Part shown: piece after piece, positions 1-64,000 of the stretch
Position numbering within the stretch: the stretch's first letter is position 1
How the letters are laid out: every line of letters starts with the position of its first letter
Assembly (NCBI RefSeq): GCF_024832785.1
Contig: NZ_CP116615.1
Coordinates: 1,178,001-1,242,000, forward strand
DNA length: 64,000 nt
Direction of reading: 5' to 3'
Source: Fontisphaera persica
Lineage (GTDB): Bacteria; Verrucomicrobiota; Verrucomicrobiia; Limisphaerales; Fontisphaeraceae
The notes under the pieces: generated by a model
Seen by the model: only the letters and a program-made list of their open reading frames with translations
The model's database searches: none
What the model was told of the DNA's origin: nothing
Made by a program: the position numbers and the translations under genes

Positions 1-1071
1 GAAGCGCCGGTCAATGCACTGCGAACACACTCCGCAATGCGTGTGCGTGTTGCTCGTGTCCCACGTGTGCGCGCAGCTTCTCGAATACGCAATCATCGGC
101 CCGCAGTCCGCCTGGACGATCTTCTTCACCACATCGCCCTTGGTGGTCCACACGAAAGGGTTCTCCACTGCGAACGGCTCGTTGGCCACCAGCGTCAGCA
201 GCTTTTGCAGGCCATCCAGCACCTTGGGGTGTGTCGTTCGCGTGGCGCGTCCGCCCACCACCTGGGCGCACACCGGCAGGTTCAGGCTCACGATTCCGTT
301 TTCATAGAATCGCAGCCGTTTCACCCGCACCATCATGGCCACGGTCGCCCCCAGTGCCGCAAACAGGAACGACCGCGCCCGCTGGGTGTATTCCTTGCCC
401 AGGGTCGAGTCCTTGCTGATGCGCACGTGCATGTGGCTGGGCACATTCGCCCCGGCCTTCGCCGCCAGCAGCCGTTGCAGTTCCTGGTGCTTCAGGCTGA
501 ATTTCGGCGTGGACCGGTGGTTCACCAACAGCACCCGGTGCTTGTTGGTGCAGATTTCCTCAATCGCCCCGGCCAGCGAATCCAGCCCGCCGGAGAACAT
601 CATCACCTGCTCCATCTGCCCGACCGGCCCAGCGTCTCTGTCGAAGTCGAACAACTGTTGCACTTGCGGCGCGTCCTTCGCCGGGTAGAAGCTGAAGTCG
701 TAGAAATCATCCGACAGAAATTCCAGCGTCTCGACCAGCAGCTTCTTCGCCCCTGCCGAGTTCCACAGCTCGGGAACCCGGACCGGAACATGGAAATGAA
801 ATCGCCGCTTCCAGTGCCCGCCAAAGCTGTCCACTTCATGCTGCCCCCGGATCGCGGTCTGGTCGCAGCAATAGACGTAGGCCGCCATTTCGAGGAGGTC
901 TTGAAACTGCGGCGGTATGTCTCGCCACAGCTTTTCATTCAAGTCCTCGATCCTGAGGTTGATATTCTTGCCCCCATGCGTGTCCCACAGGTTCAGGGCC
1001 AGCGTCGGCGTCGCCGCGCTCATTCCGCTCGCCCTGGCTCCCCCGCACAAGATGTGTTTCTCAGTTTCCAT
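1..1071 (-). CDS. QueC-like PP-loop ATPase (QatC/Cap9-type), 3' end cut by window edge
   Basis: This reading frame is open from the ATG at 1071 to the left edge (357 codons, no stop). It has an N-terminal region of about 155 residues, then the PP-loop motif SGGLDS at about residues 160-165. Near the edge is a four-cysteine cluster, one Cys in YSRSC followed by CGVCSQC, which matches the zinc site of QueC (7-cyano-7-deazaguanine synthase). QueC itself is about 230 residues; the long N-terminal extension is more like the QueC-like enzymes of antiphage systems (QatC, type IV CBASS Cap9). The start overlaps the end of the upstream gene by 11 bp (shared ATGGAAACTGA), implying coupled translation. 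No queD, queE or queF is visible, so a tRNA queuosine role is less likely. The ATPase fold is clear; the defence role is inferred. Confidence 0.8.
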   Translation of the reverse strand, partial: METEKHILCGGARASGMSAATPTLALNLWDTHGGKNINLRIEDLNEKLWRDIPPQFQDLLEMAAYVYCCDQTAIRGQHEVDSFGGHWKRRFHFHVPVRVPELWNSAGAKKLLVETLEFLSDDFYDFSFYPAKDAPQVQQLFDFDRDAGPVGQMEQVMMFSGGLDSLAGAIEEICTNKHRVLLVNHRSTPKFSLKHQELQRLLAAKAGANVPSHMHVRISKDSTLGKEYTQRARSFLFAALGATVAMMVRVKRLRFYENGIVSLNLPVCAQVVGGRATRTTHPKVLDGLQKLLTLVANEPFAVENPFVWTTKGDVVKKIVQADCGPMIAYSRSCAHTWDTSNTHTHCGVCSQCIDRRF

Positions 1072-1849
1072 CGCTCTTTGCCCTCATCGCCAATTCGGCC
1101 TTCATTTTCTTCATCGCCACCCAGCCAAACCCTTCGGCGGACTCGCGGGAAATCCTTCCGCCCTCCTCGTAGCGATGCTTCGAGAACCAGTCTGCCCCGA
1201 ACTCTTGCACGATCACGGAAGCCTCTTCGCAGTGCGTTCGCATGGCCTCTTCAAATTGCGCCATCTGGTTCATGGTGGCGAACCGCTGTCCTTCCCCGAC
1301 CTGAGTCCCAAGCGTCTTGGTCAGGAAAAACCCCAACGCTTCGTTGGTCAGCTTGGCCATGAAGTTCCGCGCCAGGTCGCCAAACTCCTTCTTCTTTCCC
1401 AGGTCTCGGAGCGCCCCTGCCACGTCTTCCCGTGTCGGCGTGAAAAGCCCGTGCAGTCTTTCCTGTAGATGGCTGGTGATGGCGCTCACGAGCGCTTTGC
1501 CCGCGATCTCGCCGAAGGTTTGCCCGTCTCTTGTGGCTCTGACCCGCTGGTCCAGCGCCTCGCCCACCGCCAGCGCCACTTCCACCACGGATGTGCTTTC
1601 CGGAATCGCTATCCCCGCCGCCGCCAGTTGCGCCGTCGGGTCTGCCTTGCCGCCTGCCAGCCCCATTTCCACCAGCAGGTTTACCGCCTCGCGGAACCCG
1701 GCGTCCTTTTGCACCAGGGAGAACGCTTTTTCTGCCGCCTTCAGCGTGGCTTGGGCCACTTCTCCCACGTCCGCCCCGTCCGCGACCAGCCGAACGACCT
1801 CTTGCCACTTCCGGGTGGCTGGCAGTGTTCCTATTCGACTATGCCCCAT
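1061..1849 (-). CDS. QatB-like partner protein of the QueC-like enzyme
   Basis: A 262-residue, largely alpha-helical, soluble protein starting MGHSRIGTLPATRKW, with no signal peptide or membrane segment. The start at 1849 was chosen because the residues further upstream look unrelated and the MG-S-R-x-GTLP-x-T-x-x-W pattern reads as a true N-terminus; no clear ribosome binding site is present. Middle and C-terminal parts contain ALVSAITSHLQERL and EFGADWFSKHRYEEGG. The Gly directly after Met and the position before a QueC-like gene recall QatB of the Qat system. From memory, QueC-like enzymes in type IV CBASS attach a deazaguanine to a protein N-terminus, so Gly2 here could be an acceptor; that is inference. 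It is probably co-transcribed with, and coupled to, the QueC-like gene. Confidence 0.6.
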   Translation of the reverse strand: MGHSRIGTLPATRKWQEVVRLVADGADVGEVAQATLKAAEKAFSLVQKDAGFREAVNLLVEMGLAGGKADPTAQLAAAGIAIPESTSVVEVALAVGEALDQRVRATRDGQTFGEIAGKALVSAITSHLQERLHGLFTPTREDVAGALRDLGKKKEFGDLARNFMAKLTNEALGFFLTKTLGTQVGEGQRFATMNQMAQFEEAMRTHCEEASVIVQEFGADWFSKHRYEEGGRISRESAEGFGWVAMKKMKAELAMRAKSDGN

Positions 1850-2164
1850 AGGCGTGGTGGTACGGTCGGACCAGGAGCAGCCGGAGACGGCCTCCAGGTC
1901 CCGCAGGACCGCTACAGTCGCAAACCCCTTTCCCAAATGACGTTGCTCCCGCAAACCTCGACCTGCCAGGCATGGCGCCTCGACATTTTTGCGGGCACTA
2001 CCGGATTGGCCTCAGTAGAACACGTCACAAACCGGCAGCATACATAAAGCCACCCATCCTGGCGACTCCAAAAAAGCCCCAAGTTTCTAATGCCCTGTCA
2101 CCTGCCAGCCCCCGCCCATTCGTCCTATCGCGTCCTGTCCCGTCCCGTCCGCCCCCAGAGAGCC
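1850..2164. other. Intergenic gap between the QueC-like pair and the metal operon
   Basis: No convincing gene on either strand. It should hold the promoter of the leftward QueC-like pair, or only the trailer of the sigma gene. At 2121-2152 there is a run of imperfect CGTCC/TGTCC pentamers. I see no clear hairpin followed by a T-run. No qatA-like ATPase gene is present here, where the Qat order would place it. Confidence 0.6.
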
Positions 2165-2740
2165 TTAGAGCCACCCATCGAGCCGCTCCCGCAGAAACTG
2201 CCGCGCAGCTCCAAGCTCGGACTCGAGGGCCCTCGGATCATTCTGCAACACGGAAGCCGCTTCTGCCACAGTCATTTCTTCCCATTCGCACAGGACAATG
2301 GCTTCATGCATACCCTCGGGCAGCGCTTCCACCGCTGCACGCACCGCCTCCCCGCGCCCGCAGGCGCGATCCAAAGTGACGGCGCCGGTCGGCAAGGTGT
2401 GCCCCAACCCTTCACCCTTGCTATGGGATTCTTCGCTCAGCAACACGTTCGGTTGGCAGGCACGTGCACGTCGTTGCTGCCGGGCCAGGTTCACCGCGAT
2501 GGTGAAAAGCCAGGTTCTGAACTGCTCTTTCGGAGCGAAGCTGGCGCGGCCGCGATAAACACGCGCAAAAGTCTCCTCCGCAAGATCGTTTGCCGCCCTC
2601 TCGTCGCCGAGCATCCCGCATAGGAGCCGAAACACCGCCGGAGCATGCCGATCCATCACGCCATTGAGCCCAGCCCGGTTCCCCTTCACCAGCCGGGCCA
2701 TGTCAGCGCGGTCCTGAACCTCCATGTCAGAAACGTTCAT
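2165..2740 (-). CDS. ECF-family RNA polymerase sigma factor, last gene of the metal operon
   Basis: A 191-residue sigma-70 family (ECF) protein. Region 2 is recognisable in DRHAPAVFRLLCGMLGDE through AEETFARVYRG and FRTWLFTIAVNLARQQRR. Region 4 begins at ALPEGMHEAIVLCEWEEMT. The helix-turn-helix of region 4 is unusual: where ECF proteins normally have EIA-x-x-(L/M)G-x-x-x-GTVKSRL, this one reads EAASVLQNDPRALESEL, so its promoter recognition may be divergent or lost. The start is the ATG at 2740, only 5 nt after the ATPase stop, so the gene belongs to the same transcript as the P-type ATPase. No anti-sigma gene is adjacent. A plausible role is metal-responsive control of the operon, but this is inferred from position only. 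Confidence 0.85.
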   Translation of the reverse strand: MNVSDMEVQDRADMARLVKGNRAGLNGVMDRHAPAVFRLLCGMLGDERAANDLAEETFARVYRGRASFAPKEQFRTWLFTIAVNLARQQRRARACQPNVLLSEESHSKGEGLGHTLPTGAVTLDRACGRGEAVRAAVEALPEGMHEAIVLCEWEEMTVAEAASVLQNDPRALESELGAARQFLRERLDGWL

Positions 2741-2745
2741 GTTAT

Positions 2746-4995
2746 TCAAAGATGAGGGTCTTCCCCACTCACATTCGCCGGCCCGCTGTTGGCTCGCAGC
2801 AGCCTCAGCGCGTTGGCAATGACCACCAGCGTTGCTCCCGTGTCCGCCAGGATGGCCAGCCACAAGCTCGTATGGCCGGTCAATGCCAGCACCAGGAAAA
2901 TGGCTTTCACTCCGAGCGCGAAGCCGATGTTTGCCTGAATCACCCGCACCGTCCGGCGGCCCAGCCGGATCGCCTCCGCCACCTGGCTCAAGTCATCCTG
3001 CATCAGCGCCATGTCCGCCGTCTCAATCGCGGTATCCGTGCCCGCCGCGCCCATCGCAATGCCAACGCTGGCGGCAGCCATCGCCGGCGCGTCGTTCACC
3101 CCATCGCCAATCATGCCCACGTATCGGTGTTGCGCCAACAGCACTTGGACGCGGGAGATCTTCTGGTCCGGCAAGAGGTCGCCGTGTGCCTCATCAATGC
3201 CGGCTTGTCGCGCGATGGCGTCCACCGTGCGCTGGTTGTCGCCGCTGAGCATGACCACCTTCTGCACCCCGGCGGCGTGAAGCGCCTGGATGGCAGAGGC
3301 GGCGTTGGGGCGTATCGTGTCACCCACCGCCAGGATGCCGAGCACTTCGCCGGGGCAGTCCGCGTGCGGCTTGTGCCCGACCACCACCACCGACTGCGCG
3401 TCAGCTTCGATTTCCGCCAGCTTCTGTTCCACAGCCTCCGAACACACCGCCAGTTCGTGCGTGAACCGATGGTTGCCCACGAAGTAGTGATGCCCCTCCA
3501 ATTCCGCTTCCGCCCCGCGCCCGGTCTTTCCCTGGTAGTTCTCGCCGCGTGGAGCCTCGATGCCCTTCTGGCGCGCGTAGTCCACCACCGCTTGCGCCAG
3601 CGGGTGCGTCGAGTGGATGTCAATGGCGGCGGCGATGCGGACCAATTCCGCTTCCGGCCTGCCGTTCATCGGACTTACTTTCGTCACTCGCGGGCGGCCT
3701 TCCGTGATGGTCCCCGTCTTGTCCACGGCCAGCGCCCGGAGCTTGCCGATGGCTTCCAGGAGCGCCCCGCCCTTGATAAGCACTCCTCGCCGCGCCAGCG
3801 CCGTCAGACCGGAGACAATGGCAACGGGTGTCGCGATGACCAGCGCACAAGGGCACGCGATCACCAGCAGGACCAAGGCGCGATACGTCCAAACCGCCCA
3901 TGTCCCGCCGAAGAGCAGGGGTGGCACCAGCAAGACCAGCAGCGCCAGCAGCATCACCGCCGGGGTGTAATACCTGGCAAACACGTCCACGAACCGCTGC
4001 GACGGCGCTTTCTGCGACTGCGCCTCTTCGACCAGGTGGATGATCTTGGCCAGCGTGGTATCGGTGCTGAGCTTCGTCACCCGCACTTCGAGCGACCCTT
4101 CGCCGTTGATCGTCCCGGCGAAGACGGTATCCCCGACTTTCTTCTCCACCGGCATGGATTCACCCGTGATGGGCGCTTGGTTTATCGCTGAGGCCCCCGC
4201 GATGACTTCGCCATCTAACGGAACCCGCGAACCGGACTTCACCGCCACCAGGTCGCCTACCTTGACTTCTCCCACCGGGACTTCCTTAAAACTGTCGCCC
4301 TGCTTGAGCCACGCCGTTTCCGGCGAGAGTTGCATGAGTGACTGAATCGCCCGGCGGGCGCGCGCCACGCTGAACGCCTCCAAGACTTCCGCCACGGCGA
4401 AGAGAAACGTCACCGCCGCCCCTTCCGACCATTCGCCGATGGCCACTGCGCCCACCACGGCGACGGTCATCAGCAGGTTCATGTCGGGCGAGAACCGCCG
4501 CGCCGCCGCCACGGCTTTCGGGAATATGAACCACCCCCCGGCAATGATGGCGATGCCAAACGCCCCCAGAGGAAGGGCTGGCGGCCCCAGCCTGCTCCAT
4601 TGCAGCACCAATCCCAGCCCGGTGAAGGCGCCGGACAAGCCCACCGCAATCAACCGGGACCGTTGCGCGTCCGCAGGCCGGCTGCTCCCGCCGGACGCAA
4701 TCCCCGACGCCTTCAACCCGGCCCTCGCAATCGCCTCGATAAGCTGCCCCTCGCTGACACTCGCTTCGTGAGCGACCGTGACCGTGCCGCCCATCAGGTT
4801 CGCCCGCACTTCTCGAACTCCTGCCAACGGCTTCAACACGCGCTCGATGGCCGCCACTTCATCCGCGCAGTCCATGCCGGTCACGCGCAGTGTGGTCTCC
4901 CTATCACTGCCCGGCCGAGGACGCCCGGAAGGCCGGTTTGAATCACCCGGCGTTCCGCTCGGCCCATGCTCACAGTTCGGGCAGCAGTCGCTCAT
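2746..4995 (-). CDS. cadA: Heavy-metal translocating P-type ATPase (Zn/Cd/Pb type)
   Basis: A 749-residue P1B ATPase that would export divalent soft metals from the cytoplasm. A short Cys-rich N-terminus (SDCCPNCEHG) precedes one HMA-like domain containing GMDCADEV, where the second cysteine of the usual GMDCxxC is missing. Then come membrane helices, the actuator motif TGES, the transport motif CPC in ACPCALVIATP, the phosphorylation site DKTGTITEG, the HP motif STHPLA, and the hinge GDGVNDAPA. CPC plus these signatures fits the CadA/ZntA (Zn2+/Cd2+/Pb2+) group; the exact metal is not proven. ATG at 4995 shares an ATGA overlap with the stop of the small membrane gene upstream, and the ECF sigma gene follows after 5 nt. 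An alternative start further upstream would only add a residue stretch unlike the family. Confidence 0.93.
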   Translation of the reverse strand: MSDCCPNCEHGPSGTPGDSNRPSGRPRPGSDRETTLRVTGMDCADEVAAIERVLKPLAGVREVRANLMGGTVTVAHEASVSEGQLIEAIARAGLKASGIASGGSSRPADAQRSRLIAVGLSGAFTGLGLVLQWSRLGPPALPLGAFGIAIIAGGWFIFPKAVAAARRFSPDMNLLMTVAVVGAVAIGEWSEGAAVTFLFAVAEVLEAFSVARARRAIQSLMQLSPETAWLKQGDSFKEVPVGEVKVGDLVAVKSGSRVPLDGEVIAGASAINQAPITGESMPVEKKVGDTVFAGTINGEGSLEVRVTKLSTDTTLAKIIHLVEEAQSQKAPSQRFVDVFARYYTPAVMLLALLVLLVPPLLFGGTWAVWTYRALVLLVIACPCALVIATPVAIVSGLTALARRGVLIKGGALLEAIGKLRALAVDKTGTITEGRPRVTKVSPMNGRPEAELVRIAAAIDIHSTHPLAQAVVDYARQKGIEAPRGENYQGKTGRGAEAELEGHHYFVGNHRFTHELAVCSEAVEQKLAEIEADAQSVVVVGHKPHADCPGEVLGILAVGDTIRPNAASAIQALHAAGVQKVVMLSGDNQRTVDAIARQAGIDEAHGDLLPDQKISRVQVLLAQHRYVGMIGDGVNDAPAMAAASVGIAMGAAGTDTAIETADMALMQDDLSQVAEAIRLGRRTVRVIQANIGFALGVKAIFLVLALTGHTSLWLAILADTGATLVVIANALRLLRANSGPANVSGEDPHL

Positions 4996-5243
4996 GGCTT
5001 TGCTTCCGTTCTCACGCTTCCATCCGGCTGCACACCGGAGCGGATATGGTTGGTCCGGCTCTCGCTCCGCTGGTGGCGGAGGTGCCGTTGATGCCGTTGC
5101 CACCCGATGAAAAACATGTCGGCCACCACCGCCCCAACCATGAGCAGAGCGATCCCTACGATCATCCAGACGCTTTTCCGGCGCTCTATGCGCTCGCGTG
5201 CCGCCTTGCGCGCCGCCACTTCAGGTGCTTTGGCCTTGCTCAT
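4992..5243 (-). CDS. Small single-pass membrane protein in the metal operon
   Basis: An 83-residue protein: a basic Ala/Arg/Lys-rich N-terminal stretch (residues 1-23), one hydrophobic segment at about residues 25-46 (WMIVGIALLMVGAVVADMFF), and a polar, His/Arg-rich tail (GWQRHQRHLRHQRSES). No known family recognised. The charge distribution predicts the basic N-terminus inside and the His-rich tail outside, which might bind metal, but that is inference. The start at 5243 overlaps the end of the CBM48 gene by 23 bp, and the stop overlaps the ATPase start (ATGA), so all three are likely co-translated. I chose ATG 5243 because it leaves a normal short leader before the membrane segment. Confidence 0.6.
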   Translation of the reverse strand: MSKAKAPEVAARKAARERIERRKSVWMIVGIALLMVGAVVADMFFIGWQRHQRHLRHQRSESRTNHIRSGVQPDGSVRTEAKP

Positions 5244-5538
5244 GTTGGGCCGGCACTTCCAGCACCGAGTTGAAGCCGCCGTAAACATTGGGGGTCTGTT
5301 CCGCCGCCGCCGGGTCCGACCGCCATTCCCCATCCACCACCAGGCAGTATTCGTAACGGCCCGGCGGCAGGGACAACGCTTTCACCCAGCGGCCCTCGCC
5401 CAGCGCGAGCATAGGCGTGGCGGTGGGGTTCCAGTCGTTGAATGTTCCCCCGATGAAGATGGCTTGCGCCTGATCATCATGGAACTCGATGCGGGAGCAC
5501 GGCCGTTTCACCTGTAATGTCTTCGTTTTTCTTCTCAT
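5221..5538 (-). CDS. Stand-alone AMPK/CBM48-type glycogen-binding-like domain protein
   Basis: 105 residues that are essentially one early-set (E-set) domain of the isoamylase-N/CBM48/AMPK-beta type. The hallmarks are IFIGGTFNDWNP, then ALGEGRWVKALSLPPGRYEY and VVDGEWRSDP, and the ending NVYGGFNSVLEV. Such domains bind alpha-glucans or mediate protein contacts; no catalytic domain is attached and there is no signal peptide. Its place between a PII-like gene and a metal ATPase gene is odd and gives no carbohydrate context. It overlaps the next gene by 23 bp, so it is a genuine operon member. A regulatory or scaffolding role in the metal system would be a guess. Confidence 0.8.
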   Translation of the reverse strand: MRRKTKTLQVKRPCSRIEFHDDQAQAIFIGGTFNDWNPTATPMLALGEGRWVKALSLPPGRYEYCLVVDGEWRSDPAAAEQTPNVYGGFNSVLEVPAQHEQGQST

Positions 5539-5779
5539 GGTTGGTCCATTTTTTGCCGGTTACATGTCCCCCAACACCCGCCGCGACTTCGGTTGCTCCC
5601 GGAGCGGCCGGAAATGGGCGGTTGGGGTGCTGGGGAAAGCGTCCGGGCAGCGGTCGGGTTCGAGATGAGGGCAATGACAACGCAAAAAACTGAATTGTCG
5701 TCGAACTCAATCGGAATCGCCCAGCGAGGCGGCTCGTGGGCCGCCTCCCTCACCGCCCGCTCATGTGACTTGATTCCCT

Positions 5780-6088
5780 TCACTGATGCTTGTCCTTCTC
5801 ACCCGTCCGAATCTTGACCGTCTGCTCGACAGGAATGACGACAATACGTCCATCCCCGGCCAGGCCGGTGTGCGCCGCTTTCTGGATGGCTTGCACTACC
5901 GGTTCCACCAACCCATCGGGCACCATGATTTCCAGTTTGGTCTTCACCACCTGGTCGAACGTGCCTTGCTCAGCGGATAATCCGTTGGCCGTGGAAACAG
6001 TCATGGCCGGCAGGTCTTTGATTTGACGCAGGGCCTGGACGACCTCTTCCAGGCGCGAGGGCTTGATGATGGCTTTGATTTCTTTCAT
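5780..6088 (-). CDS. PII-like signalling protein of the metal-efflux operon
   Basis: A 102-residue PII-family protein. It starts MKEIKAIIKPSRLEEVVQAL, has the C-terminal signature TGLAGDGRIVVIPVEQTVKI, and ends RTGEKDKHQ. In the T-loop region (TANGLSAEQGTFDQVVKTK) there is no tyrosine at the place where GlnB/GlnK are uridylylated, so GlnD control is unlikely. A distinct PII-like group has been described next to RND heavy-metal pump genes, and the setting 31 bp behind czcA matches it. ATG 6088 gives the conserved N-terminus. It could sense metal, nucleotide or 2-oxoglutarate and tune the pump; which one cannot be told from sequence. Confidence 0.88.
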   Translation of the reverse strand: MKEIKAIIKPSRLEEVVQALRQIKDLPAMTVSTANGLSAEQGTFDQVVKTKLEIMVPDGLVEPVVQAIQKAAHTGLAGDGRIVVIPVEQTVKIRTGEKDKHQ

Positions 6089-6119
6089 GGCATTTCTTTC
6101 GTTGAATATTCCCCTCGGG

Positions 6120-9100
6120 TCAGACCTCAACTTCCACTCCCTTCTTGCCCTTGAACATGCTGTACAGCGCCGGCAGCACCAGCAGCGTCAGCAGCGTGTT
6201 GGTGAAGATCCCCCCGATGACCACCGTCGCCAGCGGTCGTTGCACTTCCCCGCCGACGCCCACGTTCACCGCCATCGGGATGAAACCCACTGCCGCCACC
6301 AGCGCCGTCATCAGCACGGGCCGCAATCGCGCCAGACACCCCTCGCGCACCGCTTGTTCCGCCGTCGCCCCCGCTTCCAGCTTCTGCTTGATGAATGTCA
6401 CCAGCACCAGCCCGTTTAGAATCGCCACCCCGCTCAGCGCAATGAAGCCGATTCCCGAACTCACCGTGAAGGGCATATCCCGCACCCAGAGCGCCAGCAC
6501 CCCGCCCACCGCGCCCAGCGGAATCCCCGTGGCCACGATCAGCACATCCCGCACCGATTTCAGGCTGAAGAACAGCAGCACAAAGATGAGCGCCAGCGCC
6601 ATCGGCACCACAAACATCAGCTTCCGGTTCGCCCGCTCCATGTTCTCGAACTGCCCGCCCCATTCGATGGTGTAGCCTTCGGGCAACTTCACTTGCGCGC
6701 CAATTTTCGCCTTCGCCTCTGCCACGAAGCTCTTCACGTCCCGTCCCCGCACGTTGCACTGCACCGTGATCCGGCGTCGGCCCCACTCCCGATTGATGGT
6801 GGACGGCCCTTCCATCTCCGTGATCTTCGCCACCTGGTTCAGCGGCAGCACCGGCCCCGCCGCCGTGGGGATGAGCGTCGTGGCCAGCGCGTCCGGGTCC
6901 GTGCGCTGCTTGTCCGGCAACCGCACCACCAGCGGGAAGCGCCGCTGCCCTTCGCGCACGTCGCCCACGCGGCGCGAGCCAACCGCCTCCACCACGTTCA
7001 GCACGTTGCGCGTCGGCACGCCGTAGCGCGCGATGGCTTGCGCATCCACGCGCACTTGCAGAAAGGTCTGCCCGGTCAACTGCTCGACCGAGGCCTCGCT
7101 CGCACCCCGAATCCCAGCCAGCACGGATTGCACCTCGCCGCCCAACCGCCGCAATTCCTCCAGATCATCACCATAAACCTTGATCCCAATGTCGCCCCGG
7201 ATGCCGGCAATCAGTTCGTTCAGCCGCATCTCGATGGGCTGGCTGAAGGCTGGCTTCAATCCCGGCACTTGGTTCAACACGTCGCGCATCTTCTCGGTCA
7301 ACTCCGCTTGCGTGCGGGCTTTCTTCCACTCGTCTCGCGGCTTGAGCGCCAGGAAGAAGTCCGCCAACTCGACTCCCATCGGGTCGGTCGCCACTTCCGC
7401 CGTGCCCAGCCGTGTCCAGATGTGTTCAATCTCGTCCGGGAACTCCGCCATCAGCCGCCGCTCAATCATGTCGTTTTGCGCCACCGACTCATCCACCGAA
7501 ATCCCCGCCAGCCGCACACTGGTCCCCACAATCGCTCCTTCACCCAGTTTGGGCAGGAACTCCCCGCCCATTTGCGTGGCCAGGAACGCGCCGCCGGCCG
7601 CAATGGCTACCGCCCCCGCCAGCACCACGCCGCGAAACCGCAGCGCCAGCTCCAGCACGGGCGCATACAATCGCCGCGCCGCCCGCACCAACCAGGGTTC
7701 CGTCTCCTTCATCTGCCGCGGCAGCAGCAGGCTCGCCAGCACCGGCATCAGCATCAGCGACAGCACCAGCGAACCCAGCAGCGCGAAAATCATAGTCAGC
7801 GCCATCGGCTTGAACAGTTTCCCTTCGATCCCTTCCAACGTGAGAATCGGCAGGAACACAATCAGGATGATGCCCACGCCGAACGCCACCGGACGCGCCA
7901 CTTCCAGCGGCGCGCTGCGCAGCACTTCCTCCCGTTCATTCTTCGTCAGCGCCCGCCCCAACTCGTGCTGGCGCATGGCCATCCGCCGCATCGCGTTTTC
8001 CACCATCACCACCGCCCCATCCACGATGAGGCCGAAGTCCACCGCCCCGAGGCTCAAGAGGCTGGCCGCAATGCCCGCCTGCAACATGAAGTTGCCCGCA
8101 AAGAGCATCGACAGCGGAATCGCCACCGCCACAATCAAGCCCGCCCGCAGGTTGCCCAGAAACGCGAACAGGATGGCGATGACTAGCAGCGCCCCAGCCA
8201 GCAGGTTGTGTTCGACCGTGCGAATCACGTTGTCCACCAGTTCCGTCCGGTCATAGAGCACTTCCAGCTTAATGTCCGGCGGCAGGAACTTCTGCACTTC
8301 CGCGAGCTTGGCCTTGAGCGCGTGCGTTACCACCGCGCTGTTCTCGCCCATCAGCATAAAGCCCAGTCCCAGCACCGCTTCCCCCCGGCCATCGGCCGTC
8401 ACCGCGCCCCGGCGGATCTCGTGGTCCTCCTTCACCGTCGCGACGTCCCGCACCCGCACCGGCGTCCCGTCGTGGCTCGTGATGACAATGTTGGCGATTT
8501 CCTGAACGTTCGTGGTCAGGCCCACGCCATGCACGAGCAAGGACTCGCCGCTCCGCACAATCTGCCCGCCCCCCACGTTCTGGTTGTTCGCCTGCAACGC
8601 CTCCACCAGTTCCTCAAACGTCAGGCGGTACTTGATGAGCCGGTCCGTTTCCACCACCACATGGAACTGCTTTTCAAAACCGCCCCAGGTGTTCACTTCC
8701 GCCACGCCGCGCACCTTGCGCAATTCCGGCTTCACCACCCAGTCTTGCAGCACCCGCAATTCGGTCAGTGTCCGGTTCGTGTCCGTGGACCGCACCACGT
8801 AATGGAACACCTCGCCCAGCCCGGTGGCAATCGGCCCAAGCTGCGGGCGCTCCAATCCTTCCGGCAGCTCGACCGTTTGCAGCCGCTCCATGATCAGTTG
8901 CCGCGCCTTGAAAATGTTGATGCTGTCGTCGAAGGTCGCCACTACCTGCGACAGCCCAAACTTCGAGATGGACCGCACGTTCTGCAGGCCCGGCAGCCCG
9001 CTGATGGCCAATTCCACGGGGATGGTGATTTGCGCCTCGGTCTCCTGCGGATTCAGCGCCGCCGCCGTGGTGTTGATTTGCACCTGCACCGGCGTGGTGT

Positions 9101-9221
9101 CCGGGAAGGCGTCAATCGGCAGCACGCTCAGGGTCCGCGCGCCGATCACGACCAGTACTCCCGCCAGGACGCACACCAGCAGGCGGTTCCTTAGGGAAAA
9201 GTTGATGATCCAGTTCAGCAT
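6120..9221 (-). CDS. czcA: Heavy-metal efflux RND pump, inner-membrane subunit (CzcA family)
   Basis: A 1033-residue HME-RND transporter of the usual length, which uses the proton gradient to drive metal ions through a tripartite complex across the envelope. The N-terminal helix (LVCVLAGVLVVIGARTLSVLPIDAFPD) leads into periplasmic porter domains and twelve membrane helices. The ion-relay motif in TM4 reads DFGLIVDGAVVMVEN at about residues 395-410. By the usual HME scheme DFG-x3-DGA-x3-VEN is the Zn/Co/Cd subgroup (HME1), so Zn2+, Co2+ or Cd2+ are the likely substrates rather than Cu+/Ag+. The start is 8 nt past the czcB stop. Partners are czcB and czcC upstream. Confidence 0.95.
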   Translation of the reverse strand: MLNWIINFSLRNRLLVCVLAGVLVVIGARTLSVLPIDAFPDTTPVQVQINTTAAALNPQETEAQITIPVELAISGLPGLQNVRSISKFGLSQVVATFDDSINIFKARQLIMERLQTVELPEGLERPQLGPIATGLGEVFHYVVRSTDTNRTLTELRVLQDWVVKPELRKVRGVAEVNTWGGFEKQFHVVVETDRLIKYRLTFEELVEALQANNQNVGGGQIVRSGESLLVHGVGLTTNVQEIANIVITSHDGTPVRVRDVATVKEDHEIRRGAVTADGRGEAVLGLGFMLMGENSAVVTHALKAKLAEVQKFLPPDIKLEVLYDRTELVDNVIRTVEHNLLAGALLVIAILFAFLGNLRAGLIVAVAIPLSMLFAGNFMLQAGIAASLLSLGAVDFGLIVDGAVVMVENAMRRMAMRQHELGRALTKNEREEVLRSAPLEVARPVAFGVGIILIVFLPILTLEGIEGKLFKPMALTMIFALLGSLVLSLMLMPVLASLLLPRQMKETEPWLVRAARRLYAPVLELALRFRGVVLAGAVAIAAGGAFLATQMGGEFLPKLGEGAIVGTSVRLAGISVDESVAQNDMIERRLMAEFPDEIEHIWTRLGTAEVATDPMGVELADFFLALKPRDEWKKARTQAELTEKMRDVLNQVPGLKPAFSQPIEMRLNELIAGIRGDIGIKVYGDDLEELRRLGGEVQSVLAGIRGASEASVEQLTGQTFLQVRVDAQAIARYGVPTRNVLNVVEAVGSRRVGDVREGQRRFPLVVRLPDKQRTDPDALATTLIPTAAGPVLPLNQVAKITEMEGPSTINREWGRRRITVQCNVRGRDVKSFVAEAKAKIGAQVKLPEGYTIEWGGQFENMERANRKLMFVVPMALALIFVLLFFSLKSVRDVLIVATGIPLGAVGGVLALWVRDMPFTVSSGIGFIALSGVAILNGLVLVTFIKQKLEAGATAEQAVREGCLARLRPVLMTALVAAVGFIPMAVNVGVGGEVQRPLATVVIGGIFTNTLLTLLVLPALYSMFKGKKGVEVEV

Positions 9222-9229
9222 AAGTCTCC

Positions 9230-10783
9230 TCAGTCATCCGCGCAGCCTGCGCCCAGCCGCGACATCAGCATGGCCGACTTCAAGGCAAAGGCCCGGGTCA
9301 CCGCGATTTGCTCCTCGGGCTTCAGGCCCGCCAGCACTTCCAGCCGCCCGTTGTACTTCGCGCCCAGCGCCACCGCCCGCGCGTCGAACAGGTCTTCCGC
9401 CAGCTTCACAAACACGAACGGCCTGCCCTCCACGTGCTGAATGGCCGACGGCGGCACCAGCATCGCCCCTTCCGTCTTCCGCGTCAGAATCCGTGCCGTG
9501 GCAAACATCTTGTCCTTGAGCAGGCAATCCGGATTGGCGAACTCCGCCCGCGCCCGCGCCATGCGCGTGCGCTCGTCCACTGCGGGGCTGACCCACGTCA
9601 GCTTGCCGGTGAACACCTTTCCCGGCAGCGAATCCACCCGCAGTTCGACCGCCTGCCCTGCTTTCACCCGGCCCAAGGTCCCTTCCGGCACTTGCAGCAT
9701 GGCCCACACCGTCGCATGGTCCACCAGCGTGAACAGTGGCTTGCCCACCTCCACCAATGCGCCCCGCACCGCCATCCGCTCCGAGATTTCACCGGCGAAC
9801 GGCGCGCGGACTTCCATCAAAACCTGCTCCTGCGGCTTGTGGCCCATCTCGTCAATCTGCTCTTCTGTGAAGCCTAGCGTCCGCAGTTGCTGGCACGCCG
9901 CCCGATGCGTGGCTTCCGCCTCGTCCAGTGCGGCCTGTGAAGTCACCCGGTCCGCCCTCAGCTTCCGTTCCCGGTCCAGCGTCTGGTGCGACAACACCGC
10001 CTTGGCCACCGCTTCGGCAATGGAGGCGGACCAAATCTTGGCCACCGTCTGCTTCTCCTCCACCTTGGTGCCCAGGTCCGCATCCACCGTTTGGATGATG
10101 CCGCTGACCGGCGCGGCAATCTGCGCCAGCTTGTTCTGGTTGAAGCTCACTTCCGCCACGCATTCAATCCCGTCGGCGATGGCTCCCCTTTCCGGCGCGG
10201 ACGTTCGCACGCCCACGATCGCCGTCGAGTTCGTCGAGGGCAGCCTCACCTTCAGGCTCTCGCCCGGCTTCAGCTTGGCGGCGGCGTCTGGCCGGCACAC
10301 CGCGCATTCCGCTTCCGGCACCCCATGCTCGGCGCACATCAGCACCGCCCCGGACGCCGCTGCCGGCTTGCCCTTGCCCTTCAATTCCGGGTGGCAGAGG
10401 GAGCATTCATCCTCGTAAAGCGAATGTTCCTTGCACCACAGCCGGTTCTTGTCCTGAAGCTCCGGATGGCACTCGAAACACCGGTCCTCGTAACGCTTGT
10501 GTTCCTCGCACCAGAGTCGGCCTTTCTCGCGCAGGCTCGCGTCGCAGATGAAACACAGTTCCTTGGGTGCCTGGTGCGCGGCGCACTTTGCACCGCTGAG
10601 CGGGACTTGAGCTGTTGCCCCATCAGCCCCCTGCGGTGCGGCTACGGCCTTGGCGTGCTTATGCCCGGCATGACCGTGGCCATCGTCTTCGCCCGCGGCT
10701 TCCTGTTTCTTGCAGCCGGCGAGCAACGCCAGGGCTGCGATGCTGGTGATTACGGCAAATTTGAGATTCATCATGTATTTCAT
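9230..10783 (-). CDS. czcB: RND periplasmic adaptor (CzcB family) with N-terminal Cys/His metal-binding repeats
   Basis: A 517-residue membrane-fusion lipoprotein (lipobox LAGC) linking the CzcA pump to the CzcC channel. A His-rich stretch (DDGHGHAGHKHAK) is followed by four copies of C-x2-H-x6-C-x2-C (CAAHQAPKELCFIC, CEEHKRYEDRCFEC, CKEHSLYEDECSLC, CAEHGVPEAECAVC). After that come the adaptor core, with the barrel-sandwich region AQIAAPVSGIIQTVDADLGT, a helical hairpin, and AGQAVELRVDSLPGKVFTG, then the membrane-proximal domain. Typical CzcB proteins lack this four-repeat front end. The same module occurs as a free lipoprotein in the preceding gene. Met codons at 10783, 10774 and 10771 are all possible starts; none has a clear ribosome binding site. 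The repeats probably capture metal and hand it to the pump. Confidence 0.93.
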   Translation of the reverse strand: MKYMMNLKFAVITSIAALALLAGCKKQEAAGEDDGHGHAGHKHAKAVAAPQGADGATAQVPLSGAKCAAHQAPKELCFICDASLREKGRLWCEEHKRYEDRCFECHPELQDKNRLWCKEHSLYEDECSLCHPELKGKGKPAAASGAVLMCAEHGVPEAECAVCRPDAAAKLKPGESLKVRLPSTNSTAIVGVRTSAPERGAIADGIECVAEVSFNQNKLAQIAAPVSGIIQTVDADLGTKVEEKQTVAKIWSASIAEAVAKAVLSHQTLDRERKLRADRVTSQAALDEAEATHRAACQQLRTLGFTEEQIDEMGHKPQEQVLMEVRAPFAGEISERMAVRGALVEVGKPLFTLVDHATVWAMLQVPEGTLGRVKAGQAVELRVDSLPGKVFTGKLTWVSPAVDERTRMARARAEFANPDCLLKDKMFATARILTRKTEGAMLVPPSAIQHVEGRPFVFVKLAEDLFDARAVALGAKYNGRLEVLAGLKPEEQIAVTRAFALKSAMLMSRLGAGCADD

Positions 10784-10817
10784 GGGATGTTCCGTTTCCG
10801 TAGAGGTTCTTCCCTGC

Positions 10818-11243
10818 TCAAGCGCCCTTCTTCTTCACCTCGGGATGGCAGAGAAAACATTCGTCTTCATAGAGCGAATGCTCCTTGCACCACAGCCGAT
10901 TCTTGTCCTGTGCCTCTGGATGGCAAATCCAGCAGCGATCTTCGTAGCGGTCGTGCTCCTTGCACCAGAGGCGGCCCTTTTCGCGCAGGCTGGCATCGCA
11001 CATGAAGCACAGTTCCTTGGGCGCATTGTGCTTGGCGCACTTGGCGCCGCTGAGTGGTGTCTGCGCGATCGCAGCAGCGGGCCCCTTGGGAGTTGCTTCA
11101 GCCTTGGCCTGTTCTTGCCCGGTATGGTCGTGGCCATCGTTTTCGCTGTGGCTTTCCTGCTTCTTGCAGCCCGCAAACACCGCCAGAGCGGCGACGACCG
11201 CCAGGGTCGCACTTTTCAATGTCGTTTGAGTCTTCATAGTCAT
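10818..11243 (-). CDS. Cys/His-rich periplasmic lipoprotein, free copy of the CzcB N-terminal module
   Basis: A 141-residue lipoprotein with signal peptide and a cysteine after VFAG at residue 26, then a His/Asp-rich linker (ENDGHDHTGQEQ) and three repeats of C-x2-H-x6-C-x2-C at residues 69-82, 94-107 and 119-132. The repeat region is almost residue-for-residue the front end of CzcB encoded just downstream (shared GAKCA, LREKGRLWC, KNRLWCKEHSLYEDEC). One gene therefore probably arose by partial duplication of the other. I know no named family for it; a periplasmic metal sponge or chaperone for the Czc pump is the simplest reading. It lies 4 nt behind the czcC stop and 34 nt before czcB. Start 11243 or the Met two codons later (11237) are both possible. 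Confidence 0.85.
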   Translation of the reverse strand: MTMKTQTTLKSATLAVVAALAVFAGCKKQESHSENDGHDHTGQEQAKAEATPKGPAAAIAQTPLSGAKCAKHNAPKELCFMCDASLREKGRLWCKEHDRYEDRCWICHPEAQDKNRLWCKEHSLYEDECFLCHPEVKKKGA

Positions 11244-11247
11244 AGTC

Positions 11248-12546
11248 TTACTTGGTTGTTAAATGTTGGTTTGCTTGCGGCCTCAGCAGTGCTTCCAATT
11301 CCGCTTGGGCCACGTTCAATTCGAGCAGTTTTTGTTGGTAGGCCAGGCGCGCTTCGGCGGTTGTCCGCTGCGTGTCCACCAGGTCAATGAAACCGAACTT
11401 GCCTTGCTCGAATCCCGTCTGCACGAGGCGGAGGGCCTCATCCGCCTTCGGCAGAATCTTCTCCCGGTAGCGGGCTACTTGTTCGGCCGCCGTGCGGTAG
11501 CGCTTCTGCGCGTTGGCCCACTCCCGCTGCAACTGCTGTTGCACCCCGTGCAGTTCCGCTTCTGCCACGCTCACATTCGCCCGCGCCTCTTGCTGTTTGC
11601 CCTTGCCCCGGTCAATCAGCGGTAGCGGCAATGAGAATCCCAGTTGAATAATGGATTGGTCCGTCTCCCCAATCCGCCCGCCCGCCACCCCCACTTTCAC
11701 GTCGGGATACGGCTCCAGCCGTGCCCGCCGATACGACAACTCCGCTCGGTCCAGGTTCGCTTGCGCCGCCGCGGCGCTCGGATGCCGCGCCAGCCAGCCA
11801 TCCCCGTCTGCTCCCGTCAGCCCGGCGTCCGGGGCTTCCGCCAGCGCCCCCGAAAGCGCGGCGTCCTTCAGGTCCGGCCGGCCCAGCAGCGTGGCGAACA
11901 CCTGCCGCGCCGTGGCCAGCTCGCGCTGGAACCCGTTCAACTCCGTCCGCGCCTGCTCCAATTGCACTTCCGCCCGCAACTGTTCCTGATACGCCGTCGC
12001 CCCGGCGTCCACCCGCTTCCGCGCCGTGGCCGCCGATGATTCCGCCACCGCCACCAGTTGCGTGGACACCTCGACCAGCCGCTCCGACGCCAGCACCCGG
12101 AAGAACCCTGCCTTCACGTCCCGGACGATCTCCGTCCGGCGCACCGCCAGTTCCGCTTCCGACAGCTTCACCCCCGCGCCGCCGATTTGCTTATCCAGCG
12201 ACTTCTTTCCCGGATACGGCAGCGTTTGCGCGATTCCAATGGTCTGCTTCGCGTCCGAGAACCCCCGGCCGTTGCTCACCGGCCAGTCTTCCGCACTCAG
12301 TTCCAACTCGGGATTGGTCCACTTCTTCGCCTGGTAGGCTCGCCCGGACGCCGCGTCCACCCGCGCGCCAGACGCGCGCAACTCCGGGTTGCTCGCCAGC
12401 GCCAGCCGCACCGCATCGTCCAGTGTAAGGGCATTCGTGTTCACCATCTCCGGCCCCTGGGCAGCCAATCCCAGGCGCGCGCCCCCGGCGACCAGCACCG
12501 CCAGGGCAGACCACCGACACCATCTCAAAATCAATTTTCTCTTCAT
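11248..12546 (-). CDS. czcC: Outer-membrane efflux channel (CzcC / TolC family)
   Basis: A 432-residue outer-membrane factor that completes the CzcCBA export complex. A signal peptide (VLVAGGARLGLAA region) is followed by the two-fold OEP repeat; LTLDDAVRLALASNPELRASG is the typical beginning, and the second repeat includes DRAELSYRRARLEPYPDVKVG. Long heptad-rich helices (ARANVSVAEAELHGVQQQLQ) form the periplasmic tunnel. ATG 12546 gives a normal Lys/Arg-rich signal start (MKRKLILRW); in-frame codons upstream would add a non-signal stretch. Gene order czcC, lipoprotein, czcB, czcA on one strand fits a single operon. Confidence 0.92.
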   Translation of the reverse strand: MKRKLILRWCRWSALAVLVAGGARLGLAAQGPEMVNTNALTLDDAVRLALASNPELRASGARVDAASGRAYQAKKWTNPELELSAEDWPVSNGRGFSDAKQTIGIAQTLPYPGKKSLDKQIGGAGVKLSEAELAVRRTEIVRDVKAGFFRVLASERLVEVSTQLVAVAESSAATARKRVDAGATAYQEQLRAEVQLEQARTELNGFQRELATARQVFATLLGRPDLKDAALSGALAEAPDAGLTGADGDGWLARHPSAAAAQANLDRAELSYRRARLEPYPDVKVGVAGGRIGETDQSIIQLGFSLPLPLIDRGKGKQQEARANVSVAEAELHGVQQQLQREWANAQKRYRTAAEQVARYREKILPKADEALRLVQTGFEQGKFGFIDLVDTQRTTAEARLAYQQKLLELNVAQAELEALLRPQANQHLTTK

Positions 12547-12677
12547 AACTCGACAAAAACGGACACAACAAACCGACCACAAAGCCGACAGGGGAAAACG
12601 CGGGGTGCAGGCACACCGCAGCCATCAGAAGAATCCCGGACAGGAAGTGTCAGCCAAAACGACCCGAACGGGACCGC

Positions 12678-13085
12678 TTAGGCGAGGGGGGAAGGAGCGC
12701 GCGGCGGCAGCGCCGTGCGATAGGAGAATTGCCAGACCCGTGGAAGCTCTGGCGGGGGTTTGCCGGCAACGAATGCGTGGCACTCCAGCGCCGGCAACGG
12801 CACCTCGATGGCCACGCTTAGAACCGCCAGAATGAACAGCGGTTGCGGGGCGGAAGCATTCTGTTCCTCAGCCCGGTAATTCTCGTTCTCAACGGCGCAC
12901 TCATCGCTCTCACAGTCCTGCGAGGCTGGAGGTGCCGAATCTACGAAGCAGCAGGTCTTTAGAAAACCGAAGCCCGGCACGCCCTCCAAGACGCAATGCA
13001 TCGAGGCCAGCCCATACAGGGCCAGCATCAGCATCGCAAGAGTTCTGGTGAGCTTGCTCACGCGCAATAGACTACACATCGGCAA
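12678..13085 (-). CDS. Small secreted Cys-containing protein at the head of the czc operon (CzcI-like position)
   Basis: 135 residues with an N-terminal hydrophobic signal segment (TLAMLMLALYGLASMHC), then cysteines in KTCC and DCESDEC, a Glu-rich stretch (NENYRAEEQ), a second hydrophobic segment (LFILAVLSVAIEVPLPAL), and a C-terminus ending TALPPRAPSPLA. Small periplasmic proteins such as CzcI, and DUF2946-like proteins with an R-(A/G)-P-P/S ending, hold the same first position in metal-efflux operons of other bacteria. This similarity is positional and weak in sequence. Likely role: periplasmic metal sensing or modulation. Met1 (13085) and Met3 (13079) are both possible starts. The operon promoter should lie just upstream. 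Confidence 0.6.
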   Translation of the reverse strand: MPMCSLLRVSKLTRTLAMLMLALYGLASMHCVLEGVPGFGFLKTCCFVDSAPPASQDCESDECAVENENYRAEEQNASAPQPLFILAVLSVAIEVPLPALECHAFVAGKPPPELPRVWQFSYRTALPPRAPSPLA

Positions 13086-13635
13086 GAACTGTTCAAACTA
13101 AATTTATTACCATCCCTCATCGCTCCTGTTTCTCCGCCTCATGGGCAGCTCCTTTTGCTTTTAGGGTGTGTTTGCGCCCGTTTCCTCTCCGATTGGAGTT
13201 CTCCGTCCTTCCTGACCTCTGGCCACGGTTCTCTGGCCTCTGCCGGTTGGGCTGGCGCAACCACGAGTCAGTTGCTCATAGCCCTATGGCCGGGCAGGCC
13301 ATCCGCTTCCGCCTGAAAGGTTGGATGGCGGAAGCTCCCCGCGCCTTTGTGGCTGGCGCGGCTGGCTCCGTGTCGCCGGCCCCTTCGGCACCTGTGCCCC
13401 GGCGGCAACGGCTTCTCCGGGGTCCGCCGCCACCTTCGCCCAGATTCCCGCGTCCGCCGTCGCCTTCGTGGCCGGGTGGCTGGCGTCAACGGCCACTCCG
13501 GCGCTCGCCGTCCGCTCTCCTCTTTGGCTGCCGGTGGCCCCTCCGGGCTGGCTGGTGCTTGGTGGCCCGTGCGGTTCGCACCCAACAGCCCTGCCGGGGC
13601 GCACCGTCTGCCCGCCGTAGCTTGGCGAAGGCGGG
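13086..13635. other. Gene-poor stretch between integrase and metal operon
   Basis: The 13086-13200 part is comparatively AT-rich (AAATTTATTACC) and is the probable promoter region for the leftward metal operon. From about 13200 to 13635 the sequence is GC-rich, with open frames giving only Pro/Ala/Arg/Gly-rich translations on both strands. None has a family match that I recognise, so I call no gene. It could be degraded cargo behind the integrase. Confidence 0.5.
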
Positions 13636-15036
13636 TCACGCCGCCGCCGTCTTGGGCAAAGGCACCACTTTCGCCAACCGCTCGGCCTCAGCCTTTCGTG
13701 CCGCCTCAGCCTTTTCCTTATCCAGCTTCGCCCTGGCCGCCTTCACCGCTGCCGGGGTCACCCCAAACCACGCATCTGCCGCTTTCTCCGTCACCAGCTC
13801 GCGGTAGTGCTTGAAGATCATGTCCGGACTGTTCCCCGCTTCCATGGCGACCTCGTTCACATTCTTGTTCTTGGCCACCCGGTAGGAAATAAACGAATGC
13901 CGCAGCGCGTTGTGTTTCCACGGCACCCCGCTTTCCCGGCTCGCCTCCCGCATCACATCGAACAGCAACGGTTCCGAGTGCGGCCACACCGGGCCGGACT
14001 TCTGCGCCACGTCCTTCAGGAATAGCGCCAGGTTGTCCGCAATCGGCACCAGCCGGCGCGACCGCGTCTTCGCCTTGCCCTTCTTGATCTCGATCAGCTT
14101 GCTTTCCAGGTTCACTTCCGCCCAGTCCAGCCGGCAGACTTCCGCCGTGCGGATGCCCGCAAACGCCCCAAGGGCCAGCGCCGGCAGCGCTTCCGGCCTC
14201 ACCGCGGCCAGAATCCTGGTGATCTCTTCCGCCGTGAAAATCTCGATGTCGAACTCGTCCTCCTCCGCCTGGTCCACTTCATCCATGACCGCGAAATCGC
14301 GCGGCACATACTTCTGCTTTTTCGCAAACTCCAGCAGCACGTTGATGGCTTGCAAGTAATTGTTCTTGGTCCGCCCGCTGACCGGTTTCGGGGCCGGGGC
14401 GTCCTTCTTGTCCGTCGGGCGCCCTTTCACACCCCGAATCTCATGCACGAACCGGTTGATCTCATCGGCCGTCACCAGGCTGATGAGGTGCCCGTTGAAA
14501 TGCCCGGCCACCTTTTCCAGCTTCTTGCGCAGGTCATACAGGTAGCGCTCGCTCACCGTCTTGCCCTTGCCCTTGATGCGCGTGGCCATGCCCGCTTCCT
14601 TGGCGGCCAGGAACTCCGTCACCACATCCTGGACCGTCTTGGGTGAAATCTTCTCCTCATGGCGTTTGGCGTAGTAGCGGGCGGCTTCGAGCACCGGCAC
14701 GCCGCCGAGAATGGCGAACGCGGCGGCATACTCCTTGGTGGCGGACTCCAGGCTCACGCCGGTAGGCTTCAGGTTCTCCAGGGAGGCGAGGTAAGCCTTG
14801 CAGTCCTGGCTGGTCATCACCGTGGCGTCGAACTCGCCGCTCTTCAGACTGCGGACGACCTGCTTGCCCCGTGCGATGGCATCATCGAGGTTGCCGAAGT
14901 TCTCTTTGGTGAACCTCCCGTCCTGGTAATAGGCGAGCGTGAAAAGGTCGTATTTTCCTTTGATGACACCCTTGTAGATCTTTGCGGTGACACCCCCCTC
15001 TTCGAGCAGCTTTGGAAAACCTTCGGAAATTTTCAT
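13636..15036 (-). CDS. int: Tyrosine recombinase / phage-type integrase
   Basis: A 466-residue site-specific recombinase. The N-terminal arm and SAM-like core-binding domain are followed by the catalytic domain with Arg I in AFAGIRTAEVCRLDW, the beta-hairpin Lys region (KKGKAKTRSRRLVPI), box II NALRHSFISYRV, and the His/Tyr pair of AGNSPDMIFKHYREL, where Tyr is the nucleophile. In box II, Asn stands where many family members have the first His (HxLRH); I have seen this variant in related integrases, so the enzyme is probably active. The C-terminus is a Lys/Ala/Glu-rich coil. ATG 15036 is preceded by AGGAAAGA and preferred over the codon at 15075. The gene sits 64 bp from the tRNA-Leu 3' end and reads away from it, the classic layout of a tRNA-integrated island. 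Confidence 0.93.
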   Translation of the reverse strand: MKISEGFPKLLEEGGVTAKIYKGVIKGKYDLFTLAYYQDGRFTKENFGNLDDAIARGKQVVRSLKSGEFDATVMTSQDCKAYLASLENLKPTGVSLESATKEYAAAFAILGGVPVLEAARYYAKRHEEKISPKTVQDVVTEFLAAKEAGMATRIKGKGKTVSERYLYDLRKKLEKVAGHFNGHLISLVTADEINRFVHEIRGVKGRPTDKKDAPAPKPVSGRTKNNYLQAINVLLEFAKKQKYVPRDFAVMDEVDQAEEDEFDIEIFTAEEITRILAAVRPEALPALALGAFAGIRTAEVCRLDWAEVNLESKLIEIKKGKAKTRSRRLVPIADNLALFLKDVAQKSGPVWPHSEPLLFDVMREASRESGVPWKHNALRHSFISYRVAKNKNVNEVAMEAGNSPDMIFKHYRELVTEKAADAWFGVTPAAVKAARAKLDKEKAEAARKAEAERLAKVVPLPKTAAA

Positions 15037-15100
15037 GAAAGAAATCTTTCCTGAATCTTTCCTGAAAGTCAACAACTATCTCACTTTCCTAACAAAAATA

Positions 15101-15187
15101 TGGTGCGCATAGCAGGACTTGAACCTGCACGGGTTGCCCCACTACCACCTCAAAGTAGCGCGTCTGCCAATTCCGCCATATGCGCAC
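15101..15187 (-). tRNA. tRNA-Leu (anticodon GAG), CCA encoded
   Basis: The reverse complement folds as a class II tRNA of 87 nt. The acceptor stem is GTGCGCA/TGCGCAC, the D-arm contains TGGCGGAATTGGCAGACGCG, and the anticodon stem CTACT/GGTAG encloses the loop TTGAGGT with anticodon GAG. A short variable arm and the T-arm GCAGGTTCAAGTCCTGC follow, then a genomically encoded CCA. GAG reads Leu codons CUC/CUU. Its 3' end adjoins the integrase gene, so it is the likely attachment site of the island. Confidence 0.95.
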
Positions 15188-15199
15188 CCGTCGCCAGAA

Positions 15200-15228
15200 A
15201 ATATCCTCATGGCGGGGGTTTTGTGCAA
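15200..15228 (-). promoter_or_regulatory. Probable sigma-70 promoter of tRNA-Leu
   Basis: On the minus strand TTGCAC (15228-15223) is separated by exactly 17 nt from GATATT (15205-15200), placing the start site a few bases before the tRNA 5' end at 15187. Spacing and position are good; the -10 box is imperfect. Confidence 0.5.
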
Positions 15229-15324
15229 GTGGTTTTTTGTGGTGGGAAGGCCATAGCCGCAGGGGGCCATGCGTTCCCGCTTGCGCGGGCCGCGGGGTTG
15301 ACGTAGGGTCAAGGTCAGTTGCGC

Positions 15325-16191
15325 ATGAAAGTTTATATTGATGGGAAATATTACAGTGAGAAGGACGCCAAGATCAGCGTCTTTGATCATGGCTTGTTGT
15401 ATGGCGACGGGGTTTTCGAGGGCATTCGGGCTTATCATGGCCGGGTGTTCAAATTGAAGGAGCATATCGAGCGCCTCTATTGGTCGGCCAAGGCGATTTT
15501 GCTGGACATTCCCCTGACGCCGGCCGAGATGACCGAGGCGGTGCTGGCCACCTGCCGCAAGAACAACTGCCGCGATGGCTACATTCGGCTGGTGGTGACA
15601 CGCGGGGTGGGAACGCTGGGCTTGAATCCCAACCGCTGCAAGCGGCCGTCGGTCATCATCATTGCGGGCAAAATCCAACTGTATCCACCTGAATTGTACG
15701 AAGAAGGCATGGCGATTGTGACGGTGCCAACCACGCGCAACCTGGTGAATGCGGTGAATCCAGCCATCAAGTCGCTGAATTATCTGAACAACATTCTGGC
15801 CAAAATTGAAGCGAACAATGCGGGGGTCGAGGAAGCCATCATGTTGAATCAGGAGGGGTTCGTGGCGGAGTGCACGGGCGACAATATATTCATCGTGCGC
15901 CAGGGGCATTTGTACACGCCGCCCCTTTCAGCGGGCGCCTTGTACGGCATCACGCGCAACACGGTGCTGGATCTGGCTCGGGAGCGCGGGCTGCCCACTT
16001 CCGAGATCAACTTGACCCGGTATGATTTGTACATTGCGGATGAATGTTTCCTGACGGGCACGGGAGCGGAGATCATTCCGGTGACCCGCATTGATGGGCG
16101 CGTGATTGGCCAGGGCAAACCGGGGCCGGTGACGCGCGATCTCATTCAACGGTATCATGCCCTGACGCGGGTGTCGGGGGAACCCATCTAG
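15325..16191 (+). CDS. ilvE: Branched-chain-amino-acid aminotransferase
   Basis: A 288-residue class IV PLP-dependent aminotransferase catalysing the last step of Leu, Ile and Val synthesis (and the first of their breakdown) with 2-oxoglutarate/glutamate. Seen motifs are FDHGLLYGDGVFEGIRAY, the catalytic-lysine segment AIKSLNYLNNILAKIEA, EAIMLNQEGFVAECTGDNIF, and FLTGTGAEIIPV near the C-terminus. Length and motifs are those of the compact IlvE type; D-amino-acid transaminase or aminodeoxychorismate lyase are less likely alternatives in this superfamily. ATG 15325 is preferred over the in-frame TTG at 15319. It reads toward mcsA with only a 12-nt gap, so co-transcription is likely. Confidence 0.92.
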   Translation: MKVYIDGKYYSEKDAKISVFDHGLLYGDGVFEGIRAYHGRVFKLKEHIERLYWSAKAILLDIPLTPAEMTEAVLATCRKNNCRDGYIRLVVTRGVGTLGLNPNRCKRPSVIIIAGKIQLYPPELYEEGMAIVTVPTTRNLVNAVNPAIKSLNYLNNILAKIEANNAGVEEAIMLNQEGFVAECTGDNIFIVRQGHLYTPPLSAGALYGITRNTVLDLARERGLPTSEINLTRYDLYIADECFLTGTGAEIIPVTRIDGRVIGQGKPGPVTRDLIQRYHALTRVSGEPI

Positions 16192-16203
16192 AACTCGGCT
16201 GAC

Positions 16204-16725
16204 ATGCTTTGCTGCCTTTGTAAAAAGAAACCCGCCACGGTGCACATTACCCAGATTGAGGGTAATAAGATGCAAAAGCTGGACCTGTGCGAGGATTGCG
16301 CCAGGGAGCACAAGGTGGATGCGCCCACCAATTTCAAGCTGGCGGACATGCTGTTGGGTTTGGGGGCGGCCGATGAGGTGGGGGAGGCGGCAAGCACCGA
16401 GCTGGTGTGTCCGCAATGTGGTTATACGCAGGCTCATTTCAAGAAGCTGGGACGCATGGGATGTGCCGCGTGTTATCAGGTTTTCGGCCCCGCGCTGGAG
16501 GACATGTTGCGCACGATGCACCGCGGCGTGCGCCACGTGGGCAAGGTGCCCCGGCGTTTGCAGGGGCCAGCCCAGCCGCCGGTGGATGTTACGGAGCAAA
16601 TTCGGCAGCTTAACGAACGGCTGGAAAGGGCCGTGGCGCAGGAGGATTACGAGCTGGCCGCGCAGTTGCGGGACGAAATCAAGAGCCTGAAGGCCAAAGC
16701 AGGGGGGCGCAAGGTCAAGGAATGA
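16204..16725 (+). CDS. mcsA: McsA-type activator of protein-arginine kinase (UvrB/UvrC motif protein)
   Basis: 173 residues with two zinc-binding CxxC pairs at the N-terminus (CCLCKKKP and CEDCAREH), a second pair of knuckles (CPQCGYT and CAACYQVF), and a C-terminal UvrB/UvrC (UVR) helical hairpin (LNERLERAVAQEDYELAAQL). This is the architecture of McsA, the co-activator of the McsB arginine kinase in Gram-positive stress response. It overlaps the mcsB start by ATGA at 16722-16725, so the pair is translationally coupled. No ctsR or clpC gene adjoins, unlike the Bacillus ctsR-mcsA-mcsB-clpC operon. Confidence 0.92.
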   Translation: MLCCLCKKKPATVHITQIEGNKMQKLDLCEDCAREHKVDAPTNFKLADMLLGLGAADEVGEAASTELVCPQCGYTQAHFKKLGRMGCAACYQVFGPALEDMLRTMHRGVRHVGKVPRRLQGPAQPPVDVTEQIRQLNERLERAVAQEDYELAAQLRDEIKSLKAKAGGRKVKE

Positions 16726-17819
16726 AGCTGCAGGAGTTCCTCAGTCCGGCACCGGAATCCGCCCGCCGTCGCGGGCCGCAGGATCGCATCGTTTCCTCCA
16801 GCCGGGTGCGGCTGGCCCGTAATTTGCAGGGGATTCCTTTTCCCCATCACGCCAAGAAACCGGACTGCATTCAGGCGCTGGAGATGATCCAGCCGGCTGT
16901 GTTGTCATTGCCTTCGATGACGGGGGCTTTTGCGGAAACCATGGAGGAGCTGACCGCCCTGGAAAAACAGATACTGGTGGAACGTCACCTGATAAGCCGC
17001 GAGCATGCCTCCAAAGGCGCGGGCAGCGGCCTGGTTCTGGGTCGCGATGAAACCATTGCGGTGATGATCAACGAGGAGGATCACCTGCGCATGCAGGCTT
17101 TGCTGCCGGGGTTGCAACTTCAGAAGGCGTGGGAGATGATTGATCATTTTGACTCCGCCCTGGAGGAACATTTGGATTATGCCTTTGACCGCAAGCTGGG
17201 TTACCTCACGGCGTGCCCGACCAATTTGGGCACGGGCATCCGCGTCAGCGCCATGTTGCATTTGCCGGGGCTGGTATTGAATGAGCAAATTGGCCAGATC
17301 ATTCAATCAGTCAACAAACTCGGGCTGGCTGTTCGGGGATTGTACGGAGAGGGCACAGAGGCGCTGGGCAATGTGTTTCAGGTTTCCAACCAGATGACGT
17401 TGGGGGAGGATGAACCCCGGATTCTGGCCCGGCTGGAGAAGGTGATTGCCCAAATCATCATGCACGAGGAAAATGCCCGGGCCGTGCTCATGGAAAAGAA
17501 ACAAAAGGTGGTGCTCAACCATATTGGACGGGCCTACGGCATTTTGGCGAATGCCCACAGCATTTCTTCCAAGGAAACCATGAATTTGCTTTCCTTGCTG
17601 AAGCTGGGCATGGATTTGGGGCTGTTTCCGGGGACGGACCGGGCCTTGGTGGATGAAATGTTCCTGGTCACCCAGCCGGGGCATTTGCAACAACGGCATT
17701 CAGAGAAATTGAGCGCGGAAGAGCGGGATATTGTGCGGGCGGACATGCTGCGGGACAGCCTGGCCGGGGTGAAACGCCCCTTGAGCAAGCCGCCTCCGCC
17801 GACGACGGGCGCCGCGTAG
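16722..17819 (+). CDS. mcsB: Protein-arginine kinase
   Basis: A 365-residue ATP:guanido phosphotransferase-fold enzyme that phosphorylates arginine residues on proteins, in known cases marking them for ClpCP degradation. Family motifs visible are the N-terminal SSRVRLARNLQGIPFP, the substrate/nucleotide loop MINEEDHLRMQ, and the conserved CPTNLGTGIRVSAMLHLP containing the reactive Cys. The full length and the partner McsA immediately upstream make McsB much more likely than a creatine/arginine metabolite kinase. The C-terminus (RPLSKPPPPTTGAA) is a Pro-rich tail. Confidence 0.95.
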   Translation: MKLQEFLSPAPESARRRGPQDRIVSSSRVRLARNLQGIPFPHHAKKPDCIQALEMIQPAVLSLPSMTGAFAETMEELTALEKQILVERHLISREHASKGAGSGLVLGRDETIAVMINEEDHLRMQALLPGLQLQKAWEMIDHFDSALEEHLDYAFDRKLGYLTACPTNLGTGIRVSAMLHLPGLVLNEQIGQIIQSVNKLGLAVRGLYGEGTEALGNVFQVSNQMTLGEDEPRILARLEKVIAQIIMHEENARAVLMEKKQKVVLNHIGRAYGILANAHSISSKETMNLLSLLKLGMDLGLFPGTDRALVDEMFLVTQPGHLQQRHSEKLSAEERDIVRADMLRDSLAGVKRPLSKPPPPTTGAA

Positions 17820-17873
17820 CCATTGCATCAGCCAGCCGTTGCGGCTCAAGGGGTTAGGGAGAGAAAAAAGAGT

Positions 17874-17902
17874 TTGCCTCCAAGGGCTTTTAGCTTCATA
17901 CT
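17874..17902 (+). promoter_or_regulatory. Possible promoter of rpoZ
   Basis: TTGCCT (17874-17879), a 17-nt spacer, and CATACT (17897-17902) lie 33 nt before the rpoZ start. Spacing is ideal but both hexamers deviate from consensus. A GATAATAAT stretch at 17921-17929 is an alternative -10. Confidence 0.35.
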
Positions 17903-17934
17903 AAAAAGCTCGATTGGTTGGATAATAATTGCGT

Positions 17935-18216
17935 ATGAATCTGGAACTTTTCAAAAAGGCTTTGGAAAAGGTTAAGAATCCGAACATTTTGGTCAATGTG
18001 GTCTCCAAGCGGGTGAGGCAGCTCAACTCCGTGGGAGCGGCAAGCCGCCCGCTGGTTTCTGATACTGCCAACTTAAGCCCGGTGGATATTGCCTTGCGGG
18101 AAATCATCGAAGACAAACTGAGTTACGATCTGCCGCTTTCCACGGAAGTGTTGGTGGGCAGCGGGGCATCCACGCCGCCCGCCACGGGTACGGGCCGACG
18201 GCGGCGAAAGAGTTGA
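17935..18216 (+). CDS. rpoZ: RNA polymerase omega subunit
   Basis: A 93-residue RpoZ: the central stretch VNVVSKRVRQLNSVGAASRP, followed by LSPVDIALREIIEDKLSY, matches the omega fold that clamps the beta' C-terminus. The N-terminus (MNLELFKKALEKVKNPNIL) and basic C-terminus (TGRRRRKS) are as in Verrucomicrobiota/Planctomycetota homologues that I know of in outline. ATG 17935 is preferred over the TTG two codons earlier. A strong hairpin terminator follows about 40 nt after the stop, immediately before smpB. Confidence 0.88.
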   Translation: MNLELFKKALEKVKNPNILVNVVSKRVRQLNSVGAASRPLVSDTANLSPVDIALREIIEDKLSYDLPLSTEVLVGSGASTPPATGTGRRRRKS

Positions 18217-18256
18217 TGCCGCAGCCTGACCTGGCCAGCCGGTGGCTGGCAATCCC

Positions 18257-18285
18257 GCCAGAAGGCCGGCCTTCTGGCTTTTTTT
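18257..18285 (+). terminator. Rho-independent terminator after rpoZ, touching the smpB start
   Basis: GCCAGAAGG (18257-18265), loop CCGG, CCTTCTGGC (18270-18278) and seven T residues (18279-18285). The nine-pair GC-rich stem with a T-tract is textbook. The ATG of smpB begins at the very next base. Confidence 0.88.
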
Positions 18286-18744
18286 ATGTCCATCATCCTG
18301 ACCAATCCGACTGCGCGCAGGGATTACCACATCCTCGAGACCGTTGAGGCGGGGCTGGTGTTGCGCGGGACTGAGGCCAAGTCATTGCGCGCGGGGAGAG
18401 GGCAAATCCGCGATGCGTTTGCGCGCATTGAGAACGGGGAGGCCTGGCTGTATAACGCCCACATAGACGAGTACTCTTTTGGCAACCGCCATAATCACGA
18501 CCCGAAAGCGCGGCGCAAATTGTTGTTGCACAAATCCGAAATTCGCAAGCTCGCCCAGCATGCCGCCGTGAAGGGGCATGCGCTCATTCCGCTGGACCTT
18601 CATTGGAAGAAAAACCGGGTCAAAGTCACGTTGGCCCTGGGCAAGGGGAAGGTGCAGTACGACAAGCGCGAAGATTTGAAGCGTCGGGAGGACGAGCGGC
18701 AAGCCCGCCGGGCGGTGATGCAGCGGTTGAAGAACCGGTCCTAA
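18286..18744 (+). CDS. smpB: SsrA-binding protein SmpB
   Basis: The 152-residue tmRNA partner required for trans-translation rescue of stalled ribosomes. Conserved segments are NPTARRDYHILETVEAGLVL, GTEAKSLRAGRGQIRDAF, NAHIDEYSFGNRHNHDP, RRKLLLHKSEI and the basic C-terminal tail beginning KGKVQYDKREDLKRRE. The start is fixed by family alignment, since SmpB proteins begin only a few residues before the DYHILE motif. However, the ATG directly follows the T-tract of an intrinsic terminator, leaving no Shine-Dalgarno sequence at the normal distance. The only AGAAGG lies inside the hairpin stem, about 20 nt upstream. It must be translated from read-through mRNA or an otherwise unusual leader. The ssrA gene is not in this window. 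Confidence 0.95.
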   Translation: MSIILTNPTARRDYHILETVEAGLVLRGTEAKSLRAGRGQIRDAFARIENGEAWLYNAHIDEYSFGNRHNHDPKARRKLLLHKSEIRKLAQHAAVKGHALIPLDLHWKKNRVKVTLALGKGKVQYDKREDLKRREDERQARRAVMQRLKNRS

Positions 18745-18765
18745 AAGAATGCTATATTGGCTCCC

Positions 18766-19668
18766 ATGAGGATTATTCTTACTGGAGCCAGCGGGTTCAT
18801 CGGAGGGGCGGCACGAAAAGCCCTCCGCGAAGCAGGACACGAAATTATTCCCCTTGTGCGGCGTGCCCCCGGGGAAGGGGAGGCGGCATGGGACCCAGAA
18901 CAAGGCAAGTTGGACCCCCGAGTATTCGAGGGGGTGGACGCCGTAGTGCATTTGGCCGGACATAATGCGGCCAGCCAAAATCGGTGGACAGAGGCTCATA
19001 AGGCCCGGATTATTAACAGCCGGGTTCAGGGGACACGGTTAATCGCCGAAAGAATGGCGGCGGCAAGCTCTCGTCCCCGGGTGTTGGTGTGTGCGTCCGC
19101 CACGGGTTACTACGGACATCGGGGGGATGAATGGCTGGAGGAAAGCTCCCCTCCGGGCAAGGGTTTTCTGGCCGGGGGCTGTCAGGCTTGGGAAGCCGCG
19201 GCGGACGCGGCCCGAGCGGCTGGTATTCGCGTGGTGCATTTGCGGATTGGAGTGGTCTTGGGGGCGAATGGTGGCGCCCTGGCGCAAATGTTGCCCTGGT
19301 TTCGGTGGGGACTGGGCGGCCGGTTGGGAAGTGGCAAGCAATGGTGGAGCTGGATAACACTGGAGGAAGTGGCCCGCGTCATTGGTTTCGCCTTGGAAAA
19401 CTCCGCGCTTCAAGGTCCGGTCAACACCGTTTCACCTCAGCCGGTGACCAATGCGGAGTTCACCCTTGTTTTGGCCAGAACGCTGCGGCGTCCGGCCTGG
19501 GCGCCCGCGCCAGCGTTTTTCCTGCGGGCCTTGTACGGGGAGATGGCCGATGAATTACTCCTGGCCAGCGCGCGCGTGCGGCCGGCGGCCTTGCAACGGG
19601 CAGGTTATATCTTTCAGGCGCCAGAGCTGGCGGGGGCGCTGGCAGGCATTCTAGGCAGGCACGCTTGA
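18766..19668 (+). CDS. TIGR01777-family NAD-dependent epimerase (SulA/YfcH-like)
   Basis: A 300-residue extended short-chain dehydrogenase fold. [20 protein letters not shown] carries the GxxGxxG nucleotide site, [11 protein letters not shown] and [19 protein letters not shown] the active-site region with YxxxD-like spacing, and [20 protein letters not shown] the family-specific segment. The C-terminal [14 protein letters not shown]-like region ([15 protein letters not shown]) is the DUF1731 tail. Substrate is unknown for the family; homologues have been linked loosely to cell division. ATG 18766 is chosen over a TTG at 18757 because the Rossmann strand begins right after it. The gene is 21 nt behind smpB and 32 nt before comM. 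Confidence 0.88.
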
Positions 19669-19700
19669 CCCCGCGGCCTGCTCTCGTCATTATCCCGCCC

Positions 19701-21227
19701 ATGCTGGCCAAGGTTTTTTCGGCGGCGGTACAGGGCATTGACGCTTATCCGGTTGAGGTTGAGGTCAATGATGGGTATGGCGACATGATGAACATTGTCA
19801 TCGTGGGGCTGCCCGATGCTGCCGTGAAAGAGTCGCGCGACCGCGTGATTACCGCCTTGGAGAATTCAGGTTTTCGGCTTTCGCTGGGCAAAGTGACGGT
19901 CAATTTGGCGCCTGCCGACATTAAAAAGGAAGGCCCCAGTTTTGATTTGCCGATTGCGGTGGGGATGCTGGCGGCCAGCAGCCAGATTCAGATGGCCCAG
20001 CCTGAGGCCTACATGATGGTGGGGGAGCTGGCATTGGATGGCACAGTGAGGCCAGTCAAGGGAGTGCTGCCGATTGCCTTTTGCGCACGGCAGGCGGGCA
20101 AGATGGCGCTGTTAACCCCGCCGGAAAATGCCGCTGAAGCCGCCGTGGTGCAGGGTCTGCAGGTCATTCCCGTCCGTAATTTGCGGGAGGCGACTTCCTT
20201 TCTTGAGGGACAGGCGGCCATTGCGCCTGTGCAACTGGACGTGGCCAGGCTTTTTGAGCAAACGCATGATGAGGAATTGGACATGGCCGACGTCAAGGGA
20301 CAGGAGTCGGTCAAGCGCGCCCTGGAAATTGCGGCGGCGGGCGGGCACAACATCTTGCTCATCGGGCCGCCCGGGACAGGCAAATCCATGCTTGCCAAAC
20401 GGCTGCCGGGCATCCTTCCGCCACTGACTTTGGAGGAAGCCCTGGAAACAACCAAGATTCACAGCATTGTGGGATTGTTGCGTCCGGGACAGGCTCTGGT
20501 GACCACGCGGCCGTTTCGTAACCCCCACCATACAGCCAGCGATGCCGGTCTTTTGGGCGGCAATATCAACCCCACGCCCGGGGAAATTTCCCTGGCGCAC
20601 CATGGGGTGCTGTTTCTGGATGAACTGCCCGAGTTCAAGCGCAGCGTGCTGGAGACCATGCGCCAGCCCATGGAGGAAGGGCGGGTGACGATTTCACGGG
20701 CCGCCGGAACGATGACCTTTCCGGCGCAATTCATGTTGGTGGCGGCCATGAATCCCACACCCGATGGGAAGATGCCGGGGGAATCGCGTTGCAGCCCGCG
20801 GGAAATCCAGAATTATCTGGGGCGCATCTCCGGGCCACTGTTGGACCGTATTGATTTGCACGTTGAAGTGCCGCAGGTCAAATTCCGGGAAATCACGGCG
20901 GCGCGTCCCGGCGAGACTTCGGCAACCATCCGTGCGCGGGTGATGGCGGCGCGGCGGCGGCAGCTTGAGCGATTTCAGGGCCGGGGCATCACTTGCAATG
21001 CGCGGATGTCATCGCGTGATTTGAAGAAGCATTGCGTTCTGGACGAAGCCACCTTGGAGCTGTTGAAGCAGGCCATGAATCAAATGAATTTAAGCGCGCG
21101 GGCTTATGACCGGATTTTGAAGGTGGGGCGGACGATTGCCGATTTGGAAGGGGCCGAGCAATTGGCGTGGCATCACGTATCGGAAGCGATCAATTATCGC
21201 AACTTGGATCGCCAGTTGTGGGGGTAG
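19701..21227 (+). CDS. comM: YifB/ComM-family Mg-chelatase-like AAA+ ATPase
   Basis: 508 residues. The N-terminal Lon-protease-like fold ([35 protein letters not shown]) is followed by the AAA+ module with Walker [17 protein letters not shown], Walker [11 protein letters not shown], the sensor region AMNPTPDGK, and the C-terminal Mg-chelatase domain ([20 protein letters not shown]). ComM is a hexameric helicase that promotes branch migration during natural transformation. The usual CPCG zinc segment is reduced here to [19 protein letters not shown], with a single Cys. ATG 19701 gives the conserved MLAKVFSAA start. Confidence 0.92.
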
Positions 21228-21385
21228 GCTCTCTCCCCAGGACTCCGAGCGGTGGCAGCCGTCAACCCGCGGGGCGGCCCGCCGCAGCAAGGAATTGAAT
21301 CTGTTGGCGCGTGCCAGCGCAATTTCCCTTTGACTCAATCGGGGCATGGCTTAACATGAACCCGAAGAACACACACAACAATCTT

Positions 21386-22231
21386 ATGAAATTCGGCATC
21401 AATACTTTTTTGTACACGTTTCCATTCACCAATCAGAGCACCAAACTGTTCAAGAAGTTCAAAAAATGGGGCTTCGACGCGGTGGAGATTGCGGTGGACG
21501 AGCCGGCCAACATAGACCCGGCGCACATCAAGCGCGAGCTCGAAAAAGCGGGTATTGAGTGCTGTTCTCTGTGTGCCTGCATGGGGCCGGGGCGCGATTT
21601 TCGGGGGAGCGAAGCGGACCAGCAGGGGGCGATGACTTATCTGAAAGCGCTGGTGGATCAGGCGGTGGCCATTGGTACCAACCGCGTCATTGGCCCGGTG
21701 TATTCGGTGGTGGGCCGCACCGGTCCGTTTGAGCAGGCTGAGTACAAGGCGCAGTGGCAGTTGGTGGTGAAGAATTTGAAGGAACTGTGCCGCTACGCCC
21801 AGAGCAAGGGGGTCATGATTTGCATGGAGCCGCTGAACCGGTTTGAGACTAATTTCATCAACACGGTGGATCAGGCCCTCAAGATGGTCAAAGCAGTGGG
21901 CAGCCCGGCGTTGAAACTGCACCTGGATACCTTCCACATGAACATCGAGGAGAAGTTCCAAGGGCAGGCCATACGCAAGGCCGGCGCCTTGCTGGGGCAT
22001 GTGCACGCCTGCGGCAGCGACCGCGGAACGCCCGGCAATGACCACATTGACTGGCAGGACATCGCCAAGGCATTGAAGGCGGTGAAATACGATGGCCCGG
22101 TGGTCATTGAATCCTTCACCCAGGACGTCAAGATTATTGCGGCGGCGGCAGCCATCTGGCGTAAAATTGAGCCCAGCCGCGAGGAAATCGCCATCAAGGG
22201 CCTCCAATTTCTCAAGAAGACGCTGAAGTAA
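21386..22231 (+). CDS. Sugar isomerase/epimerase of the ketose 3-epimerase (tagatose/psicose) type
   Basis: A 281-residue AP-endonuclease-2-like TIM barrel. Metal ligands and substrate residues appear in CMEPLNRFET, LHLDTFHMNIEEKF, HVHACGSDRGTPGNDHIDW and VVIESFT, which closely follow D-tagatose 3-epimerase/D-psicose 3-epimerase. The expected reaction is C3 epimerisation of a free ketose with a Mn or Mg ion. ATG 21386 (MKFGINTFLY) is preferred because the barrel strand starts there; Met at 21356 would add ten polar residues. A strong terminator follows at 22272. The nearby galactose genes on the opposite strand suggest sugar catabolism, but the substrate is not certain. Confidence 0.85.
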   Translation: MKFGINTFLYTFPFTNQSTKLFKKFKKWGFDAVEIAVDEPANIDPAHIKRELEKAGIECCSLCACMGPGRDFRGSEADQQGAMTYLKALVDQAVAIGTNRVIGPVYSVVGRTGPFEQAEYKAQWQLVVKNLKELCRYAQSKGVMICMEPLNRFETNFINTVDQALKMVKAVGSPALKLHLDTFHMNIEEKFQGQAIRKAGALLGHVHACGSDRGTPGNDHIDWQDIAKALKAVKYDGPVVIESFTQDVKIIAAAAAIWRKIEPSREEIAIKGLQFLKKTLK

Positions 22232-22271
22232 TCGGAGGGGCCCACAGTGAGGCCCATGTCGTATCCCACGA

Positions 22272-22304
22272 GGGACAGCGGGGAAGCTGTCCCTCCTCTT
22301 TTTT
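22272..22304 (+). terminator. Rho-independent terminator after the epimerase gene
   Basis: GGGACAGC (22272-22279), loop GGGGAA, GCTGTCCC (22286-22293), then a C/T stretch ending in seven T (22298-22304). It also separates the convergent galT gene, whose stop overlaps the T-run. Confidence 0.85.
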
Positions 22305-23343
22305 AGAACTGGCGGCGATAATGCACGGGCGACTGCTCGCGCAGGCGGGCTGCCGCCTGTTCGGGGGTTAAATCTCGTTGCGGTTCGGCCAGCATTTCGT
22401 AACCCACCATGAATTTTTTGATGGTGGCCGAGCGCAACAAGGGCGGGTAGAAATGCGCATGTAACTGCCAGTGGCTGTAATCGCCGTCGGCAAAGGGCGC
22501 GCCGTGCCATCCCATGGAGTAGGGGAAGCTGGTTTGGAAAAGGTTGTCGTAGCGGGACAGGCCGCGTTGGAGTATTTCTGCGAGGCTCTGCCGTTCTGCC
22601 GGGGTCAAATCTGGCAGCCGCAACACATGCCGGCGCGGCAGCAGCAGCAGTTCAAAGGGCCAGACCGCCCAGTAAGGCACGAGCAATACCCAGTGGGCAT
22701 TGGCTTCAATGATGCGCCGCTCCTCGGCCAGCTCAACGGCACAGTAATCCACCAGCAGCGGACGTCCCGCGCGTTGAGCAAAGTCCCGTTGCGCTGCGTC
22801 TTCCTGTTGGGGCAGTCGGGGCAGGAAACTGCTGGCCCAGATTTGGCCATGAGGATGGGGATTGGAGCAGCCCATCATGGCGCCTTTGTTTTCAAAAATT
22901 TGCACCCACGGATAGCGTGTACCCAATTCCGTGGCCTGCTCCGCCCAGAGTTCAACCACCTGACGGATGTCGGCCAGCTCCATTTCGGGCAGCGTGAGAT
23001 CATGGCGGGGGGAGAAACAGATGACCCGGCATTCGCCCTGGACAGGTTCACAGCGCAGCAACCCCTGGTCCATCCCCCCGGCAGGCGGGGTGTCCGGCAA
23101 CAGCGCGGAAAAATCGTTGCGGAAGACGAACGTATGGGTATAGGCCGGATTGATGGCGTCACCCGCGCGCCGGTTGCCGGGGCACAGGTAACATTGGGGA
23201 TCGTAGGCGGGGCGCTGCTCAGGCACCCGGGCTTCCTGCTGGCCCTGCCAGGGGCGTTGAGTGCGGTGAGGGGAAACCAGCACCCATTCGCCGGTGAGGA
23301 GGTTAAGCCGCCGGTGGGGGTGTTGCTCGGGATTAAAGTGCAT
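22303..23343 (-). CDS. galT: Galactose-1-phosphate uridylyltransferase
   Basis: A 346-residue Leloir-pathway enzyme exchanging galactose-1-phosphate and UDP-glucose. HIT-fold motifs are the zinc pair CYLCPGN, the N-terminal [19 protein letters not shown], the catalytic histidine triad [15 protein letters not shown] (nucleophile in HPH), and [15 protein letters not shown] with [14 protein letters not shown] near the C-terminus. Length matches type I GalT. It is read from the same strand as galK, which starts upstream with a 99-nt gap, so galK-galT is probably one operon. Together with GH2 and GH127 genes nearby it fits use of galactose released from plant polymers. Confidence 0.95.
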
Positions 23344-23442
23344 GGGTGAGATATAGGTTGGTTTCCGCTCAAGCCTATGCCAGGGCCGTGGGGCTCAACG
23401 CTTCATCCCCGGCAATAAATCGTGAAGCAGGGGGGCATTCTG

Positions 23443-24615
23443 TCAGGAGGCTATCACCCGCGCTCCATTCGCCGGTCGGGAAACGAAGCAGGAAGGCTGG
23501 ATGCCGGTGCGTTTGACATAGCCTTGGGTGATTTGGCGGGTTAGTTGTTCCACCCGGGCGGCTTCCACCAATGCCACGGCGCACCCGCCGAATCCACCCC
23601 CGGTCATCCGGCAACCGATGACGCCGCCGGATGGGCCTATATTCCGCGCCAATTCCACGACGGTGTCCAATTCCGGGCAGCTCACTTCGTAATCGTCCCG
23701 CAATGAATCGTGGCTGGCGTACATTAATTGGCCCACCACTGCCCAGTTGCCTGCCTTGATTTCACGCGCCGCCTGGGTGGTGCGTTCAATTTCGCCAATG
23801 ACATGGCGTGCGCGGCGGTACACCACCGGGTCCAGGCGGTCTTTGGCGGCCTCCAATTGGGCCAGGGTGGCATCGCGTAGCATGGGTACGCCCAGTACGC
23901 GGGCGGCTTCGTAGCATTGCTCGCGGCGTCTGGCGTATCCGCCGCCGGTCAGTTCATGTTTGACGTTGGTGTTGACAATGAGGAAGGACAGTTTGGGATC
24001 GTTCATGGGCACCAGCTCGGTTTGGCGTGAGCGGCAGTCGAGCAGGAGCAGATGCCCAGCCTTGCCCATGACGGAAATGAACTGATCCATGATGCCGCAG
24101 GGCATCCCGGCATACTCATGCTCGGCTTTCTGGCAAAGCAGCGCCTTCTGCACAGGGTCGAGTTGACGGCTCGTCACGACTTCCAGCAAGGTCGCGGTGG
24201 CCACCTCCAGGGAGGCGCTGCTGCTCAGACCACCGCCGAGGGGCACGTCGCTTTCAATAAAAATGTCGAGGGCCGGAAGTTGGATGCCCAAATCCTGGAA
24301 GCCGGCAATGACACCGCGCACGTAATTGGCCCAGGCGGGTTCGCCTCTGGCCACCTTGCCGTTGAGCGGGATTTCCACCATCTCCGGTTTTTCCCCACTG
24401 CAAAGGCGCAGGCGCATGGCGCCGTTGGAGGCCGGCGCCGCGGCGGCCAGCGTGCAGTTTTCAATGGCCATGGGCAGCACAAACCCGTCGTTGTAGTCCG
24501 TGTGCTCCCCAATCACGTTGACGCGGCCAGGCGCGGCAGCCAGCCAGCGGGGCGCCTGGTTGAATTTGACGGTGAACTGTTGCTTTGTTTTCTGAACCAA
24601 ATGATCAAGCGACAT
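23443..24615 (-). CDS. galK: Galactokinase
   Basis: A 390-residue GHMP kinase that makes galactose-1-phosphate. The galactose-binding signature APGRVNVIGEHTDYNDGFVL is followed by the ATP-binding motif PLGGGLSSSASLEVATATLL and the third motif GCRMTGGGFGGCAVALV. The catalytic Asp lies in AGMPCGIMDQFISVMGK. ATG 24615 (MSLDHLVQKTKQQF) gives the normal N-terminal length; the in-frame codon at 24660 would add an unrelated extension. First gene of a likely galK-galT operon. Confidence 0.95.
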   Translation of the reverse strand: MSLDHLVQKTKQQFTVKFNQAPRWLAAAPGRVNVIGEHTDYNDGFVLPMAIENCTLAAAAPASNGAMRLRLCSGEKPEMVEIPLNGKVARGEPAWANYVRGVIAGFQDLGIQLPALDIFIESDVPLGGGLSSSASLEVATATLLEVVTSRQLDPVQKALLCQKAEHEYAGMPCGIMDQFISVMGKAGHLLLLDCRSRQTELVPMNDPKLSFLIVNTNVKHELTGGGYARRREQCYEAARVLGVPMLRDATLAQLEAAKDRLDPVVYRRARHVIGEIERTTQAAREIKAGNWAVVGQLMYASHDSLRDDYEVSCPELDTVVELARNIGPSGGVIGCRMTGGGFGGCAVALVEAARVEQLTRQITQGYVKRTGIQPSCFVSRPANGARVIAS

Positions 24616-24799
24616 ATTAGTTTTGATTATCCTATTTTGAGCCGTCAGGCAAGGACGCAAAAAGGTCTATGTTGCCCTGGACGGCACCATGCTCGTTTGC
24701 GTTGCTTTCGCCCGCGGTCATGACTTTGGGGGGGCTAACACGCCGGGCCAAATCTGGCGCAGCGGCAGTTTTGCCTCTCCCGCGATGCACTGCCAACGG

Positions 24800-27700
24800 C
24801 TACTTCTGTTCCACTACCCGCGAGAAGCCGACATCAATGTACTGGCCACCGCCGGTTTGACGGCAGCGGACCGCAATGACGTTGCTGCCCGGTTTTAGAG
24901 CTTTAAGCGCGGCGGCGTTGATGGGAAACTCCTCGTAATCGGTGGTGTATCCCGAGGCGGTGGCGGCCAGCACGCCATTGATATAGACTTCCATATCTTC
25001 GTCGTGATGCGCCTTGAGGACGATGCCCTGCACGTTGACTTCTGGCAGTTGGAATTCGCGCCGCAGCCAGATGGAGGGCGTATTCCACACGGTGCCAATG
25101 ATGGATCCAGGCGTGCCTGCGGTGCCGAAGCCTGCTTTGCCTTCGCGCCAGTTACGGTCATCGAAATCCGGCTTCATCCAGTTGTCTGCCGGCCGCTGGG
25201 TGGTGAAACGCCAGGTGACCGCCTCGTCCTGAGCGGTGGGCACCACGGTCAGCAGCACGGGGGGCTTGGGCATGGGCGCGAAATTGGCGGCTTTGGTTTT
25301 ATCGCGCCCGGCATATTTTTGCCATACCGCCTTGTCATAGAGCATTTGCACGAACACCCCGCCCACCACCGGACGCGCGGTGAATCCCACTTTGCGCGCG
25401 TTATGGGTGTGGTACCAGTCCGTCATGGGCGAGCGGTCCGGGGTTTCATTCAAGAAAAGCATGATGGGATTGATCAAGGCTTCAAAGTCCTCGCGGTTTT
25501 GGGTAAGCGTGGCCGTCCAGGTAATCCAGTCCAACTTGGTGTAGGTGGAGCGGTTGTCCAGGGGCAGGCCATACTTGTTTTGAATCTTGCGGTAAAAGGC
25601 CATCTCCTTTTTCAGGACGCTTTCCGGGAAGATGTTGAAGCCCAGGATGCGGTCCCAAATCAGGTTGTATTTCTGGCTCCAGGTGCCGGGCCGATCAAAG
25701 GCCAGACGGAATTTTTCGCCGTCATCGGCTTCCTTGATCCAGCGGGCGGCAAATTCACGGGCCAGATTGAGGTATTCATTGGCCTTGGCCTGATCGCCAC
25801 GCATTGCGCACAGCTTGCCATAGGAGGCCAGCCCCATGATGGCCTTGGCGCTCAGGTTGACGTTGTGGGCCAGATGGCCGGCAAAGTCGTCCGTGCAGAG
25901 CTGATTTTCGGGGTCGTAACCTTTATCCTTGAGATATTCCGCCCACTGGGTGAGTTGTTTCCAATAAAGGCTGGCAAAATTGGCGTTGCCTTCCATTTGC
26001 GCCACGGCGGCCATGAGGATGAGCAGATTGCCTGATTCTTCCACCGGCATTTGATCGCGTTCCGAACGCTCGCCACCGCCGTACACCTGGCCGTTGGCCT
26101 TGGGGTAGGTGCCCAGGTCATGGGGCGCGAAGGGAAATTTCCAGCGGTCGCTGGCCGCGTAATTCATGAACGGCACAAGGAAAGATTTGGCCAGCGATGG
26201 GCCAAACAGCAGGAATTGCGGGGCCATGGGATAAAACACGTCCGAAGTGCCAATGCAGCCATTGCTGTGATTTTCCTTGGAGAACTGGAGTGGCTGGCCA
26301 TTTTCATCAGCCACAAATTTGCCTGCGGCAAAGCATTGGCGGTAAGCCAGCGCGGCGAGCTTGGCATAATTGGCGCCGCCGGCGCGGGTGAGGTCGGCCA
26401 TCAGTTCGACATCAAAATTGGCGCAGCGCTGTTTGAGAGAGGCATACTCGCGGGCTGAGGCTTCCAGCAGGTCTTTGGCTTCCCAGCCATTGCGCCGCCA
26501 GTAGGGGCGCAGGTTTTTGCGCATGTATTGGATGGAATAAATGTCGTCATAGGCCAGCATGAGCCAGCGGGAGACGGGCAGGGCGCCGACCTTGCCCACT
26601 TCCAGCGCCATGGCCATGACCGGGGCCTCGCTGGCTGCCACCGGAACGGCCAATTTGGCCATCGGCCATTCACCGCCGCTGGCAAAGGCCCCGCGGGCCA
26701 GGCTGGCTGGCAGAAGGCGCGAAGCTTTTACATTTTCCTTGGGAGCCGCAAGATAGAGATAGCCCCAATCAATACGCAGGTCGTCACCTTTTTTGGCAAG
26801 GATGGGTTGGTCCTGGGAACCCATTTTAAGCACGGCCAGCGCCGCCGTGTCTTCCATGGAAAAGGTTACCTGTTGGCGGGTTTCGTTGACGGTGATTTCA
26901 GCGTTGGCATCAAAATACACCGCAACTTCATGAGTTTTCCCATCGGTGGAACGAACATCATAGGTAACGTAAGTCACCGGGCGGGAGAGAATGTCTATGT
27001 CTTCGGGCAAAGCCGGGGTCATGAACGTAAGGGTCAATTCGATGCCGGCGCCTTCAAACACATAAACCGAGCGGGTCGGCAGCACCAGGAGGTCTTTTTG
27101 TTCCAAGGCGGGCAAGGTGGCAGGGCTGGCGCCCATGACACGAAAGGTCTTGCCGTCCACACGGATAAGGCTGGTCAGGCGATGCGGGCGACCTGTCCAG
27201 TGGGTGGTGTCGGTATCGGTGAGTTTGTCTGCCTGAGACCAAATGCTGAAGTAGGGATCACACGCGACCAATGGCGTGGCGGGGGGAATGAGCTTGTTGC
27301 CTTCCGCCCGGCGGGGGGCTGGTGGAGAATAAACGGATTTGTTCACCGCGGTGATGGCGGCCTGGTCCATTTTGACGAGGGCGCGGTCATAGGTCATAAG
27401 GCCGTTGACTTCAATTTCAACATCCGTCGTTTGGGTGTAAACGGCCGCCGCGAGTCCACGATCCCCGGTCAGGGCGTGCATGCGTTTAATGAGCGCCACG
27501 TACGCATCGGTCAGTTCCTCCATGTTTTGGTAGCTGCGATAGCCCCAGTTGCGCTCGTCCTGCCAGGTGTGCCCTTTGATGGGCAACCCAAGCCCGCCAA
27601 ATTCACCCAGCACCACGGCGCGGTTAGGCTCCAGCGGGGGCACATCCGGGCCGGGGTAGCTATGAATGTCATGAATGTCACCGCAGCGGCGGTCGGCCCA

Positions 27701-29164
27701 GCCGCTGGCGTTGATGACCAGGCGGGTGGGGTCCCAGCTTTTGATGAGGTCCACAATGCGGCAGGTGTCCCATTGGCCCCAGCCCTCGTTGTATGGCACC
27801 CAAATGACGATGGAGGGGTGATTGTAAAACCCTTCCACCATCGCCTTAAGTTCGCGCTCAAAGTTGGCGCCCGATTCAGGGGAGCGCTTGATGTCAGGGT
27901 CGCGGCTGCCAATGTAGCGGTCGCCGCTGGGCATGTCCTGCCAGACCAGCAAGCCCAGTTTGTCGGCCCAGTAATACCACCGGGCAGGTTCAATTTTCAC
28001 GTGCTTGCGGGCCATGTTGAAGCCGAGCTTGCGGGTCATTTCAATGTCATAACGCAGGGCTTCATCCGTGGGCGCCGTATAGATGCCGTCCGGCCAGAAG
28101 CCCTGGTCCAGCGGGCCGAATTGGAAGAGCGGTTTGTTGTTCAGGCAGAGGCGCAGGATGCCCTTCTCATCCTTGCCAAGGGAAATTTTGCGCATGCCGA
28201 AATAGGAATCCACGGTATCCACCGTGCGGCCGTTTTGCGTGACCGTGATTTTTAGGTCGTACAGGAAAGGGGAGTCCGGCGACCAAAGTTTGGCATTGGG
28301 GACGGGCAAGGTCAGGCGAGGCGCCGCCTGGCCGGGAGTGGCGTTGGCGATTTCAAGCGTGGCTTCACGAACGGCTTTTTTCCCGTCATATACCACGGCT
28401 TTGACGGCCACCTTGCCGCCCGTGGTGGCCAGTTGGGCGGTGACGTCCACGGACCCATTATCCACATTGGGGGTGATAACCAGCTTTTGGATGTGGGTTG
28501 GGGCGACCGGCTCCAGCCAGACCGTTTGCCAGATGCCGCTGCACGGGGTGTACCAGATGCCATTCGGATTGCGCACCTGTTTGCCACGGGGTTGATAGCC
28601 GGCATCGGTGGGGTCCCAAACAGCCACCACGATTTCCTGCTCGCCGGCGGGGTTCAAGGCATCGGTGATATCAAAGCTGAAGGCGTCGTAGCCACCGCGA
28701 TGGGTGCCCATTTCTTTGCCGTTCACAAAGACGGTGGCTTCCCAGTCCACTGCGCCAAAGTTCAGGATGACCCGCTGGCCTTTCCAGGCGGCGGGGAGGC
28801 GGAAGGAGCGGCGATACCAGAGACGCTGGTTTTCATTTATCATTTTCATCACGCCCGAGAGGGCGGATTCAATGGGGAAGGGGACCAGAATCTGCCCGTC
28901 CCATTGGGTGGGGCGGGGGGCGTTGCGCTCCGTGATGGCATAATCCCACAGGCCGTTGAGGTTTTGCCAGCGTTCGCGCACCAGTTGCGGACGCGGGTAT
29001 TCCGGCAGGACCTTGTCAGGTCTGACGTCCTTGGCCCAGCGGGTCATGAGACGGCCCTTGGCGGGCTGCCAGGCGGCATGGACCGCCAGGGGGCCAAGGC
29101 CCAGAATGAAAGTCCAACACAAGACTTTCATCCAGGTGGTGAGGGTGAGGGATTTGGAGTGCAT
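24800..29164 (-). CDS. Secreted GH2 glycosidase fused to glutaminase-like (DUF4965/DUF1793) domains
   Basis: About 1454 residues. After a signal peptide (TFILGLGPLAVHA) comes a complete GH2 unit: sugar-binding domain (NPNGIWYTPCSGIWQTVWLE), immunoglobulin-like domain, and TIM barrel with acid/base Glu in YNEGWGQWD and candidate nucleophile Glu in VVLGEFGGLG. Then follow the DUF4964/DUF5127/DUF4965/DUF1793 units of the fungal glutaminase-A family, with landmarks ACDPYFSIWSQADKLTD, KENHSNGCIGTSDVFYPMAP and NLIWDRILGFNIFP. A last jelly-roll domain (WLRREFQLPEVNVQGIVLKA) ends the protein. GH2 members cleave beta-galactosides, beta-glucuronides or beta-mannosides; substrate here is open. Glutaminase-A-like domains usually occur without a GH2 partner, so the fusion is notable. 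The start at 29164 gives the best signal peptide; 29188 is an alternative. Confidence 0.9.
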   Translation of the reverse strand: MHSKSLTLTTWMKVLCWTFILGLGPLAVHAAWQPAKGRLMTRWAKDVRPDKVLPEYPRPQLVRERWQNLNGLWDYAITERNAPRPTQWDGQILVPFPIESALSGVMKMINENQRLWYRRSFRLPAAWKGQRVILNFGAVDWEATVFVNGKEMGTHRGGYDAFSFDITDALNPAGEQEIVVAVWDPTDAGYQPRGKQVRNPNGIWYTPCSGIWQTVWLEPVAPTHIQKLVITPNVDNGSVDVTAQLATTGGKVAVKAVVYDGKKAVREATLEIANATPGQAAPRLTLPVPNAKLWSPDSPFLYDLKITVTQNGRTVDTVDSYFGMRKISLGKDEKGILRLCLNNKPLFQFGPLDQGFWPDGIYTAPTDEALRYDIEMTRKLGFNMARKHVKIEPARWYYWADKLGLLVWQDMPSGDRYIGSRDPDIKRSPESGANFERELKAMVEGFYNHPSIVIWVPYNEGWGQWDTCRIVDLIKSWDPTRLVINASGWADRRCGDIHDIHSYPGPDVPPLEPNRAVVLGEFGGLGLPIKGHTWQDERNWGYRSYQNMEELTDAYVALIKRMHALTGDRGLAAAVYTQTTDVEIEVNGLMTYDRALVKMDQAAITAVNKSVYSPPAPRRAEGNKLIPPATPLVACDPYFSIWSQADKLTDTDTTHWTGRPHRLTSLIRVDGKTFRVMGASPATLPALEQKDLLVLPTRSVYVFEGAGIELTLTFMTPALPEDIDILSRPVTYVTYDVRSTDGKTHEVAVYFDANAEITVNETRQQVTFSMEDTAALAVLKMGSQDQPILAKKGDDLRIDWGYLYLAAPKENVKASRLLPASLARGAFASGGEWPMAKLAVPVAASEAPVMAMALEVGKVGALPVSRWLMLAYDDIYSIQYMRKNLRPYWRRNGWEAKDLLEASAREYASLKQRCANFDVELMADLTRAGGANYAKLAALAYRQCFAAGKFVADENGQPLQFSKENHSNGCIGTSDVFYPMAPQFLLFGPSLAKSFLVPFMNYAASDRWKFPFAPHDLGTYPKANGQVYGGGERSERDQMPVEESGNLLILMAAVAQMEGNANFASLYWKQLTQWAEYLKDKGYDPENQLCTDDFAGHLAHNVNLSAKAIMGLASYGKLCAMRGDQAKANEYLNLAREFAARWIKEADDGEKFRLAFDRPGTWSQKYNLIWDRILGFNIFPESVLKKEMAFYRKIQNKYGLPLDNRSTYTKLDWITWTATLTQNREDFEALINPIMLFLNETPDRSPMTDWYHTHNARKVGFTARPVVGGVFVQMLYDKAVWQKYAGRDKTKAANFAPMPKPPVLLTVVPTAQDEAVTWRFTTQRPADNWMKPDFDDRNWREGKAGFGTAGTPGSIIGTVWNTPSIWLRREFQLPEVNVQGIVLKAHHDEDMEVYINGVLAATASGYTTDYEEFPINAAALKALKPGSNVIAVRCRQTGGGQYIDVGFSRVVEQK

Positions 29165-29212
29165 AGGGTTCGTGTATTGTGAATGCATGGTTCAGGGATG
29201 TTCAGCAAGATT

Positions 29213-31651
29213 TCAAGGTTGGGGAAAAACTTTCCATTCCAAGAGACCGGCGGAGTAGCCGGGCTGCAATTGCACCTCCAGCCGCAGCGCGCCGGTGGCC
29301 ACCGGGGCGAAGCTCACGCGGTTGTAGGTGTCCTTCTTGACGCTGTATTCGCCCTGGACATTGACGGGTTTCCATTGTTGGCCGTCGCGGTACAGGATGC
29401 GCCAGGAGGCCGGCACGCGACAACTGCCGCGGCCGGTGTCATCAAACCAATAAACTTCAGTGGCGGCCACGGTGGTGGTTTGCGGGAAATCATACTGCAC
29501 CCACTCCTGCGAGCCGCGATGGTCCCAAAACGTCAGGCGCGGAATGTCATGGTCTCCACTGTTTTTGGGTTCCAGACCGTCATGGGCCGCCTTGGCGGTA
29601 TCCAAATGCCAGACATGCGAGGCGGATACCTTGCTTTGGCCGGCCAGTGTGGGCGGAGGCGGCACCTGGGCGCGGTCCGGAGTGCGCGGCAGCCAGACAG
29701 CCATTTCGCCCACGCCGCGATGATTCCAGGCGTAATAAGGCACCAGGTTGATTTCGGTGGGTTGCGTGACGACGCGGCCGTCGGAAGTTCGGGTGACTGC
29801 CTGGCCGCGCGCTTTGACCACCGTCACGCCGTGCAACAAACCGGGGCGCCATTCCGTGCGAAGCGGCGCCTGGTCATCCAGCACCAGATTGAGCGCGCGC
29901 CCTCCGTTGTCCACGGCTTCCGCGCAATAAACAATGGGGCCACGCTCGATGGCAACGCGTCTTTCGTTGGCTTTCACGGCGGGATGCGAAAGAACGCGGC
30001 GGGGAGGCATGGGGAGGGTCAGTTCCACGACATCCCCACTGCGCCAGGTGCGGTCAATGACGGCAAAGCCTTTGTCCATTTGCAGAGGTTGGCTGCGCCG
30101 ATTGACGGTCAACCGGGGAGCTCCGGCGTCAGCGCCTCCCTCCAGGTAGCGATACAAATCGCTGGGAACGGGTTGTTGGCGCGCCCAACCCGGGATGCGC
30201 ACATGCAGGGCAAAACGGGTGGCGCGCTGGGGCTTGACGGTAATGCGCACGGAGCCTTCCCAGGGGTAACGGGTGGTTTGCTCCAGACGCACTTTCTGGC
30301 CGGCGACTTCCATTTCGCCGCTGCCGCCGATGAAAAGATTTACATAAGCATGGTCGCCGCGGGTGGCGTAAATGTAGCCGGCAATGGAGGGAATGAAGCG
30401 CACCACATTGACGGGGCAGCAGGAGCAGCCGAACCAGGCCTGGCGCTGGTTGGAGCCATGATTGAATTTGGTGTGGCCGTCGGCTTCAAGCGGGTTGGGA
30501 TAGAAGAAGCGATCTCCACTGAAGGCAACGCCGGAAAGAAAACCGTTGTAGATGACCCGCTCCAGCACATCCATGTACTTGGCGTCGCCATGCAGAAGAA
30601 ACATACGGTGATTCCACAGGGCATTGGCAATGGCTGCGCAGGTTTCGAGGTAGGCGGTTTTATTGGGCAGCTCATATTTATCCCCAAAGGCTTCGCCTTC
30701 CGGCCGGGCGCCGATGCCGCCGGTCAAATGCAATTTGCCGGTGACGACGTCTTCCCAGATGCGTCCAATCGCGTCAATGTAAGCGCGTTCCCCGAGGATG
30801 GCCGCTACATCGGCCATGCCAGAGTACATGTAACCGGCCCGCACGGCATGGCCTACGGCCTCTTTTTGTTCGGTCACGGGCAGATGGTCCTGGTAATACA
30901 GGCCGTATAATGGGTGGGTTTCAGGCCGGCCACGAATGTCCAAAAGATACCGGGCCAGGTTTAGATACTTTTTCTGACCGGTGACGCGGTACAGTTTAAC
31001 CAGGCCGATTTCGATTTCCTGATGACCCGGCGGATACTGCACTTTGCCGGGGCCGAAGGTTTCGCAGAGGAAATCCGCGTTTTTAAGCGCGATGTTAAGC
31101 AGGGAGCGTTTGCCCGTGGCCTGGAAGTGAGCCACTGCCGCCTCGTAAAGATGGCCCACGTTGTAAAGCTCATGGCTGTCTTTAAGATGCGACCACCTCG
31201 TGGGGCCCGACATCGCCGGCATTTTATCCGGCGGCAAAAGGCGACGGGCAGTGTACAGATAACCGTCCGGCTCCTGCGCGGCAGTGATTTTGGCAATCAA
31301 GTCATCGAGGTATTTATCCAGCCTGGGGTCTGGGTGCATGGCCAGGATGTAGGCAGCGCCTTCGATGACTTTGTACACATCGGAATCGTCAAAGGGGATG
31401 CCCCGGAATGGCCCGGGCATGAGACCGCCGGCCTTGGCAAAATTGTCGATGCGGCCGGTTTCCTCGCACTTCTGGAAGTCGTACCAGACCGTGGTTTGCC
31501 GGTTGGTTTCAAACCGGGGGGACCAGAAGGCGTCATTCACGGTAACGGCCGTGAAAGGGACGGGTTGGTAAGGATAATCCTGCGACTGCGCGGCCGCCAG
31601 AGCGAGGACCGAGGCTCCATAAGCGGCCAGACATAATTTCAAGTATCTCAT
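29213..31651 (-). CDS. Secreted GH127-type beta-L-arabinofuranosidase
   Basis: An 812-residue exo-enzyme. A signal peptide (LKLCLAAYGASVLALAAAQS) precedes the (alpha/alpha)6 barrel. The GH127 zinc/nucleophile residues are present: Glu and Cys in NKTAYLETCAAI, and the paired cysteines in WFGCSCCPVNVVRF. In HypBA1 the equivalent ECCC set holds zinc, and one Cys is the nucleophile releasing beta-L-arabinofuranose. The C-terminal 130 residues (DGLEPKNSGDHDIPRLTFWD onward) form a galactose-binding-like domain that is also found in the next protein. Likely substrate: arabinose side chains of hydroxyproline-rich glycoproteins or pectin. ATG 31651 is chosen for the signal peptide. It lies 68 nt behind the second GH127-type gene. 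Confidence 0.9.
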   Translation of the reverse strand: MRYLKLCLAAYGASVLALAAAQSQDYPYQPVPFTAVTVNDAFWSPRFETNRQTTVWYDFQKCEETGRIDNFAKAGGLMPGPFRGIPFDDSDVYKVIEGAAYILAMHPDPRLDKYLDDLIAKITAAQEPDGYLYTARRLLPPDKMPAMSGPTRWSHLKDSHELYNVGHLYEAAVAHFQATGKRSLLNIALKNADFLCETFGPGKVQYPPGHQEIEIGLVKLYRVTGQKKYLNLARYLLDIRGRPETHPLYGLYYQDHLPVTEQKEAVGHAVRAGYMYSGMADVAAILGERAYIDAIGRIWEDVVTGKLHLTGGIGARPEGEAFGDKYELPNKTAYLETCAAIANALWNHRMFLLHGDAKYMDVLERVIYNGFLSGVAFSGDRFFYPNPLEADGHTKFNHGSNQRQAWFGCSCCPVNVVRFIPSIAGYIYATRGDHAYVNLFIGGSGEMEVAGQKVRLEQTTRYPWEGSVRITVKPQRATRFALHVRIPGWARQQPVPSDLYRYLEGGADAGAPRLTVNRRSQPLQMDKGFAVIDRTWRSGDVVELTLPMPPRRVLSHPAVKANERRVAIERGPIVYCAEAVDNGGRALNLVLDDQAPLRTEWRPGLLHGVTVVKARGQAVTRTSDGRVVTQPTEINLVPYYAWNHRGVGEMAVWLPRTPDRAQVPPPPTLAGQSKVSASHVWHLDTAKAAHDGLEPKNSGDHDIPRLTFWDHRGSQEWVQYDFPQTTTVAATEVYWFDDTGRGSCRVPASWRILYRDGQQWKPVNVQGEYSVKKDTYNRVSFAPVATGALRLEVQLQPGYSAGLLEWKVFPQP

Positions 31652-31719
31652 AAGTTTAATGATCCATCGCTTTTCAACCTGCCAGCAACTGAGGTCGTTG
31701 TCACGCCGAACCGGTGGGG

Positions 31720-34233
31720 TCAGGGTGTTTCCAGCACTTTCCATTCGAGGATGCCCCCCGAGTATTTGGGCTGCAACTGGACTTCCAGGCGAAGACCGTC
31801 GGTGGTCACGGCATCAAACTTTACCTCATCCCAGGTATCACGCCGCACTCCGGCGGGTGAGGGTTGATTCACCGGCAGCCATTGGCCGTTGGCCCGATGC
31901 AACACCCGCCAGGCGGTGGGCACCCGGCATTGCCCCACACCGGTGTCATCAAACCAATACACGGCCACGCCGGAGATTCGACGTGGTTTGTCGAAGATAT
32001 ATTCCACCCATTCCTGGGTGCCACGGTGGTCCCACCAGGTGAACCGTGGAATATCGTGATCATTGGAATTGGACGGCTCCAAGCCATCATTCAAGGCTTC
32101 CAAGGTATCGGAGGGATTTACATGGGAAGCCGCCGGTTTATAGGGCGACGGTTTGGGTTTCTGCGGAGCCACCCATTCATAACCGCCCGTGGTGGTGACA
32201 GTCGGGAAACAAGCGATGCGCAGGCGGGCGGCGCCCATGGGAATGAGCGTTACCGTTTCAAGGGGTTCAGTCGTGCGGGCCGGGCTGGCTTGCAAGGGGT
32301 TGACCATGCTGCGGACGTCCATTTTCCAGGCGGGAATCTTTCTTGCGGGGGCACGGACCAGCAGGGGGGCGTTTTCTGGGGTCCATGGTTGCTTGGGCAG
32401 CGGGCCAGGACGCCGCACCAGTTCCAGCGCTGCGGCCGGGTTATGGGCCGGCAAATCCAGACCATAGTTCCAAGCGGTAGTGGGGAAGACTTCCCATTCA
32501 GGCCATTGCGGATGGCGGTTGCCGTATTTTTCCCAGCGCTCGCCGATTTGCAGGGAAAAACTTAGCGGCCCATAGTCCACTGAGACGGCATTTTTCTGGG
32601 CCTGCCAAGTCCGCACCCGCAAATGCATGGGCAGGCGCAGCACCACCGTGTCGCCACTCTGCCAGGTTCGTTGGAGCACCAGATAACCGCGCTCCGGGGC
32701 TTTGAAAGGCACTGGCCGTCCGTTGAGGGAGACCGTGGGCTGCCGACACCAGGCTGGAAGCCGCAGGTAAAGGGGAAAGTTGATGGCGCCGGCCATGTGC
32801 AGGGTGAAGGTGACCGTGTCACTGAACGGATAATCCGTGCGTTGTTGCACGGTCACCTCCTGCCCGCTGCGCCCCACCCTCGCCTTGACGTCGCAATCCG
32901 CATACAAAGAGGCGCACAAACCGCCGTCGGCCGTGGCCAGCCAAAGTTCTTCCGCATAATATGGCCAGCCGTGGGAGACGTTATGTTGACAGCAGCGGTA
33001 CACCTCGAAGGGACTATAAGAGAACATGGTGCCGCTATTTTGGATGCCGGGGGCCTTATTGTGACGGTCTAGTTGCACCTGATTGGCGCTGGTGATGTAG
33101 TGCAATGCCCGATGGTCCGGGGTCAACGCCGCCGGAAAGGAGTTGAAGGCAATTTCCTCGCAACGCTCCGCCCAAATGGGGTCACCTGTGAGCCGGGTTA
33201 ACATTTGGAAGCTGTGGGTGAACTCTACAATGCCGCATGTTTCGATGCCCCCGCGCGGGTCAATGTAGCCGCGCCGGCAATTTTCATCGCCGACAAAGCC
33301 CCCCCCGGGAAATTGGCCGTAGAGGTCCATGACCTGCCGGTAGTTAAGTTCAGCCGCGTTGCGATGCAGGAAACTGCCGCTCTGGAGGTAGAAAATCGCG
33401 GGCGTGCGGAAGCCTTGGGCAATGTTCACGTTGTGCCAGTTGTGGACGCCGGTGGTCCAATCCTGCATGTTCTCGAAAATCTTGCGGGCCAGCTCCAGCA
33501 GGAAGGCGTCGCCCGTGCGGTTGTAGAGCCAATAAACGCTTTCCAGATTGTCTCCCCAGCGCATTTTGGGCCAATAACCGGCGCTGAAGGTCTCCGGAGG
33601 CTGCTGGTGCAGCCAGCGGAAATAGCGGGTCATGCAGGCGAGCACGCGAGGGTCGCCACTGTATTCATGGTAAGATTGCAGCACATTGAGCATCACCATG
33701 TGCGGCCAGAGGTCTGGGCGGCCTTGCAGAGACTTCTGCAGCTCGCGCGGGCCAAACCAGCCGGTATCGTCCTGGCTGGCCAGCATGGCCTCAATCCAAA
33801 CCCTGGCCTCTTGAATGATGGTCTGGTCTTGAAGGACATAGCCCAGGTCGCCGTAGCCCTTCAGCCAGTAGGGCAGCTCTTCCCAGGCGCTGTGCCCGCG
33901 CCCATCGCGGGCCAGCCAGGCGTGACCTTCCTTGCGGAGCCAGGGCGAGATTTCGCCCAGGCGCCCCACCATGCCATCGCGACTCAATTCCAACTGATGC
34001 CGCAACCAGCCTCGTGGCTGGATGCTGCCAATGGGAAGTTTCAAAAAGGGGACAGGACGCAGCGGCGCCCGACTGCTCGTATACCATGGATTTTGCTCCT
34101 GGGTTGCAGGCGATTCGCGCACCACCGCAGTGACCGCTGGGGCGGCGGATAACAGCGTTGCCCCGGCGCACAAACTCAACAAAAGGACCAGCGTCAACCG
34201 CTGGCCATTTCCGATGGTGAAAGGCACGTGCAT
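31720..34233 (-). CDS. Second secreted GH127-like (DUF1680) protein
   Basis: An 837-residue secreted protein with signal peptide (LVLLLSLCAGATLLSAAPA). The DUF1680 helical barrel begins at RAPLRPVPFLKLPIGSIQP. The Glu-x-Cys and Cys-Cys elements of GH127 enzymes are kept (GGIETCGIVEFTHSFQ and VYRCCQHNVSHGWPYY), so zinc/Cys catalysis is possible, but the surroundings differ from the neighbouring gene and the substrate may differ too (another GH127/GH146-like clade). The C-terminal domain (DGLEPSNSNDHDIPRFTWWD) is a close relative of that in the downstream protein. ATG 34233 is preferred; ATG 34305 would give an implausible leader. Same strand and close spacing suggest one operon of three secreted enzymes. 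Confidence 0.85.
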   Translation of the reverse strand: MHVPFTIGNGQRLTLVLLLSLCAGATLLSAAPAVTAVVRESPATQEQNPWYTSSRAPLRPVPFLKLPIGSIQPRGWLRHQLELSRDGMVGRLGEISPWLRKEGHAWLARDGRGHSAWEELPYWLKGYGDLGYVLQDQTIIQEARVWIEAMLASQDDTGWFGPRELQKSLQGRPDLWPHMVMLNVLQSYHEYSGDPRVLACMTRYFRWLHQQPPETFSAGYWPKMRWGDNLESVYWLYNRTGDAFLLELARKIFENMQDWTTGVHNWHNVNIAQGFRTPAIFYLQSGSFLHRNAAELNYRQVMDLYGQFPGGGFVGDENCRRGYIDPRGGIETCGIVEFTHSFQMLTRLTGDPIWAERCEEIAFNSFPAALTPDHRALHYITSANQVQLDRHNKAPGIQNSGTMFSYSPFEVYRCCQHNVSHGWPYYAEELWLATADGGLCASLYADCDVKARVGRSGQEVTVQQRTDYPFSDTVTFTLHMAGAINFPLYLRLPAWCRQPTVSLNGRPVPFKAPERGYLVLQRTWQSGDTVVLRLPMHLRVRTWQAQKNAVSVDYGPLSFSLQIGERWEKYGNRHPQWPEWEVFPTTAWNYGLDLPAHNPAAALELVRRPGPLPKQPWTPENAPLLVRAPARKIPAWKMDVRSMVNPLQASPARTTEPLETVTLIPMGAARLRIACFPTVTTTGGYEWVAPQKPKPSPYKPAASHVNPSDTLEALNDGLEPSNSNDHDIPRFTWWDHRGTQEWVEYIFDKPRRISGVAVYWFDDTGVGQCRVPTAWRVLHRANGQWLPVNQPSPAGVRRDTWDEVKFDAVTTDGLRLEVQLQPKYSGGILEWKVLETP

Positions 34234-34412
34234 GGCGATAATTTGCCATGTTCGGGTTTGCGGAACAATGAGGTTGCTGGTCAATAACTTAAGAAATCGG
34301 GTCATTCGGAGGGCGTTGGGGAAACCTTGCCGTGGGCTCCCTGTGTTGAGCCGCCGGCACGCGCCGGAGGAGGCTTGCGAGTAAACCTACTTTCGCTATT
34401 TTTAGTCAGCCC

Positions 34413-35729
34413 ATGAAAAAAACTCACCCAAAGTTTTTGGGGGCGATTGTGGTCATGCTTTGGCCCATGTTGAGCGTGCTGGGCTTGTCAGCGGCGGAGT
34501 TTCCCCGTGCCGATTATGTTTTATTGATTTCCTTTGACGGTTTGAGCGGCACTCATTTGCGCGCCTACCTGGCAGCTTCGCCGGAGAACTTTCCTCATTT
34601 TCGGCGCGTGTTACGGGAAGGGGCCGGCACATTGAATGCGCGTTGTGATTATTACGCCTCGGAGACGGTGCCCAATCACACCTCCATGCTCCTGGGCAGA
34701 CCGTTGTGGCAGCCGGCCGGCTGGCCAGAGGATTCCTGGCATGGCTACGCCAACAATGGATACACCGTTGGGGAGATTTATCATCAGCACGGTAATTCGC
34801 AGCCCGGTTATTTGCACAGCGTGTGGGATGTGGTTCATGACCACGGGTTGCGCACGGCCTGCATTGTCAGCAAATCCAAGTTGTTGATTTGCGCGGAAAG
34901 TTACAATGCAACCAACGGCGCGCCTGACACGGTGGGGGAAGACAACGGGCCTAATAAGGTGGATTATGTGATGAATGTGCCTTGGAGTTACTACACTTAC
35001 AATCGCTGGGCCATTGTGGGGGCAGTCACCAATTATTTACAGGATGAGGTGCCTCATTTTGCCTTCGTCCACTTTGCCGATTTGGATTACATCGGTCATG
35101 CCTATGGCTGGAGCAGTGGGGTTTGGCGTGCCACGCTGGAGGAGTTAGATGGCTGTCTGGGACAAATGATGGCGTTTATCGAAGGCCATCCTGCCATGAG
35201 CAACCGTACGGCGCTCATCATCACCTCAGATCATGGCGGTGGGGTGCCGGATTATTCCCACACGGATCCGCAGTACATGGTTAATTACACCATCCCCTTT
35301 TTGGTGTGGGGGCCCGGCTGGCCGCCGGGAGAGGACTTATATCGGTTATGTGCCAACCGGTTTGACCCGGAGATTTATAGAGTGGACTACCTGGCCCCAT
35401 TACAACCGATACGCAATGGAGACGCCGCCAATCTGGCGCTGGATATACTTGGCCTGCCGCCGGTGCCTGGCGCTCCTTTGCGGATGGTGCGGGGGCAACC
35501 GGTGGTTCAGTTGTCGGTCTCGCGGCAGGTCCATGGTCTGGTTGTGCGATGGCCCGCGCCTGCCGGCGGTTATGTGCTGGAAACGGCCAGCCGATTGGGG
35601 GATTCGCGGGCGTGGATGCCGGTGACCGAGGGAGTGGTCATGGATGAAGTGGATTGGCAGAAAATGCTCATCCTATCGGCGGGCGGGGCAGAACCGCAAA
35701 GGTGGTTTCGCCTGCGCCGGGAGCCGTGA
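34413..35729 (+). CDS. Secreted type I phosphodiesterase / nucleotide pyrophosphatase-like hydrolase
   Basis: A 438-residue alkaline-phosphatase-superfamily enzyme with signal peptide (VVMLWPMLSVLGLSAAEF). Two-metal-site residues are in LLISFDGLSGTH (Asp), the probable nucleophile Thr in SETVPNHTSMLLG, HFADLDYIGHAYG (Asp and His), TSDHGGGVPDYSH (Asp-His, His). This fits the NPP/autotaxin-like group, which cleaves phosphodiesters or phosphonates. The last 85 residues (YVLETASRLGDSRAWMPVTE) form a small beta domain of the kind often appended to secreted verrucomicrobial proteins. It stands alone on the plus strand between leftward genes. Substrate unknown. Confidence 0.88.
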   Translation: MKKTHPKFLGAIVVMLWPMLSVLGLSAAEFPRADYVLLISFDGLSGTHLRAYLAASPENFPHFRRVLREGAGTLNARCDYYASETVPNHTSMLLGRPLWQPAGWPEDSWHGYANNGYTVGEIYHQHGNSQPGYLHSVWDVVHDHGLRTACIVSKSKLLICAESYNATNGAPDTVGEDNGPNKVDYVMNVPWSYYTYNRWAIVGAVTNYLQDEVPHFAFVHFADLDYIGHAYGWSSGVWRATLEELDGCLGQMMAFIEGHPAMSNRTALIITSDHGGGVPDYSHTDPQYMVNYTIPFLVWGPGWPPGEDLYRLCANRFDPEIYRVDYLAPLQPIRNGDAANLALDILGLPPVPGAPLRMVRGQPVVQLSVSRQVHGLVVRWPAPAGGYVLETASRLGDSRAWMPVTEGVVMDEVDWQKMLILSAGGAEPQRWFRLRREP

Positions 35730-35731
35730 AT

Positions 35732-38374
35732 TTATGATGGGCCGGCCGTCGGGCATTCACGATAGGCCAGTGCCTTTTGCGACATGGAATCCACGTTAAG
35801 ATAAACTTGCGCTCCGTTCTGCCCTCCTTCCACCACCCAAATGGCTTCCATCAAGGAGGCGGCCGAGGGAAGCAATTGGGCGAGTTGGTTGGGCTGGGAT
35901 AGGATCAACTCTTCATTAAACCGATAACCTTCCTTGCCGGGCGTAACGGCCAGATAAAGCATGTCCATCTCCACCAAGTCATTGAAGAAATGGGTTCCCA
36001 GCGAAATATCGGGAATCAGGCCTTCATGCATCAGGGCCAGCTCGCAAATCACGGAGACGGTGTTGATTTCGGCGAAAGAAACCGGGACGCCCAGCGAAGG
36101 CATGGAGGTTCCCCAGCGCCCCGGGCCGATAATCATGATGGTGGGTTGGCGTCCCTGGTTCAGGTGGGTCAACCGTCCAATGGCACGCGCCACCGAGTAG
36201 CGCTGACTCATGCTCATTTGGGAATAAACCCGCGGGACTACGTAAATCAGCCGGTCCACGCCGGTGGCGAGGCTGTGGCCGATGATGGGGCCGGAGGATT
36301 CCAGAACCACTTCCTGGGGGGGGATGTGCGCCGGAATGCGTACCCGGCTGCCTTCGCCCCGGATTTTTACCTGGAAGGGGCGGCATTGCAAAAGGTTGAT
36401 GCGGTAGTGGCCGTTGGGGAGGAAGTTGACGGTGAATTCCACGTCCACCGGGTAATCATAGGCTTCTTCCAGGGTGCGGAGCATATCACGCAAATCTGAA
36501 GCCAGGGGCGTTTGCTCCAGAAGCGTATCAAAATTGAGCATCCAGTCTCCCTCGCCGCCCAAACCTTCGCGAGCCATCAAACTGCGCAAGGGGGCGGGCA
36601 AAAAGGCGGCCAGCTCCCGGAAATCGCGCGCGGTAAGCCGGTTGGCGGCCAAGTCCAGCAGGTCCGCCCGGCGTTGAGTGAATTGCCGCACATTGCCGCC
36701 CTTGGCCTCGGGTTGTTTGAGCGGCACGTTCAAGGCGACCAGGCGGGTGTAATCGTCATCTGTCCGGTCCACTGCCCGGGTACCCAGGCCAAACACCAGG
36801 CGCAAGACGCCGGCGCGCGGGTCTATGTCCTCATGCCAAACAAAGGGATTGAAGGAAAAACCCACCCCTGCCAGGTGAGGGAAATACGTGTTGCCGTACA
36901 TTTCGCCAGAGACCCGCTGCACCAGCAGGGCCATTTGTTCATCGCGCTCCAGCAAGCCGTGATGGCGGCGGTACTCCAGCCCCTCATGGCTCATGGTGCT
37001 GGCGTAAACGGTGCGCACGGCCTGCATGAAGGCCTGGAGCCGCTCCTCCGGCGAGCCTTGGTTGGCACAAAAGACACTTTCATATTTGCCCGAGAAAGCG
37101 TTGCCGTAATTGTCCTCCAACAAACTGCTGGAGCGCACAATGATGGGAGACTGGCCAAAGTATTCGAGCATTTCCTCAAACTGCTCACTGATGAAATCGG
37201 GAAACTCGCCCTCCAGGATTTTCTGGCGGGCCAGGTCTGCGTTTTGGAGGAGGACATCAAAGTCTTTTTGGCGGCGGCGCAGCCACCAGCAACCATTCTG
37301 GACCAGGTAGGTATAGAACACGTCGGAACCGATGAAGAACGAATCATGCCCCTCCAATTTCTGCCACAAATCCGGGCGTTTTTGGCGTAACACAGCCCGG
37401 GCCAATAACATGCCCAGCGATTTGCCACCGATGAGGCCCGTGCCAATCATGCGTTGCATCACCTCGATGAGGTCGGCCAGGCTCAGGTACTGATGCGCCA
37501 GCGCAATGAAACGCTCTTCGCGGGTGAGCACCATTTTGACCAGGCGTTGGAAAAAAGCCTGGGCCTCGGTATTGGATTTGCGGCCTTGTTGGACGGCTTT
37601 CCAGGTGGCCTGCGCCTGACGGAAGGTGCGGACCCAGACGCCAAGGCGATGGACACTGAAGTCCAGCCAGGGTTGGGGAACGTTGGCCAGAATATCCGTG
37701 ATGACGGCGCTATTGGTAACGGGCTTGAATTCCTGCCCCTCCCAGGCATGGAGCATGTACATGGTGGGGGAGTGCCGTTGCCACACTTTCTGAGGATGAA
37801 TGAAAAGCTGGTCCCGCTTGCGATGCACCTCCAACACCACTTGTGCCGTATTGTGAATCGGGTCCGTGGCGTGAAAGGAATGATGATCCTTGCGCAAACC
37901 AAAATAGGCGATGGTTTTCAAGTCATAGAGGAAAGGGCAGGTGATGCGAAAGAAATTGCCCAGCATGCGGTCGCTGTACCAATCCGCCGCCAGATCGCTG
38001 AGCATGTCAAACACATAGCAGGCCCCGATGCCCTCGGCCTCGATGACGTCGAGAATCTCGCCCACGAATTTTTCAAAACCATCTTCGGGTCGCAGGCGTA
38101 CATGCCTGCCTCCCTGTTCTGGTGAAACAAGTTCTGAATGCCGGCCAAAACGAAAATATACCAGCGGCCGCCGCTGCCGGAGGCATTCCTCCCAGAAAGG
38201 CAAAACAAAGGGCCGGTATTCATCCACGCTGGCAACCTGCCACACCACATTATCCCCGGCTTGAAGGTTTTGCAGAGTGCGGTCTAAACCGGGCAGGCCG
38301 GTGGAGAAGAAACTCAAATCCCGGTTGTAAGGGGTGCTGGCCTCGGGCGCTGGTGAAGAAGCTGAGGGGGTCAT
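35732..38374 (-). CDS. KaiC-like domain fused to PEP-synthase-type ATP-grasp (PPDK_N) domain
   Basis: An 880-residue cytoplasmic protein. The first 230 residues resemble a KaiC/RAD55 (RecA-fold) domain (FFSTGLPGLDRTLQNLQAGD) but lack a Walker A GxxxxGK(S/T). The middle carries the pyruvate/phosphate-dikinase N-terminal nucleotide-binding domain: GLIGGKSLGMLLARAV, IIVRSSSLLEDNYGNAFSGK and the late INLLQCRPFQVK. The phosphohistidine swivel domain (TCHAAI-type) and the PEP-binding barrel of PEP synthase are absent; instead a C-terminal region with IGPGRWGTSMPSLGVPVSF follows, which I do not recognise. It may phosphorylate something other than pyruvate. Its ATG overlaps the stop of the DUF1080-PHP gene (ATGA, 38371-38374). 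Confidence 0.85.
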   Translation of the reverse strand: MTPSASSPAPEASTPYNRDLSFFSTGLPGLDRTLQNLQAGDNVVWQVASVDEYRPFVLPFWEECLRQRRPLVYFRFGRHSELVSPEQGGRHVRLRPEDGFEKFVGEILDVIEAEGIGACYVFDMLSDLAADWYSDRMLGNFFRITCPFLYDLKTIAYFGLRKDHHSFHATDPIHNTAQVVLEVHRKRDQLFIHPQKVWQRHSPTMYMLHAWEGQEFKPVTNSAVITDILANVPQPWLDFSVHRLGVWVRTFRQAQATWKAVQQGRKSNTEAQAFFQRLVKMVLTREERFIALAHQYLSLADLIEVMQRMIGTGLIGGKSLGMLLARAVLRQKRPDLWQKLEGHDSFFIGSDVFYTYLVQNGCWWLRRRQKDFDVLLQNADLARQKILEGEFPDFISEQFEEMLEYFGQSPIIVRSSSLLEDNYGNAFSGKYESVFCANQGSPEERLQAFMQAVRTVYASTMSHEGLEYRRHHGLLERDEQMALLVQRVSGEMYGNTYFPHLAGVGFSFNPFVWHEDIDPRAGVLRLVFGLGTRAVDRTDDDYTRLVALNVPLKQPEAKGGNVRQFTQRRADLLDLAANRLTARDFRELAAFLPAPLRSLMAREGLGGEGDWMLNFDTLLEQTPLASDLRDMLRTLEEAYDYPVDVEFTVNFLPNGHYRINLLQCRPFQVKIRGEGSRVRIPAHIPPQEVVLESSGPIIGHSLATGVDRLIYVVPRVYSQMSMSQRYSVARAIGRLTHLNQGRQPTIMIIGPGRWGTSMPSLGVPVSFAEINTVSVICELALMHEGLIPDISLGTHFFNDLVEMDMLYLAVTPGKEGYRFNEELILSQPNQLAQLLPSAASLMEAIWVVEGGQNGAQVYLNVDSMSQKALAYRECPTAGPS

Positions 38375-39870
38375 CGCAGAAGCTTTCCGTAACGTTGCAC
38401 CGGTTTTTGGCCGTCGGGCCTGGGGGTCCAAATATCCTGCCACCGGAGGCCGCATTCGCGCACCATCTGGAAACAATAATCCAGGTCGCCGACTTCCCGC
38501 CCGCCATTATTCGTGCCGAAGGTGAACTTGCAACCAGCCGCTTTGGCCATTTTGATAAAGGCGGGGCTGGGCAATTTGTAGCGGGCATTGATTTCAATGG
38601 CCACGCCATGGGCGGCTGCGGCGTCAATCACACGCTTCATGCGTTCTGCGGTCCAAAGGGTATCGTATTCCGCGGCCAGAACATCGGGAAGGAAAGTGGG
38701 ATTCACGTAAATGTCCACTGCTTCGCGACTAAGAATTTCCACGGTTTTTTCCACCAGCAAATCCATGAATGCCTGTTTGTCGGGGATTTCACCGACTTCT
38801 TCCTTAATCCAAAGTCGCATGCGCCTGCCTTGCCGGTCGGTGAAGGTCATGGAATCGGTGAACACGTAGTCAAACTTGGCCACGGCCGCTGGTGAAAACA
38901 TGTTTACCCATTCGCGGCCTTCCGCCTGCATGGCCACGAACACCGGTTGTCCCTTCATTTCCCGCAAAAACTGGTCAATCCCGGCATCGTTGGTAATGCC
39001 AAAACCGACGCCGCAGTTGACGGCCACGCCGTAGAACACGCCCGAGCGGCGCGATTCCGCCAGCGCCTCCGGCAGGGTTAGCCCTCCTTTGAGGTGCATG
39101 TGATAATTGACCACGGGGTAATTGGCCGCGCCCAAGCGCAACACGGCCCGGTCATGCTCGGTCATGGCCATCTCGCGCAGGTCTTCGGCGGGGGCGGCGT
39201 CGGGCAGACGCCGCACGCGGAGATTGCGGAACCAGACCTTGCTTTTCGGGTCATGGCATTGCAAGGCAAAGGTGCCGTCTCCCAGACGGCGGCCGGGCCG
39301 TTCCGGGTTGGCGAAGGGCGGAGTGGGTTCCAAATAATCCACCACCAGCGTGTCATTCACACGGATTTGCACGCGCTTGCCACTCACACGCACGGCCATT
39401 TTGAACCACTGCTCGTCAGCCACCAGGGCCTTATAGACGTTGCGCACGCCATAAAGGCTCCCGGTTAATTTGTTCTCGCGGTAGTCTCCCTCACCGTGGC
39501 GAGCGTTATGAATTTGCACTTCCAGGCCGGCGCCAGGAAAGCCTTTCTCTTGGAAACGGGTGTGAAAGAAGACGCCGCTGTTGGCCAACGGTCCCGCTTT
39601 AGCTTCAAATTCCAGCTCGAAATTTTTGAAGGTGGCCTGTCCTTCTGGCCCTACATAGAACAGATGGGCCCGCGGCCCGTCCGCCACAATGGCGCCGTTT
39701 TCCACCTTGAAGGAGGCCGGGTTTTCGCTGGCTCTCCAGCCGTTTAACGTTTGGCCGTCAAACAAGGACTGCCAGGCGGACGGTTCGGCGGCGGGGAGCG
39801 CCAAGAGCCCCAAGACGGCCGCCGCCACGGCTGGGACGGCGCGAATGCAAGCGAGGCGTAATATATTCAT
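38371..39870 (-). CDS. Secreted DUF1080 lectin-like domain fused to a PHP-like metal-dependent hydrolase domain
   Basis: 499 residues. After a signal peptide (VAAAVLGLLALPAAE) the DUF1080 (3-keto-disaccharide hydrolase-type) jelly roll runs to about residue 220: SLFDGQTLNGWR, NSGVFFHTRF, GLEVQIHNARHGEGDYRENK, WFKMAVRVSGKRVQIRVN. The second half looks like a PHP/amidohydrolase-type barrel, with VNYHMHLKGGLTLPEALAE as the probable metal motif (H-x-H) and later EINARYKLPSPAFIKMAK and FTFGTNNGGREVGDLDYC. DUF1080 proteins act on 3-keto-glycosides or bind sugars; the PHP-like half suggests a second hydrolytic step. The start at 39870 is chosen for the signal peptide. Confidence 0.82.
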   Translation of the reverse strand: MNILRLACIRAVPAVAAAVLGLLALPAAEPSAWQSLFDGQTLNGWRASENPASFKVENGAIVADGPRAHLFYVGPEGQATFKNFELEFEAKAGPLANSGVFFHTRFQEKGFPGAGLEVQIHNARHGEGDYRENKLTGSLYGVRNVYKALVADEQWFKMAVRVSGKRVQIRVNDTLVVDYLEPTPPFANPERPGRRLGDGTFALQCHDPKSKVWFRNLRVRRLPDAAPAEDLREMAMTEHDRAVLRLGAANYPVVNYHMHLKGGLTLPEALAESRRSGVFYGVAVNCGVGFGITNDAGIDQFLREMKGQPVFVAMQAEGREWVNMFSPAAVAKFDYVFTDSMTFTDRQGRRMRLWIKEEVGEIPDKQAFMDLLVEKTVEILSREAVDIYVNPTFLPDVLAAEYDTLWTAERMKRVIDAAAAHGVAIEINARYKLPSPAFIKMAKAAGCKFTFGTNNGGREVGDLDYCFQMVRECGLRWQDIWTPRPDGQKPVQRYGKLLR

Positions 39871-40077
39871 CGGCTCTAGGATGTGCGGAAAAAAGGACGA
39901 TGGCAAGGTTGTAGGTGGCCATGCCCATGAGCCGAGGATGAACGGATTGTTTTCCAGCACGATTCTGCGAGGGGTTGGGCCGGCTCTCCAGGGCAGATAA
40001 GCAACGGGTAATTAACGGGTAATTTCCTTGACCTGTGACGACTTGATGCCATGCTGCGGAGCGTAGTCATTTGCATT

Positions 40078-41280
40078 ATGAAATCACGCAATTCAGGTTG
40101 TTATTGGCCAGGTGTCGCAATGCTGGCGACGCTGGGTATGATGTCGGCATTTGCTGCCAGCAATGTGGCTCCGCCGTTTTACGGGGATCCGCCGGATGAC
40201 AATCATCCGTGGGCAGTGCACGATCGCAACCGTCCGTTGCCGCCAGTCATTACGCCAGGCACGTTCAGCACGCAGGACCAGGCGGGCAAGCCTCCCTCCG
40301 ATGCCATCGTGCTTTTTGATGGCACGGATTTGTCCAAGTTTTCCGATAACAAGGGCAACCCGGTCAAATGGGTGGTGCGCGATGGTTACATGGAAGTCAC
40401 GCCGGGTTCAGGGGAAATTCGCTCACGCGAGGAATTTGGCGATTGTCAACTGCACATCGAATGGTGCGCTCCCACGAAAATCGAGGGCTCCGGGCAGGGG
40501 CGTGGCAACAGTGGCGTATTCCTGCCAGGTGGCCTGGAAATCCAGGTGTTGGATAACTACAACAACCCCACCTATGCCGACGGCACGGCCGGCGCTTACT
40601 ATGGCGTGATGCCGCCCTTGGTGACGGCGGTGCGTCCGCCTGGGCAGTGGCAGGTGTATGACATCGTTTTTCGGCGCCCGGTGTACAAGGATGGCAAGGT
40701 GGTGGACCCGGGTTACGTGACGGTCTTTCTCAATGGCGTGCTGGTGCAGGACCATACACCGCTGGAAGGGGCCGGCGGGCACATGGGGCGTTCGCGACCA
40801 CGGCCATTTCCAGAGAAAGGGCCGCTGCGCTTGCAGGACCATGGCAATCCCACCCGTTTCCGCAACATCTGGTATCGTCCGCTGCCGCCGCGTCCGTCCC
40901 AAGGCGGGACCGATGGTTTCTTAAGCCCGGAAGCCACGCTGGCCAAGCGCAAGGAGATTGCAGCAACCCTTCGTGAAGACGCGGCCAAAATGGCCAATCC
41001 TGCCAATCCAGTACCGGAAATGATGCGATGGATGGAATCGCTGGTCTATGAGGCGGAGCCTTCAGCTCTCAAGAAGGTGGAACAAATGGCCTCGGCTTAC
41101 GTAGCCAGTCTCAAGGCCTTGCCGCCGGAAAAGCTGCAAGGCAAACGCGATGAAGCGCGCAGCCTGCGAGATGCCTTCCGCTACCTGGTGCGTGCCAAGG
41201 CCATCACGAATGAATTTGGCCCCAAGGTTGAGTTGGAGAACCTGATTCGTGACCAGGGCTGGGACAAGCAGAAGAAATAG
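40078..41280 (+). CDS. Secreted DUF1080 family protein (3-keto-disaccharide hydrolase type)
   Basis: A 400-residue exported protein: signal peptide (GVAMLATLGMMSAFAAS), a DUF1080 concanavalin-like domain (DAIVLFDGTDLSKFSDNKGN, GDCQLHIEWCAPTKIEGSGQ, NSGVFLPGGLEIQVLDNYNN, GAYYGVMPP), and a C-terminal alpha-helical extension of about 110 residues (LAKRKEIAATLREDAAKMAN to the Lys-rich end) not typical of the family. The family hydrolyses 3-keto-O-glycosides made by FAD-dependent 3-dehydrogenases; no such oxidase gene is visible in the window. ATG 40078 is preferred over ATG 40051. A terminator follows at 41313. Confidence 0.88.
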   Translation: MKSRNSGCYWPGVAMLATLGMMSAFAASNVAPPFYGDPPDDNHPWAVHDRNRPLPPVITPGTFSTQDQAGKPPSDAIVLFDGTDLSKFSDNKGNPVKWVVRDGYMEVTPGSGEIRSREEFGDCQLHIEWCAPTKIEGSGQGRGNSGVFLPGGLEIQVLDNYNNPTYADGTAGAYYGVMPPLVTAVRPPGQWQVYDIVFRRPVYKDGKVVDPGYVTVFLNGVLVQDHTPLEGAGGHMGRSRPRPFPEKGPLRLQDHGNPTRFRNIWYRPLPPRPSQGGTDGFLSPEATLAKRKEIAATLREDAAKMANPANPVPEMMRWMESLVYEAEPSALKKVEQMASAYVASLKALPPEKLQGKRDEARSLRDAFRYLVRAKAITNEFGPKVELENLIRDQGWDKQKK

Positions 41281-41312
41281 AAAATTGTTGGCCAAGACGT
41301 TTTGGCTTATCA

Positions 41313-41345
41313 CCCCACTGTGTTCTCAATGCAGTGGGGTTTTAT
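41313..41345 (+). terminator. Rho-independent terminator after the DUF1080 gene
   Basis: CCCCACTG (41313-41320), 11-nt loop, CAGTGGGG (41332-41339), then TTTTATTTT. An eight-pair stem with a T-rich tail 33 nt behind the stop codon. Confidence 0.8.
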
Positions 41346-41461
41346 TTTGCGTTGGAGTTATCGTCATGAATTGGGGGCCGGCAACACCTCGCCTGCCTGG
41401 CTTGCTGGCAGCTCAATTGGGATGGGGGGTGAAGGAGTAACTTTGAGCCGGAAGCAGGGTT

Positions 41462-44227
41462 TTACCTCTGGCTGTCCAAGGCCAGAATGGCGCCCAGTAT
41501 TTTGGAACGCACTGCACTTTGAGTGCGGGGCGAGGTGAGCTTGCCCTCATAACGGTGGGTGACATAGAAGCTGTCCATGGCCGCCCCTTTTTCGGTGGTG
41601 ATGCGCGCCCAGGAAACATCCAGTCCGGCATCGGCCAGCGCCTGAGAAATGGCATAGAGCAGTCCCAGCCGGTCTTCGGTGGTAATGTCAATGACGGTCT
41701 CCGTTTTTGCGCTCTCGTTGTCGATATGGATACGGGTGGGCAATCGTTCGCCGCCCACCGCGAAGTACAGGCTGGCGCCCAGTTGCTGGCGGCGAATGGC
41801 GGCATACAAATCCACATCACCGCGCTCGAGCACGCGATTCAGCAAGTGGGTGCACTGCTCGCGTTGTTCCTTGGTCACCGGGCCGCCCGCCCGCGCGTCG
41901 GTGACGTAAAACGTATCCAGGGCAATGCCATCGGCACGGCTGTAAATTTGGGCGCTGAGGATGTTCAGGCCGCTGGCGCTGCAGGCGCCGGCAATGCGGC
42001 TGAACAGCCGGGGCCGGTCCCAAGTGCATAATTTCAACTCGGTGCAGCCCCGGTCGGGCAGGGGAGTCCAATGCAAGATGGGACGCAAGGAGGCCAGGCC
42101 GCTGTCCAAATCTTCATCCACCGCCCGCCGCATGAATTGGTGGGCCAGCTCCAAATCCAGCAGGATTTCCTGGGGCGAACACTGTTGGAAATATCGCACG
42201 GGCAGGTGCTTGAAATGCGCGTATAACTCCTCCTCCGCAATGTGCCGGGGCAAATGGCGAGCCAGCTCGAGGGCCAGCAATTGGCGTTGCTTTTCCGCCT
42301 CTTCGGCCGGCGGACGGATGCCGCGCAGATAATCGGTGGTTTTTTGGTAGAGCTGCCAGAGGAGGGAATCTTTGAAGCCGTTCCACAACTTTTCGCTGGT
42401 GCCCAATAAATCGGCCACGGTGAGCAAGGTCAGCAGGCGGAGTTGTTCCTCTGTTTCCACCACGCTGGCAAAATGAGCGATGACCTGCGCGTCATTCAGG
42501 TCGCGACGCTGAGAGATACGGGCCATGTCCAGATGGTGCTTAATCAGGTGGCAAAGCTGCTGTGTGGCCGCATCGTCAAGGGCCATGCGCTGGGCGAAAT
42601 TTTGCGCCAGGCGTGCACCGTCTTCCGCATGGTGGGTGGAATTGCCGGCCTTGCCGGCGTCGTGCAGCAACAATGCCAGGTTCAGCACGTGCGGTTTTTC
42701 CACCGTGCGCAACAGGTCGCGGTAACGCTGAAAAGGCTCTTCCTTGGCCTCCCAAATCTGGTCCAGCTTTTCCAGACATACCAGGGTGTGCTCGTCGGCC
42801 GCATATTGGTGGTAAAACTCGTGCTGAACCAGGTTGGTGAGCCGGCCGAATTCGGGCACGTATTTGCCCAGCAAGCCCACCTCGTGCATTTGGCGCAGGG
42901 TGGCGCCCACACTGCCGCGGTGGTTGAGGATTTCCAAAAAGGTCTCACGCACTCGTGGGCTGTGCAGAAAATCCCGATTAACGAGGTGAAGTTTGTTGCG
43001 CAGCAACTGCACTAAGGCGGGCTCCAAGGTCAGCCCGCGCTGCTGGGCCAGCAGGAAGACGCGCATCAGGCGAGGCGGCGCGTCATCGAAAACACGGGGC
43101 GAGGCGGCGCCAATCTGGTTTCCCTGGATGCGCAGCCCATCCACGATGACCGGCGTGGCGCGTTTTCGCCAGAAGCGCGGGAGATTGGGCAAAAGCCGGC
43201 CCGCTTGGGGGTCGAGTGCCAGCCGTTGCTCCACGATGCGCGTTATGAGGTAAATGTTGCGGGTGTGATTGTAGTATTCGCGCATGAAATTTTCGATGCG
43301 CACCCAGGCCGAGCGTTCCTTGAATCCCAGTTGCCACGCCACCGCGGGCTGAAAATGTTTGGTCAGGATGTCCTGCGGTCGCGGGCATTGGTAATGTAAT
43401 TCTGTCCGTACGCGCAACAGGTAATCGTAGGCCGCCTCCAGGTCCCGCGCTTCGGCCGGGTACACCATTTTGGCTTTGACCAGTTCGTCCAATTGTCCCA
43501 CGCCATATTTGAAGTAGGTCATCCAGAGCAGATTCTGGTAATCCCGCAGGCCGCCGCAGCCGTTTTTGATATGGGGTTCCTGCATGACGGGGGAATTGCC
43601 AAAACGCTGCCGCCGGGCTTCCTGGTCGGCCAGCCGCGCGGCAATGTATTCCGTTTCCCGCCCTTTCACGCAATGCTTGAACAGTAGCTTCTTCAGCCGT
43701 TCAAAGAGTTTTTCATCTCCACAGAGAAAACGCGCCTCGATCAAGGCGGTTTTGGACTGCATTTCCTTGTTGGCCTCTGCCACGCATTCCTCCGCCGTGC
43801 GCGTGGCATGCCCGACTTTCAATCCCAGGTCACTCAGAATACCCTCCCCAATCAAGGCCAGCGCGGGATGGGAGGCGCCGCGGTGGGCGGGGCGTTCTTG
43901 CAGAAACAACAAATCCACATCGCTCCAGGGGTTGAGTTCTCCCCGTCCATACCCCCCTACGGCTACCAGGGCGATGGGTTGCCATTCGCCGGGTTTGGCC
44001 AGTCCCTGCAGGGCGGCAAAGAGGTTTTTTAATACCAAATCCAGCATGGCCGCACGGCCACGGCAAACTTCGCGACCACCTCCACCGTTGCGATGCAGGA
44101 TTTTGAGACGATGCGATTGGATTTTGAGAAAATGCCGGTATCGCGCCAGTTCCTGCGCGGGATGTCGTCCCGGCGGAAGCGCCAACCGCGCCGCATCCGC
44201 CGTCATTTTTTCGAGCCAGCCAGCCAT
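41462..44227 (-). CDS. glnD: Bifunctional [protein-PII] uridylyltransferase / uridylyl-removing enzyme
   Basis: A 921-residue GlnD: nucleotidyltransferase domain with GGYGRGELNPWSDVDLLFL at about residues 90-110, helical linker, HD domain (LALLLHDAGKAGNSTHHAED) for de-uridylylation, and two C-terminal ACT domains for glutamine sensing (TELKLCTWDRPRLFSRIAGA and ETVIDITTEDRLGLLYAIS). It controls PII (GlnB/GlnK) by glutamine status. No glnB/glnK or amtB is in the immediate neighbourhood; the PII-like protein in the island lacks the target Tyr and is not an obvious substrate. Confidence 0.95.
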   Translation of the reverse strand: MAGWLEKMTADAARLALPPGRHPAQELARYRHFLKIQSHRLKILHRNGGGGREVCRGRAAMLDLVLKNLFAALQGLAKPGEWQPIALVAVGGYGRGELNPWSDVDLLFLQERPAHRGASHPALALIGEGILSDLGLKVGHATRTAEECVAEANKEMQSKTALIEARFLCGDEKLFERLKKLLFKHCVKGRETEYIAARLADQEARRQRFGNSPVMQEPHIKNGCGGLRDYQNLLWMTYFKYGVGQLDELVKAKMVYPAEARDLEAAYDYLLRVRTELHYQCPRPQDILTKHFQPAVAWQLGFKERSAWVRIENFMREYYNHTRNIYLITRIVEQRLALDPQAGRLLPNLPRFWRKRATPVIVDGLRIQGNQIGAASPRVFDDAPPRLMRVFLLAQQRGLTLEPALVQLLRNKLHLVNRDFLHSPRVRETFLEILNHRGSVGATLRQMHEVGLLGKYVPEFGRLTNLVQHEFYHQYAADEHTLVCLEKLDQIWEAKEEPFQRYRDLLRTVEKPHVLNLALLLHDAGKAGNSTHHAEDGARLAQNFAQRMALDDAATQQLCHLIKHHLDMARISQRRDLNDAQVIAHFASVVETEEQLRLLTLLTVADLLGTSEKLWNGFKDSLLWQLYQKTTDYLRGIRPPAEEAEKQRQLLALELARHLPRHIAEEELYAHFKHLPVRYFQQCSPQEILLDLELAHQFMRRAVDEDLDSGLASLRPILHWTPLPDRGCTELKLCTWDRPRLFSRIAGACSASGLNILSAQIYSRADGIALDTFYVTDARAGGPVTKEQREQCTHLLNRVLERGDVDLYAAIRRQQLGASLYFAVGGERLPTRIHIDNESAKTETVIDITTEDRLGLLYAISQALADAGLDVSWARITTEKGAAMDSFYVTHRYEGKLTSPRTQSAVRSKILGAILALDSQR

Positions 44228-44470
44228 CGGCTCTAAGGTAGGCTGGGGATGCCCGCCAACGCAAGCTTAGCCACCACCTGATGCTCGCCGAAAGAGGCTT
44301 TTAAGATAGATGCATGACCTAACCCCTTTTGGTTTCCAGGCCGGCCTGTTATTCCTTGTCCAAGCCGTGTCGCTCGTGATTCTCCGGCCAGCAAATGGAC
44401 GCCACAGCAAACTGAACGTAAAAGGGCAAAACTTGAGTCTCAGCCTTGGCATCGGTTAATCTGAGCGGAC

Positions 44471-45082
44471 ATGTCCGCCAATATTGACCCGGATTCAGAA
44501 TTGATGCTGCGTGTCCGCCAGGGCGACCGGCAGGCTTTTGCAGCATTGGTGGACAGACACAAGCAAGCGTTGGTGAATTATATTGCGCGGACAATTCAGG
44601 ACCCCACCGAGGCGGAGGACCTGGCTCAGCACGTCTTTGTGCAAGTGTTCAAGGCGGCCCATCGTTATCGTCCACAAGCCCGGTTTGCCCCCTGGCTCTA
44701 CAGCATTGCCCGCAATGCCTGCCTGAATGAATTGCGACGACGCTCGCGGCATCCCACGACTTCCTTGGAGGATTTGCATGCGGGAGAGGAGGAATCGGCG
44801 CCGCGACCTTTGCCGGACCCGCAGACCCCGCCGCCTTCGCATCAGATTTTGCGCGCTGAACTGGAGGCCAAGGTGGCGGAGGCGTTGAGGGATTTGCCGG
44901 AAAACCAGCGCACAGCCATCCTGCTGTACCAACAACAGCAAATGTCTTACGAGGAAATTGCGGAAGTCATGGGATGCTCCCTGGTGGCGGTGAAGTCGCT
45001 GATTTTCCGGGGGCGTGAGACGCTAAAATTACGCCTTAAGGCCTATCTGGCTTCTGGCGCATGGGAGACCAGGGATTCATAA
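44471..45082 (+). CDS. ECF-family sigma factor (RpoE-like)
   Basis: A 203-residue ECF sigma factor. Region 2 includes DRHKQALVNYIARTIQDPTE, AEDLAQHVFVQVFKAAHRYR and FAPWLYSIARNACLNELRRR; region 4 has LPENQRTAILLYQQQQMSYEEIAEVMGCS with a canonical VAVKSLIFRGRE recognition helix. The linker is long and Pro-rich (PRPLPDPQTPPP). It is followed by a membrane anti-sigma-like gene and a DUF3106 gene, a common trio in this phylum, so the sigma factor is probably held inactive by its neighbour. Confidence 0.93.
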   Translation: MSANIDPDSELMLRVRQGDRQAFAALVDRHKQALVNYIARTIQDPTEAEDLAQHVFVQVFKAAHRYRPQARFAPWLYSIARNACLNELRRRSRHPTTSLEDLHAGEEESAPRPLPDPQTPPPSHQILRAELEAKVAEALRDLPENQRTAILLYQQQQMSYEEIAEVMGCSLVAVKSLIFRGRETLKLRLKAYLASGAWETRDS

Positions 45083-45158
45083 ATCATGAGCAAGAGGCGC
45101 TCGATGCCAACACAACTTTTTGCCGGGGGCGGTGTAGTAACTTTTGGGAAACGGAACC

Positions 45159-45683
45159 ATGAACGACACTGATCAAAACCGCTGGCAAGAGGCGGCGCGC
45201 CGGGGCCAACTGACTCCGGAGCAACTGGCGGCGCTTGCCCGGCAGCATGGTTGGACTGCGGCGCAACATGAAGAGTTGCGCCAGGAATTGTACCTAAGTC
45301 GAGTGCTGTCTGAGATGCCCCCTGTGCCCGTTTCCACCAACTTTACTCATCGGGTTTTGGAGGCCCTCGATGGAGAGCCGGTTCGACGCCAAGTTACCTG
45401 GCGCGAATGGCTGGCCCGCCATTGGCCCCGGCTGGCCGTGCCGGCGGCGGCTGCAGCCGCCGTGGCCCTCTACGTGGGCTTGCATCAGCACCAGGATGCC
45501 GCCCGCCGCGCTGAGTTGGCGGCCTCAGTCCAAACCGTGGCCACGCTGGCAACCGCCCCGGCGACCGCTCCTGAGGGGCTGGATATGGAGGTATGGGAAA
45601 ACTTTGATGTGATTTTGCGCATGGGGGCGGTGGCTGCGGACAACGACCTTTTGCGGATGCTGGGTTCTCCTCCGTCCCGTTAA
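45159..45683 (+). CDS. Probable membrane-anchored anti-sigma factor
   Basis: 174 residues with a helical cytosolic N-terminus (LTPEQLAALARQHGWTAAQH, ELRQELYLSRVLSEMP), a segment VSTNFTHRVLEALD often seen in such proteins, one membrane helix (LAVPAAAAAAVALYVGLH), and an extracytoplasmic tail (GLDMEVWENFDVILRMGAVA). No zinc-binding HxxxCxxC is present, so it is not of the ZAS type. The assignment rests on topology and its position 76 nt behind an ECF sigma gene. ATG 45159 is preferred to the upstream TTG at 45144. Confidence 0.72.
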   Translation: MNDTDQNRWQEAARRGQLTPEQLAALARQHGWTAAQHEELRQELYLSRVLSEMPPVPVSTNFTHRVLEALDGEPVRRQVTWREWLARHWPRLAVPAAAAAAVALYVGLHQHQDAARRAELAASVQTVATLATAPATAPEGLDMEVWENFDVILRMGAVAADNDLLRMLGSPPSR

Positions 45684-45686
45684 ACC

Positions 45687-46628
45687 ATGAAACGCATTGT
45701 TTGGCTTGCCGTGGGAATGGCCGGGGTGTTGTGGGCGGCTACACCGCCTGCGCCAACCGTGGACGGCCGTCCGCCGCTGCCTCCATTGGGGGCGCCCCCC
45801 ATGCAAGCTTTCCGTGAGTTGTTAAACACCAATGCGGCAGGGCGCCAAGCATTTTTAAGCAAAAAATCGCCTGAACAACGGCAGTTGTTTGAGCAAAAAC
45901 TGGCCGAATATGAAGGATTGTCGCCCGCCCAGCGCGAATTGCGCCTGACGCTCACAGACCTGCGGCATTATCTGATGCTGTTTCTGAATTTGCCCGAGTC
46001 TTGGCGGGAAACCTATTTGGCGCAGTTGCCTGAGAGGTACCGTCCCTTGGTGGTCGAGCGACTTAAGATTTGGGACCGCCTGGACGAGGCCACACGTAAA
46101 GAACTGCTGCAAAACGAGGATTTGTTGGCTTATCTGGTGCGACTGGAAAATGCGCCGCCCGTACCGCAGGGGCTGTTTCTTTACAGCTTGCCAGGTGAAC
46201 GCCGGCTGGCCATCGAGGCGGCGTTAAAAACTTGGAATCAGACACCACCTCACCGCCAGCAAGCCATGTTGCAACGATTCAAGCATTTCTTTCATCTCTC
46301 GGAGTCCGAGCAAAGGCAGGTGCTGGAAGCGCTGCCCCCGCAAGAGCGGCAAACCCCGGAGCGATTCCTGGCCGCCTTATTCCGCTTGCCAGCCAGCCAG
46401 CGCGAAAAGTATGCGGAAGCCGTGAATCGTTTCTTGAGTCTTTCACCGGCAGAACAGGAGCAATTTCTGCGCAATGCCATGACATGGAAATCACTGACAC
46501 CCGAACAACGCGAAATCGTACGCGACATGGTGAATAAGATTCCGCCTTTGCCGCCCTTGCCGCCCGGCCTCCTTCAAAGCACAGGGCCCTCTTTGGGAGG
46601 GTTTCCTGCGACAAGCGGAAAACGTTAA
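45687..46628 (+). CDS. DUF3106-family secreted protein
   Basis: 313 residues with a signal peptide (MKRIVWLAVGMAGVLWAATP). The rest is repeats of the DUF3106 pattern, L-(S/T)-P-(A/E)-(Q/E)-R/Q-x-x-x followed by a short helix: KSPEQRQLFEQKLAEYEGLS, LSPAQRELRLTLTDLRHYL, LSPAEQEQFLRNAMTWKSLT, LTPEQREIVRDMVNKIP. The function is unknown; the family commonly follows a sigma/anti-sigma pair and could sense envelope conditions. It begins 3 nt after the anti-sigma stop, so it belongs to the same operon. The C-terminus is Pro/Leu-rich (IPPLPPLPPGLL). Confidence 0.8.
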   Translation: MKRIVWLAVGMAGVLWAATPPAPTVDGRPPLPPLGAPPMQAFRELLNTNAAGRQAFLSKKSPEQRQLFEQKLAEYEGLSPAQRELRLTLTDLRHYLMLFLNLPESWRETYLAQLPERYRPLVVERLKIWDRLDEATRKELLQNEDLLAYLVRLENAPPVPQGLFLYSLPGERRLAIEAALKTWNQTPPHRQQAMLQRFKHFFHLSESEQRQVLEALPPQERQTPERFLAALFRLPASQREKYAEAVNRFLSLSPAEQEQFLRNAMTWKSLTPEQREIVRDMVNKIPPLPPLPPGLLQSTGPSLGGFPATSGKR

Positions 46629-46778
46629 CGATAAATTAATTTGTTGGCCATCTTTAACAGCCTGTAGGCAAATCTCGGTTAGGGAGGTTGGCACGGTGTA
46701 TGCGCCATTTCTGGGCATTTGTTGCAAAATTGCCGTATTATCGCCCGGAAAATGGCACAAAAAAAATTGAAAAAACCT

Positions 46779-46807
46779 TTGACTTAGAGGGACTTGTATG
46801 CTAAATA
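46779..46807 (+). promoter_or_regulatory. Possible promoter upstream of the Ala-rich membrane protein gene
   Basis: TTGACT (46779-46784), 17-nt spacer and TAAATA (46802-46807), 30 nt before the ATG at 46838, in an AT-rich stretch. The -35 box is near consensus; the -10 box is weaker. Confidence 0.45.
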
Positions 46808-46837
46808 TCCCACTAAATTGTGGCAGCACATACTCTT

Positions 46838-47773
46838 ATGAACAAGTGGCCCAAACTCATCTTGGTGGGAGTCGGAGGACTGGTGTTGTCTTTAGTAGTG
46901 GTAAGCCTTCTCCCTGCAAATAGTGATTCCACATCTTCGGGCACGCCGTTGGCAGTCATCAGCAAGACGCCGGCAACGGAGATACCTGCGGCAGCGGCGA
47001 ACCTTGTCCGCCAGGCCTCTGGTGAGGCTCGCAGCGTGGTGGCCCGGCAGGTGCTCGAAGCGGTCCACGCCTTGGAAAAGCCTTGTGCTTTGCCGTATGT
47101 CGTAGCCGCCATGACCAAGGTCGAGCCAGCGATTGCGCCCCAGGCGGTGGTCACTGCTGCAGAGTTGCAGCCACAGGAATCATTGGCGGTGGTGAAAGCG
47201 GCGGTGGCCGCAGCCCCGCAATTCACCGGCGACATACTTTTTGAATTTTCCCAAAAAATGCCGGAGATTTCATTTGCCGCCGCTCAGGTGGCCGCTCAGG
47301 TGGCGGCTGACCAGTCGGTGGCCGCTGTCCGAGCGGTAGGGCGCGCGCTGCCGGGTTTCGCGCCCTTTGTGGAGAAAGCCTTGCAACACCAAGCCAATGC
47401 GGGCCGGGTGGATGTCACGTCCACCTTGAAGCAAGCTCAGGAAATGGCCAGCGTGGCCGCGCGTGAACAACAACGGAAGGAAGCCGGCGCGGCCGCCCTG
47501 GCTTCAATTCCTCAATCCACTGCCGTTCCATCGGCCTCGGCGAGCAAACCAAAAGCTTCTGATTTCAATAATTTAAGTTCTTCGGAATTGGTGCGTGCTC
47601 AACCGGCATCTGCCCAGCCTGCGACGCCCGCCGTCGCTTCCTATACCGCCTCTGCCACGTTCAAAGCGCCGGCCAAGGCGGTCTCTCCGGCCAGTTTGAA
47701 AGTGCCCAGTCCGGAGCAGGTGAAGTCGCAGGTGGACGAGTTGGTCAGGCCCAATAATTACAACCGGCCTTGA
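46838..47773 (+). CDS. Ala-rich, N-terminally anchored protein of unknown function
   Basis: 311 residues. A hydrophobic N-terminal segment (LILVGVGGLVLSLVVVSLL) serves as uncleaved anchor or signal, followed by an Ala/Val-rich helical body (AIAPQAVVTAAELQPQESLA, ISFAAAQVAAQVAADQSVAA) and a disordered Pro/Ala/Ser-rich tail (ASAQPATPAVASYTASATF). No family recognised. Short helical repeats of the form AVVTAAELQPQESLAVVKAA suggest a tandem helical-hairpin array. It stands between the DUF3106 operon and the giant secreted protein; composition similar to verrucomicrobial envelope proteins of unknown role. Confidence 0.6.
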   Translation: MNKWPKLILVGVGGLVLSLVVVSLLPANSDSTSSGTPLAVISKTPATEIPAAAANLVRQASGEARSVVARQVLEAVHALEKPCALPYVVAAMTKVEPAIAPQAVVTAAELQPQESLAVVKAAVAAAPQFTGDILFEFSQKMPEISFAAAQVAAQVAADQSVAAVRAVGRALPGFAPFVEKALQHQANAGRVDVTSTLKQAQEMASVAAREQQRKEAGAAALASIPQSTAVPSASASKPKASDFNNLSSSELVRAQPASAQPATPAVASYTASATFKAPAKAVSPASLKVPSPEQVKSQVDELVRPNNYNRP

Positions 47774-48086
47774 GCAAATCATGGTGGGCACCAGCCATCC
47801 CTTGCGGCAGCAATCGCGCGGCGGTGTCATTTTTTAGCAGGATTTCTTCCGGTGGCCACCCGTTCAGGGAATTGCCACGGTGGGCTGAGAGAGATTAAGT
47901 GAGAGGGGCGCCTTGGTGGAGAAAAGCTGACGCGGTATTCCGCGCGTGAATGGCGCCCCGAGGGTGTGCGGGAATAACAAGCACACCATGCAACGCCAAA
48001 CACGAATAATGGTCATGAAAACGGCAGGTCTGCTGGGCGCTAACGGTTTTTCAACCGTGAATTCGGTTTTCCCCTTCTTCAGGCTT
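47774..48086 (+). other. Intergenic region with structured leader upstream of the giant secreted protein gene
   Basis: No gene is called here. Three inverted repeats stand out. GGGGCGCC (47905-47912) pairs with GGCGCCCC (47952-47959) and encloses CGCGG-TATT-CCGCG (47931-47944). GGTGTGC (47963-47969) pairs with GCACACC (47981-47987). ACGGTT (48043-48048) pairs with AACCGT (48053-48058). They could form a structured 5' leader, but no known riboswitch class is recognised. In-frame start codons exist upstream of 48087 but would precede the signal peptide with about 47 non-signal residues. Confidence 0.45.
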
Positions 48087-51000
48087 ATGAAGCGTAACCT
48101 TTTATCACTGAGTGCCATCATTGCACTGGCATTGAGCATGGCATTTCCGGCTTGGGCAGTGGTGCCCACGCCCGGGGAAACCACCGTGGACAACACCACT
48201 TTGGTGATTGCAGGCAACAGCCACGCCAGCCAGGACGTCACGGTTATCAATAACGGCCTGCTGAAAGGAAACGGCACGGTGGGCAATCTAAGTGTGAGCG
48301 CCACAGGCCGGGTTAATCCTGGCACCAGTCCCGGCACCATTAATGTTGTGGGAGATGCCACTTGGGGCCCGGCGGGCATTTACGAATGGGAAATTAACGA
48401 CGCCACCGGTACGGTGGGAACTGACCCGGGTTGGGATTTGTTGCAGGTGGGAAATAACCTCAATATCACCGCCACACCTGCCAATCGTTTTACGGTCAAA
48501 ATCATTACTTTGAATGGCGGCGTGGCTGGGCCGATGGCCAATTTCAATAAACTGCAGCCTTACGTCTGGAAAATTGCCTCAGCGGCGAATGTGAGCGGCT
48601 TTGCCCTGAATCGTTTCATTCTTGATACCTCTGGCGTGGTCAACGATTTTTCGGGCGGCGAGTTTGCTTTGGTGCAGTCGGGTCATGACATCCTGGTCTG
48701 CTATTTTCCTCAGCCAGTGATTACGGTTGGCCCTGGTGGGGATTACGCCACTATCCAGGCGGCGGTGAACGACGCCTCGCCGAACTCGGTCATTTTGGTT
48801 TACGCAGACACGTACCTCGAGAATGTGGCCATTAACAAGCCGCTCTCGTTGTTGGGGCCTAACTTCGGAAAGGCTGGCAACGATCCATCGCGTGGGCCGG
48901 AAGCGGTGATAAGGACCGTCCTCAATGATCCCGAGGATGCGGTGCTCTTCGCCATCCTCGCCTCCAACGTGGTAGTGTCCGGATTTTATTTTGACGGGGA
49001 CAATCCGATGTTGACCGGCGGCTACACCGTGGGTACGGCGGACGTAAACGCTGCGGTGGGCATTCAAAACAGCACGAGCATTTTGAATCCTTTCACCCAG
49101 GTGGAACACATCACCATTGAAAACAACGTGTTTAAGAATTTTAGCTATGGCGGCATTTACCTTGAAGTGAACTACCTCTCCAATCGTTCGTGGAATTACA
49201 TTCGCAACAACTATTTTGAGCAGCAATGGGAGGGTCTGCAACTTTACGCTTTGCATGCAGTAATTGACAGCAACGTAATGACCAACGTAGGCCGTGGTTT
49301 GAGCGTGCATGCCGTGGCCGCTGCGGCTTCTTCGGGCTTCAATCCGGCCATCAACAACAACATCATCACGCTCGGCGGAACCGATGTCTGGAACCCTGCG
49401 GCCACTCGTAATGCAGGCATTTGGATTAATTTCTTCCGCGGCAGTGCGCCGGTTTACGGGTTGACCAACAACCTCATTTCCGCGCCAGTTGCAGTGGCCA
49501 ATCCTCTTTTTGGCTTCCTGGTTCAAACGGTGTTCGAGGGACGCACGGTCACCCTTGCCAACAACCAGGTGGATGGCCTTGGGAATATTGCCGTGGGAAT
49601 GCACTTCCTCAACTGCGCCACCGATACCACCATTACCGTCAAGGACGGCGAGTTGAAAAACTTGCAAACCGCCGGCATTCGGGGAGTCACTTTTGACCCG
49701 GGCTCCCTTACCACCACTACCACCAACCCTGTGCAAGTGACGGTTTCCGGAACGCTAATTCGGAATGTTTCTACGGGAACCGGGGTTTTATTCAGCAATC
49801 CGACGTTGGATACCTCAAAAACGGCGTCTGTCACCCTGCAAAACAACGTGGTGATTACCAACGCAGCGGTGGGCATGGCGTTGCATGGTCAGGGAGCGAC
49901 GCTCAGCCTGCCTGGCGCACTTCCCGCCCGTTTGGACAATACCGCCATTTATATTGAACTGCAAAGCAATGGCAGCACTGTGCCTGTGGGCACCATCGAT
50001 GCGACGCAGGTGACTTTTGACGGGGTGTTGGGGAGTGGGGTGAGTGAGGCGCAGGGTTTTGCGGTGGAGGACAAGGTGGTGCACAAGTTGGACGACAGTG
50101 CGCGGGGTTTGGTGGTGTGGCGGACGGGGCATTATTATGTGACGCCGGCCAGTGGGAGCATTGTGCGGGCGGTGGGTCCGGCGGTGGGAGGGGATGTGGT
50201 GCATGTGGCTGGGGGGACGTATGGGGAGGCGGTGTACCTGAATGAGGCGTTGGCGTTGGTGGGGCCTGGGGTGGTGAGTGGGGCGACGGTGACGTATGAT
50301 GGGGTGTCGGTGGTGTTGAGCAATAATTTCTTTGGGGGGAGCACGTTGGTGGTGACCAATGGGGCGGTGGTGAGCGGGGTGGGGACGGTGGGGGGCTTGG
50401 CGGTGCGGCGTGGGGGCGAGGTACGGCCCGGGGTGAGTCCTGGGGTAATAGTGGTGGCTGGGGATGCGGAGTGGGGAGCCGATGGGGTGTTTGAGTGGGA
50501 GATTGCCGATGCGACGGGGGTGGAGGGGGTGGATTGGGATTTATTGCAGGTGGGGAACAATTTGAGTGTGACGGCGACGGTGGCTGATCCGCTGGTGTTG
50601 AAGGTGGTGGGGACGCCGGTGAACTTCAATCCGGCTGTGGCGTACACGTGGCGGGTGGCGCAGGTGGGTGGGGGTTTGGTGGGGTTTGGTGGGGGGAAGG
50701 TGGCGTTGGATATGAGTGGTTTTGGGCATGCGTACAGTGGGACCTTTGTGGTGGTGTCGGTGGGGAACGATGTGGTGGTGAAGTATTTGCCGACGACGGG
50801 GGTGATTACGGTGGATGCGGGGGGTGGTGGGGATTATTTGACGATTCAGGCGGCGGTGGATGCGGCGTCGGCGGGGAACACGATTATTGTGTATCCTGGG
50901 GTGTATGTGGAGAACGTGACGAACATCAACAAGGCGAATTTGAAGTTGTTGGGGCCGAATGACGGGGTGGCGGGTTATGGGGTGCGTGGGCCGGAGGCGG

Positions 51001-51623
51001 AGGTGCGTTCGGCGGTGAACGATCCGGTGATGAGCGGGTTGTTTGAGGTGATGGCGAGCGGGGTGGAGGTGCGTGGGTTCAAGTTTGAGGGGGACAATCC
51101 GTTGTTGAGTGGTGGGGAGTTGGTGGGGAGTGCGGATGCGAACGTGGCGGCTGGGGTGTACAACAGTGTGAATGTGGATCATGTGGTGGTGCGGGACAAT
51201 GTGTTTCGGAATTTGGCGATGGCGGGGGTGTATTGGTACATTGATGACGGGTCGAATCGTTCGTGGAACTATGTGGATCGGAACAAGTTTGAGCAGATGC
51301 GGGAGGGGGTGCAGGTGTATGGGATGCATGTGGGGGTGCGGAGCAATGTGATGGAGAATGTGGGGATGGGGGTGAGCGTGCATGGGGTGGCGGTGGGGTC
51401 GGATATGGGCTTTGTGTCGGAGGTGTCGAGCAATGTGGTGGCGTTGGGGGCGGAGGATGTGTGGTATGTGGGGAACACGCGGACGGTGGGTTTATGGGTG
51501 AACTATCGGCGTGGGGGGGCGCCGGAGCTGGTGGTGAGCAACAATGTGGTGCGGATGCCGGTGGGGGCGGTGGGGTGTTGCAGGGGTTGCAGGTGCAGAC
51601 GGTGCTGGAGGGGCGGGTGGTGA
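48087..51623 (+). CDS. Giant secreted beta-helix / adhesin-like protein, N-terminal part (frame broken at 51572-51575)
   Basis: From ATG 48087 with a clear signal peptide (LLSLSAIIALALSMAFPAWA). Each repeat unit of about 620-680 residues has an autotransporter-type strand region (NPGTSPGTINVVGDATW; PGVSPGVIVVAGDAEW), a short beta domain, then a right-handed parallel beta-helix starting GGDYATIQAAVNDA or GGDYLTIQAAVDAA and continuing through many V-x-x-N-V steps. Unit 1 (to about 49990) has ordinary codon use; unit 2 is extremely G-rich. The true frame is lost at 51572-51575, where unit 2 has GGGG and unit 3 has GGGGG; the remaining residues to 51623 (CCRGCRCRRCW) are out of frame. Extracellular attachment or matrix role is inferred. 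Confidence 0.75.
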   Translation: MKRNLLSLSAIIALALSMAFPAWAVVPTPGETTVDNTTLVIAGNSHASQDVTVINNGLLKGNGTVGNLSVSATGRVNPGTSPGTINVVGDATWGPAGIYEWEINDATGTVGTDPGWDLLQVGNNLNITATPANRFTVKIITLNGGVAGPMANFNKLQPYVWKIASAANVSGFALNRFILDTSGVVNDFSGGEFALVQSGHDILVCYFPQPVITVGPGGDYATIQAAVNDASPNSVILVYADTYLENVAINKPLSLLGPNFGKAGNDPSRGPEAVIRTVLNDPEDAVLFAILASNVVVSGFYFDGDNPMLTGGYTVGTADVNAAVGIQNSTSILNPFTQVEHITIENNVFKNFSYGGIYLEVNYLSNRSWNYIRNNYFEQQWEGLQLYALHAVIDSNVMTNVGRGLSVHAVAAAASSGFNPAINNNIITLGGTDVWNPAATRNAGIWINFFRGSAPVYGLTNNLISAPVAVANPLFGFLVQTVFEGRTVTLANNQVDGLGNIAVGMHFLNCATDTTITVKDGELKNLQTAGIRGVTFDPGSLTTTTTNPVQVTVSGTLIRNVSTGTGVLFSNPTLDTSKTASVTLQNNVVITNAAVGMALHGQGATLSLPGALPARLDNTAIYIELQSNGSTVPVGTIDATQVTFDGVLGSGVSEAQGFAVEDKVVHKLDDSARGLVVWRTGHYYVTPASGSIVRAVGPAVGGDVVHVAGGTYGEAVYLNEALALVGPGVVSGATVTYDGVSVVLSNNFFGGSTLVVTNGAVVSGVGTVGGLAVRRGGEVRPGVSPGVIVVAGDAEWGADGVFEWEIADATGVEGVDWDLLQVGNNLSVTATVADPLVLKVVGTPVNFNPAVAYTWRVAQVGGGLVGFGGGKVALDMSGFGHAYSGTFVVVSVGNDVVVKYLPTTGVITVDAGGGGDYLTIQAAVDAASAGNTIIVYPGVYVENVTNINKANLKLLGPNDGVAGYGVRGPEAEVRSAVNDPVMSGLFEVMASGVEVRGFKFEGDNPLLSGGELVGSADANVAAGVYNSVNVDHVVVRDNVFRNLAMAGVYWYIDDGSNRSWNYVDRNKFEQMREGVQVYGMHVGVRSNVMENVGMGVSVHGVAVGSDMGFVSEVSSNVVALGAEDVWYVGNTRTVGLWVNYRRGGAPELVVSNNVVRMPVGAVGCCRGCRCRRCWRGGW

Positions 51624-51949
51624 CGATGGTGAGCAACGTGGTGGAGGGGATGGGCCATGGGGATGTGGGTTTGTATGGGTTGAATGTGGCGTGGGGGACG
51701 GCGGTGGTGGTGCGAGGGGTGAGGTGAGTGGGGTGAGTGGGGCTGGGGTGCGGTTGGCGACGCATGATGGGGTGTGGGGGGATGGGGATGTGCGGGTGGT
51801 GGTGGAGGGTTTGGCGGTGCGGGATGTGGTGGGGGGTCGTGGGGTGGAGGTGTTGTCGTCGAATGTGGATCCGACGAAGTCGGCGGAGGTGGTGTTGCAG
51901 GGGGGAGTGGTGGTGAGCAATGCGGCGGTGGGGGTTTATGTGAGCGGGG
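49991..51949 (+). repeat. Large direct repeat, copy 1 (about 1.96 kb)
   Basis: It starts at CACCATCGATGCGACGCAGGTG and is near-identical to 52050-54012 (offset 2059, growing to 2063 through poly-G length differences). I noted only a handful of substitutions, e.g. TTGGCG/GTGGCG at 51214/53273 and GTTTGAG/GTATGAG near 50491. It is coding, with almost exclusive G at third codon positions. Confidence 0.9.
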
Positions 51950-53598
51950 TCGGCGCCCGCGTGAACTTTACAGGGGCAAGCCCATTGGCCTTGCAGAACA
52001 CTGGAAGCTACATCGAGTTGCAAAGCAATGGATTTACGGTGCCGACTAACACCATCGATGCGACGCAGGTGCTATTTGACGGGGTATTGGGGAGTGGGGT
52101 GAGTGAGGCGCAGGGTTTTGTGGTGGAGGACAAGGTGGTGCACAAGTTGGACGACAGTGCGCGGGGTTTGGTGGTGTGGCGGACGGGGCATTATTATGTG
52201 ACGCCGGCCAGTGGGAGCATTGTGCGGGCGGTGGGTCCGGCGGTGGGAGGGGATGTGGTGCATGTGGCTGGGGGGACGTATGGGGAGGCGGTGTACCTGA
52301 ATGAGGCGTTGGCGTTGGTGGGGCCTGGGGTGGTGAGTGGGGCGACGGTGACGTATGATGGGGTGTCGGTGGTGTTGAGCAATAATTTCTTTGGGGGGAG
52401 CACGTTGGTGGTGACCAATGGGGCGGTGGTGAGCGGGGTGGGGACGGTGGGGGGCTTGGCGGTGCGGCGTGGGGGCGAGGTGCGGCCCGGGGTGAGTCCT
52501 GGGGTGATAGTGGTGGCTGGGGATGCGGAGTGGGGAGCTGATGGGGTGTATGAGTGGGAGATTGCCGATGCGACGGGGGTGGAGGGGGTGGATTGGGATT
52601 TGTTGCAGGTGGGGAACAATTTGAGTGTGACGGCGACGGTGGCTGATCCGCTGGTGTTGAAGGTGGTGGGGACGCCGGTGAACTTCAATCCGGCTGTGGC
52701 GTACACGTGGCGGGTGGCGCAGGTGGGTGGGGGTTTGGTGGGGTTTGGTGGGGGGAAGGTGGCGTTGGATATGAGTGGTTTTGGGCATGCGTACAGTGGG
52801 ACCTTTGTGGTGGTGTCGGTGGGGAACGATGTGGTGGTGAAGTATTTGCCGACGACGGGGGTGATTACGGTGGATGCGGGGGGTGGTGGGGATTATTTGA
52901 CGATTCAGGCGGCGGTGGATGCGGCGTCGGCGGGGAACACGATTATTGTGTATCCTGGGGTGTATGTGGAGAACGTGACGAACATCAACAAGGCGAATTT
53001 GAAGTTGTTGGGGCCGAATGACGGGGTGGCGGGTTATGGGGTGCGTGGGCCGGAGGCGGAGGTGCGTTCGGCGGTGAACGATCCGGTGATGAGCGGGTTG
53101 TTTGAGGTGATGGCGAGCGGGGTGGAGGTGCGTGGGTTCAAGTTTGAGGGGGACAATCCGTTGTTGAGTGGCGGGGAGTTGGTGGGGAGTGCGGATGCGA
53201 ATGTGGCGGCTGGGGTGTACAACAGTGTGAATGTGGATCATGTGGTGGTGCGGGACAATGTGTTTCGGAATGTGGCGATGGCGGGGGTGTATTGGTACAT
53301 TGATGACGGGTCGAATCGTTCGTGGAACTATGTGGATCGGAACAAGTTTGAGCAGATGCGGGAGGGGGTGCAGGTGTATGGGATGCATGTGGGGGTGCGG
53401 AGCAATGTGATGGAGAATGTGGGGATGGGGGTGAGCGTGCATGGGGTGGCGGTGGGGTCGGATATGGGCTTTGTGTCGGAGGTGTCGAGCAATGTGGTGG
53501 CATTGGGGGCGGAGGATGTGTGGTATGTGGGGAACACGCGGACGGTGGGTTTATGGGTGAACTATCGGCGTGGGGGGGGGCGCCGGAGCTGGTGGTGA
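51544..53598 (+). pseudogene. Giant secreted protein, middle part in shifted frame (end of unit 2 and most of unit 3)
   Basis: This open stretch has no start of its own. From about 51720 it gives the family sequence again (SGVSGAGVRLATHDG, AVRDVVGGRGVEVLSSNVD), passes through a normal-composition linker (GSYIELQSNGFTVPTNTIDA at 52003-52062), and continues through unit 3 to YRRGGG at 53580, where two surplus G residues destroy the frame. Residues from 51544 to 51718 are out of frame. It joins the preceding part through two missing G residues (51572-51575 and 51716-51719). Either the gene is inactive or phase-variable, or the poly-G lengths are sequencing errors. Confidence 0.7.
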
Positions 53599-54012
53599 GC
53601 AACAATGTGGTGCGGATGCCGGTGGGGGCGGTGGGGGTGTTGCAGGGGTTGCAGGTGCAGACGGTGCTGGAGGGGCGGGTGGTGACGATGGTGAGCAACG
53701 TGGTGGAGGGGATGGGCCATGGGGATGTGGGTTTGTATGGGTTGAATGTGGCGTGGGGGACGGCGGTGGTGGTGCGAGGGGGTGAGGTGAGTGGGGTGAG
53801 TGGGGCTGGGGTGCGGTTGGCGACGCATGATGGGTTGTGGGGGGATGGGGATGTGCGGGTGGTGGTGGAGGGTTTGGCGGTGCGGGATGTGGTGGGGGGC
53901 CGTGGGGTGGAGGTGTTGTCGTCGAATGTGGATCCGACGAAGTCGGCGGAGGTGGTGTTGCAGGGGGGAGTGGTGGTGAGCAATGCGGCGGTGGGGGTTT
54001 ATGTGAGCGGGG
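52050..54012 (+). repeat. Large direct repeat, copy 2 (about 1.96 kb)
   Basis: Partner of 49991-51949. Differences in G-run length are 9 versus 7 (53572-53580 vs 51513-51519), 5 versus 4 (53633-53637 vs 51572-51575), and 5 versus 4 (53778-53782 vs 51716-51719). The roughly 100-bp spacer (51950-52049) has ordinary base composition. Confidence 0.9.
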
Positions 54013-57000
54013 CCGGGGCGGAGGTGGATTTTGCGGGGTTGAGTGCGGCGCATTTGCAGGATGTGGGCAGTTACATTGAACTGGCCAGCAACGGATTTAC
54101 CGTGCCAACCAATGATGTCTTGGCGGTGGAGGTGCTGTTTGATGGGGTCAAAGGGGATGCCATGACAGCTACCCAACTGTTCGCCACGGAAGATAAAATC
54201 CTTCACAAGGTGGATGATGTGAATCGTGGGCTGGTGGTATGGAAGGATTTGCACACCTTTGTGACGCCGGCCGTGGGTGACATTCAAAACGGCGTGGACG
54301 CCGCGCCTTCGGAGCAGAACCTCAATATCGCGGGAGGCACTTATAGCGGGAATGTCAGCATCACGGACATACTGAACGTTTCCATTGCTACCACCGGTGC
54401 CACGGCTCAAGTGGTCCAGAATGGCGATTTTGAACTTAACTCGTTTGCCTCATGGGTCATTGAAATTAATGGAACCACGCCAGGCACAGACTTTGATCAA
54501 CTGGTGGTAAACGGCGCTGTAGATTTGAACAGTGCCGATTTAGATGCCACTGTGACGGTGTCCATTCCGCCGGCTACGGAGCTGATTATCATAGATAATG
54601 ATGGTGTGGACGCCGTAACGGGAACTTTCGCTGGTCTGCCGAACAACGCCCTCATAACGATTGATGGTCAGGATTTCATCGTGCGTTACAATGCGGGTGA
54701 TGGCAATGATGTGGCGTTGCGGCGGGCGGTTCCCAATGTGGCTCCCACTTTAACCAATAAAGTTGTCGTCCTGAATCCGCAGCCGGAGGACAGCCCGCTG
54801 CCTGTGGGCGCAGTGGGCACACCGATAACCACGCTGGTGAGCCTTGTGGGTTCTGGCGGGATTGAGAACGTCATTGACCCTGATGTGGGGGCGGTCACTG
54901 GCATTGCGGTCATAGGCGCGGACACCACTTATGGCTCTTGGTATTACACCATTGATGGTGGTGCCACGTGGAGTCCTTTGGGGGCGGTAAGCGGTACGTC
55001 AGCCCGGTTGCTGGCTGCCAATGCTTCCACGCGCGTTTACTTTGTTGGCAATCCGGATTGGAATGGAACATTGCCAACAGCGCTAACCTTCCGTGCGTGG
55101 GATCAGACCTCTGGTGTCAACGGTCAGGGAGGGGTGGATACCTCATACAACGGTCTGGACTCGGCTTTCTCCACGGATACGGATACCGCGGCTTTGACGG
55201 TGTGGGAAGTCAACGATGCGCCAGTGCCGGCAACCGATACTGCCGGGCCGGTTTTGGAAGACACGCCTTTGATATTCCCGGCCGGGCCCTTGACCGGCAA
55301 TGACGCGGCCGGCCCACCGACGGCCTTGGCTCATGATGAGTCAGGCCAGACCTTGACGGTAGTGGGGGTATTGCCCACCACCTTATACGGCGGCACAGCG
55401 TCCTACTTCAGCGGCAACATCACTTACACGCCGCCGCCAAACTTCAACGGTAATGACATTCTTTACTATCAGGTGCAGGACAATGGCACCAGCAATGGCT
55501 CGCCGGATCCGCAGACGGCGGTTGGGATGGTGACCATCACGGTGACCCCTGACCCGGTGGATGACTTGCGTCCTTACTTCTTCTACGCGGCGACCAACTT
55601 CCCGGCGGGCCTTGGGCCTCACAGCATTGCGGTGGCCGACTATGACGGGGACTTTATCCTGGATTTGGCCGTGGCCAATTACAAGAGCAACACCGTCTCC
55701 ATTCTTCAGGGCAATGGGGCAGGACATTTTACCCTGTTGAGTGTGGCGAATGTCGGAACGAATCCTGCCGCGGTGGTGACGGCTGATTTCAATAATGATA
55801 CGCTGCCCGACTTGGCAGTGGCCAATGACACCTCCAATAGTGTGACCATCTTGAGAAACCTCGGTGGGGCCAATTTCACGGCGACACATTATGCGGTTGG
55901 CTCCAACGCCTTCCATTTGGCGGCGGGGTTGTTCAACGGCGATGTATCACCGGACTTGGCGGTGGTGAGCTACTTGGAAAACAAAGTGCAAATTTTGACA
56001 AACTATGGAGACGGCACATTTGCTGCGCCGGTGGATTATGCCGTGCAGAGCGGGCCGGTGTTCGTGGCGGCCGGCCTGCTGAATGGGGACACTTATGTGG
56101 ATTTGGCAGTGGTGAATTATCTAAGCAATTCGGTAAGCATATTGACCGGCAACGGCATGGGGGCATTTACGTTGGCCACGAACATAACTGTAGGGGCCAA
56201 TCCAACCGCCCTGGCTTTGGCGGACATTGATAATGATGGTGACCTGGACTTGGTGGTTGCGAACGAGGGCGATGATACGATTCGCACGCTCTTTAATAAC
56301 GGCACAGGCAATTTCCTGACGGGCGCTAACTACCTGGTGGGTGACCAACCGGCTGCCGTGCTGGTTGAGGATTTGAATACGGACGGCAAACGTGATGTGG
56401 TGGTGGCCAATGCTGGCAGTGACTCTGTATGGGTGTTGGTGGGCAACGGATTGGGCGCTTTTACCAATTACTACGTAGAGGCCGCCACAGCCTTTGGAGT
56501 TGGTGACGAGCCCGTGGCATTGGCGCTGGGACTGTTCAATAATGACATTGATGTGGACATCGCAGTAGCCAACTTCAGCAGTGATAATGTCAGCATACTC
56601 CTCAACTCCACCCGGTTGAAGGGCTTTAACCAGTCGGTGGTGGTGCCAGAGGATCATCCGGGATTCCCCATTACATTAACTGGCTGGGGCAATCCCATTT
56701 CCTTTGTCATCGTGGTTCCACCTTCCAACGGCACCGTTGGCGGCGGGCCGCTGCCCAACCTGACTTATACGCCATTCCCGGCGTATAGTGGGCCGGATCA
56801 AATTGGGTTTGTGGTGACCGATGGTTATGGGCACACCTCCACGGTGGCCTACGTCAACATCACGGTGTCAGATGTGAATGACCCGCCGACGTTTGACATC
56901 ACCACCAACCTGATTGTGGTGGCGGAGGATTCGCCGCTGCTGACGTTCTATGGGTTTGCATACAATATCTCCGTGGGGCCGCCCAATGAAGCAGGGCAGA

Positions 57001-57860
57001 TTTATCGCTTCATCACCAGCAACAATAATAACGGTCTGTTCATCAGTCAGCCCACCGTTCGTTCCAGCGGCAATTTAGACTTCCGTCCGGCGCCCAATGC
57101 GCACGGCACAGCCTTGGTCACGGTTTGGATGCAGGATAATGGAGGCACCAACAATGGCGGCTGGGACATTTCAGCCCCCAAACTCTTCACGATCCAGGTG
57201 ACCAATGTGAACGATGCGCCGGTGGTATTCCCGGCGTCGGTGGTCAGCCAACGCGTGCCGGAGGATACCATTGCGGTCTTCACGCTGGGGCTGTTTGATT
57301 TGGAATCCCCGGCGAATACCTTGACGTTGACTGTTACTTCCACCAATCATGCGCTGTTGCCGCCGGTGCCGCCGCATGTGACCTACACCTTTGACCATAC
57401 GGGCACCAACATGCTCATTTCCTGCCTGCCGGTCACCAATATTCACGGCAAGACGGTCTTGACGCTCACCGTTACTGATGGAACCAACTCGACCTCGCGG
57501 ACCACCACCTTGCAGGTGGATCCGGTAAACGATCCTCCGAGCTTCAGCATCATCAGCAACGTGATCAACTGGACGGGCACGGCGGGGACGTTCACGAGCA
57601 CCAACTTTATTACCTCCTGGAGCGTGGGGCCGCCGAATGAAAGCACGCAGACGCCGTACTGGTGGATTGTGAATACGAACACGGCCCTGTTCACTTCCCA
57701 GCCGTTCATCAACAACACCACCAAGGCCTTCAGCTTTAAGCCCAAGACTGGCGTAACTGGCAGCGTGACGCTTGACCTTTACATGAGGGATAACGGCGGT
57801 GGCGCCGTGACCAATTACCAGTATGGCCCGCTGCAATTGATTATCAACATCACGCCATAA
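53520..57860 (+). CDS. Giant secreted protein, C-terminal part: beta-helix end, FG-GAP/VCBS repeats, cadherin/Ig-like domains
   Basis: The genuine frame is from about 53581 (APELVVSNNVV) on. It finishes unit 3, then at about 54010 returns to normal codon usage. It adds an autotransporter-like domain (GTTPGTDFDQLVVNGAVDLN) and a cadherin-like segment (ITYTPPPNFNGNDILYYQVQ). About eight FG-GAP/VCBS repeats follow (SIAVADYDGDFILDLAVANY, TALALADIDNDGDLDLVVAN) with Ca2+-binding DxDxDxxxD loops. Several Ig/cadherin-type modules close the protein (VVVPEDHPGFPITLTGWG, VVAEDSPLL, RVPEDTIAVF). The C-terminus ends LQLIINITP with no PEP-CTERM or LPXTG anchor. The stop is at 57860. Likely surface adhesion or matrix protein. 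Confidence 0.8.
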   Translation: MVCGEHADGGFMGELSAWGGAPELVVSNNVVRMPVGAVGVLQGLQVQTVLEGRVVTMVSNVVEGMGHGDVGLYGLNVAWGTAVVVRGGEVSGVSGAGVRLATHDGLWGDGDVRVVVEGLAVRDVVGGRGVEVLSSNVDPTKSAEVVLQGGVVVSNAAVGVYVSGAGAEVDFAGLSAAHLQDVGSYIELASNGFTVPTNDVLAVEVLFDGVKGDAMTATQLFATEDKILHKVDDVNRGLVVWKDLHTFVTPAVGDIQNGVDAAPSEQNLNIAGGTYSGNVSITDILNVSIATTGATAQVVQNGDFELNSFASWVIEINGTTPGTDFDQLVVNGAVDLNSADLDATVTVSIPPATELIIIDNDGVDAVTGTFAGLPNNALITIDGQDFIVRYNAGDGNDVALRRAVPNVAPTLTNKVVVLNPQPEDSPLPVGAVGTPITTLVSLVGSGGIENVIDPDVGAVTGIAVIGADTTYGSWYYTIDGGATWSPLGAVSGTSARLLAANASTRVYFVGNPDWNGTLPTALTFRAWDQTSGVNGQGGVDTSYNGLDSAFSTDTDTAALTVWEVNDAPVPATDTAGPVLEDTPLIFPAGPLTGNDAAGPPTALAHDESGQTLTVVGVLPTTLYGGTASYFSGNITYTPPPNFNGNDILYYQVQDNGTSNGSPDPQTAVGMVTITVTPDPVDDLRPYFFYAATNFPAGLGPHSIAVADYDGDFILDLAVANYKSNTVSILQGNGAGHFTLLSVANVGTNPAAVVTADFNNDTLPDLAVANDTSNSVTILRNLGGANFTATHYAVGSNAFHLAAGLFNGDVSPDLAVVSYLENKVQILTNYGDGTFAAPVDYAVQSGPVFVAAGLLNGDTYVDLAVVNYLSNSVSILTGNGMGAFTLATNITVGANPTALALADIDNDGDLDLVVANEGDDTIRTLFNNGTGNFLTGANYLVGDQPAAVLVEDLNTDGKRDVVVANAGSDSVWVLVGNGLGAFTNYYVEAATAFGVGDEPVALALGLFNNDIDVDIAVANFSSDNVSILLNSTRLKGFNQSVVVPEDHPGFPITLTGWGNPISFVIVVPPSNGTVGGGPLPNLTYTPFPAYSGPDQIGFVVTDGYGHTSTVAYVNITVSDVNDPPTFDITTNLIVVAEDSPLLTFYGFAYNISVGPPNEAGQIYRFITSNNNNGLFISQPTVRSSGNLDFRPAPNAHGTALVTVWMQDNGGTNNGGWDISAPKLFTIQVTNVNDAPVVFPASVVSQRVPEDTIAVFTLGLFDLESPANTLTLTVTSTNHALLPPVPPHVTYTFDHTGTNMLISCLPVTNIHGKTVLTLTVTDGTNSTSRTTTLQVDPVNDPPSFSIISNVINWTGTAGTFTSTNFITSWSVGPPNESTQTPYWWIVNTNTALFTSQPFINNTTKAFSFKPKTGVTGSVTLDLYMRDNGGGAVTNYQYGPLQLIINITP

Positions 57861-57884
57861 AAGGCGCCCGCAGTTTTTCAGCAG

Positions 57885-57917
57885 CGCCACGGGTGAGGTT
57901 TCGCCCGTGGCGTTTTT
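57885..57917 (+). terminator. Rho-independent terminator after the giant secreted protein gene
   Basis: CGCCACGGG (57885-57893), 10-nt loop, CCCGTGGCG (57904-57912), then TTTTT. The T-run overlaps the stop codon of the convergent apbE gene at 57916. Confidence 0.88.
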
Positions 57918-58974
57918 ATTGGATGACAAACCGGGAAAATTTGCGGGAAACAATGCGCTCGACGCCATCCCCGCTCTTGCGTTGAAACAAAAGCCCGGCG
58001 CCAAGACGTTCCGCCAATTCCAATCCACGACGCGGCCCTAAAACACTAATGGCGGTGGCGAGGGCATCGGCGGTGATGCCCTTCCGGGCAATGACCGTCA
58101 CCTGGCTTTGGTCGGTCAGACCAAGGCCGGTAAAAGGGTTGACGATATGGGAATAGCGGCGGCCTTCCAGCACGACAGCTTGAAAAGCATCGCCGGAAGT
58201 GGCCACCGATTGGCGCTGGAGCAGCAAGCGCGTGGGGCGCTCGTCCGCCGGGGCATCAGGGTGGCGCCCAATTTCCACCCGCCACCCCTTTTGCTCTGGT
58301 GGAGCATCTGCTGTGGAGGTGTCGCCGCTGGCGGCCACCAAGGCACGGTTGATGCCGTAACGGTGAAAAACCTTGAGGGCTTCATCGGCGGCATAGCCCT
58401 TGGCCAGACCACCAAGGTCGAGTTTCATCCTGGGAACCATGAGAGTTGCGGAGCGATTATTGGGGTTCAGCAACAATTTCGCATAGCCCACCGCTCTGCG
58501 CGCCTCCGCGAGTTTTTCCGGCTCAGGAAGCCGGTGAATCCGGCGTGCCCGCCGCCACAAGCTGATGTAGGGTCCCGCGGTGATATCAAAAGCGCCCTCG
58601 CTCAGGCGGGACATTCGTTGTGCTTCCCACAAGACAGTCCACAACTCTGGACTGACTTTGACGGCGCGGCCGGTGCCAGCAGTGCGGTTAAGCTGGCTTA
58701 ATTCGCTGTCTTCCTCGTAATCACTTAGCAGCGAGTTGAGGCGGGCGACGCGAGCCATTGCGGCGAGTGCTGCTTCTTCGGCGAGGGTCTGGTCTTTGGC
58801 GTAACAGATCAGGCGGAAAGGGACGCCCATTTGCGGTTTTTCCAATTCATAACGCTGCAACGCCGCGGGCCTGGGGCGGGTGGCGCAGGCTCCGAAGAGC
58901 AGGGGAATCCCAGTAAGAAAGGCGGCACTCTGACCAAGAAAACGGCGGCGTGGCAGTGGGAGCATCGAGTTCAT
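57916..58974 (-). CDS. apbE: FAD:protein FMN transferase (ApbE), lipoprotein
   Basis: A 352-residue periplasmic flavinyltransferase that links FMN to Thr/Ser of target proteins such as RNF/NQR subunits. The N-terminus has a Tat-like RRRFLGQ and a hydrophobic stretch with Cys in FGAC (possible lipobox). ApbE motifs are LLSDYEEDSELSQLNR, GAFDITAGPYISLWRRA, MKLDLGGLAKGYAADEALKV, SGDTSTADAPPEQKGWRVEI, YSHIVNPFTGLGL (usual HIx-P-x-TG) and ADALATAISVLGPRRGLEL. It overlaps the PfkB-kinase stop by ATGA (58971-58974). No flavinylation substrate gene is adjacent. Confidence 0.93.
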   Translation of the reverse strand: MNSMLPLPRRRFLGQSAAFLTGIPLLFGACATRPRPAALQRYELEKPQMGVPFRLICYAKDQTLAEEAALAAMARVARLNSLLSDYEEDSELSQLNRTAGTGRAVKVSPELWTVLWEAQRMSRLSEGAFDITAGPYISLWRRARRIHRLPEPEKLAEARRAVGYAKLLLNPNNRSATLMVPRMKLDLGGLAKGYAADEALKVFHRYGINRALVAASGDTSTADAPPEQKGWRVEIGRHPDAPADERPTRLLLQRQSVATSGDAFQAVVLEGRRYSHIVNPFTGLGLTDQSQVTVIARKGITADALATAISVLGPRRGLELAERLGAGLLFQRKSGDGVERIVSRKFSRFVIQ

Positions 58975-59990
58975 GCAACTTCCAACAAAGGCTGAATTTC
59001 CTGAGGGGTGGCCGTGCCCGTGACGCCCAATTTATGGATGACCACAGAGGCCGCCGCAGCCGCAATTTCCATCGCTTCGGCCAGAGTGGCGCCGGCAGCC
59101 AGGGCGCATAACAGATTGGCGGTGACGGCATCGCCAGCACCCACAATGTCAATGGGGCCGCGTACCGGCAGGGCCGGTTGATGATGAAAACTGCCCTCCG
59201 GCGACGCACCCAACATGCCTTGTTCGGCCAGAGTTACAAAGACCGGACGACCGGTTTCCCGGGCAAAAGCTGCCGCCATTGGCAGGCAATCAGTCAGGTC
59301 GGTATTTTCGGGCGCCCCGATTAGTGCCAGAAATTCCCGCCGATTCATTTTGAAGATGACGGGGGGATAGCCACGCAGCCCCCGGCGGCTGTCTGCAATG
59401 ATGGGCAAGGCTGGTCTTGCTCGCTGCAATTCTGCCACGGCTCGCAGCACCTCCGGGGTAACCACGCCGGTATCGGCCATGTCCGTTTGTTCCAAGACCA
59501 CGAGCCCATCTACACTCTGACCCACGTGCAGGACGGCATCGGCTAGTTTTTTTCTCAGCTCGAAAGGAGTGGCCGACCAGTTCTTACTGTCCAGCCGGTT
59601 CAATTCCCGGGGAGGTTGTCCTGGTTCGACGACCAGTGGCTTGCAATAAGTAAAGGTGCGGCGGCTGGCGGTTTCGATGAGAAAATCCAATTGAACTCCA
59701 ACCCGCCGGGCCAGTGCACGGCGTAATTCAAATCCCTCGCCGTCCACTCCATAAAAACCAATGGGATAAACCGTGGCCCCCAGGGCGCAGAGATTATTTA
59801 GAATAGTCCCCGCTCCGCCAGGTTCGGCGCGTACATTGACGACATTGTGAACGGGCAGACCCGTTTCCAGCGAAAACTCCTGGAGACGTGGGTCAATTTC
59901 GAGGTAGCGGTCCAGACAAAAATCTCCCACCACGGCGAAGCGGAGCTGCCGGTAGCGGACGGCCAGGGATTGAAAACGATCAATATTCAC
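58971..59990 (-). CDS. PfkB-family carbohydrate kinase (heptose-kinase-like)
   Basis: A 339-residue ribokinase-fold sugar kinase. RFAVVGDFCLDRYLEIDPRL and the Gly-rich PGGAGTILNNLCALGATVYP are the N-terminal signature; PIDIVGAGDAVTANLLCALA is the C-terminal PfkB signature with the catalytic Asp. The N-terminus is closest to RfaE/HldE-type D-glycero-D-manno-heptose-7-phosphate kinases, but no ADP-transferase domain is fused. The substrate is therefore unproven. It overlaps apbE by ATGA and lies 91 nt from the DHS-like gene upstream; together with the HAD gene it may handle a sugar phosphate. Confidence 0.88.
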   Translation of the reverse strand: MNIDRFQSLAVRYRQLRFAVVGDFCLDRYLEIDPRLQEFSLETGLPVHNVVNVRAEPGGAGTILNNLCALGATVYPIGFYGVDGEGFELRRALARRVGVQLDFLIETASRRTFTYCKPLVVEPGQPPRELNRLDSKNWSATPFELRKKLADAVLHVGQSVDGLVVLEQTDMADTGVVTPEVLRAVAELQRARPALPIIADSRRGLRGYPPVIFKMNRREFLALIGAPENTDLTDCLPMAAAFARETGRPVFVTLAEQGMLGASPEGSFHHQPALPVRGPIDIVGAGDAVTANLLCALAAGATLAEAMEIAAAAASVVIHKLGVTGTATPQEIQPLLEVA

Positions 59991-60081
59991 AGGTGGTCCA
60001 GCCCCATACTAGGACGGCCACGAGCCCTTGCCAAGCGGGATACAAATGGGGCGGACAAACGAAGTGCCACACGCCCCCGAA

Positions 60082-61203
60082 TCATTCTTCGGCGCCTCCT
60101 TCGTGACTGAGAGTCCAAAGAAGGTTGTGCAGGAAAAGAATGTTATCGCACTGCACGTACTGCATGGCGCCGCCCATGCGGGAGAAACTCTTCATGAAGC
60201 GCAGGTAATAAGCCGGGTGGTCCTTGGGCGGCTCGCCCAGCGACCAATCCCACCCGCCGTTGTCCTGCAAGTCCACCACGAAAATGCGGTGGTCCTGGAT
60301 GATGGGCAGCCCCTCTTGCAGCCGGAAATTGTTCACGCAACTCAGGCTTTTTTCAAAGACCTGCGGCGCCATGACGGAAGAACCAATGCTGATGACTACA
60401 CCGCCCGTCAAATCAGCCACGGAACCGGAAAAGAGTTGGAAATCCAACTGGGCTGCCCGGCCAATGGCAGCGCCGTTAAACATGGGGTGGTTGGTGATAA
60501 TATCGTAGCCGATGCCAGGATGAACGGTTGCGGGAATACCGAGCCGCCGAGCTTGTCCGAAAATCGAGTTGTGCTTCCAAGGATGGCGAATGGCGTGGGG
60601 GCCATCATGTAAGCGATGTTGCAGCATGGCCTGAAGCAACTCAGCCCGGGCAGGGGTGGCGGGATGTTCTGGCTGACGAGTAATAAGGGCGGCCAGCTCC
60701 GATGCCGGCGGCAATACCACACCGTCTTCTTGGATTAATCGCCCCACCGAAGCCCCAAAGCCCAAGCCGTCCAAGCCTCCTGATAGCAGGGCCAGATGGA
60801 TGAAACGCCCCGTTTCCTGCCAGGCGCCGAAGCAGCCCGCAGCCACGTTGGCGGCCACGTTTTCAGTGGAGTAACCATGACTGGCAAACTCCCAATCATG
60901 AATCACGGCAGCGCCGTTGGTGGCGACGTGTGAGATCCAATTCTGGTACATCAGGGAATTGACCAGCAAGGCACCGCCATTTTTAACCAAATGGGCGCCG
61001 CACATCAAAATTACGGCGGCCCGGCGCTGGCGGGCGGCGAAAATGCTTTGGGCGCACTGTTCCACGGCTTTGCGCACTTCGGGGGTGCAAGGCGGCGGTG
61101 GGGCGTCGGGGTTGACCAGAATGTCGCTGAGACGGGCCAGACTGTTGCGCAGATGCAGCGGATAGACCCGTAATTTGTGCCAGTCTAACTTTTTAGGCGC
61201 CAT
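60082..61203 (-). CDS. Deoxyhypusine-synthase-like protein of unknown substrate
   Basis: 373 residues. CGAHLVKNGGALLVNSLMYQ, followed by NGAAVIHDWEFASHGYSTEN, is the hallmark of the deoxyhypusine-synthase NAD-binding fold. The bacterial branch has no eIF5A substrate, so the activity is probably different (homospermidine-like or unrelated). Other conserved-looking segments are ATVHPGIGYDIITNHPMFNG and GGVVISIGSSVMAPQVFEKS. It sits between a HAD phosphatase gene and a PfkB kinase gene on the same strand, an arrangement I recall from Geobacter-like genomes, suggesting a shared small-molecule pathway. ATG 61203 gives a full-length N-terminus. Confidence 0.78.
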   Translation of the reverse strand: MAPKKLDWHKLRVYPLHLRNSLARLSDILVNPDAPPPPCTPEVRKAVEQCAQSIFAARQRRAAVILMCGAHLVKNGGALLVNSLMYQNWISHVATNGAAVIHDWEFASHGYSTENVAANVAAGCFGAWQETGRFIHLALLSGGLDGLGFGASVGRLIQEDGVVLPPASELAALITRQPEHPATPARAELLQAMLQHRLHDGPHAIRHPWKHNSIFGQARRLGIPATVHPGIGYDIITNHPMFNGAAIGRAAQLDFQLFSGSVADLTGGVVISIGSSVMAPQVFEKSLSCVNNFRLQEGLPIIQDHRIFVVDLQDNGGWDWSLGEPPKDHPAYYLRFMKSFSRMGGAMQYVQCDNILFLHNLLWTLSHEGGAEE

Positions 61204-61218
61204 AACTTTGGCTTAAAA

Positions 61219-62070
61219 TTAACCTTTGCCAAATAAGATTTCCAGCAACAAATCAGGCTCCCGATAATCCGGGATGACGATATCCGCTCCCACTCCCAAC
61301 AGTCGTTGCCGCTTCCACTCGTCCACCCGGCCGGAGCCATTGTGTGCTTCATCGCTGGCTACCGCCACCGCCAGACCGCCCACTTCGTGGGTGTTTTGAA
61401 TTTCCACGTAACCATCTCCGAAGGCGAGCAGGTGGCGGCCGGGAATACGGTTTTCCGTTAAGATTCGGTCAATGACCATTTTTTTGGAAAAGTTCTGGTA
61501 ATTATCCAGCGCTCCATAGATCCGCCCTTCAAAGTATTGGTCAATGCGAAGGAGCCGCGCCTCGCGCCAGACGAAAGGTTCGTCAGTGCCGCTGGCGAGA
61601 TAAAGTTTCAGCCCGCGCGCCCGCAAACGCTCCAGGAATGGGCGCGCTCCATGGACGAGCCAGTCATCCGGTTGAAAACGGCCAGAAACCAGGCCTTCGA
61701 TGCGGTGGTGAATACGTTGTTCCAGGCGGCGCAGGTATTCGTGTTTGTACCAGAGCGGCTCCTGCGGTTGGCCGCCGCGTTCGCGCACCCGTTCGGCGAA
61801 CTGAATCATCTGGTAGATGGTTTGTTTGCCGTTAAGTCGCATGATGTCATCCAGCAGCATTTGGCGGAGCGCCGCTTCGGATTCTTCGGGCCTTTTGGGG
61901 AGCAATTCCATGAACATCGGCAACATGACCTCAGGCCAGCCTTCGCGGATGAGGGATAACGTGCCATCGAAATCGAAAAGCACATGCCAAAGCTCAGGCC
62001 GCGCAACGAAGCCTTCCCGCAATTCAATATGCGGGGCCGGGCCGGGCCGTGTGGGAGGCAGTGGATTCAC
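61219..62070 (-). CDS. HAD-superfamily phosphatase
   Basis: A 283-residue HAD hydrolase: motif I VLFDFDGTLSLIREGWPEVM (nucleophile Asp in DFDGT), motif II LYLASGTDEPFV, motif III Lys within FSKKMVIDRI, and motif IV FGDGYVEIQ. A helical cap of about 100 residues lies between motifs I and II. The protein probably removes phosphate from a sugar phosphate or similar. It overlaps the tyrS stop (ATGA at 62067-62070) and is followed after 15 nt by the DHS-like gene. Substrate not deducible; GmhB-like action on heptose bisphosphate would be a guess from the neighbouring kinase. Confidence 0.9.
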   Translation of the reverse strand: MNPLPPTRPGPAPHIELREGFVARPELWHVLFDFDGTLSLIREGWPEVMLPMFMELLPKRPEESEAALRQMLLDDIMRLNGKQTIYQMIQFAERVRERGGQPQEPLWYKHEYLRRLEQRIHHRIEGLVSGRFQPDDWLVHGARPFLERLRARGLKLYLASGTDEPFVWREARLLRIDQYFEGRIYGALDNYQNFSKKMVIDRILTENRIPGRHLLAFGDGYVEIQNTHEVGGLAVAVASDEAHNGSGRVDEWKRQRLLGVGADIVIPDYREPDLLLEILFGKG

Positions 62071-63353
62071 GCAGTCTGGAAGGAAACGATGACGTAATTT
62101 TTCTTGCCTTTGCGCAGCAGCAAATATTGGCCAAAAAGTAAATCAGACGAGGTCAGGGTGCGCTGCACTTCGGCCACCCGCACGTTGTTGACATAAATGC
62201 CGCCGCTCTCGATGTCTTTGCGGGCCTGACCTTTGGAGGGACTCAGACCAGCGGCAACCACGGCTTCCACCAGCGGCCAGCCCGTGCCCCCCAGGACGCT
62301 TGGCTGTGCCAGCCGGGTGGGAGCTTCACCAAGAATTTCCTGAAAGGTGGCTGCGGAAATGCCCTCAAGGTCCCCTCCGAAGAGCACCTCACTGGCGCGC
62401 ACGGCTTCACGTGCGGCCGTGGAGCCATGCACCATCTCGGTCATGGCCCAGGCGAGCGCTCGATGAGCTTCCCGCGCGCCGGGATTGGCCTGGTGCTTCT
62501 GCTCAAGCGCTTCAATCTCCTCGCGCTTGAGGAAGGTGAAGTACTTGAGGTAGCGGATGACGTCCCGGTCGTCAGTGCGAATCCAGAACTGATAAAAGCG
62601 ATAGACACTGGTTTTTTGCGGGTCCAAATAAACTGCTCCGCTCAAGGACTTGCCGAATTTGGAGCCGTCCGCATTGGTAATGAGGGGAAGCGTGAGGCCG
62701 TAAAGGGTGACGCCGAGTTTTTTCCGGGCTAAATCAATGCCGGCGGTGATATTACCCCACTGATCAGAGCCGCCAATTTGCAATTCGCACTGGAGTTCTT
62801 TGCGCAGATGATAGAAATCATAAGCTTGGAGCAGCATGTAGCTGAACTCGGTGTAACTAATGCCCGTATCCCGGTCTTCCATGCGTGCCCGCACACTTTC
62901 CTTGGCGATCATGGCGTTGACCGAGAAATGCTTGCCGACGTCCCGGAGAAAATCCAGATAGGTGATGGGAGCCATCCAGTCGGCGTTGTCCACCAGCTTT
63001 GCGGGGTTGGTGGCACAGTTAAAATCGAGGAGCCGCTTGAGCTGTTCTTTGATGCAGGCAATGTTGTGGGCGATGGTTTCGCGGGACAGCAATTGGCGCT
63101 CCTGGGTCTTGCCGCTGGGGTCGCCAATGCAACCCGTAGCACCGCCCGCCAGGGCAATGGGATGATGGCCGGCCAATTGGAAACGCCGCAAGGCCAGAAG
63201 CGGCACCAGGTTGCCCACGTGCAGGCTGTCGGCGGTGGGATCGAAACCGCAGTACAGCGTTATGGGGCCTTGCGCGGTGCGCTCGGCAAGTCCCGCCAGG
63301 TCCGTGCAGTCCGCCATTAATCCGCGCCACTGCAAATCATCCAGAATATTCAT
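62067..63353 (-). CDS. tyrS: Tyrosyl-tRNA synthetase
   Basis: A 428-residue class I aminoacyl-tRNA synthetase of the bacterial TyrRS type with C-terminal S4 domain. The HIGH-like motif is HVGN in CGFDPTADSLHVGNLVPLLA; tyrosine-binding residues lie in YCGFDPTADS and LLQAYDFYHL; the KMSKS-like loop is GSKFGKSLSG; QIGGSDQWGNIT is typical. The S4-like tail begins at GLSPSKGQARKDIESGGIYV. ATG 63353 gives the normal start (MNILDDLQWRGL). It appears to be the first gene of a leftward set tyrS-HAD-DHS-like-PfkB-apbE with overlapping or close ends. Confidence 0.96.
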   Translation of the reverse strand: MNILDDLQWRGLMADCTDLAGLAERTAQGPITLYCGFDPTADSLHVGNLVPLLALRRFQLAGHHPIALAGGATGCIGDPSGKTQERQLLSRETIAHNIACIKEQLKRLLDFNCATNPAKLVDNADWMAPITYLDFLRDVGKHFSVNAMIAKESVRARMEDRDTGISYTEFSYMLLQAYDFYHLRKELQCELQIGGSDQWGNITAGIDLARKKLGVTLYGLTLPLITNADGSKFGKSLSGAVYLDPQKTSVYRFYQFWIRTDDRDVIRYLKYFTFLKREEIEALEQKHQANPGAREAHRALAWAMTEMVHGSTAAREAVRASEVLFGGDLEGISAATFQEILGEAPTRLAQPSVLGGTGWPLVEAVVAAGLSPSKGQARKDIESGGIYVNNVRVAEVQRTLTSSDLLFGQYLLLRKGKKNYVIVSFQTA

Positions 63354-63553
63354 GGGGCCGGATTGTGTGGATAAAAAGCCTGTGGCTGCAATCGAAAAGC
63401 AGCGTTGGGGAACAGGCCAGTTTCAGGGGGAAAAGTTATCTTAGAGGTACGACCACCAGTCGTAATTGCATGCCTCTCTATTGGGAAAATATGCGACCAT
63501 CGCGAAGCAAAGCATGCACCCGTCTGGAATTACACCGCCCCCCGTGCCCTGGC

Positions 63554-64000
63554 TCAGGAGGCAGAATTGCCATGTGAGGCATTCAGGGCGCGGCAAACGT
63601 GGTTGGCCAACTCGCGTACAGAATATGGTTTGGGAATAAACTCGGAGATGCCCAAACCGCACAGTTCACGGGTAAGTTTTTCCTCGCCATAGCCGGTGCA
63701 CACCAGGATGGGCAGGGTGGGGTGCATGGATTTCAGGGCCTGAACCAACGCCAGCCCGTCCATTTTCGGCATGATCAAATCCGTAATGACCAGGTGCACT
63801 GGAGACTGAAGTTCACGAAAGAGGTCCAGCGCCTCGGTTCCATCTTGCGCGGTCAAGACGCGGTACCCCAGGCGCGTCAGAAAGGTGGAGGCCAGCTCGC
63901 GCACATTAGCCTCATCATCCACGAAGACAACCAGCTCCCCCTTGCCCGGGGGGGGCAGAGGCGGGGGCACAGGCAGGGGGGCATCTGACTGCTGGGCTGC
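63554..64000 (-). CDS. C-terminal receiver domain of a partial protein (hybrid kinase or response regulator)
   Basis: The frame is open to the right edge (149 codons visible), so the gene is truncated by the window. The visible part is a linker rich in Pro (PLPVPPPLPPPGKG), then a CheY-like receiver with acidic pair VFVDDEANVREL, phospho-acceptor Asp in LVITDLIMPKMDGLALV, conserved Thr in VCTGYGEE and Lys in FIPKPYSVREL. No output domain follows. A GTG at 63970 could start a free receiver, but the uninterrupted Pro/Gln linker upstream suggests the end of a hybrid sensor histidine kinase. Confidence 0.82.
   Translation of the reverse strand, partial: AAQQSDAPLPVPPPLPPPGKGELVVFVDDEANVRELASTFLTRLGYRVLTAQDGTEALDLFRELQSPVHLVITDLIMPKMDGLALVQALKSMHPTLPILVCTGYGEEKLTRELCGLGISEFIPKPYSVRELANHVCRALNASHGNSAS

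Follow-up and report, generated by a model that had tools for sequence, protein, structure and literature searches.

The window analysed here, a stretch of 64,000 nucleotides from Fontisphaera persica, begins inside a pair of genes read from the reverse strand. The first, at positions 1 to 1071 (-), is a QatC-like gene whose first 357 of 702 codons lie in the window and whose remainder lies left of the window edge. The host genome is a single contig of 4,726,914 bases and holds the complete open reading frame (ORF), which encodes 702 aa (L002:8963-11071:-, corresponding to G000:C1:1176963-1179071). Immediately upstream, at 1061 to 1849 (-), is the partner gene, a 262-aa ORF that is QatB-like by fold, and the ORF coordinates of the two genes give an overlap of 11 bp (1061 to 1071, -). 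A longer form of the partner starting at a TTG (window position 1954, 297 aa) was ruled out, since relatives align from the ATG at 1849.

Three features stand out in the sequence of the large protein: an SGGLDS pyrophosphate (PP-loop) motif at residues 160-165 (577 to 594, -); a TRTTHP motif at residues 277-282 (226 to 243, -), the position equivalence of which comes from an alignment with QatC 9vlk; and a four-Cys zinc cluster made up of C333, C346, C349, and C352 (16 to 75, -). The partner opens with the N-terminal tail MGHSRIGTLPATRKW (1805 to 1849, -), in which the codon at 1844 to 1846 encodes Gly2, the proposed acceptor. The PP-loop, the zinc cluster, and the 11-bp overlap with a gene for an "MG..." product had all been pointed out in a preliminary description of this DNA, and all are present; the enzyme is also larger than QueC, as stated there, with 702 aa in the complete ORF and a truncated ORF in the window.

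To the left of the pair are small helix-turn-helix (HTH)-like ORFs (named by eye) and then prophage genes, with matches to a RusA-like resolvase, an exonuclease, AAA_25, a terminase large subunit, a portal, a scaffold, and a head-tail adaptor. The pair is at the right edge of this prophage, which bears out the earlier suggestion of a mobile island. The region further left is prophage and contains no queuosine cluster; the host matches to QueD, QueE, and TGT are at 1.393, 2.794, and 4.339 Mb (QueD and QueE are 0.2 and 1.6 Mb from the pair), in agreement with the earlier remark that no queuosine genes are nearby. Directly right of the prophage edge, window positions 2165-12582 hold genes that, by eye, encode an ECF-type sigma factor, a P-type ATPase, a PII-like protein, and CzcA/CzcB/TolC-like metal-efflux components.

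The large protein and its C-terminal domain

The large protein consists of a QatC core (residues ~1-480) and an extra C-terminal domain of ~220 aa that is absent from ordinary QatC. Profile, PDB-sequence, and fold matches all favor placing it with QatC, and a relationship to QatC rather than QueC is supported. The protein matches the QatC profiles of PADLOC (E 9.6e-54) and NCBIfam (E 1.5e-60, with a score of 205.2 bits that is under the 280-bit equivalog cut-off), and PF06508 matches part of it with 31.1 bits, over cut-off. Solved QatC chains were the sole strong matches in a PDB sequence search (9vlk, E 4.1e-28). An AlphaFold2 model made on the relative L042, which is 52% identical to the window's protein (68 sequences; mean pLDDT 85.8), aligns with QatC at a fold Z of 35.4 over 407 residues, within residues 3-484, versus a Z of 13.1 for Cap9 and QueC. 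The features that define QatC membership (i.e., a QueC core with QatC-specific extensions, the SGGxDS motif, and the zinc cysteines) are all present.

The catalytic residues are strongly conserved. In all 68 relatives, S160, G161, G162, D164, and S165 of the SGGLDS motif are invariant, as is each of the four zinc cysteines. D58 is likewise invariant and aligns with residue 63 of QatC 9vlk; D63 of E. coli QatC is named as catalytic in the available portion of PMC13329287. The accessible text of PMC13279940 describes Thr278 and Thr280 of P. aeruginosa QatC as replacing the nucleobase-reading Tyr and Asp of QueC and Cap9, and the TRTTHP motif of the window's protein is the equivalent of these two threonines in the alignment with 9vlk. 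The T277 column contains T in 55 and S in 13 of the 68 relatives, the T279 column T in 65 and S in 3, and the window's own protein has Thr at both positions. That is, the Tyr/Asp pair is found in 0 of 68 long QatCs and Thr/Ser in 68 of 68, as in the QatC described in that text. Sets A4 and A5 both exclude L006, L007, the fusion L100, and L203; A5 additionally omits L202, the protein encoded at the window edge itself, and three short ORFs (L069, L092, and L094).

The C-terminal domain is common to nearly all long QatCs and is variable in kind. The core end was placed in 160 proteins, the window's own included (exceptions were L079, L101, L170, and the Delftia control), and 155 of them have at least 60 residues past the core. 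Shorter extensions were scored for L042, an artefact of the cut given that its model does contain the extra domain, for L092, which is a short ORF, and for L059, L085, and L108. The commonest type (104 proteins, ~225 aa) has no Pfam family over cut-off, and whole-model structure searches returned rows filled by matches to the QatC core; going by the predicted order of strands and helices, this type may be a winged helix. The second type (26 proteins) has weak HTH matches; the third (9 proteins) has a representative that matches Trans_reg_C with 36.6 bits, over cut-off; several further types are rare. Profile comparison among the types linked just two small ones. On a Leptospira noguchii plasmid (L203:6114-8758), QatC carries a fused restriction-nuclease domain of the DpnII-MboI type (42.1 bits, over cut-off) and is accompanied by an MGH partner.

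The main C-terminal type, there ~200 aa long, also ends three ORFs that have no QueC part, behind other N-terminal parts (L036:6816-8186, L037:7313-8734, and L038:6208-7548). The islands that carry these three ORFs also hold restriction-type or phage-type genes, with the neighbors named by eye.

The partner and its N-terminal tail

Searches of Pfam, PADLOC, NCBIfam, and PHROGs gave no family match under E 0.01 for the 262-aa partner; an AbiEi match at E 0.013 and scattered weak profile matches across 73 partner members were taken as uninformative. The PADLOC QatB models recognized 0 of these 73 members and the NCBIfam QatB model recognized 1 (E 0.0035), whereas two canonical QatBs used as a control do match the PADLOC models. 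Thus, the profile searches that the preliminary description had called for support its assignment for the large protein, which matches QatC, and miss the partner, which escapes the QatB sequence models. A comparison of the partner profile with seven QatBs by hhalign gave a P value of 0.002, yet a weak probability of 13.6%.

The AlphaFold2 model of the partner (73 sequences; mean pLDDT 86.2) is all helical apart from isolated bridges, with a pLDDT below 50 for residues 1-10. QatB is the top Foldseek row for this model, with weak statistics (E 0.34; prob 0.82). In VIA-align, the two QatB rows have Z scores of 14.5 and 14.2 over 204-206 residues at 8-10% identity; the better, 9y01_A, covers 204 of 215 residues with an rmsd of 3.5, and the next unrelated row has a Z of 6.7. 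Since helical bundles can reach a Z of ~14 without kinship, it is the distance from the next row, together with the position of the gene, that makes the case for QatB. Based on the predicted fold, we take the partner to be a diverged QatB.

The preliminary description had asked whether Gly2 is conserved among upstream partners. Gly2 is present in 94 of 94 partner representatives, a count that excludes 11 loci without a partner N terminus and incomplete ones, is thinned at 90% identity, and takes as the start whichever start codon lies closest to position 1 of the profile, a choice that leans towards the motif because the profile was built from MGH seeds. Other tail residues follow at 92 (His3), 88 (L9), 84 (G7), 83 (P10), and 78 (W15), so W15 and P10 are not universal. 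Across the 260-column alignment, M1, G2, W221, and K248 alone are invariant, and residues 2-15 are the most conserved of five segments (mean entropy, 1.34 bits versus 2.04-2.26 bits). The best-conserved part of the partner is therefore its disordered tail, which is the pattern expected of an N-terminal substrate. In QatB, G2D or loss of residues 16-22 abolishes defense, according to the accessible text of PMC13279940. By analogy, Gly2 of the partner is probably tagged chemically by the QatC-like enzyme, and an ATP-driven modification at this residue is supported by homology. Gly2 had previously been put forward as the acceptor of a deazaguanine: conservation and homology back the residue and its modification, whereas the deazaguanine is unsupported.

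Recurrence of the pair and comparison with Qat systems

Is the pair a chance arrangement in one genome? Of 387 genomes of the host phylum, 15 have a match to the 702-aa query; in 13 of these the match falls in the QatC part, and 5 of the 13 have the long form with an adjoining partner (one partner being cut by a contig end). Searching with a profile built from those five long QatCs retrieved 161 relatives from GTDB genomes plus 87 from IMG/VR, and 80 of each were kept; adding L202, which was found via its partner, and the Leptospira plasmid locus L203 gives 162 loci. By NCBI name, the 80 GTDB loci comprise 33 from Pseudomonadota, 18 from Planctomycetota, 16 from Verrucomicrobiota, 5 from Thermodesulfobacteriota, 6 in single further phyla, and 2 unassigned. 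In 153 of the 162 loci the partner and QatC are same-strand neighbors, and in one (L100:4964-7756) they are fused; there, partner and QatC form a single 930-residue ORF beginning MGTTQIPTLPKTREW. Seven of the eight loci without a partner start at a contig end; the other, L058, has no partner despite 3.8 kb of upstream sequence and is a true exception. The same gene pair in 154 of 162 related loci, together with the QatC profile E values, shows that the pair is not due to chance, and the co-occurrence in other genomes that the preliminary description had set as a test is borne out. With Gly2 conserved and no queuosine cluster to the left, none of the three outcomes named there as refuting was observed.

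The gene overlap also recurs, with 11 bp in 34, 8 bp in 21, 4 bp in 19, and 14 bp in 7 of 90 representative loci. The 36 long QatCs included in a tree cluster together (99/95 support), separately from both canonical and verrucomicrobial short QatCs, although the branch of the Leptospira sequence is long. G208 and G187 have partner fragments with no QatC, and G226 has a second one; these look like remnants, and a match in G013 (E 9.8e-4) looks spurious.

The comparison with QatABCD is instructive in what is kept and what is missing. Kept are the core fold of QatC, N- and C-terminal extensions of the QatC type, the SGGxDS motif, the four zinc cysteines, Thr/Ser in place of Tyr/Asp, a QatB-fold partner directly upstream, and its N-terminal Gly2. 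In contrast, neither QatA, a KAP NTPase that is reported to bind DNA, nor QatD, a TatD nuclease, was found beside long QatC in any of the 162 loci; the flanks are long enough for a proper exclusion in 95 of these loci (in 64 of the 90 representatives). The proteins also differ: eight canonical plasmid QatCs have 446-467 aa, whereas long QatCs mostly have ~600-720 aa with a variable extra domain; the QatB tail has 30-90 residues and begins MGTS in the accessible text of PMC13279940, whereas the partner has a short MGHxRLGxLP tail; and the partner, unlike the QatB of QatABCD, is invisible to the PADLOC QatB models, in a pair often found on prophage-like elements.

How far does the search for QatA and QatD reach? 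All eight plasmid loci that carry canonical qat genes have both, a partly self-matching result given that several of these loci supplied the queries (one QatA is a fragment). In an independent control of eight short-QatC loci of the same phylum, six have both genes, so the search does reach distant copies; L219 and L224 have neither, so such an absence is not peculiar to the long form. These two loci (G142 and G234) may represent another QatA/QatD-free form; in the genome of L219, the gene upstream of the short QatC begins MGTSVNHPSPKTTSW.

The pairing of QatC with a QatB fold and no detected QatA or QatD argues for a two-gene QatBC variant. According to the available portion of PMC13279940, QatBC on its own protects against some phages. 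In the consulted portion of PMC13329287, roughly one in three cluster-2 genes is reported to have qatA and qatD as neighbors, so a QatA/QatD-free form could be present in those data. The filling of the C-terminal slot by DNA-binding or DNA-cutting domains, together with the absence of QatA and QatD, suggests that this domain may stand in for the two as the DNA-facing part of the system.

Proposed role, donor, and rival explanations

Homology, fold, pairing, conserved Gly2 and catalytic residues, and an extra variable domain are seen in the sequences and predicted structures. We posit, with a probability of roughly 60%, that the pair is a prophage-carried two-gene anti-phage module of the QatB-QatC type, in which QatC would join an ATP-activated acid to Gly2. 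In this model, the QatB-like fold of the partner would hold out the disordered N-terminal tail, Met1 would be removed, and Gly2 would then be placed in the QatC active site, where QatC would activate a small carboxylic acid with ATP and join it to the Gly2 amino group. The modified pair would then block infection, perhaps steered to DNA by the extra C-terminal domain, which would replace the absent QatA (a DNA-binding NTPase) and QatD (a nuclease). The N-terminal modification and the defensive role proposed here are modeled on published work with QatBC and Cap9.

What acid might be attached? One alternative to the model above is that the donor is CDG and that a deazaguanine is attached to Gly2, in the way that Cap9 modifies CdnD, and we consider this unlikely. 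Long QatC and Cap9 share the QueC fold and a partner with an exposed Gly2, Cap9 carries out deazaguanine chemistry (PMC11996544 and PMC13279940, in the portions available), and the accessible part of PMC13329287 favors the same reaction for QatC. However, the deazaguanine-reading Tyr/Asp is replaced by Thr/Ser in 68 of 68 long QatCs, a difference from Cap9 that extends to the partner: CdnD is a CD-NTase, the partner here is QatB-like, and no CD-NTase profile is among the families matched by the 73 partner members at E 0.01.

The queuosine genes of the hosts bear on the same question. Canonical QueC (over 150 bits) is present in 34 of 50 host genomes, which is consistent with a CDG donor. Of the 16 QueC-less hosts, 8 have QueD and a full-length QueE (the window's host included), 2 have QueD only, and 6 (G206, G226, G425, G428, G430, and G431) have no canonical QueC, no QueD match, and no full-length QueE match. 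Five of these six have TGT, and two are, by title, isolate genomes (L114, Seohaeicola; L117, Aquamicrobium). G430 has a full-length QueC paralogue at 79 bits, G226 has partial QueE-model matches of up to 51 bits, and G390, among the eight with QueD and QueE, has a QueC paralogue at 83 bits. Four of the 34 QueC-positive genomes (G394, G403, G421, and G426) also lack QueD and a full-length QueE; detection thus has blind spots, and the absence of QueD and QueE is suggestive rather than proof. The search with three additional QueE models covered 14 of the 50 host genomes. Taken together, the altered substrate residues and the hosts without QueC, QueD, and QueE argue against CDG as a general donor, and the deazaguanine named in the preliminary description as the attached group is doubtful.

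The window's own host could nonetheless make CDG: it has QueD (128.6 bits), QueE (257.6 bits), and TGT, and it has no canonical QueC, the sole PF06508 match in the genome being the QatC-like gene itself. QueD and QueE without canonical QueC also occur in seven other Verrucomicrobiota hosts (one with the 83-bit paralogue). Such hosts may either have replaced QueC or put CDG to another use.

A second alternative is that the pair serves the phage, in superinfection control, lysogeny regulation, or anti-defense; the C-terminal DNA-binding domain would then act as a regulator, and the N-terminal chemistry would be shared or incidental to that role. The pair is often carried by prophage-like elements, in many phyla: it adjoins prophage genes in the window, 87 relatives are in IMG/VR contigs, and the QatC family is classed as a moron in PHROGs. 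By design, half of the 90 representative loci come from the virus collection. A serine recombinase family is present in 38 of the 90, and all but one of its 63 copies are upstream; helicases (22), AAA_24 proteins (16 and 9), DUF669 (12), and DUF2924 (11) are less frequent. Each family was named from one member, and the helicase, AAA_24, and DUF669 genes are mostly downstream. However, prophages commonly carry defense genes as morons, and we count this against a phage-serving role. In the window's genome the pair is at the edge of the element, its homologue is an anti-phage system, and superinfection exclusion is itself a form of defense. We regard a phage-serving role as rather improbable.

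It is very improbable that the gene encodes a dedicated QueC, or some other enzyme of small-molecule chemistry, and has the partner next to it by chance: PF06508 scores over cut-off in a host with QueD, QueE, and no other PF06508 match, and long QatC shares the Rossmann core, PP-loop, and zinc site of QueC, but it is three times the size, has lost the nucleobase-reading residues, lies in a prophage and not beside queD/queE, and in 154 of 162 loci has a partner of QatB fold, and E. coli QatC does not replace QueC (PMC13329287, in the available portion).

Returning to the two-gene anti-phage module, we tentatively, and at less than even odds, extend it to a widespread, self-sufficient QatBC family that would use a non-deazaguanine Gly2 tag and a plug-in C-terminal DNA-binding or nuclease domain replacing QatA and QatD. 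If this is true, it would mean a modular, prophage-borne immunity resting on an unknown N-terminal protein modification. The available portion of PMC13279940 states that the group attached by QatC to QatB and the way in which phages are stopped are open and that the reaction has not been reconstituted. The long-QatC family offers simpler material for QatC chemistry, with two genes, a short tail, and a natural single-chain fusion (L100); some hosts seem unable to make CDG and would need another donor, and swaps of the C-terminal domain point at the output of the system. The family also widens the range of Qat-like pairs, adding prophage-like elements from many phyla, and its partners escape the QatB models now in use. 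Prophage, fusion, helix-turn-helix, and MGH find no mention in the available text of PMC13279940; in the consulted portion of PMC13329287, helix-turn-helix appears solely for another cluster and prophage is absent. The literature consulted on QueC-like proteins in phage defense, QatB/prophage, and QatC/winged helix showed no description of the two-gene long-QatC form, and an earlier mention is possible.

Other pairings were seen on plasmids. A third QatC pairing is found in Agrobacterium (L210:4333-6287) and Methylocystis (L213:3303-5254), with a partner of ~190 aa that begins MSDGPHxSLPxR and so has Ser2 rather than Gly2, if the annotated start is right. The gene order there is partner, QatC, and an XRE gene, that of L210 having an M78-peptidase domain; another acceptor residue and a protease output are possibly at play. 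On a Mesorhizobium plasmid (L211:3201-5206), a distant QatC has a 229-aa partner beginning MGSVTLRGG, near CHAT and ASCH genes.
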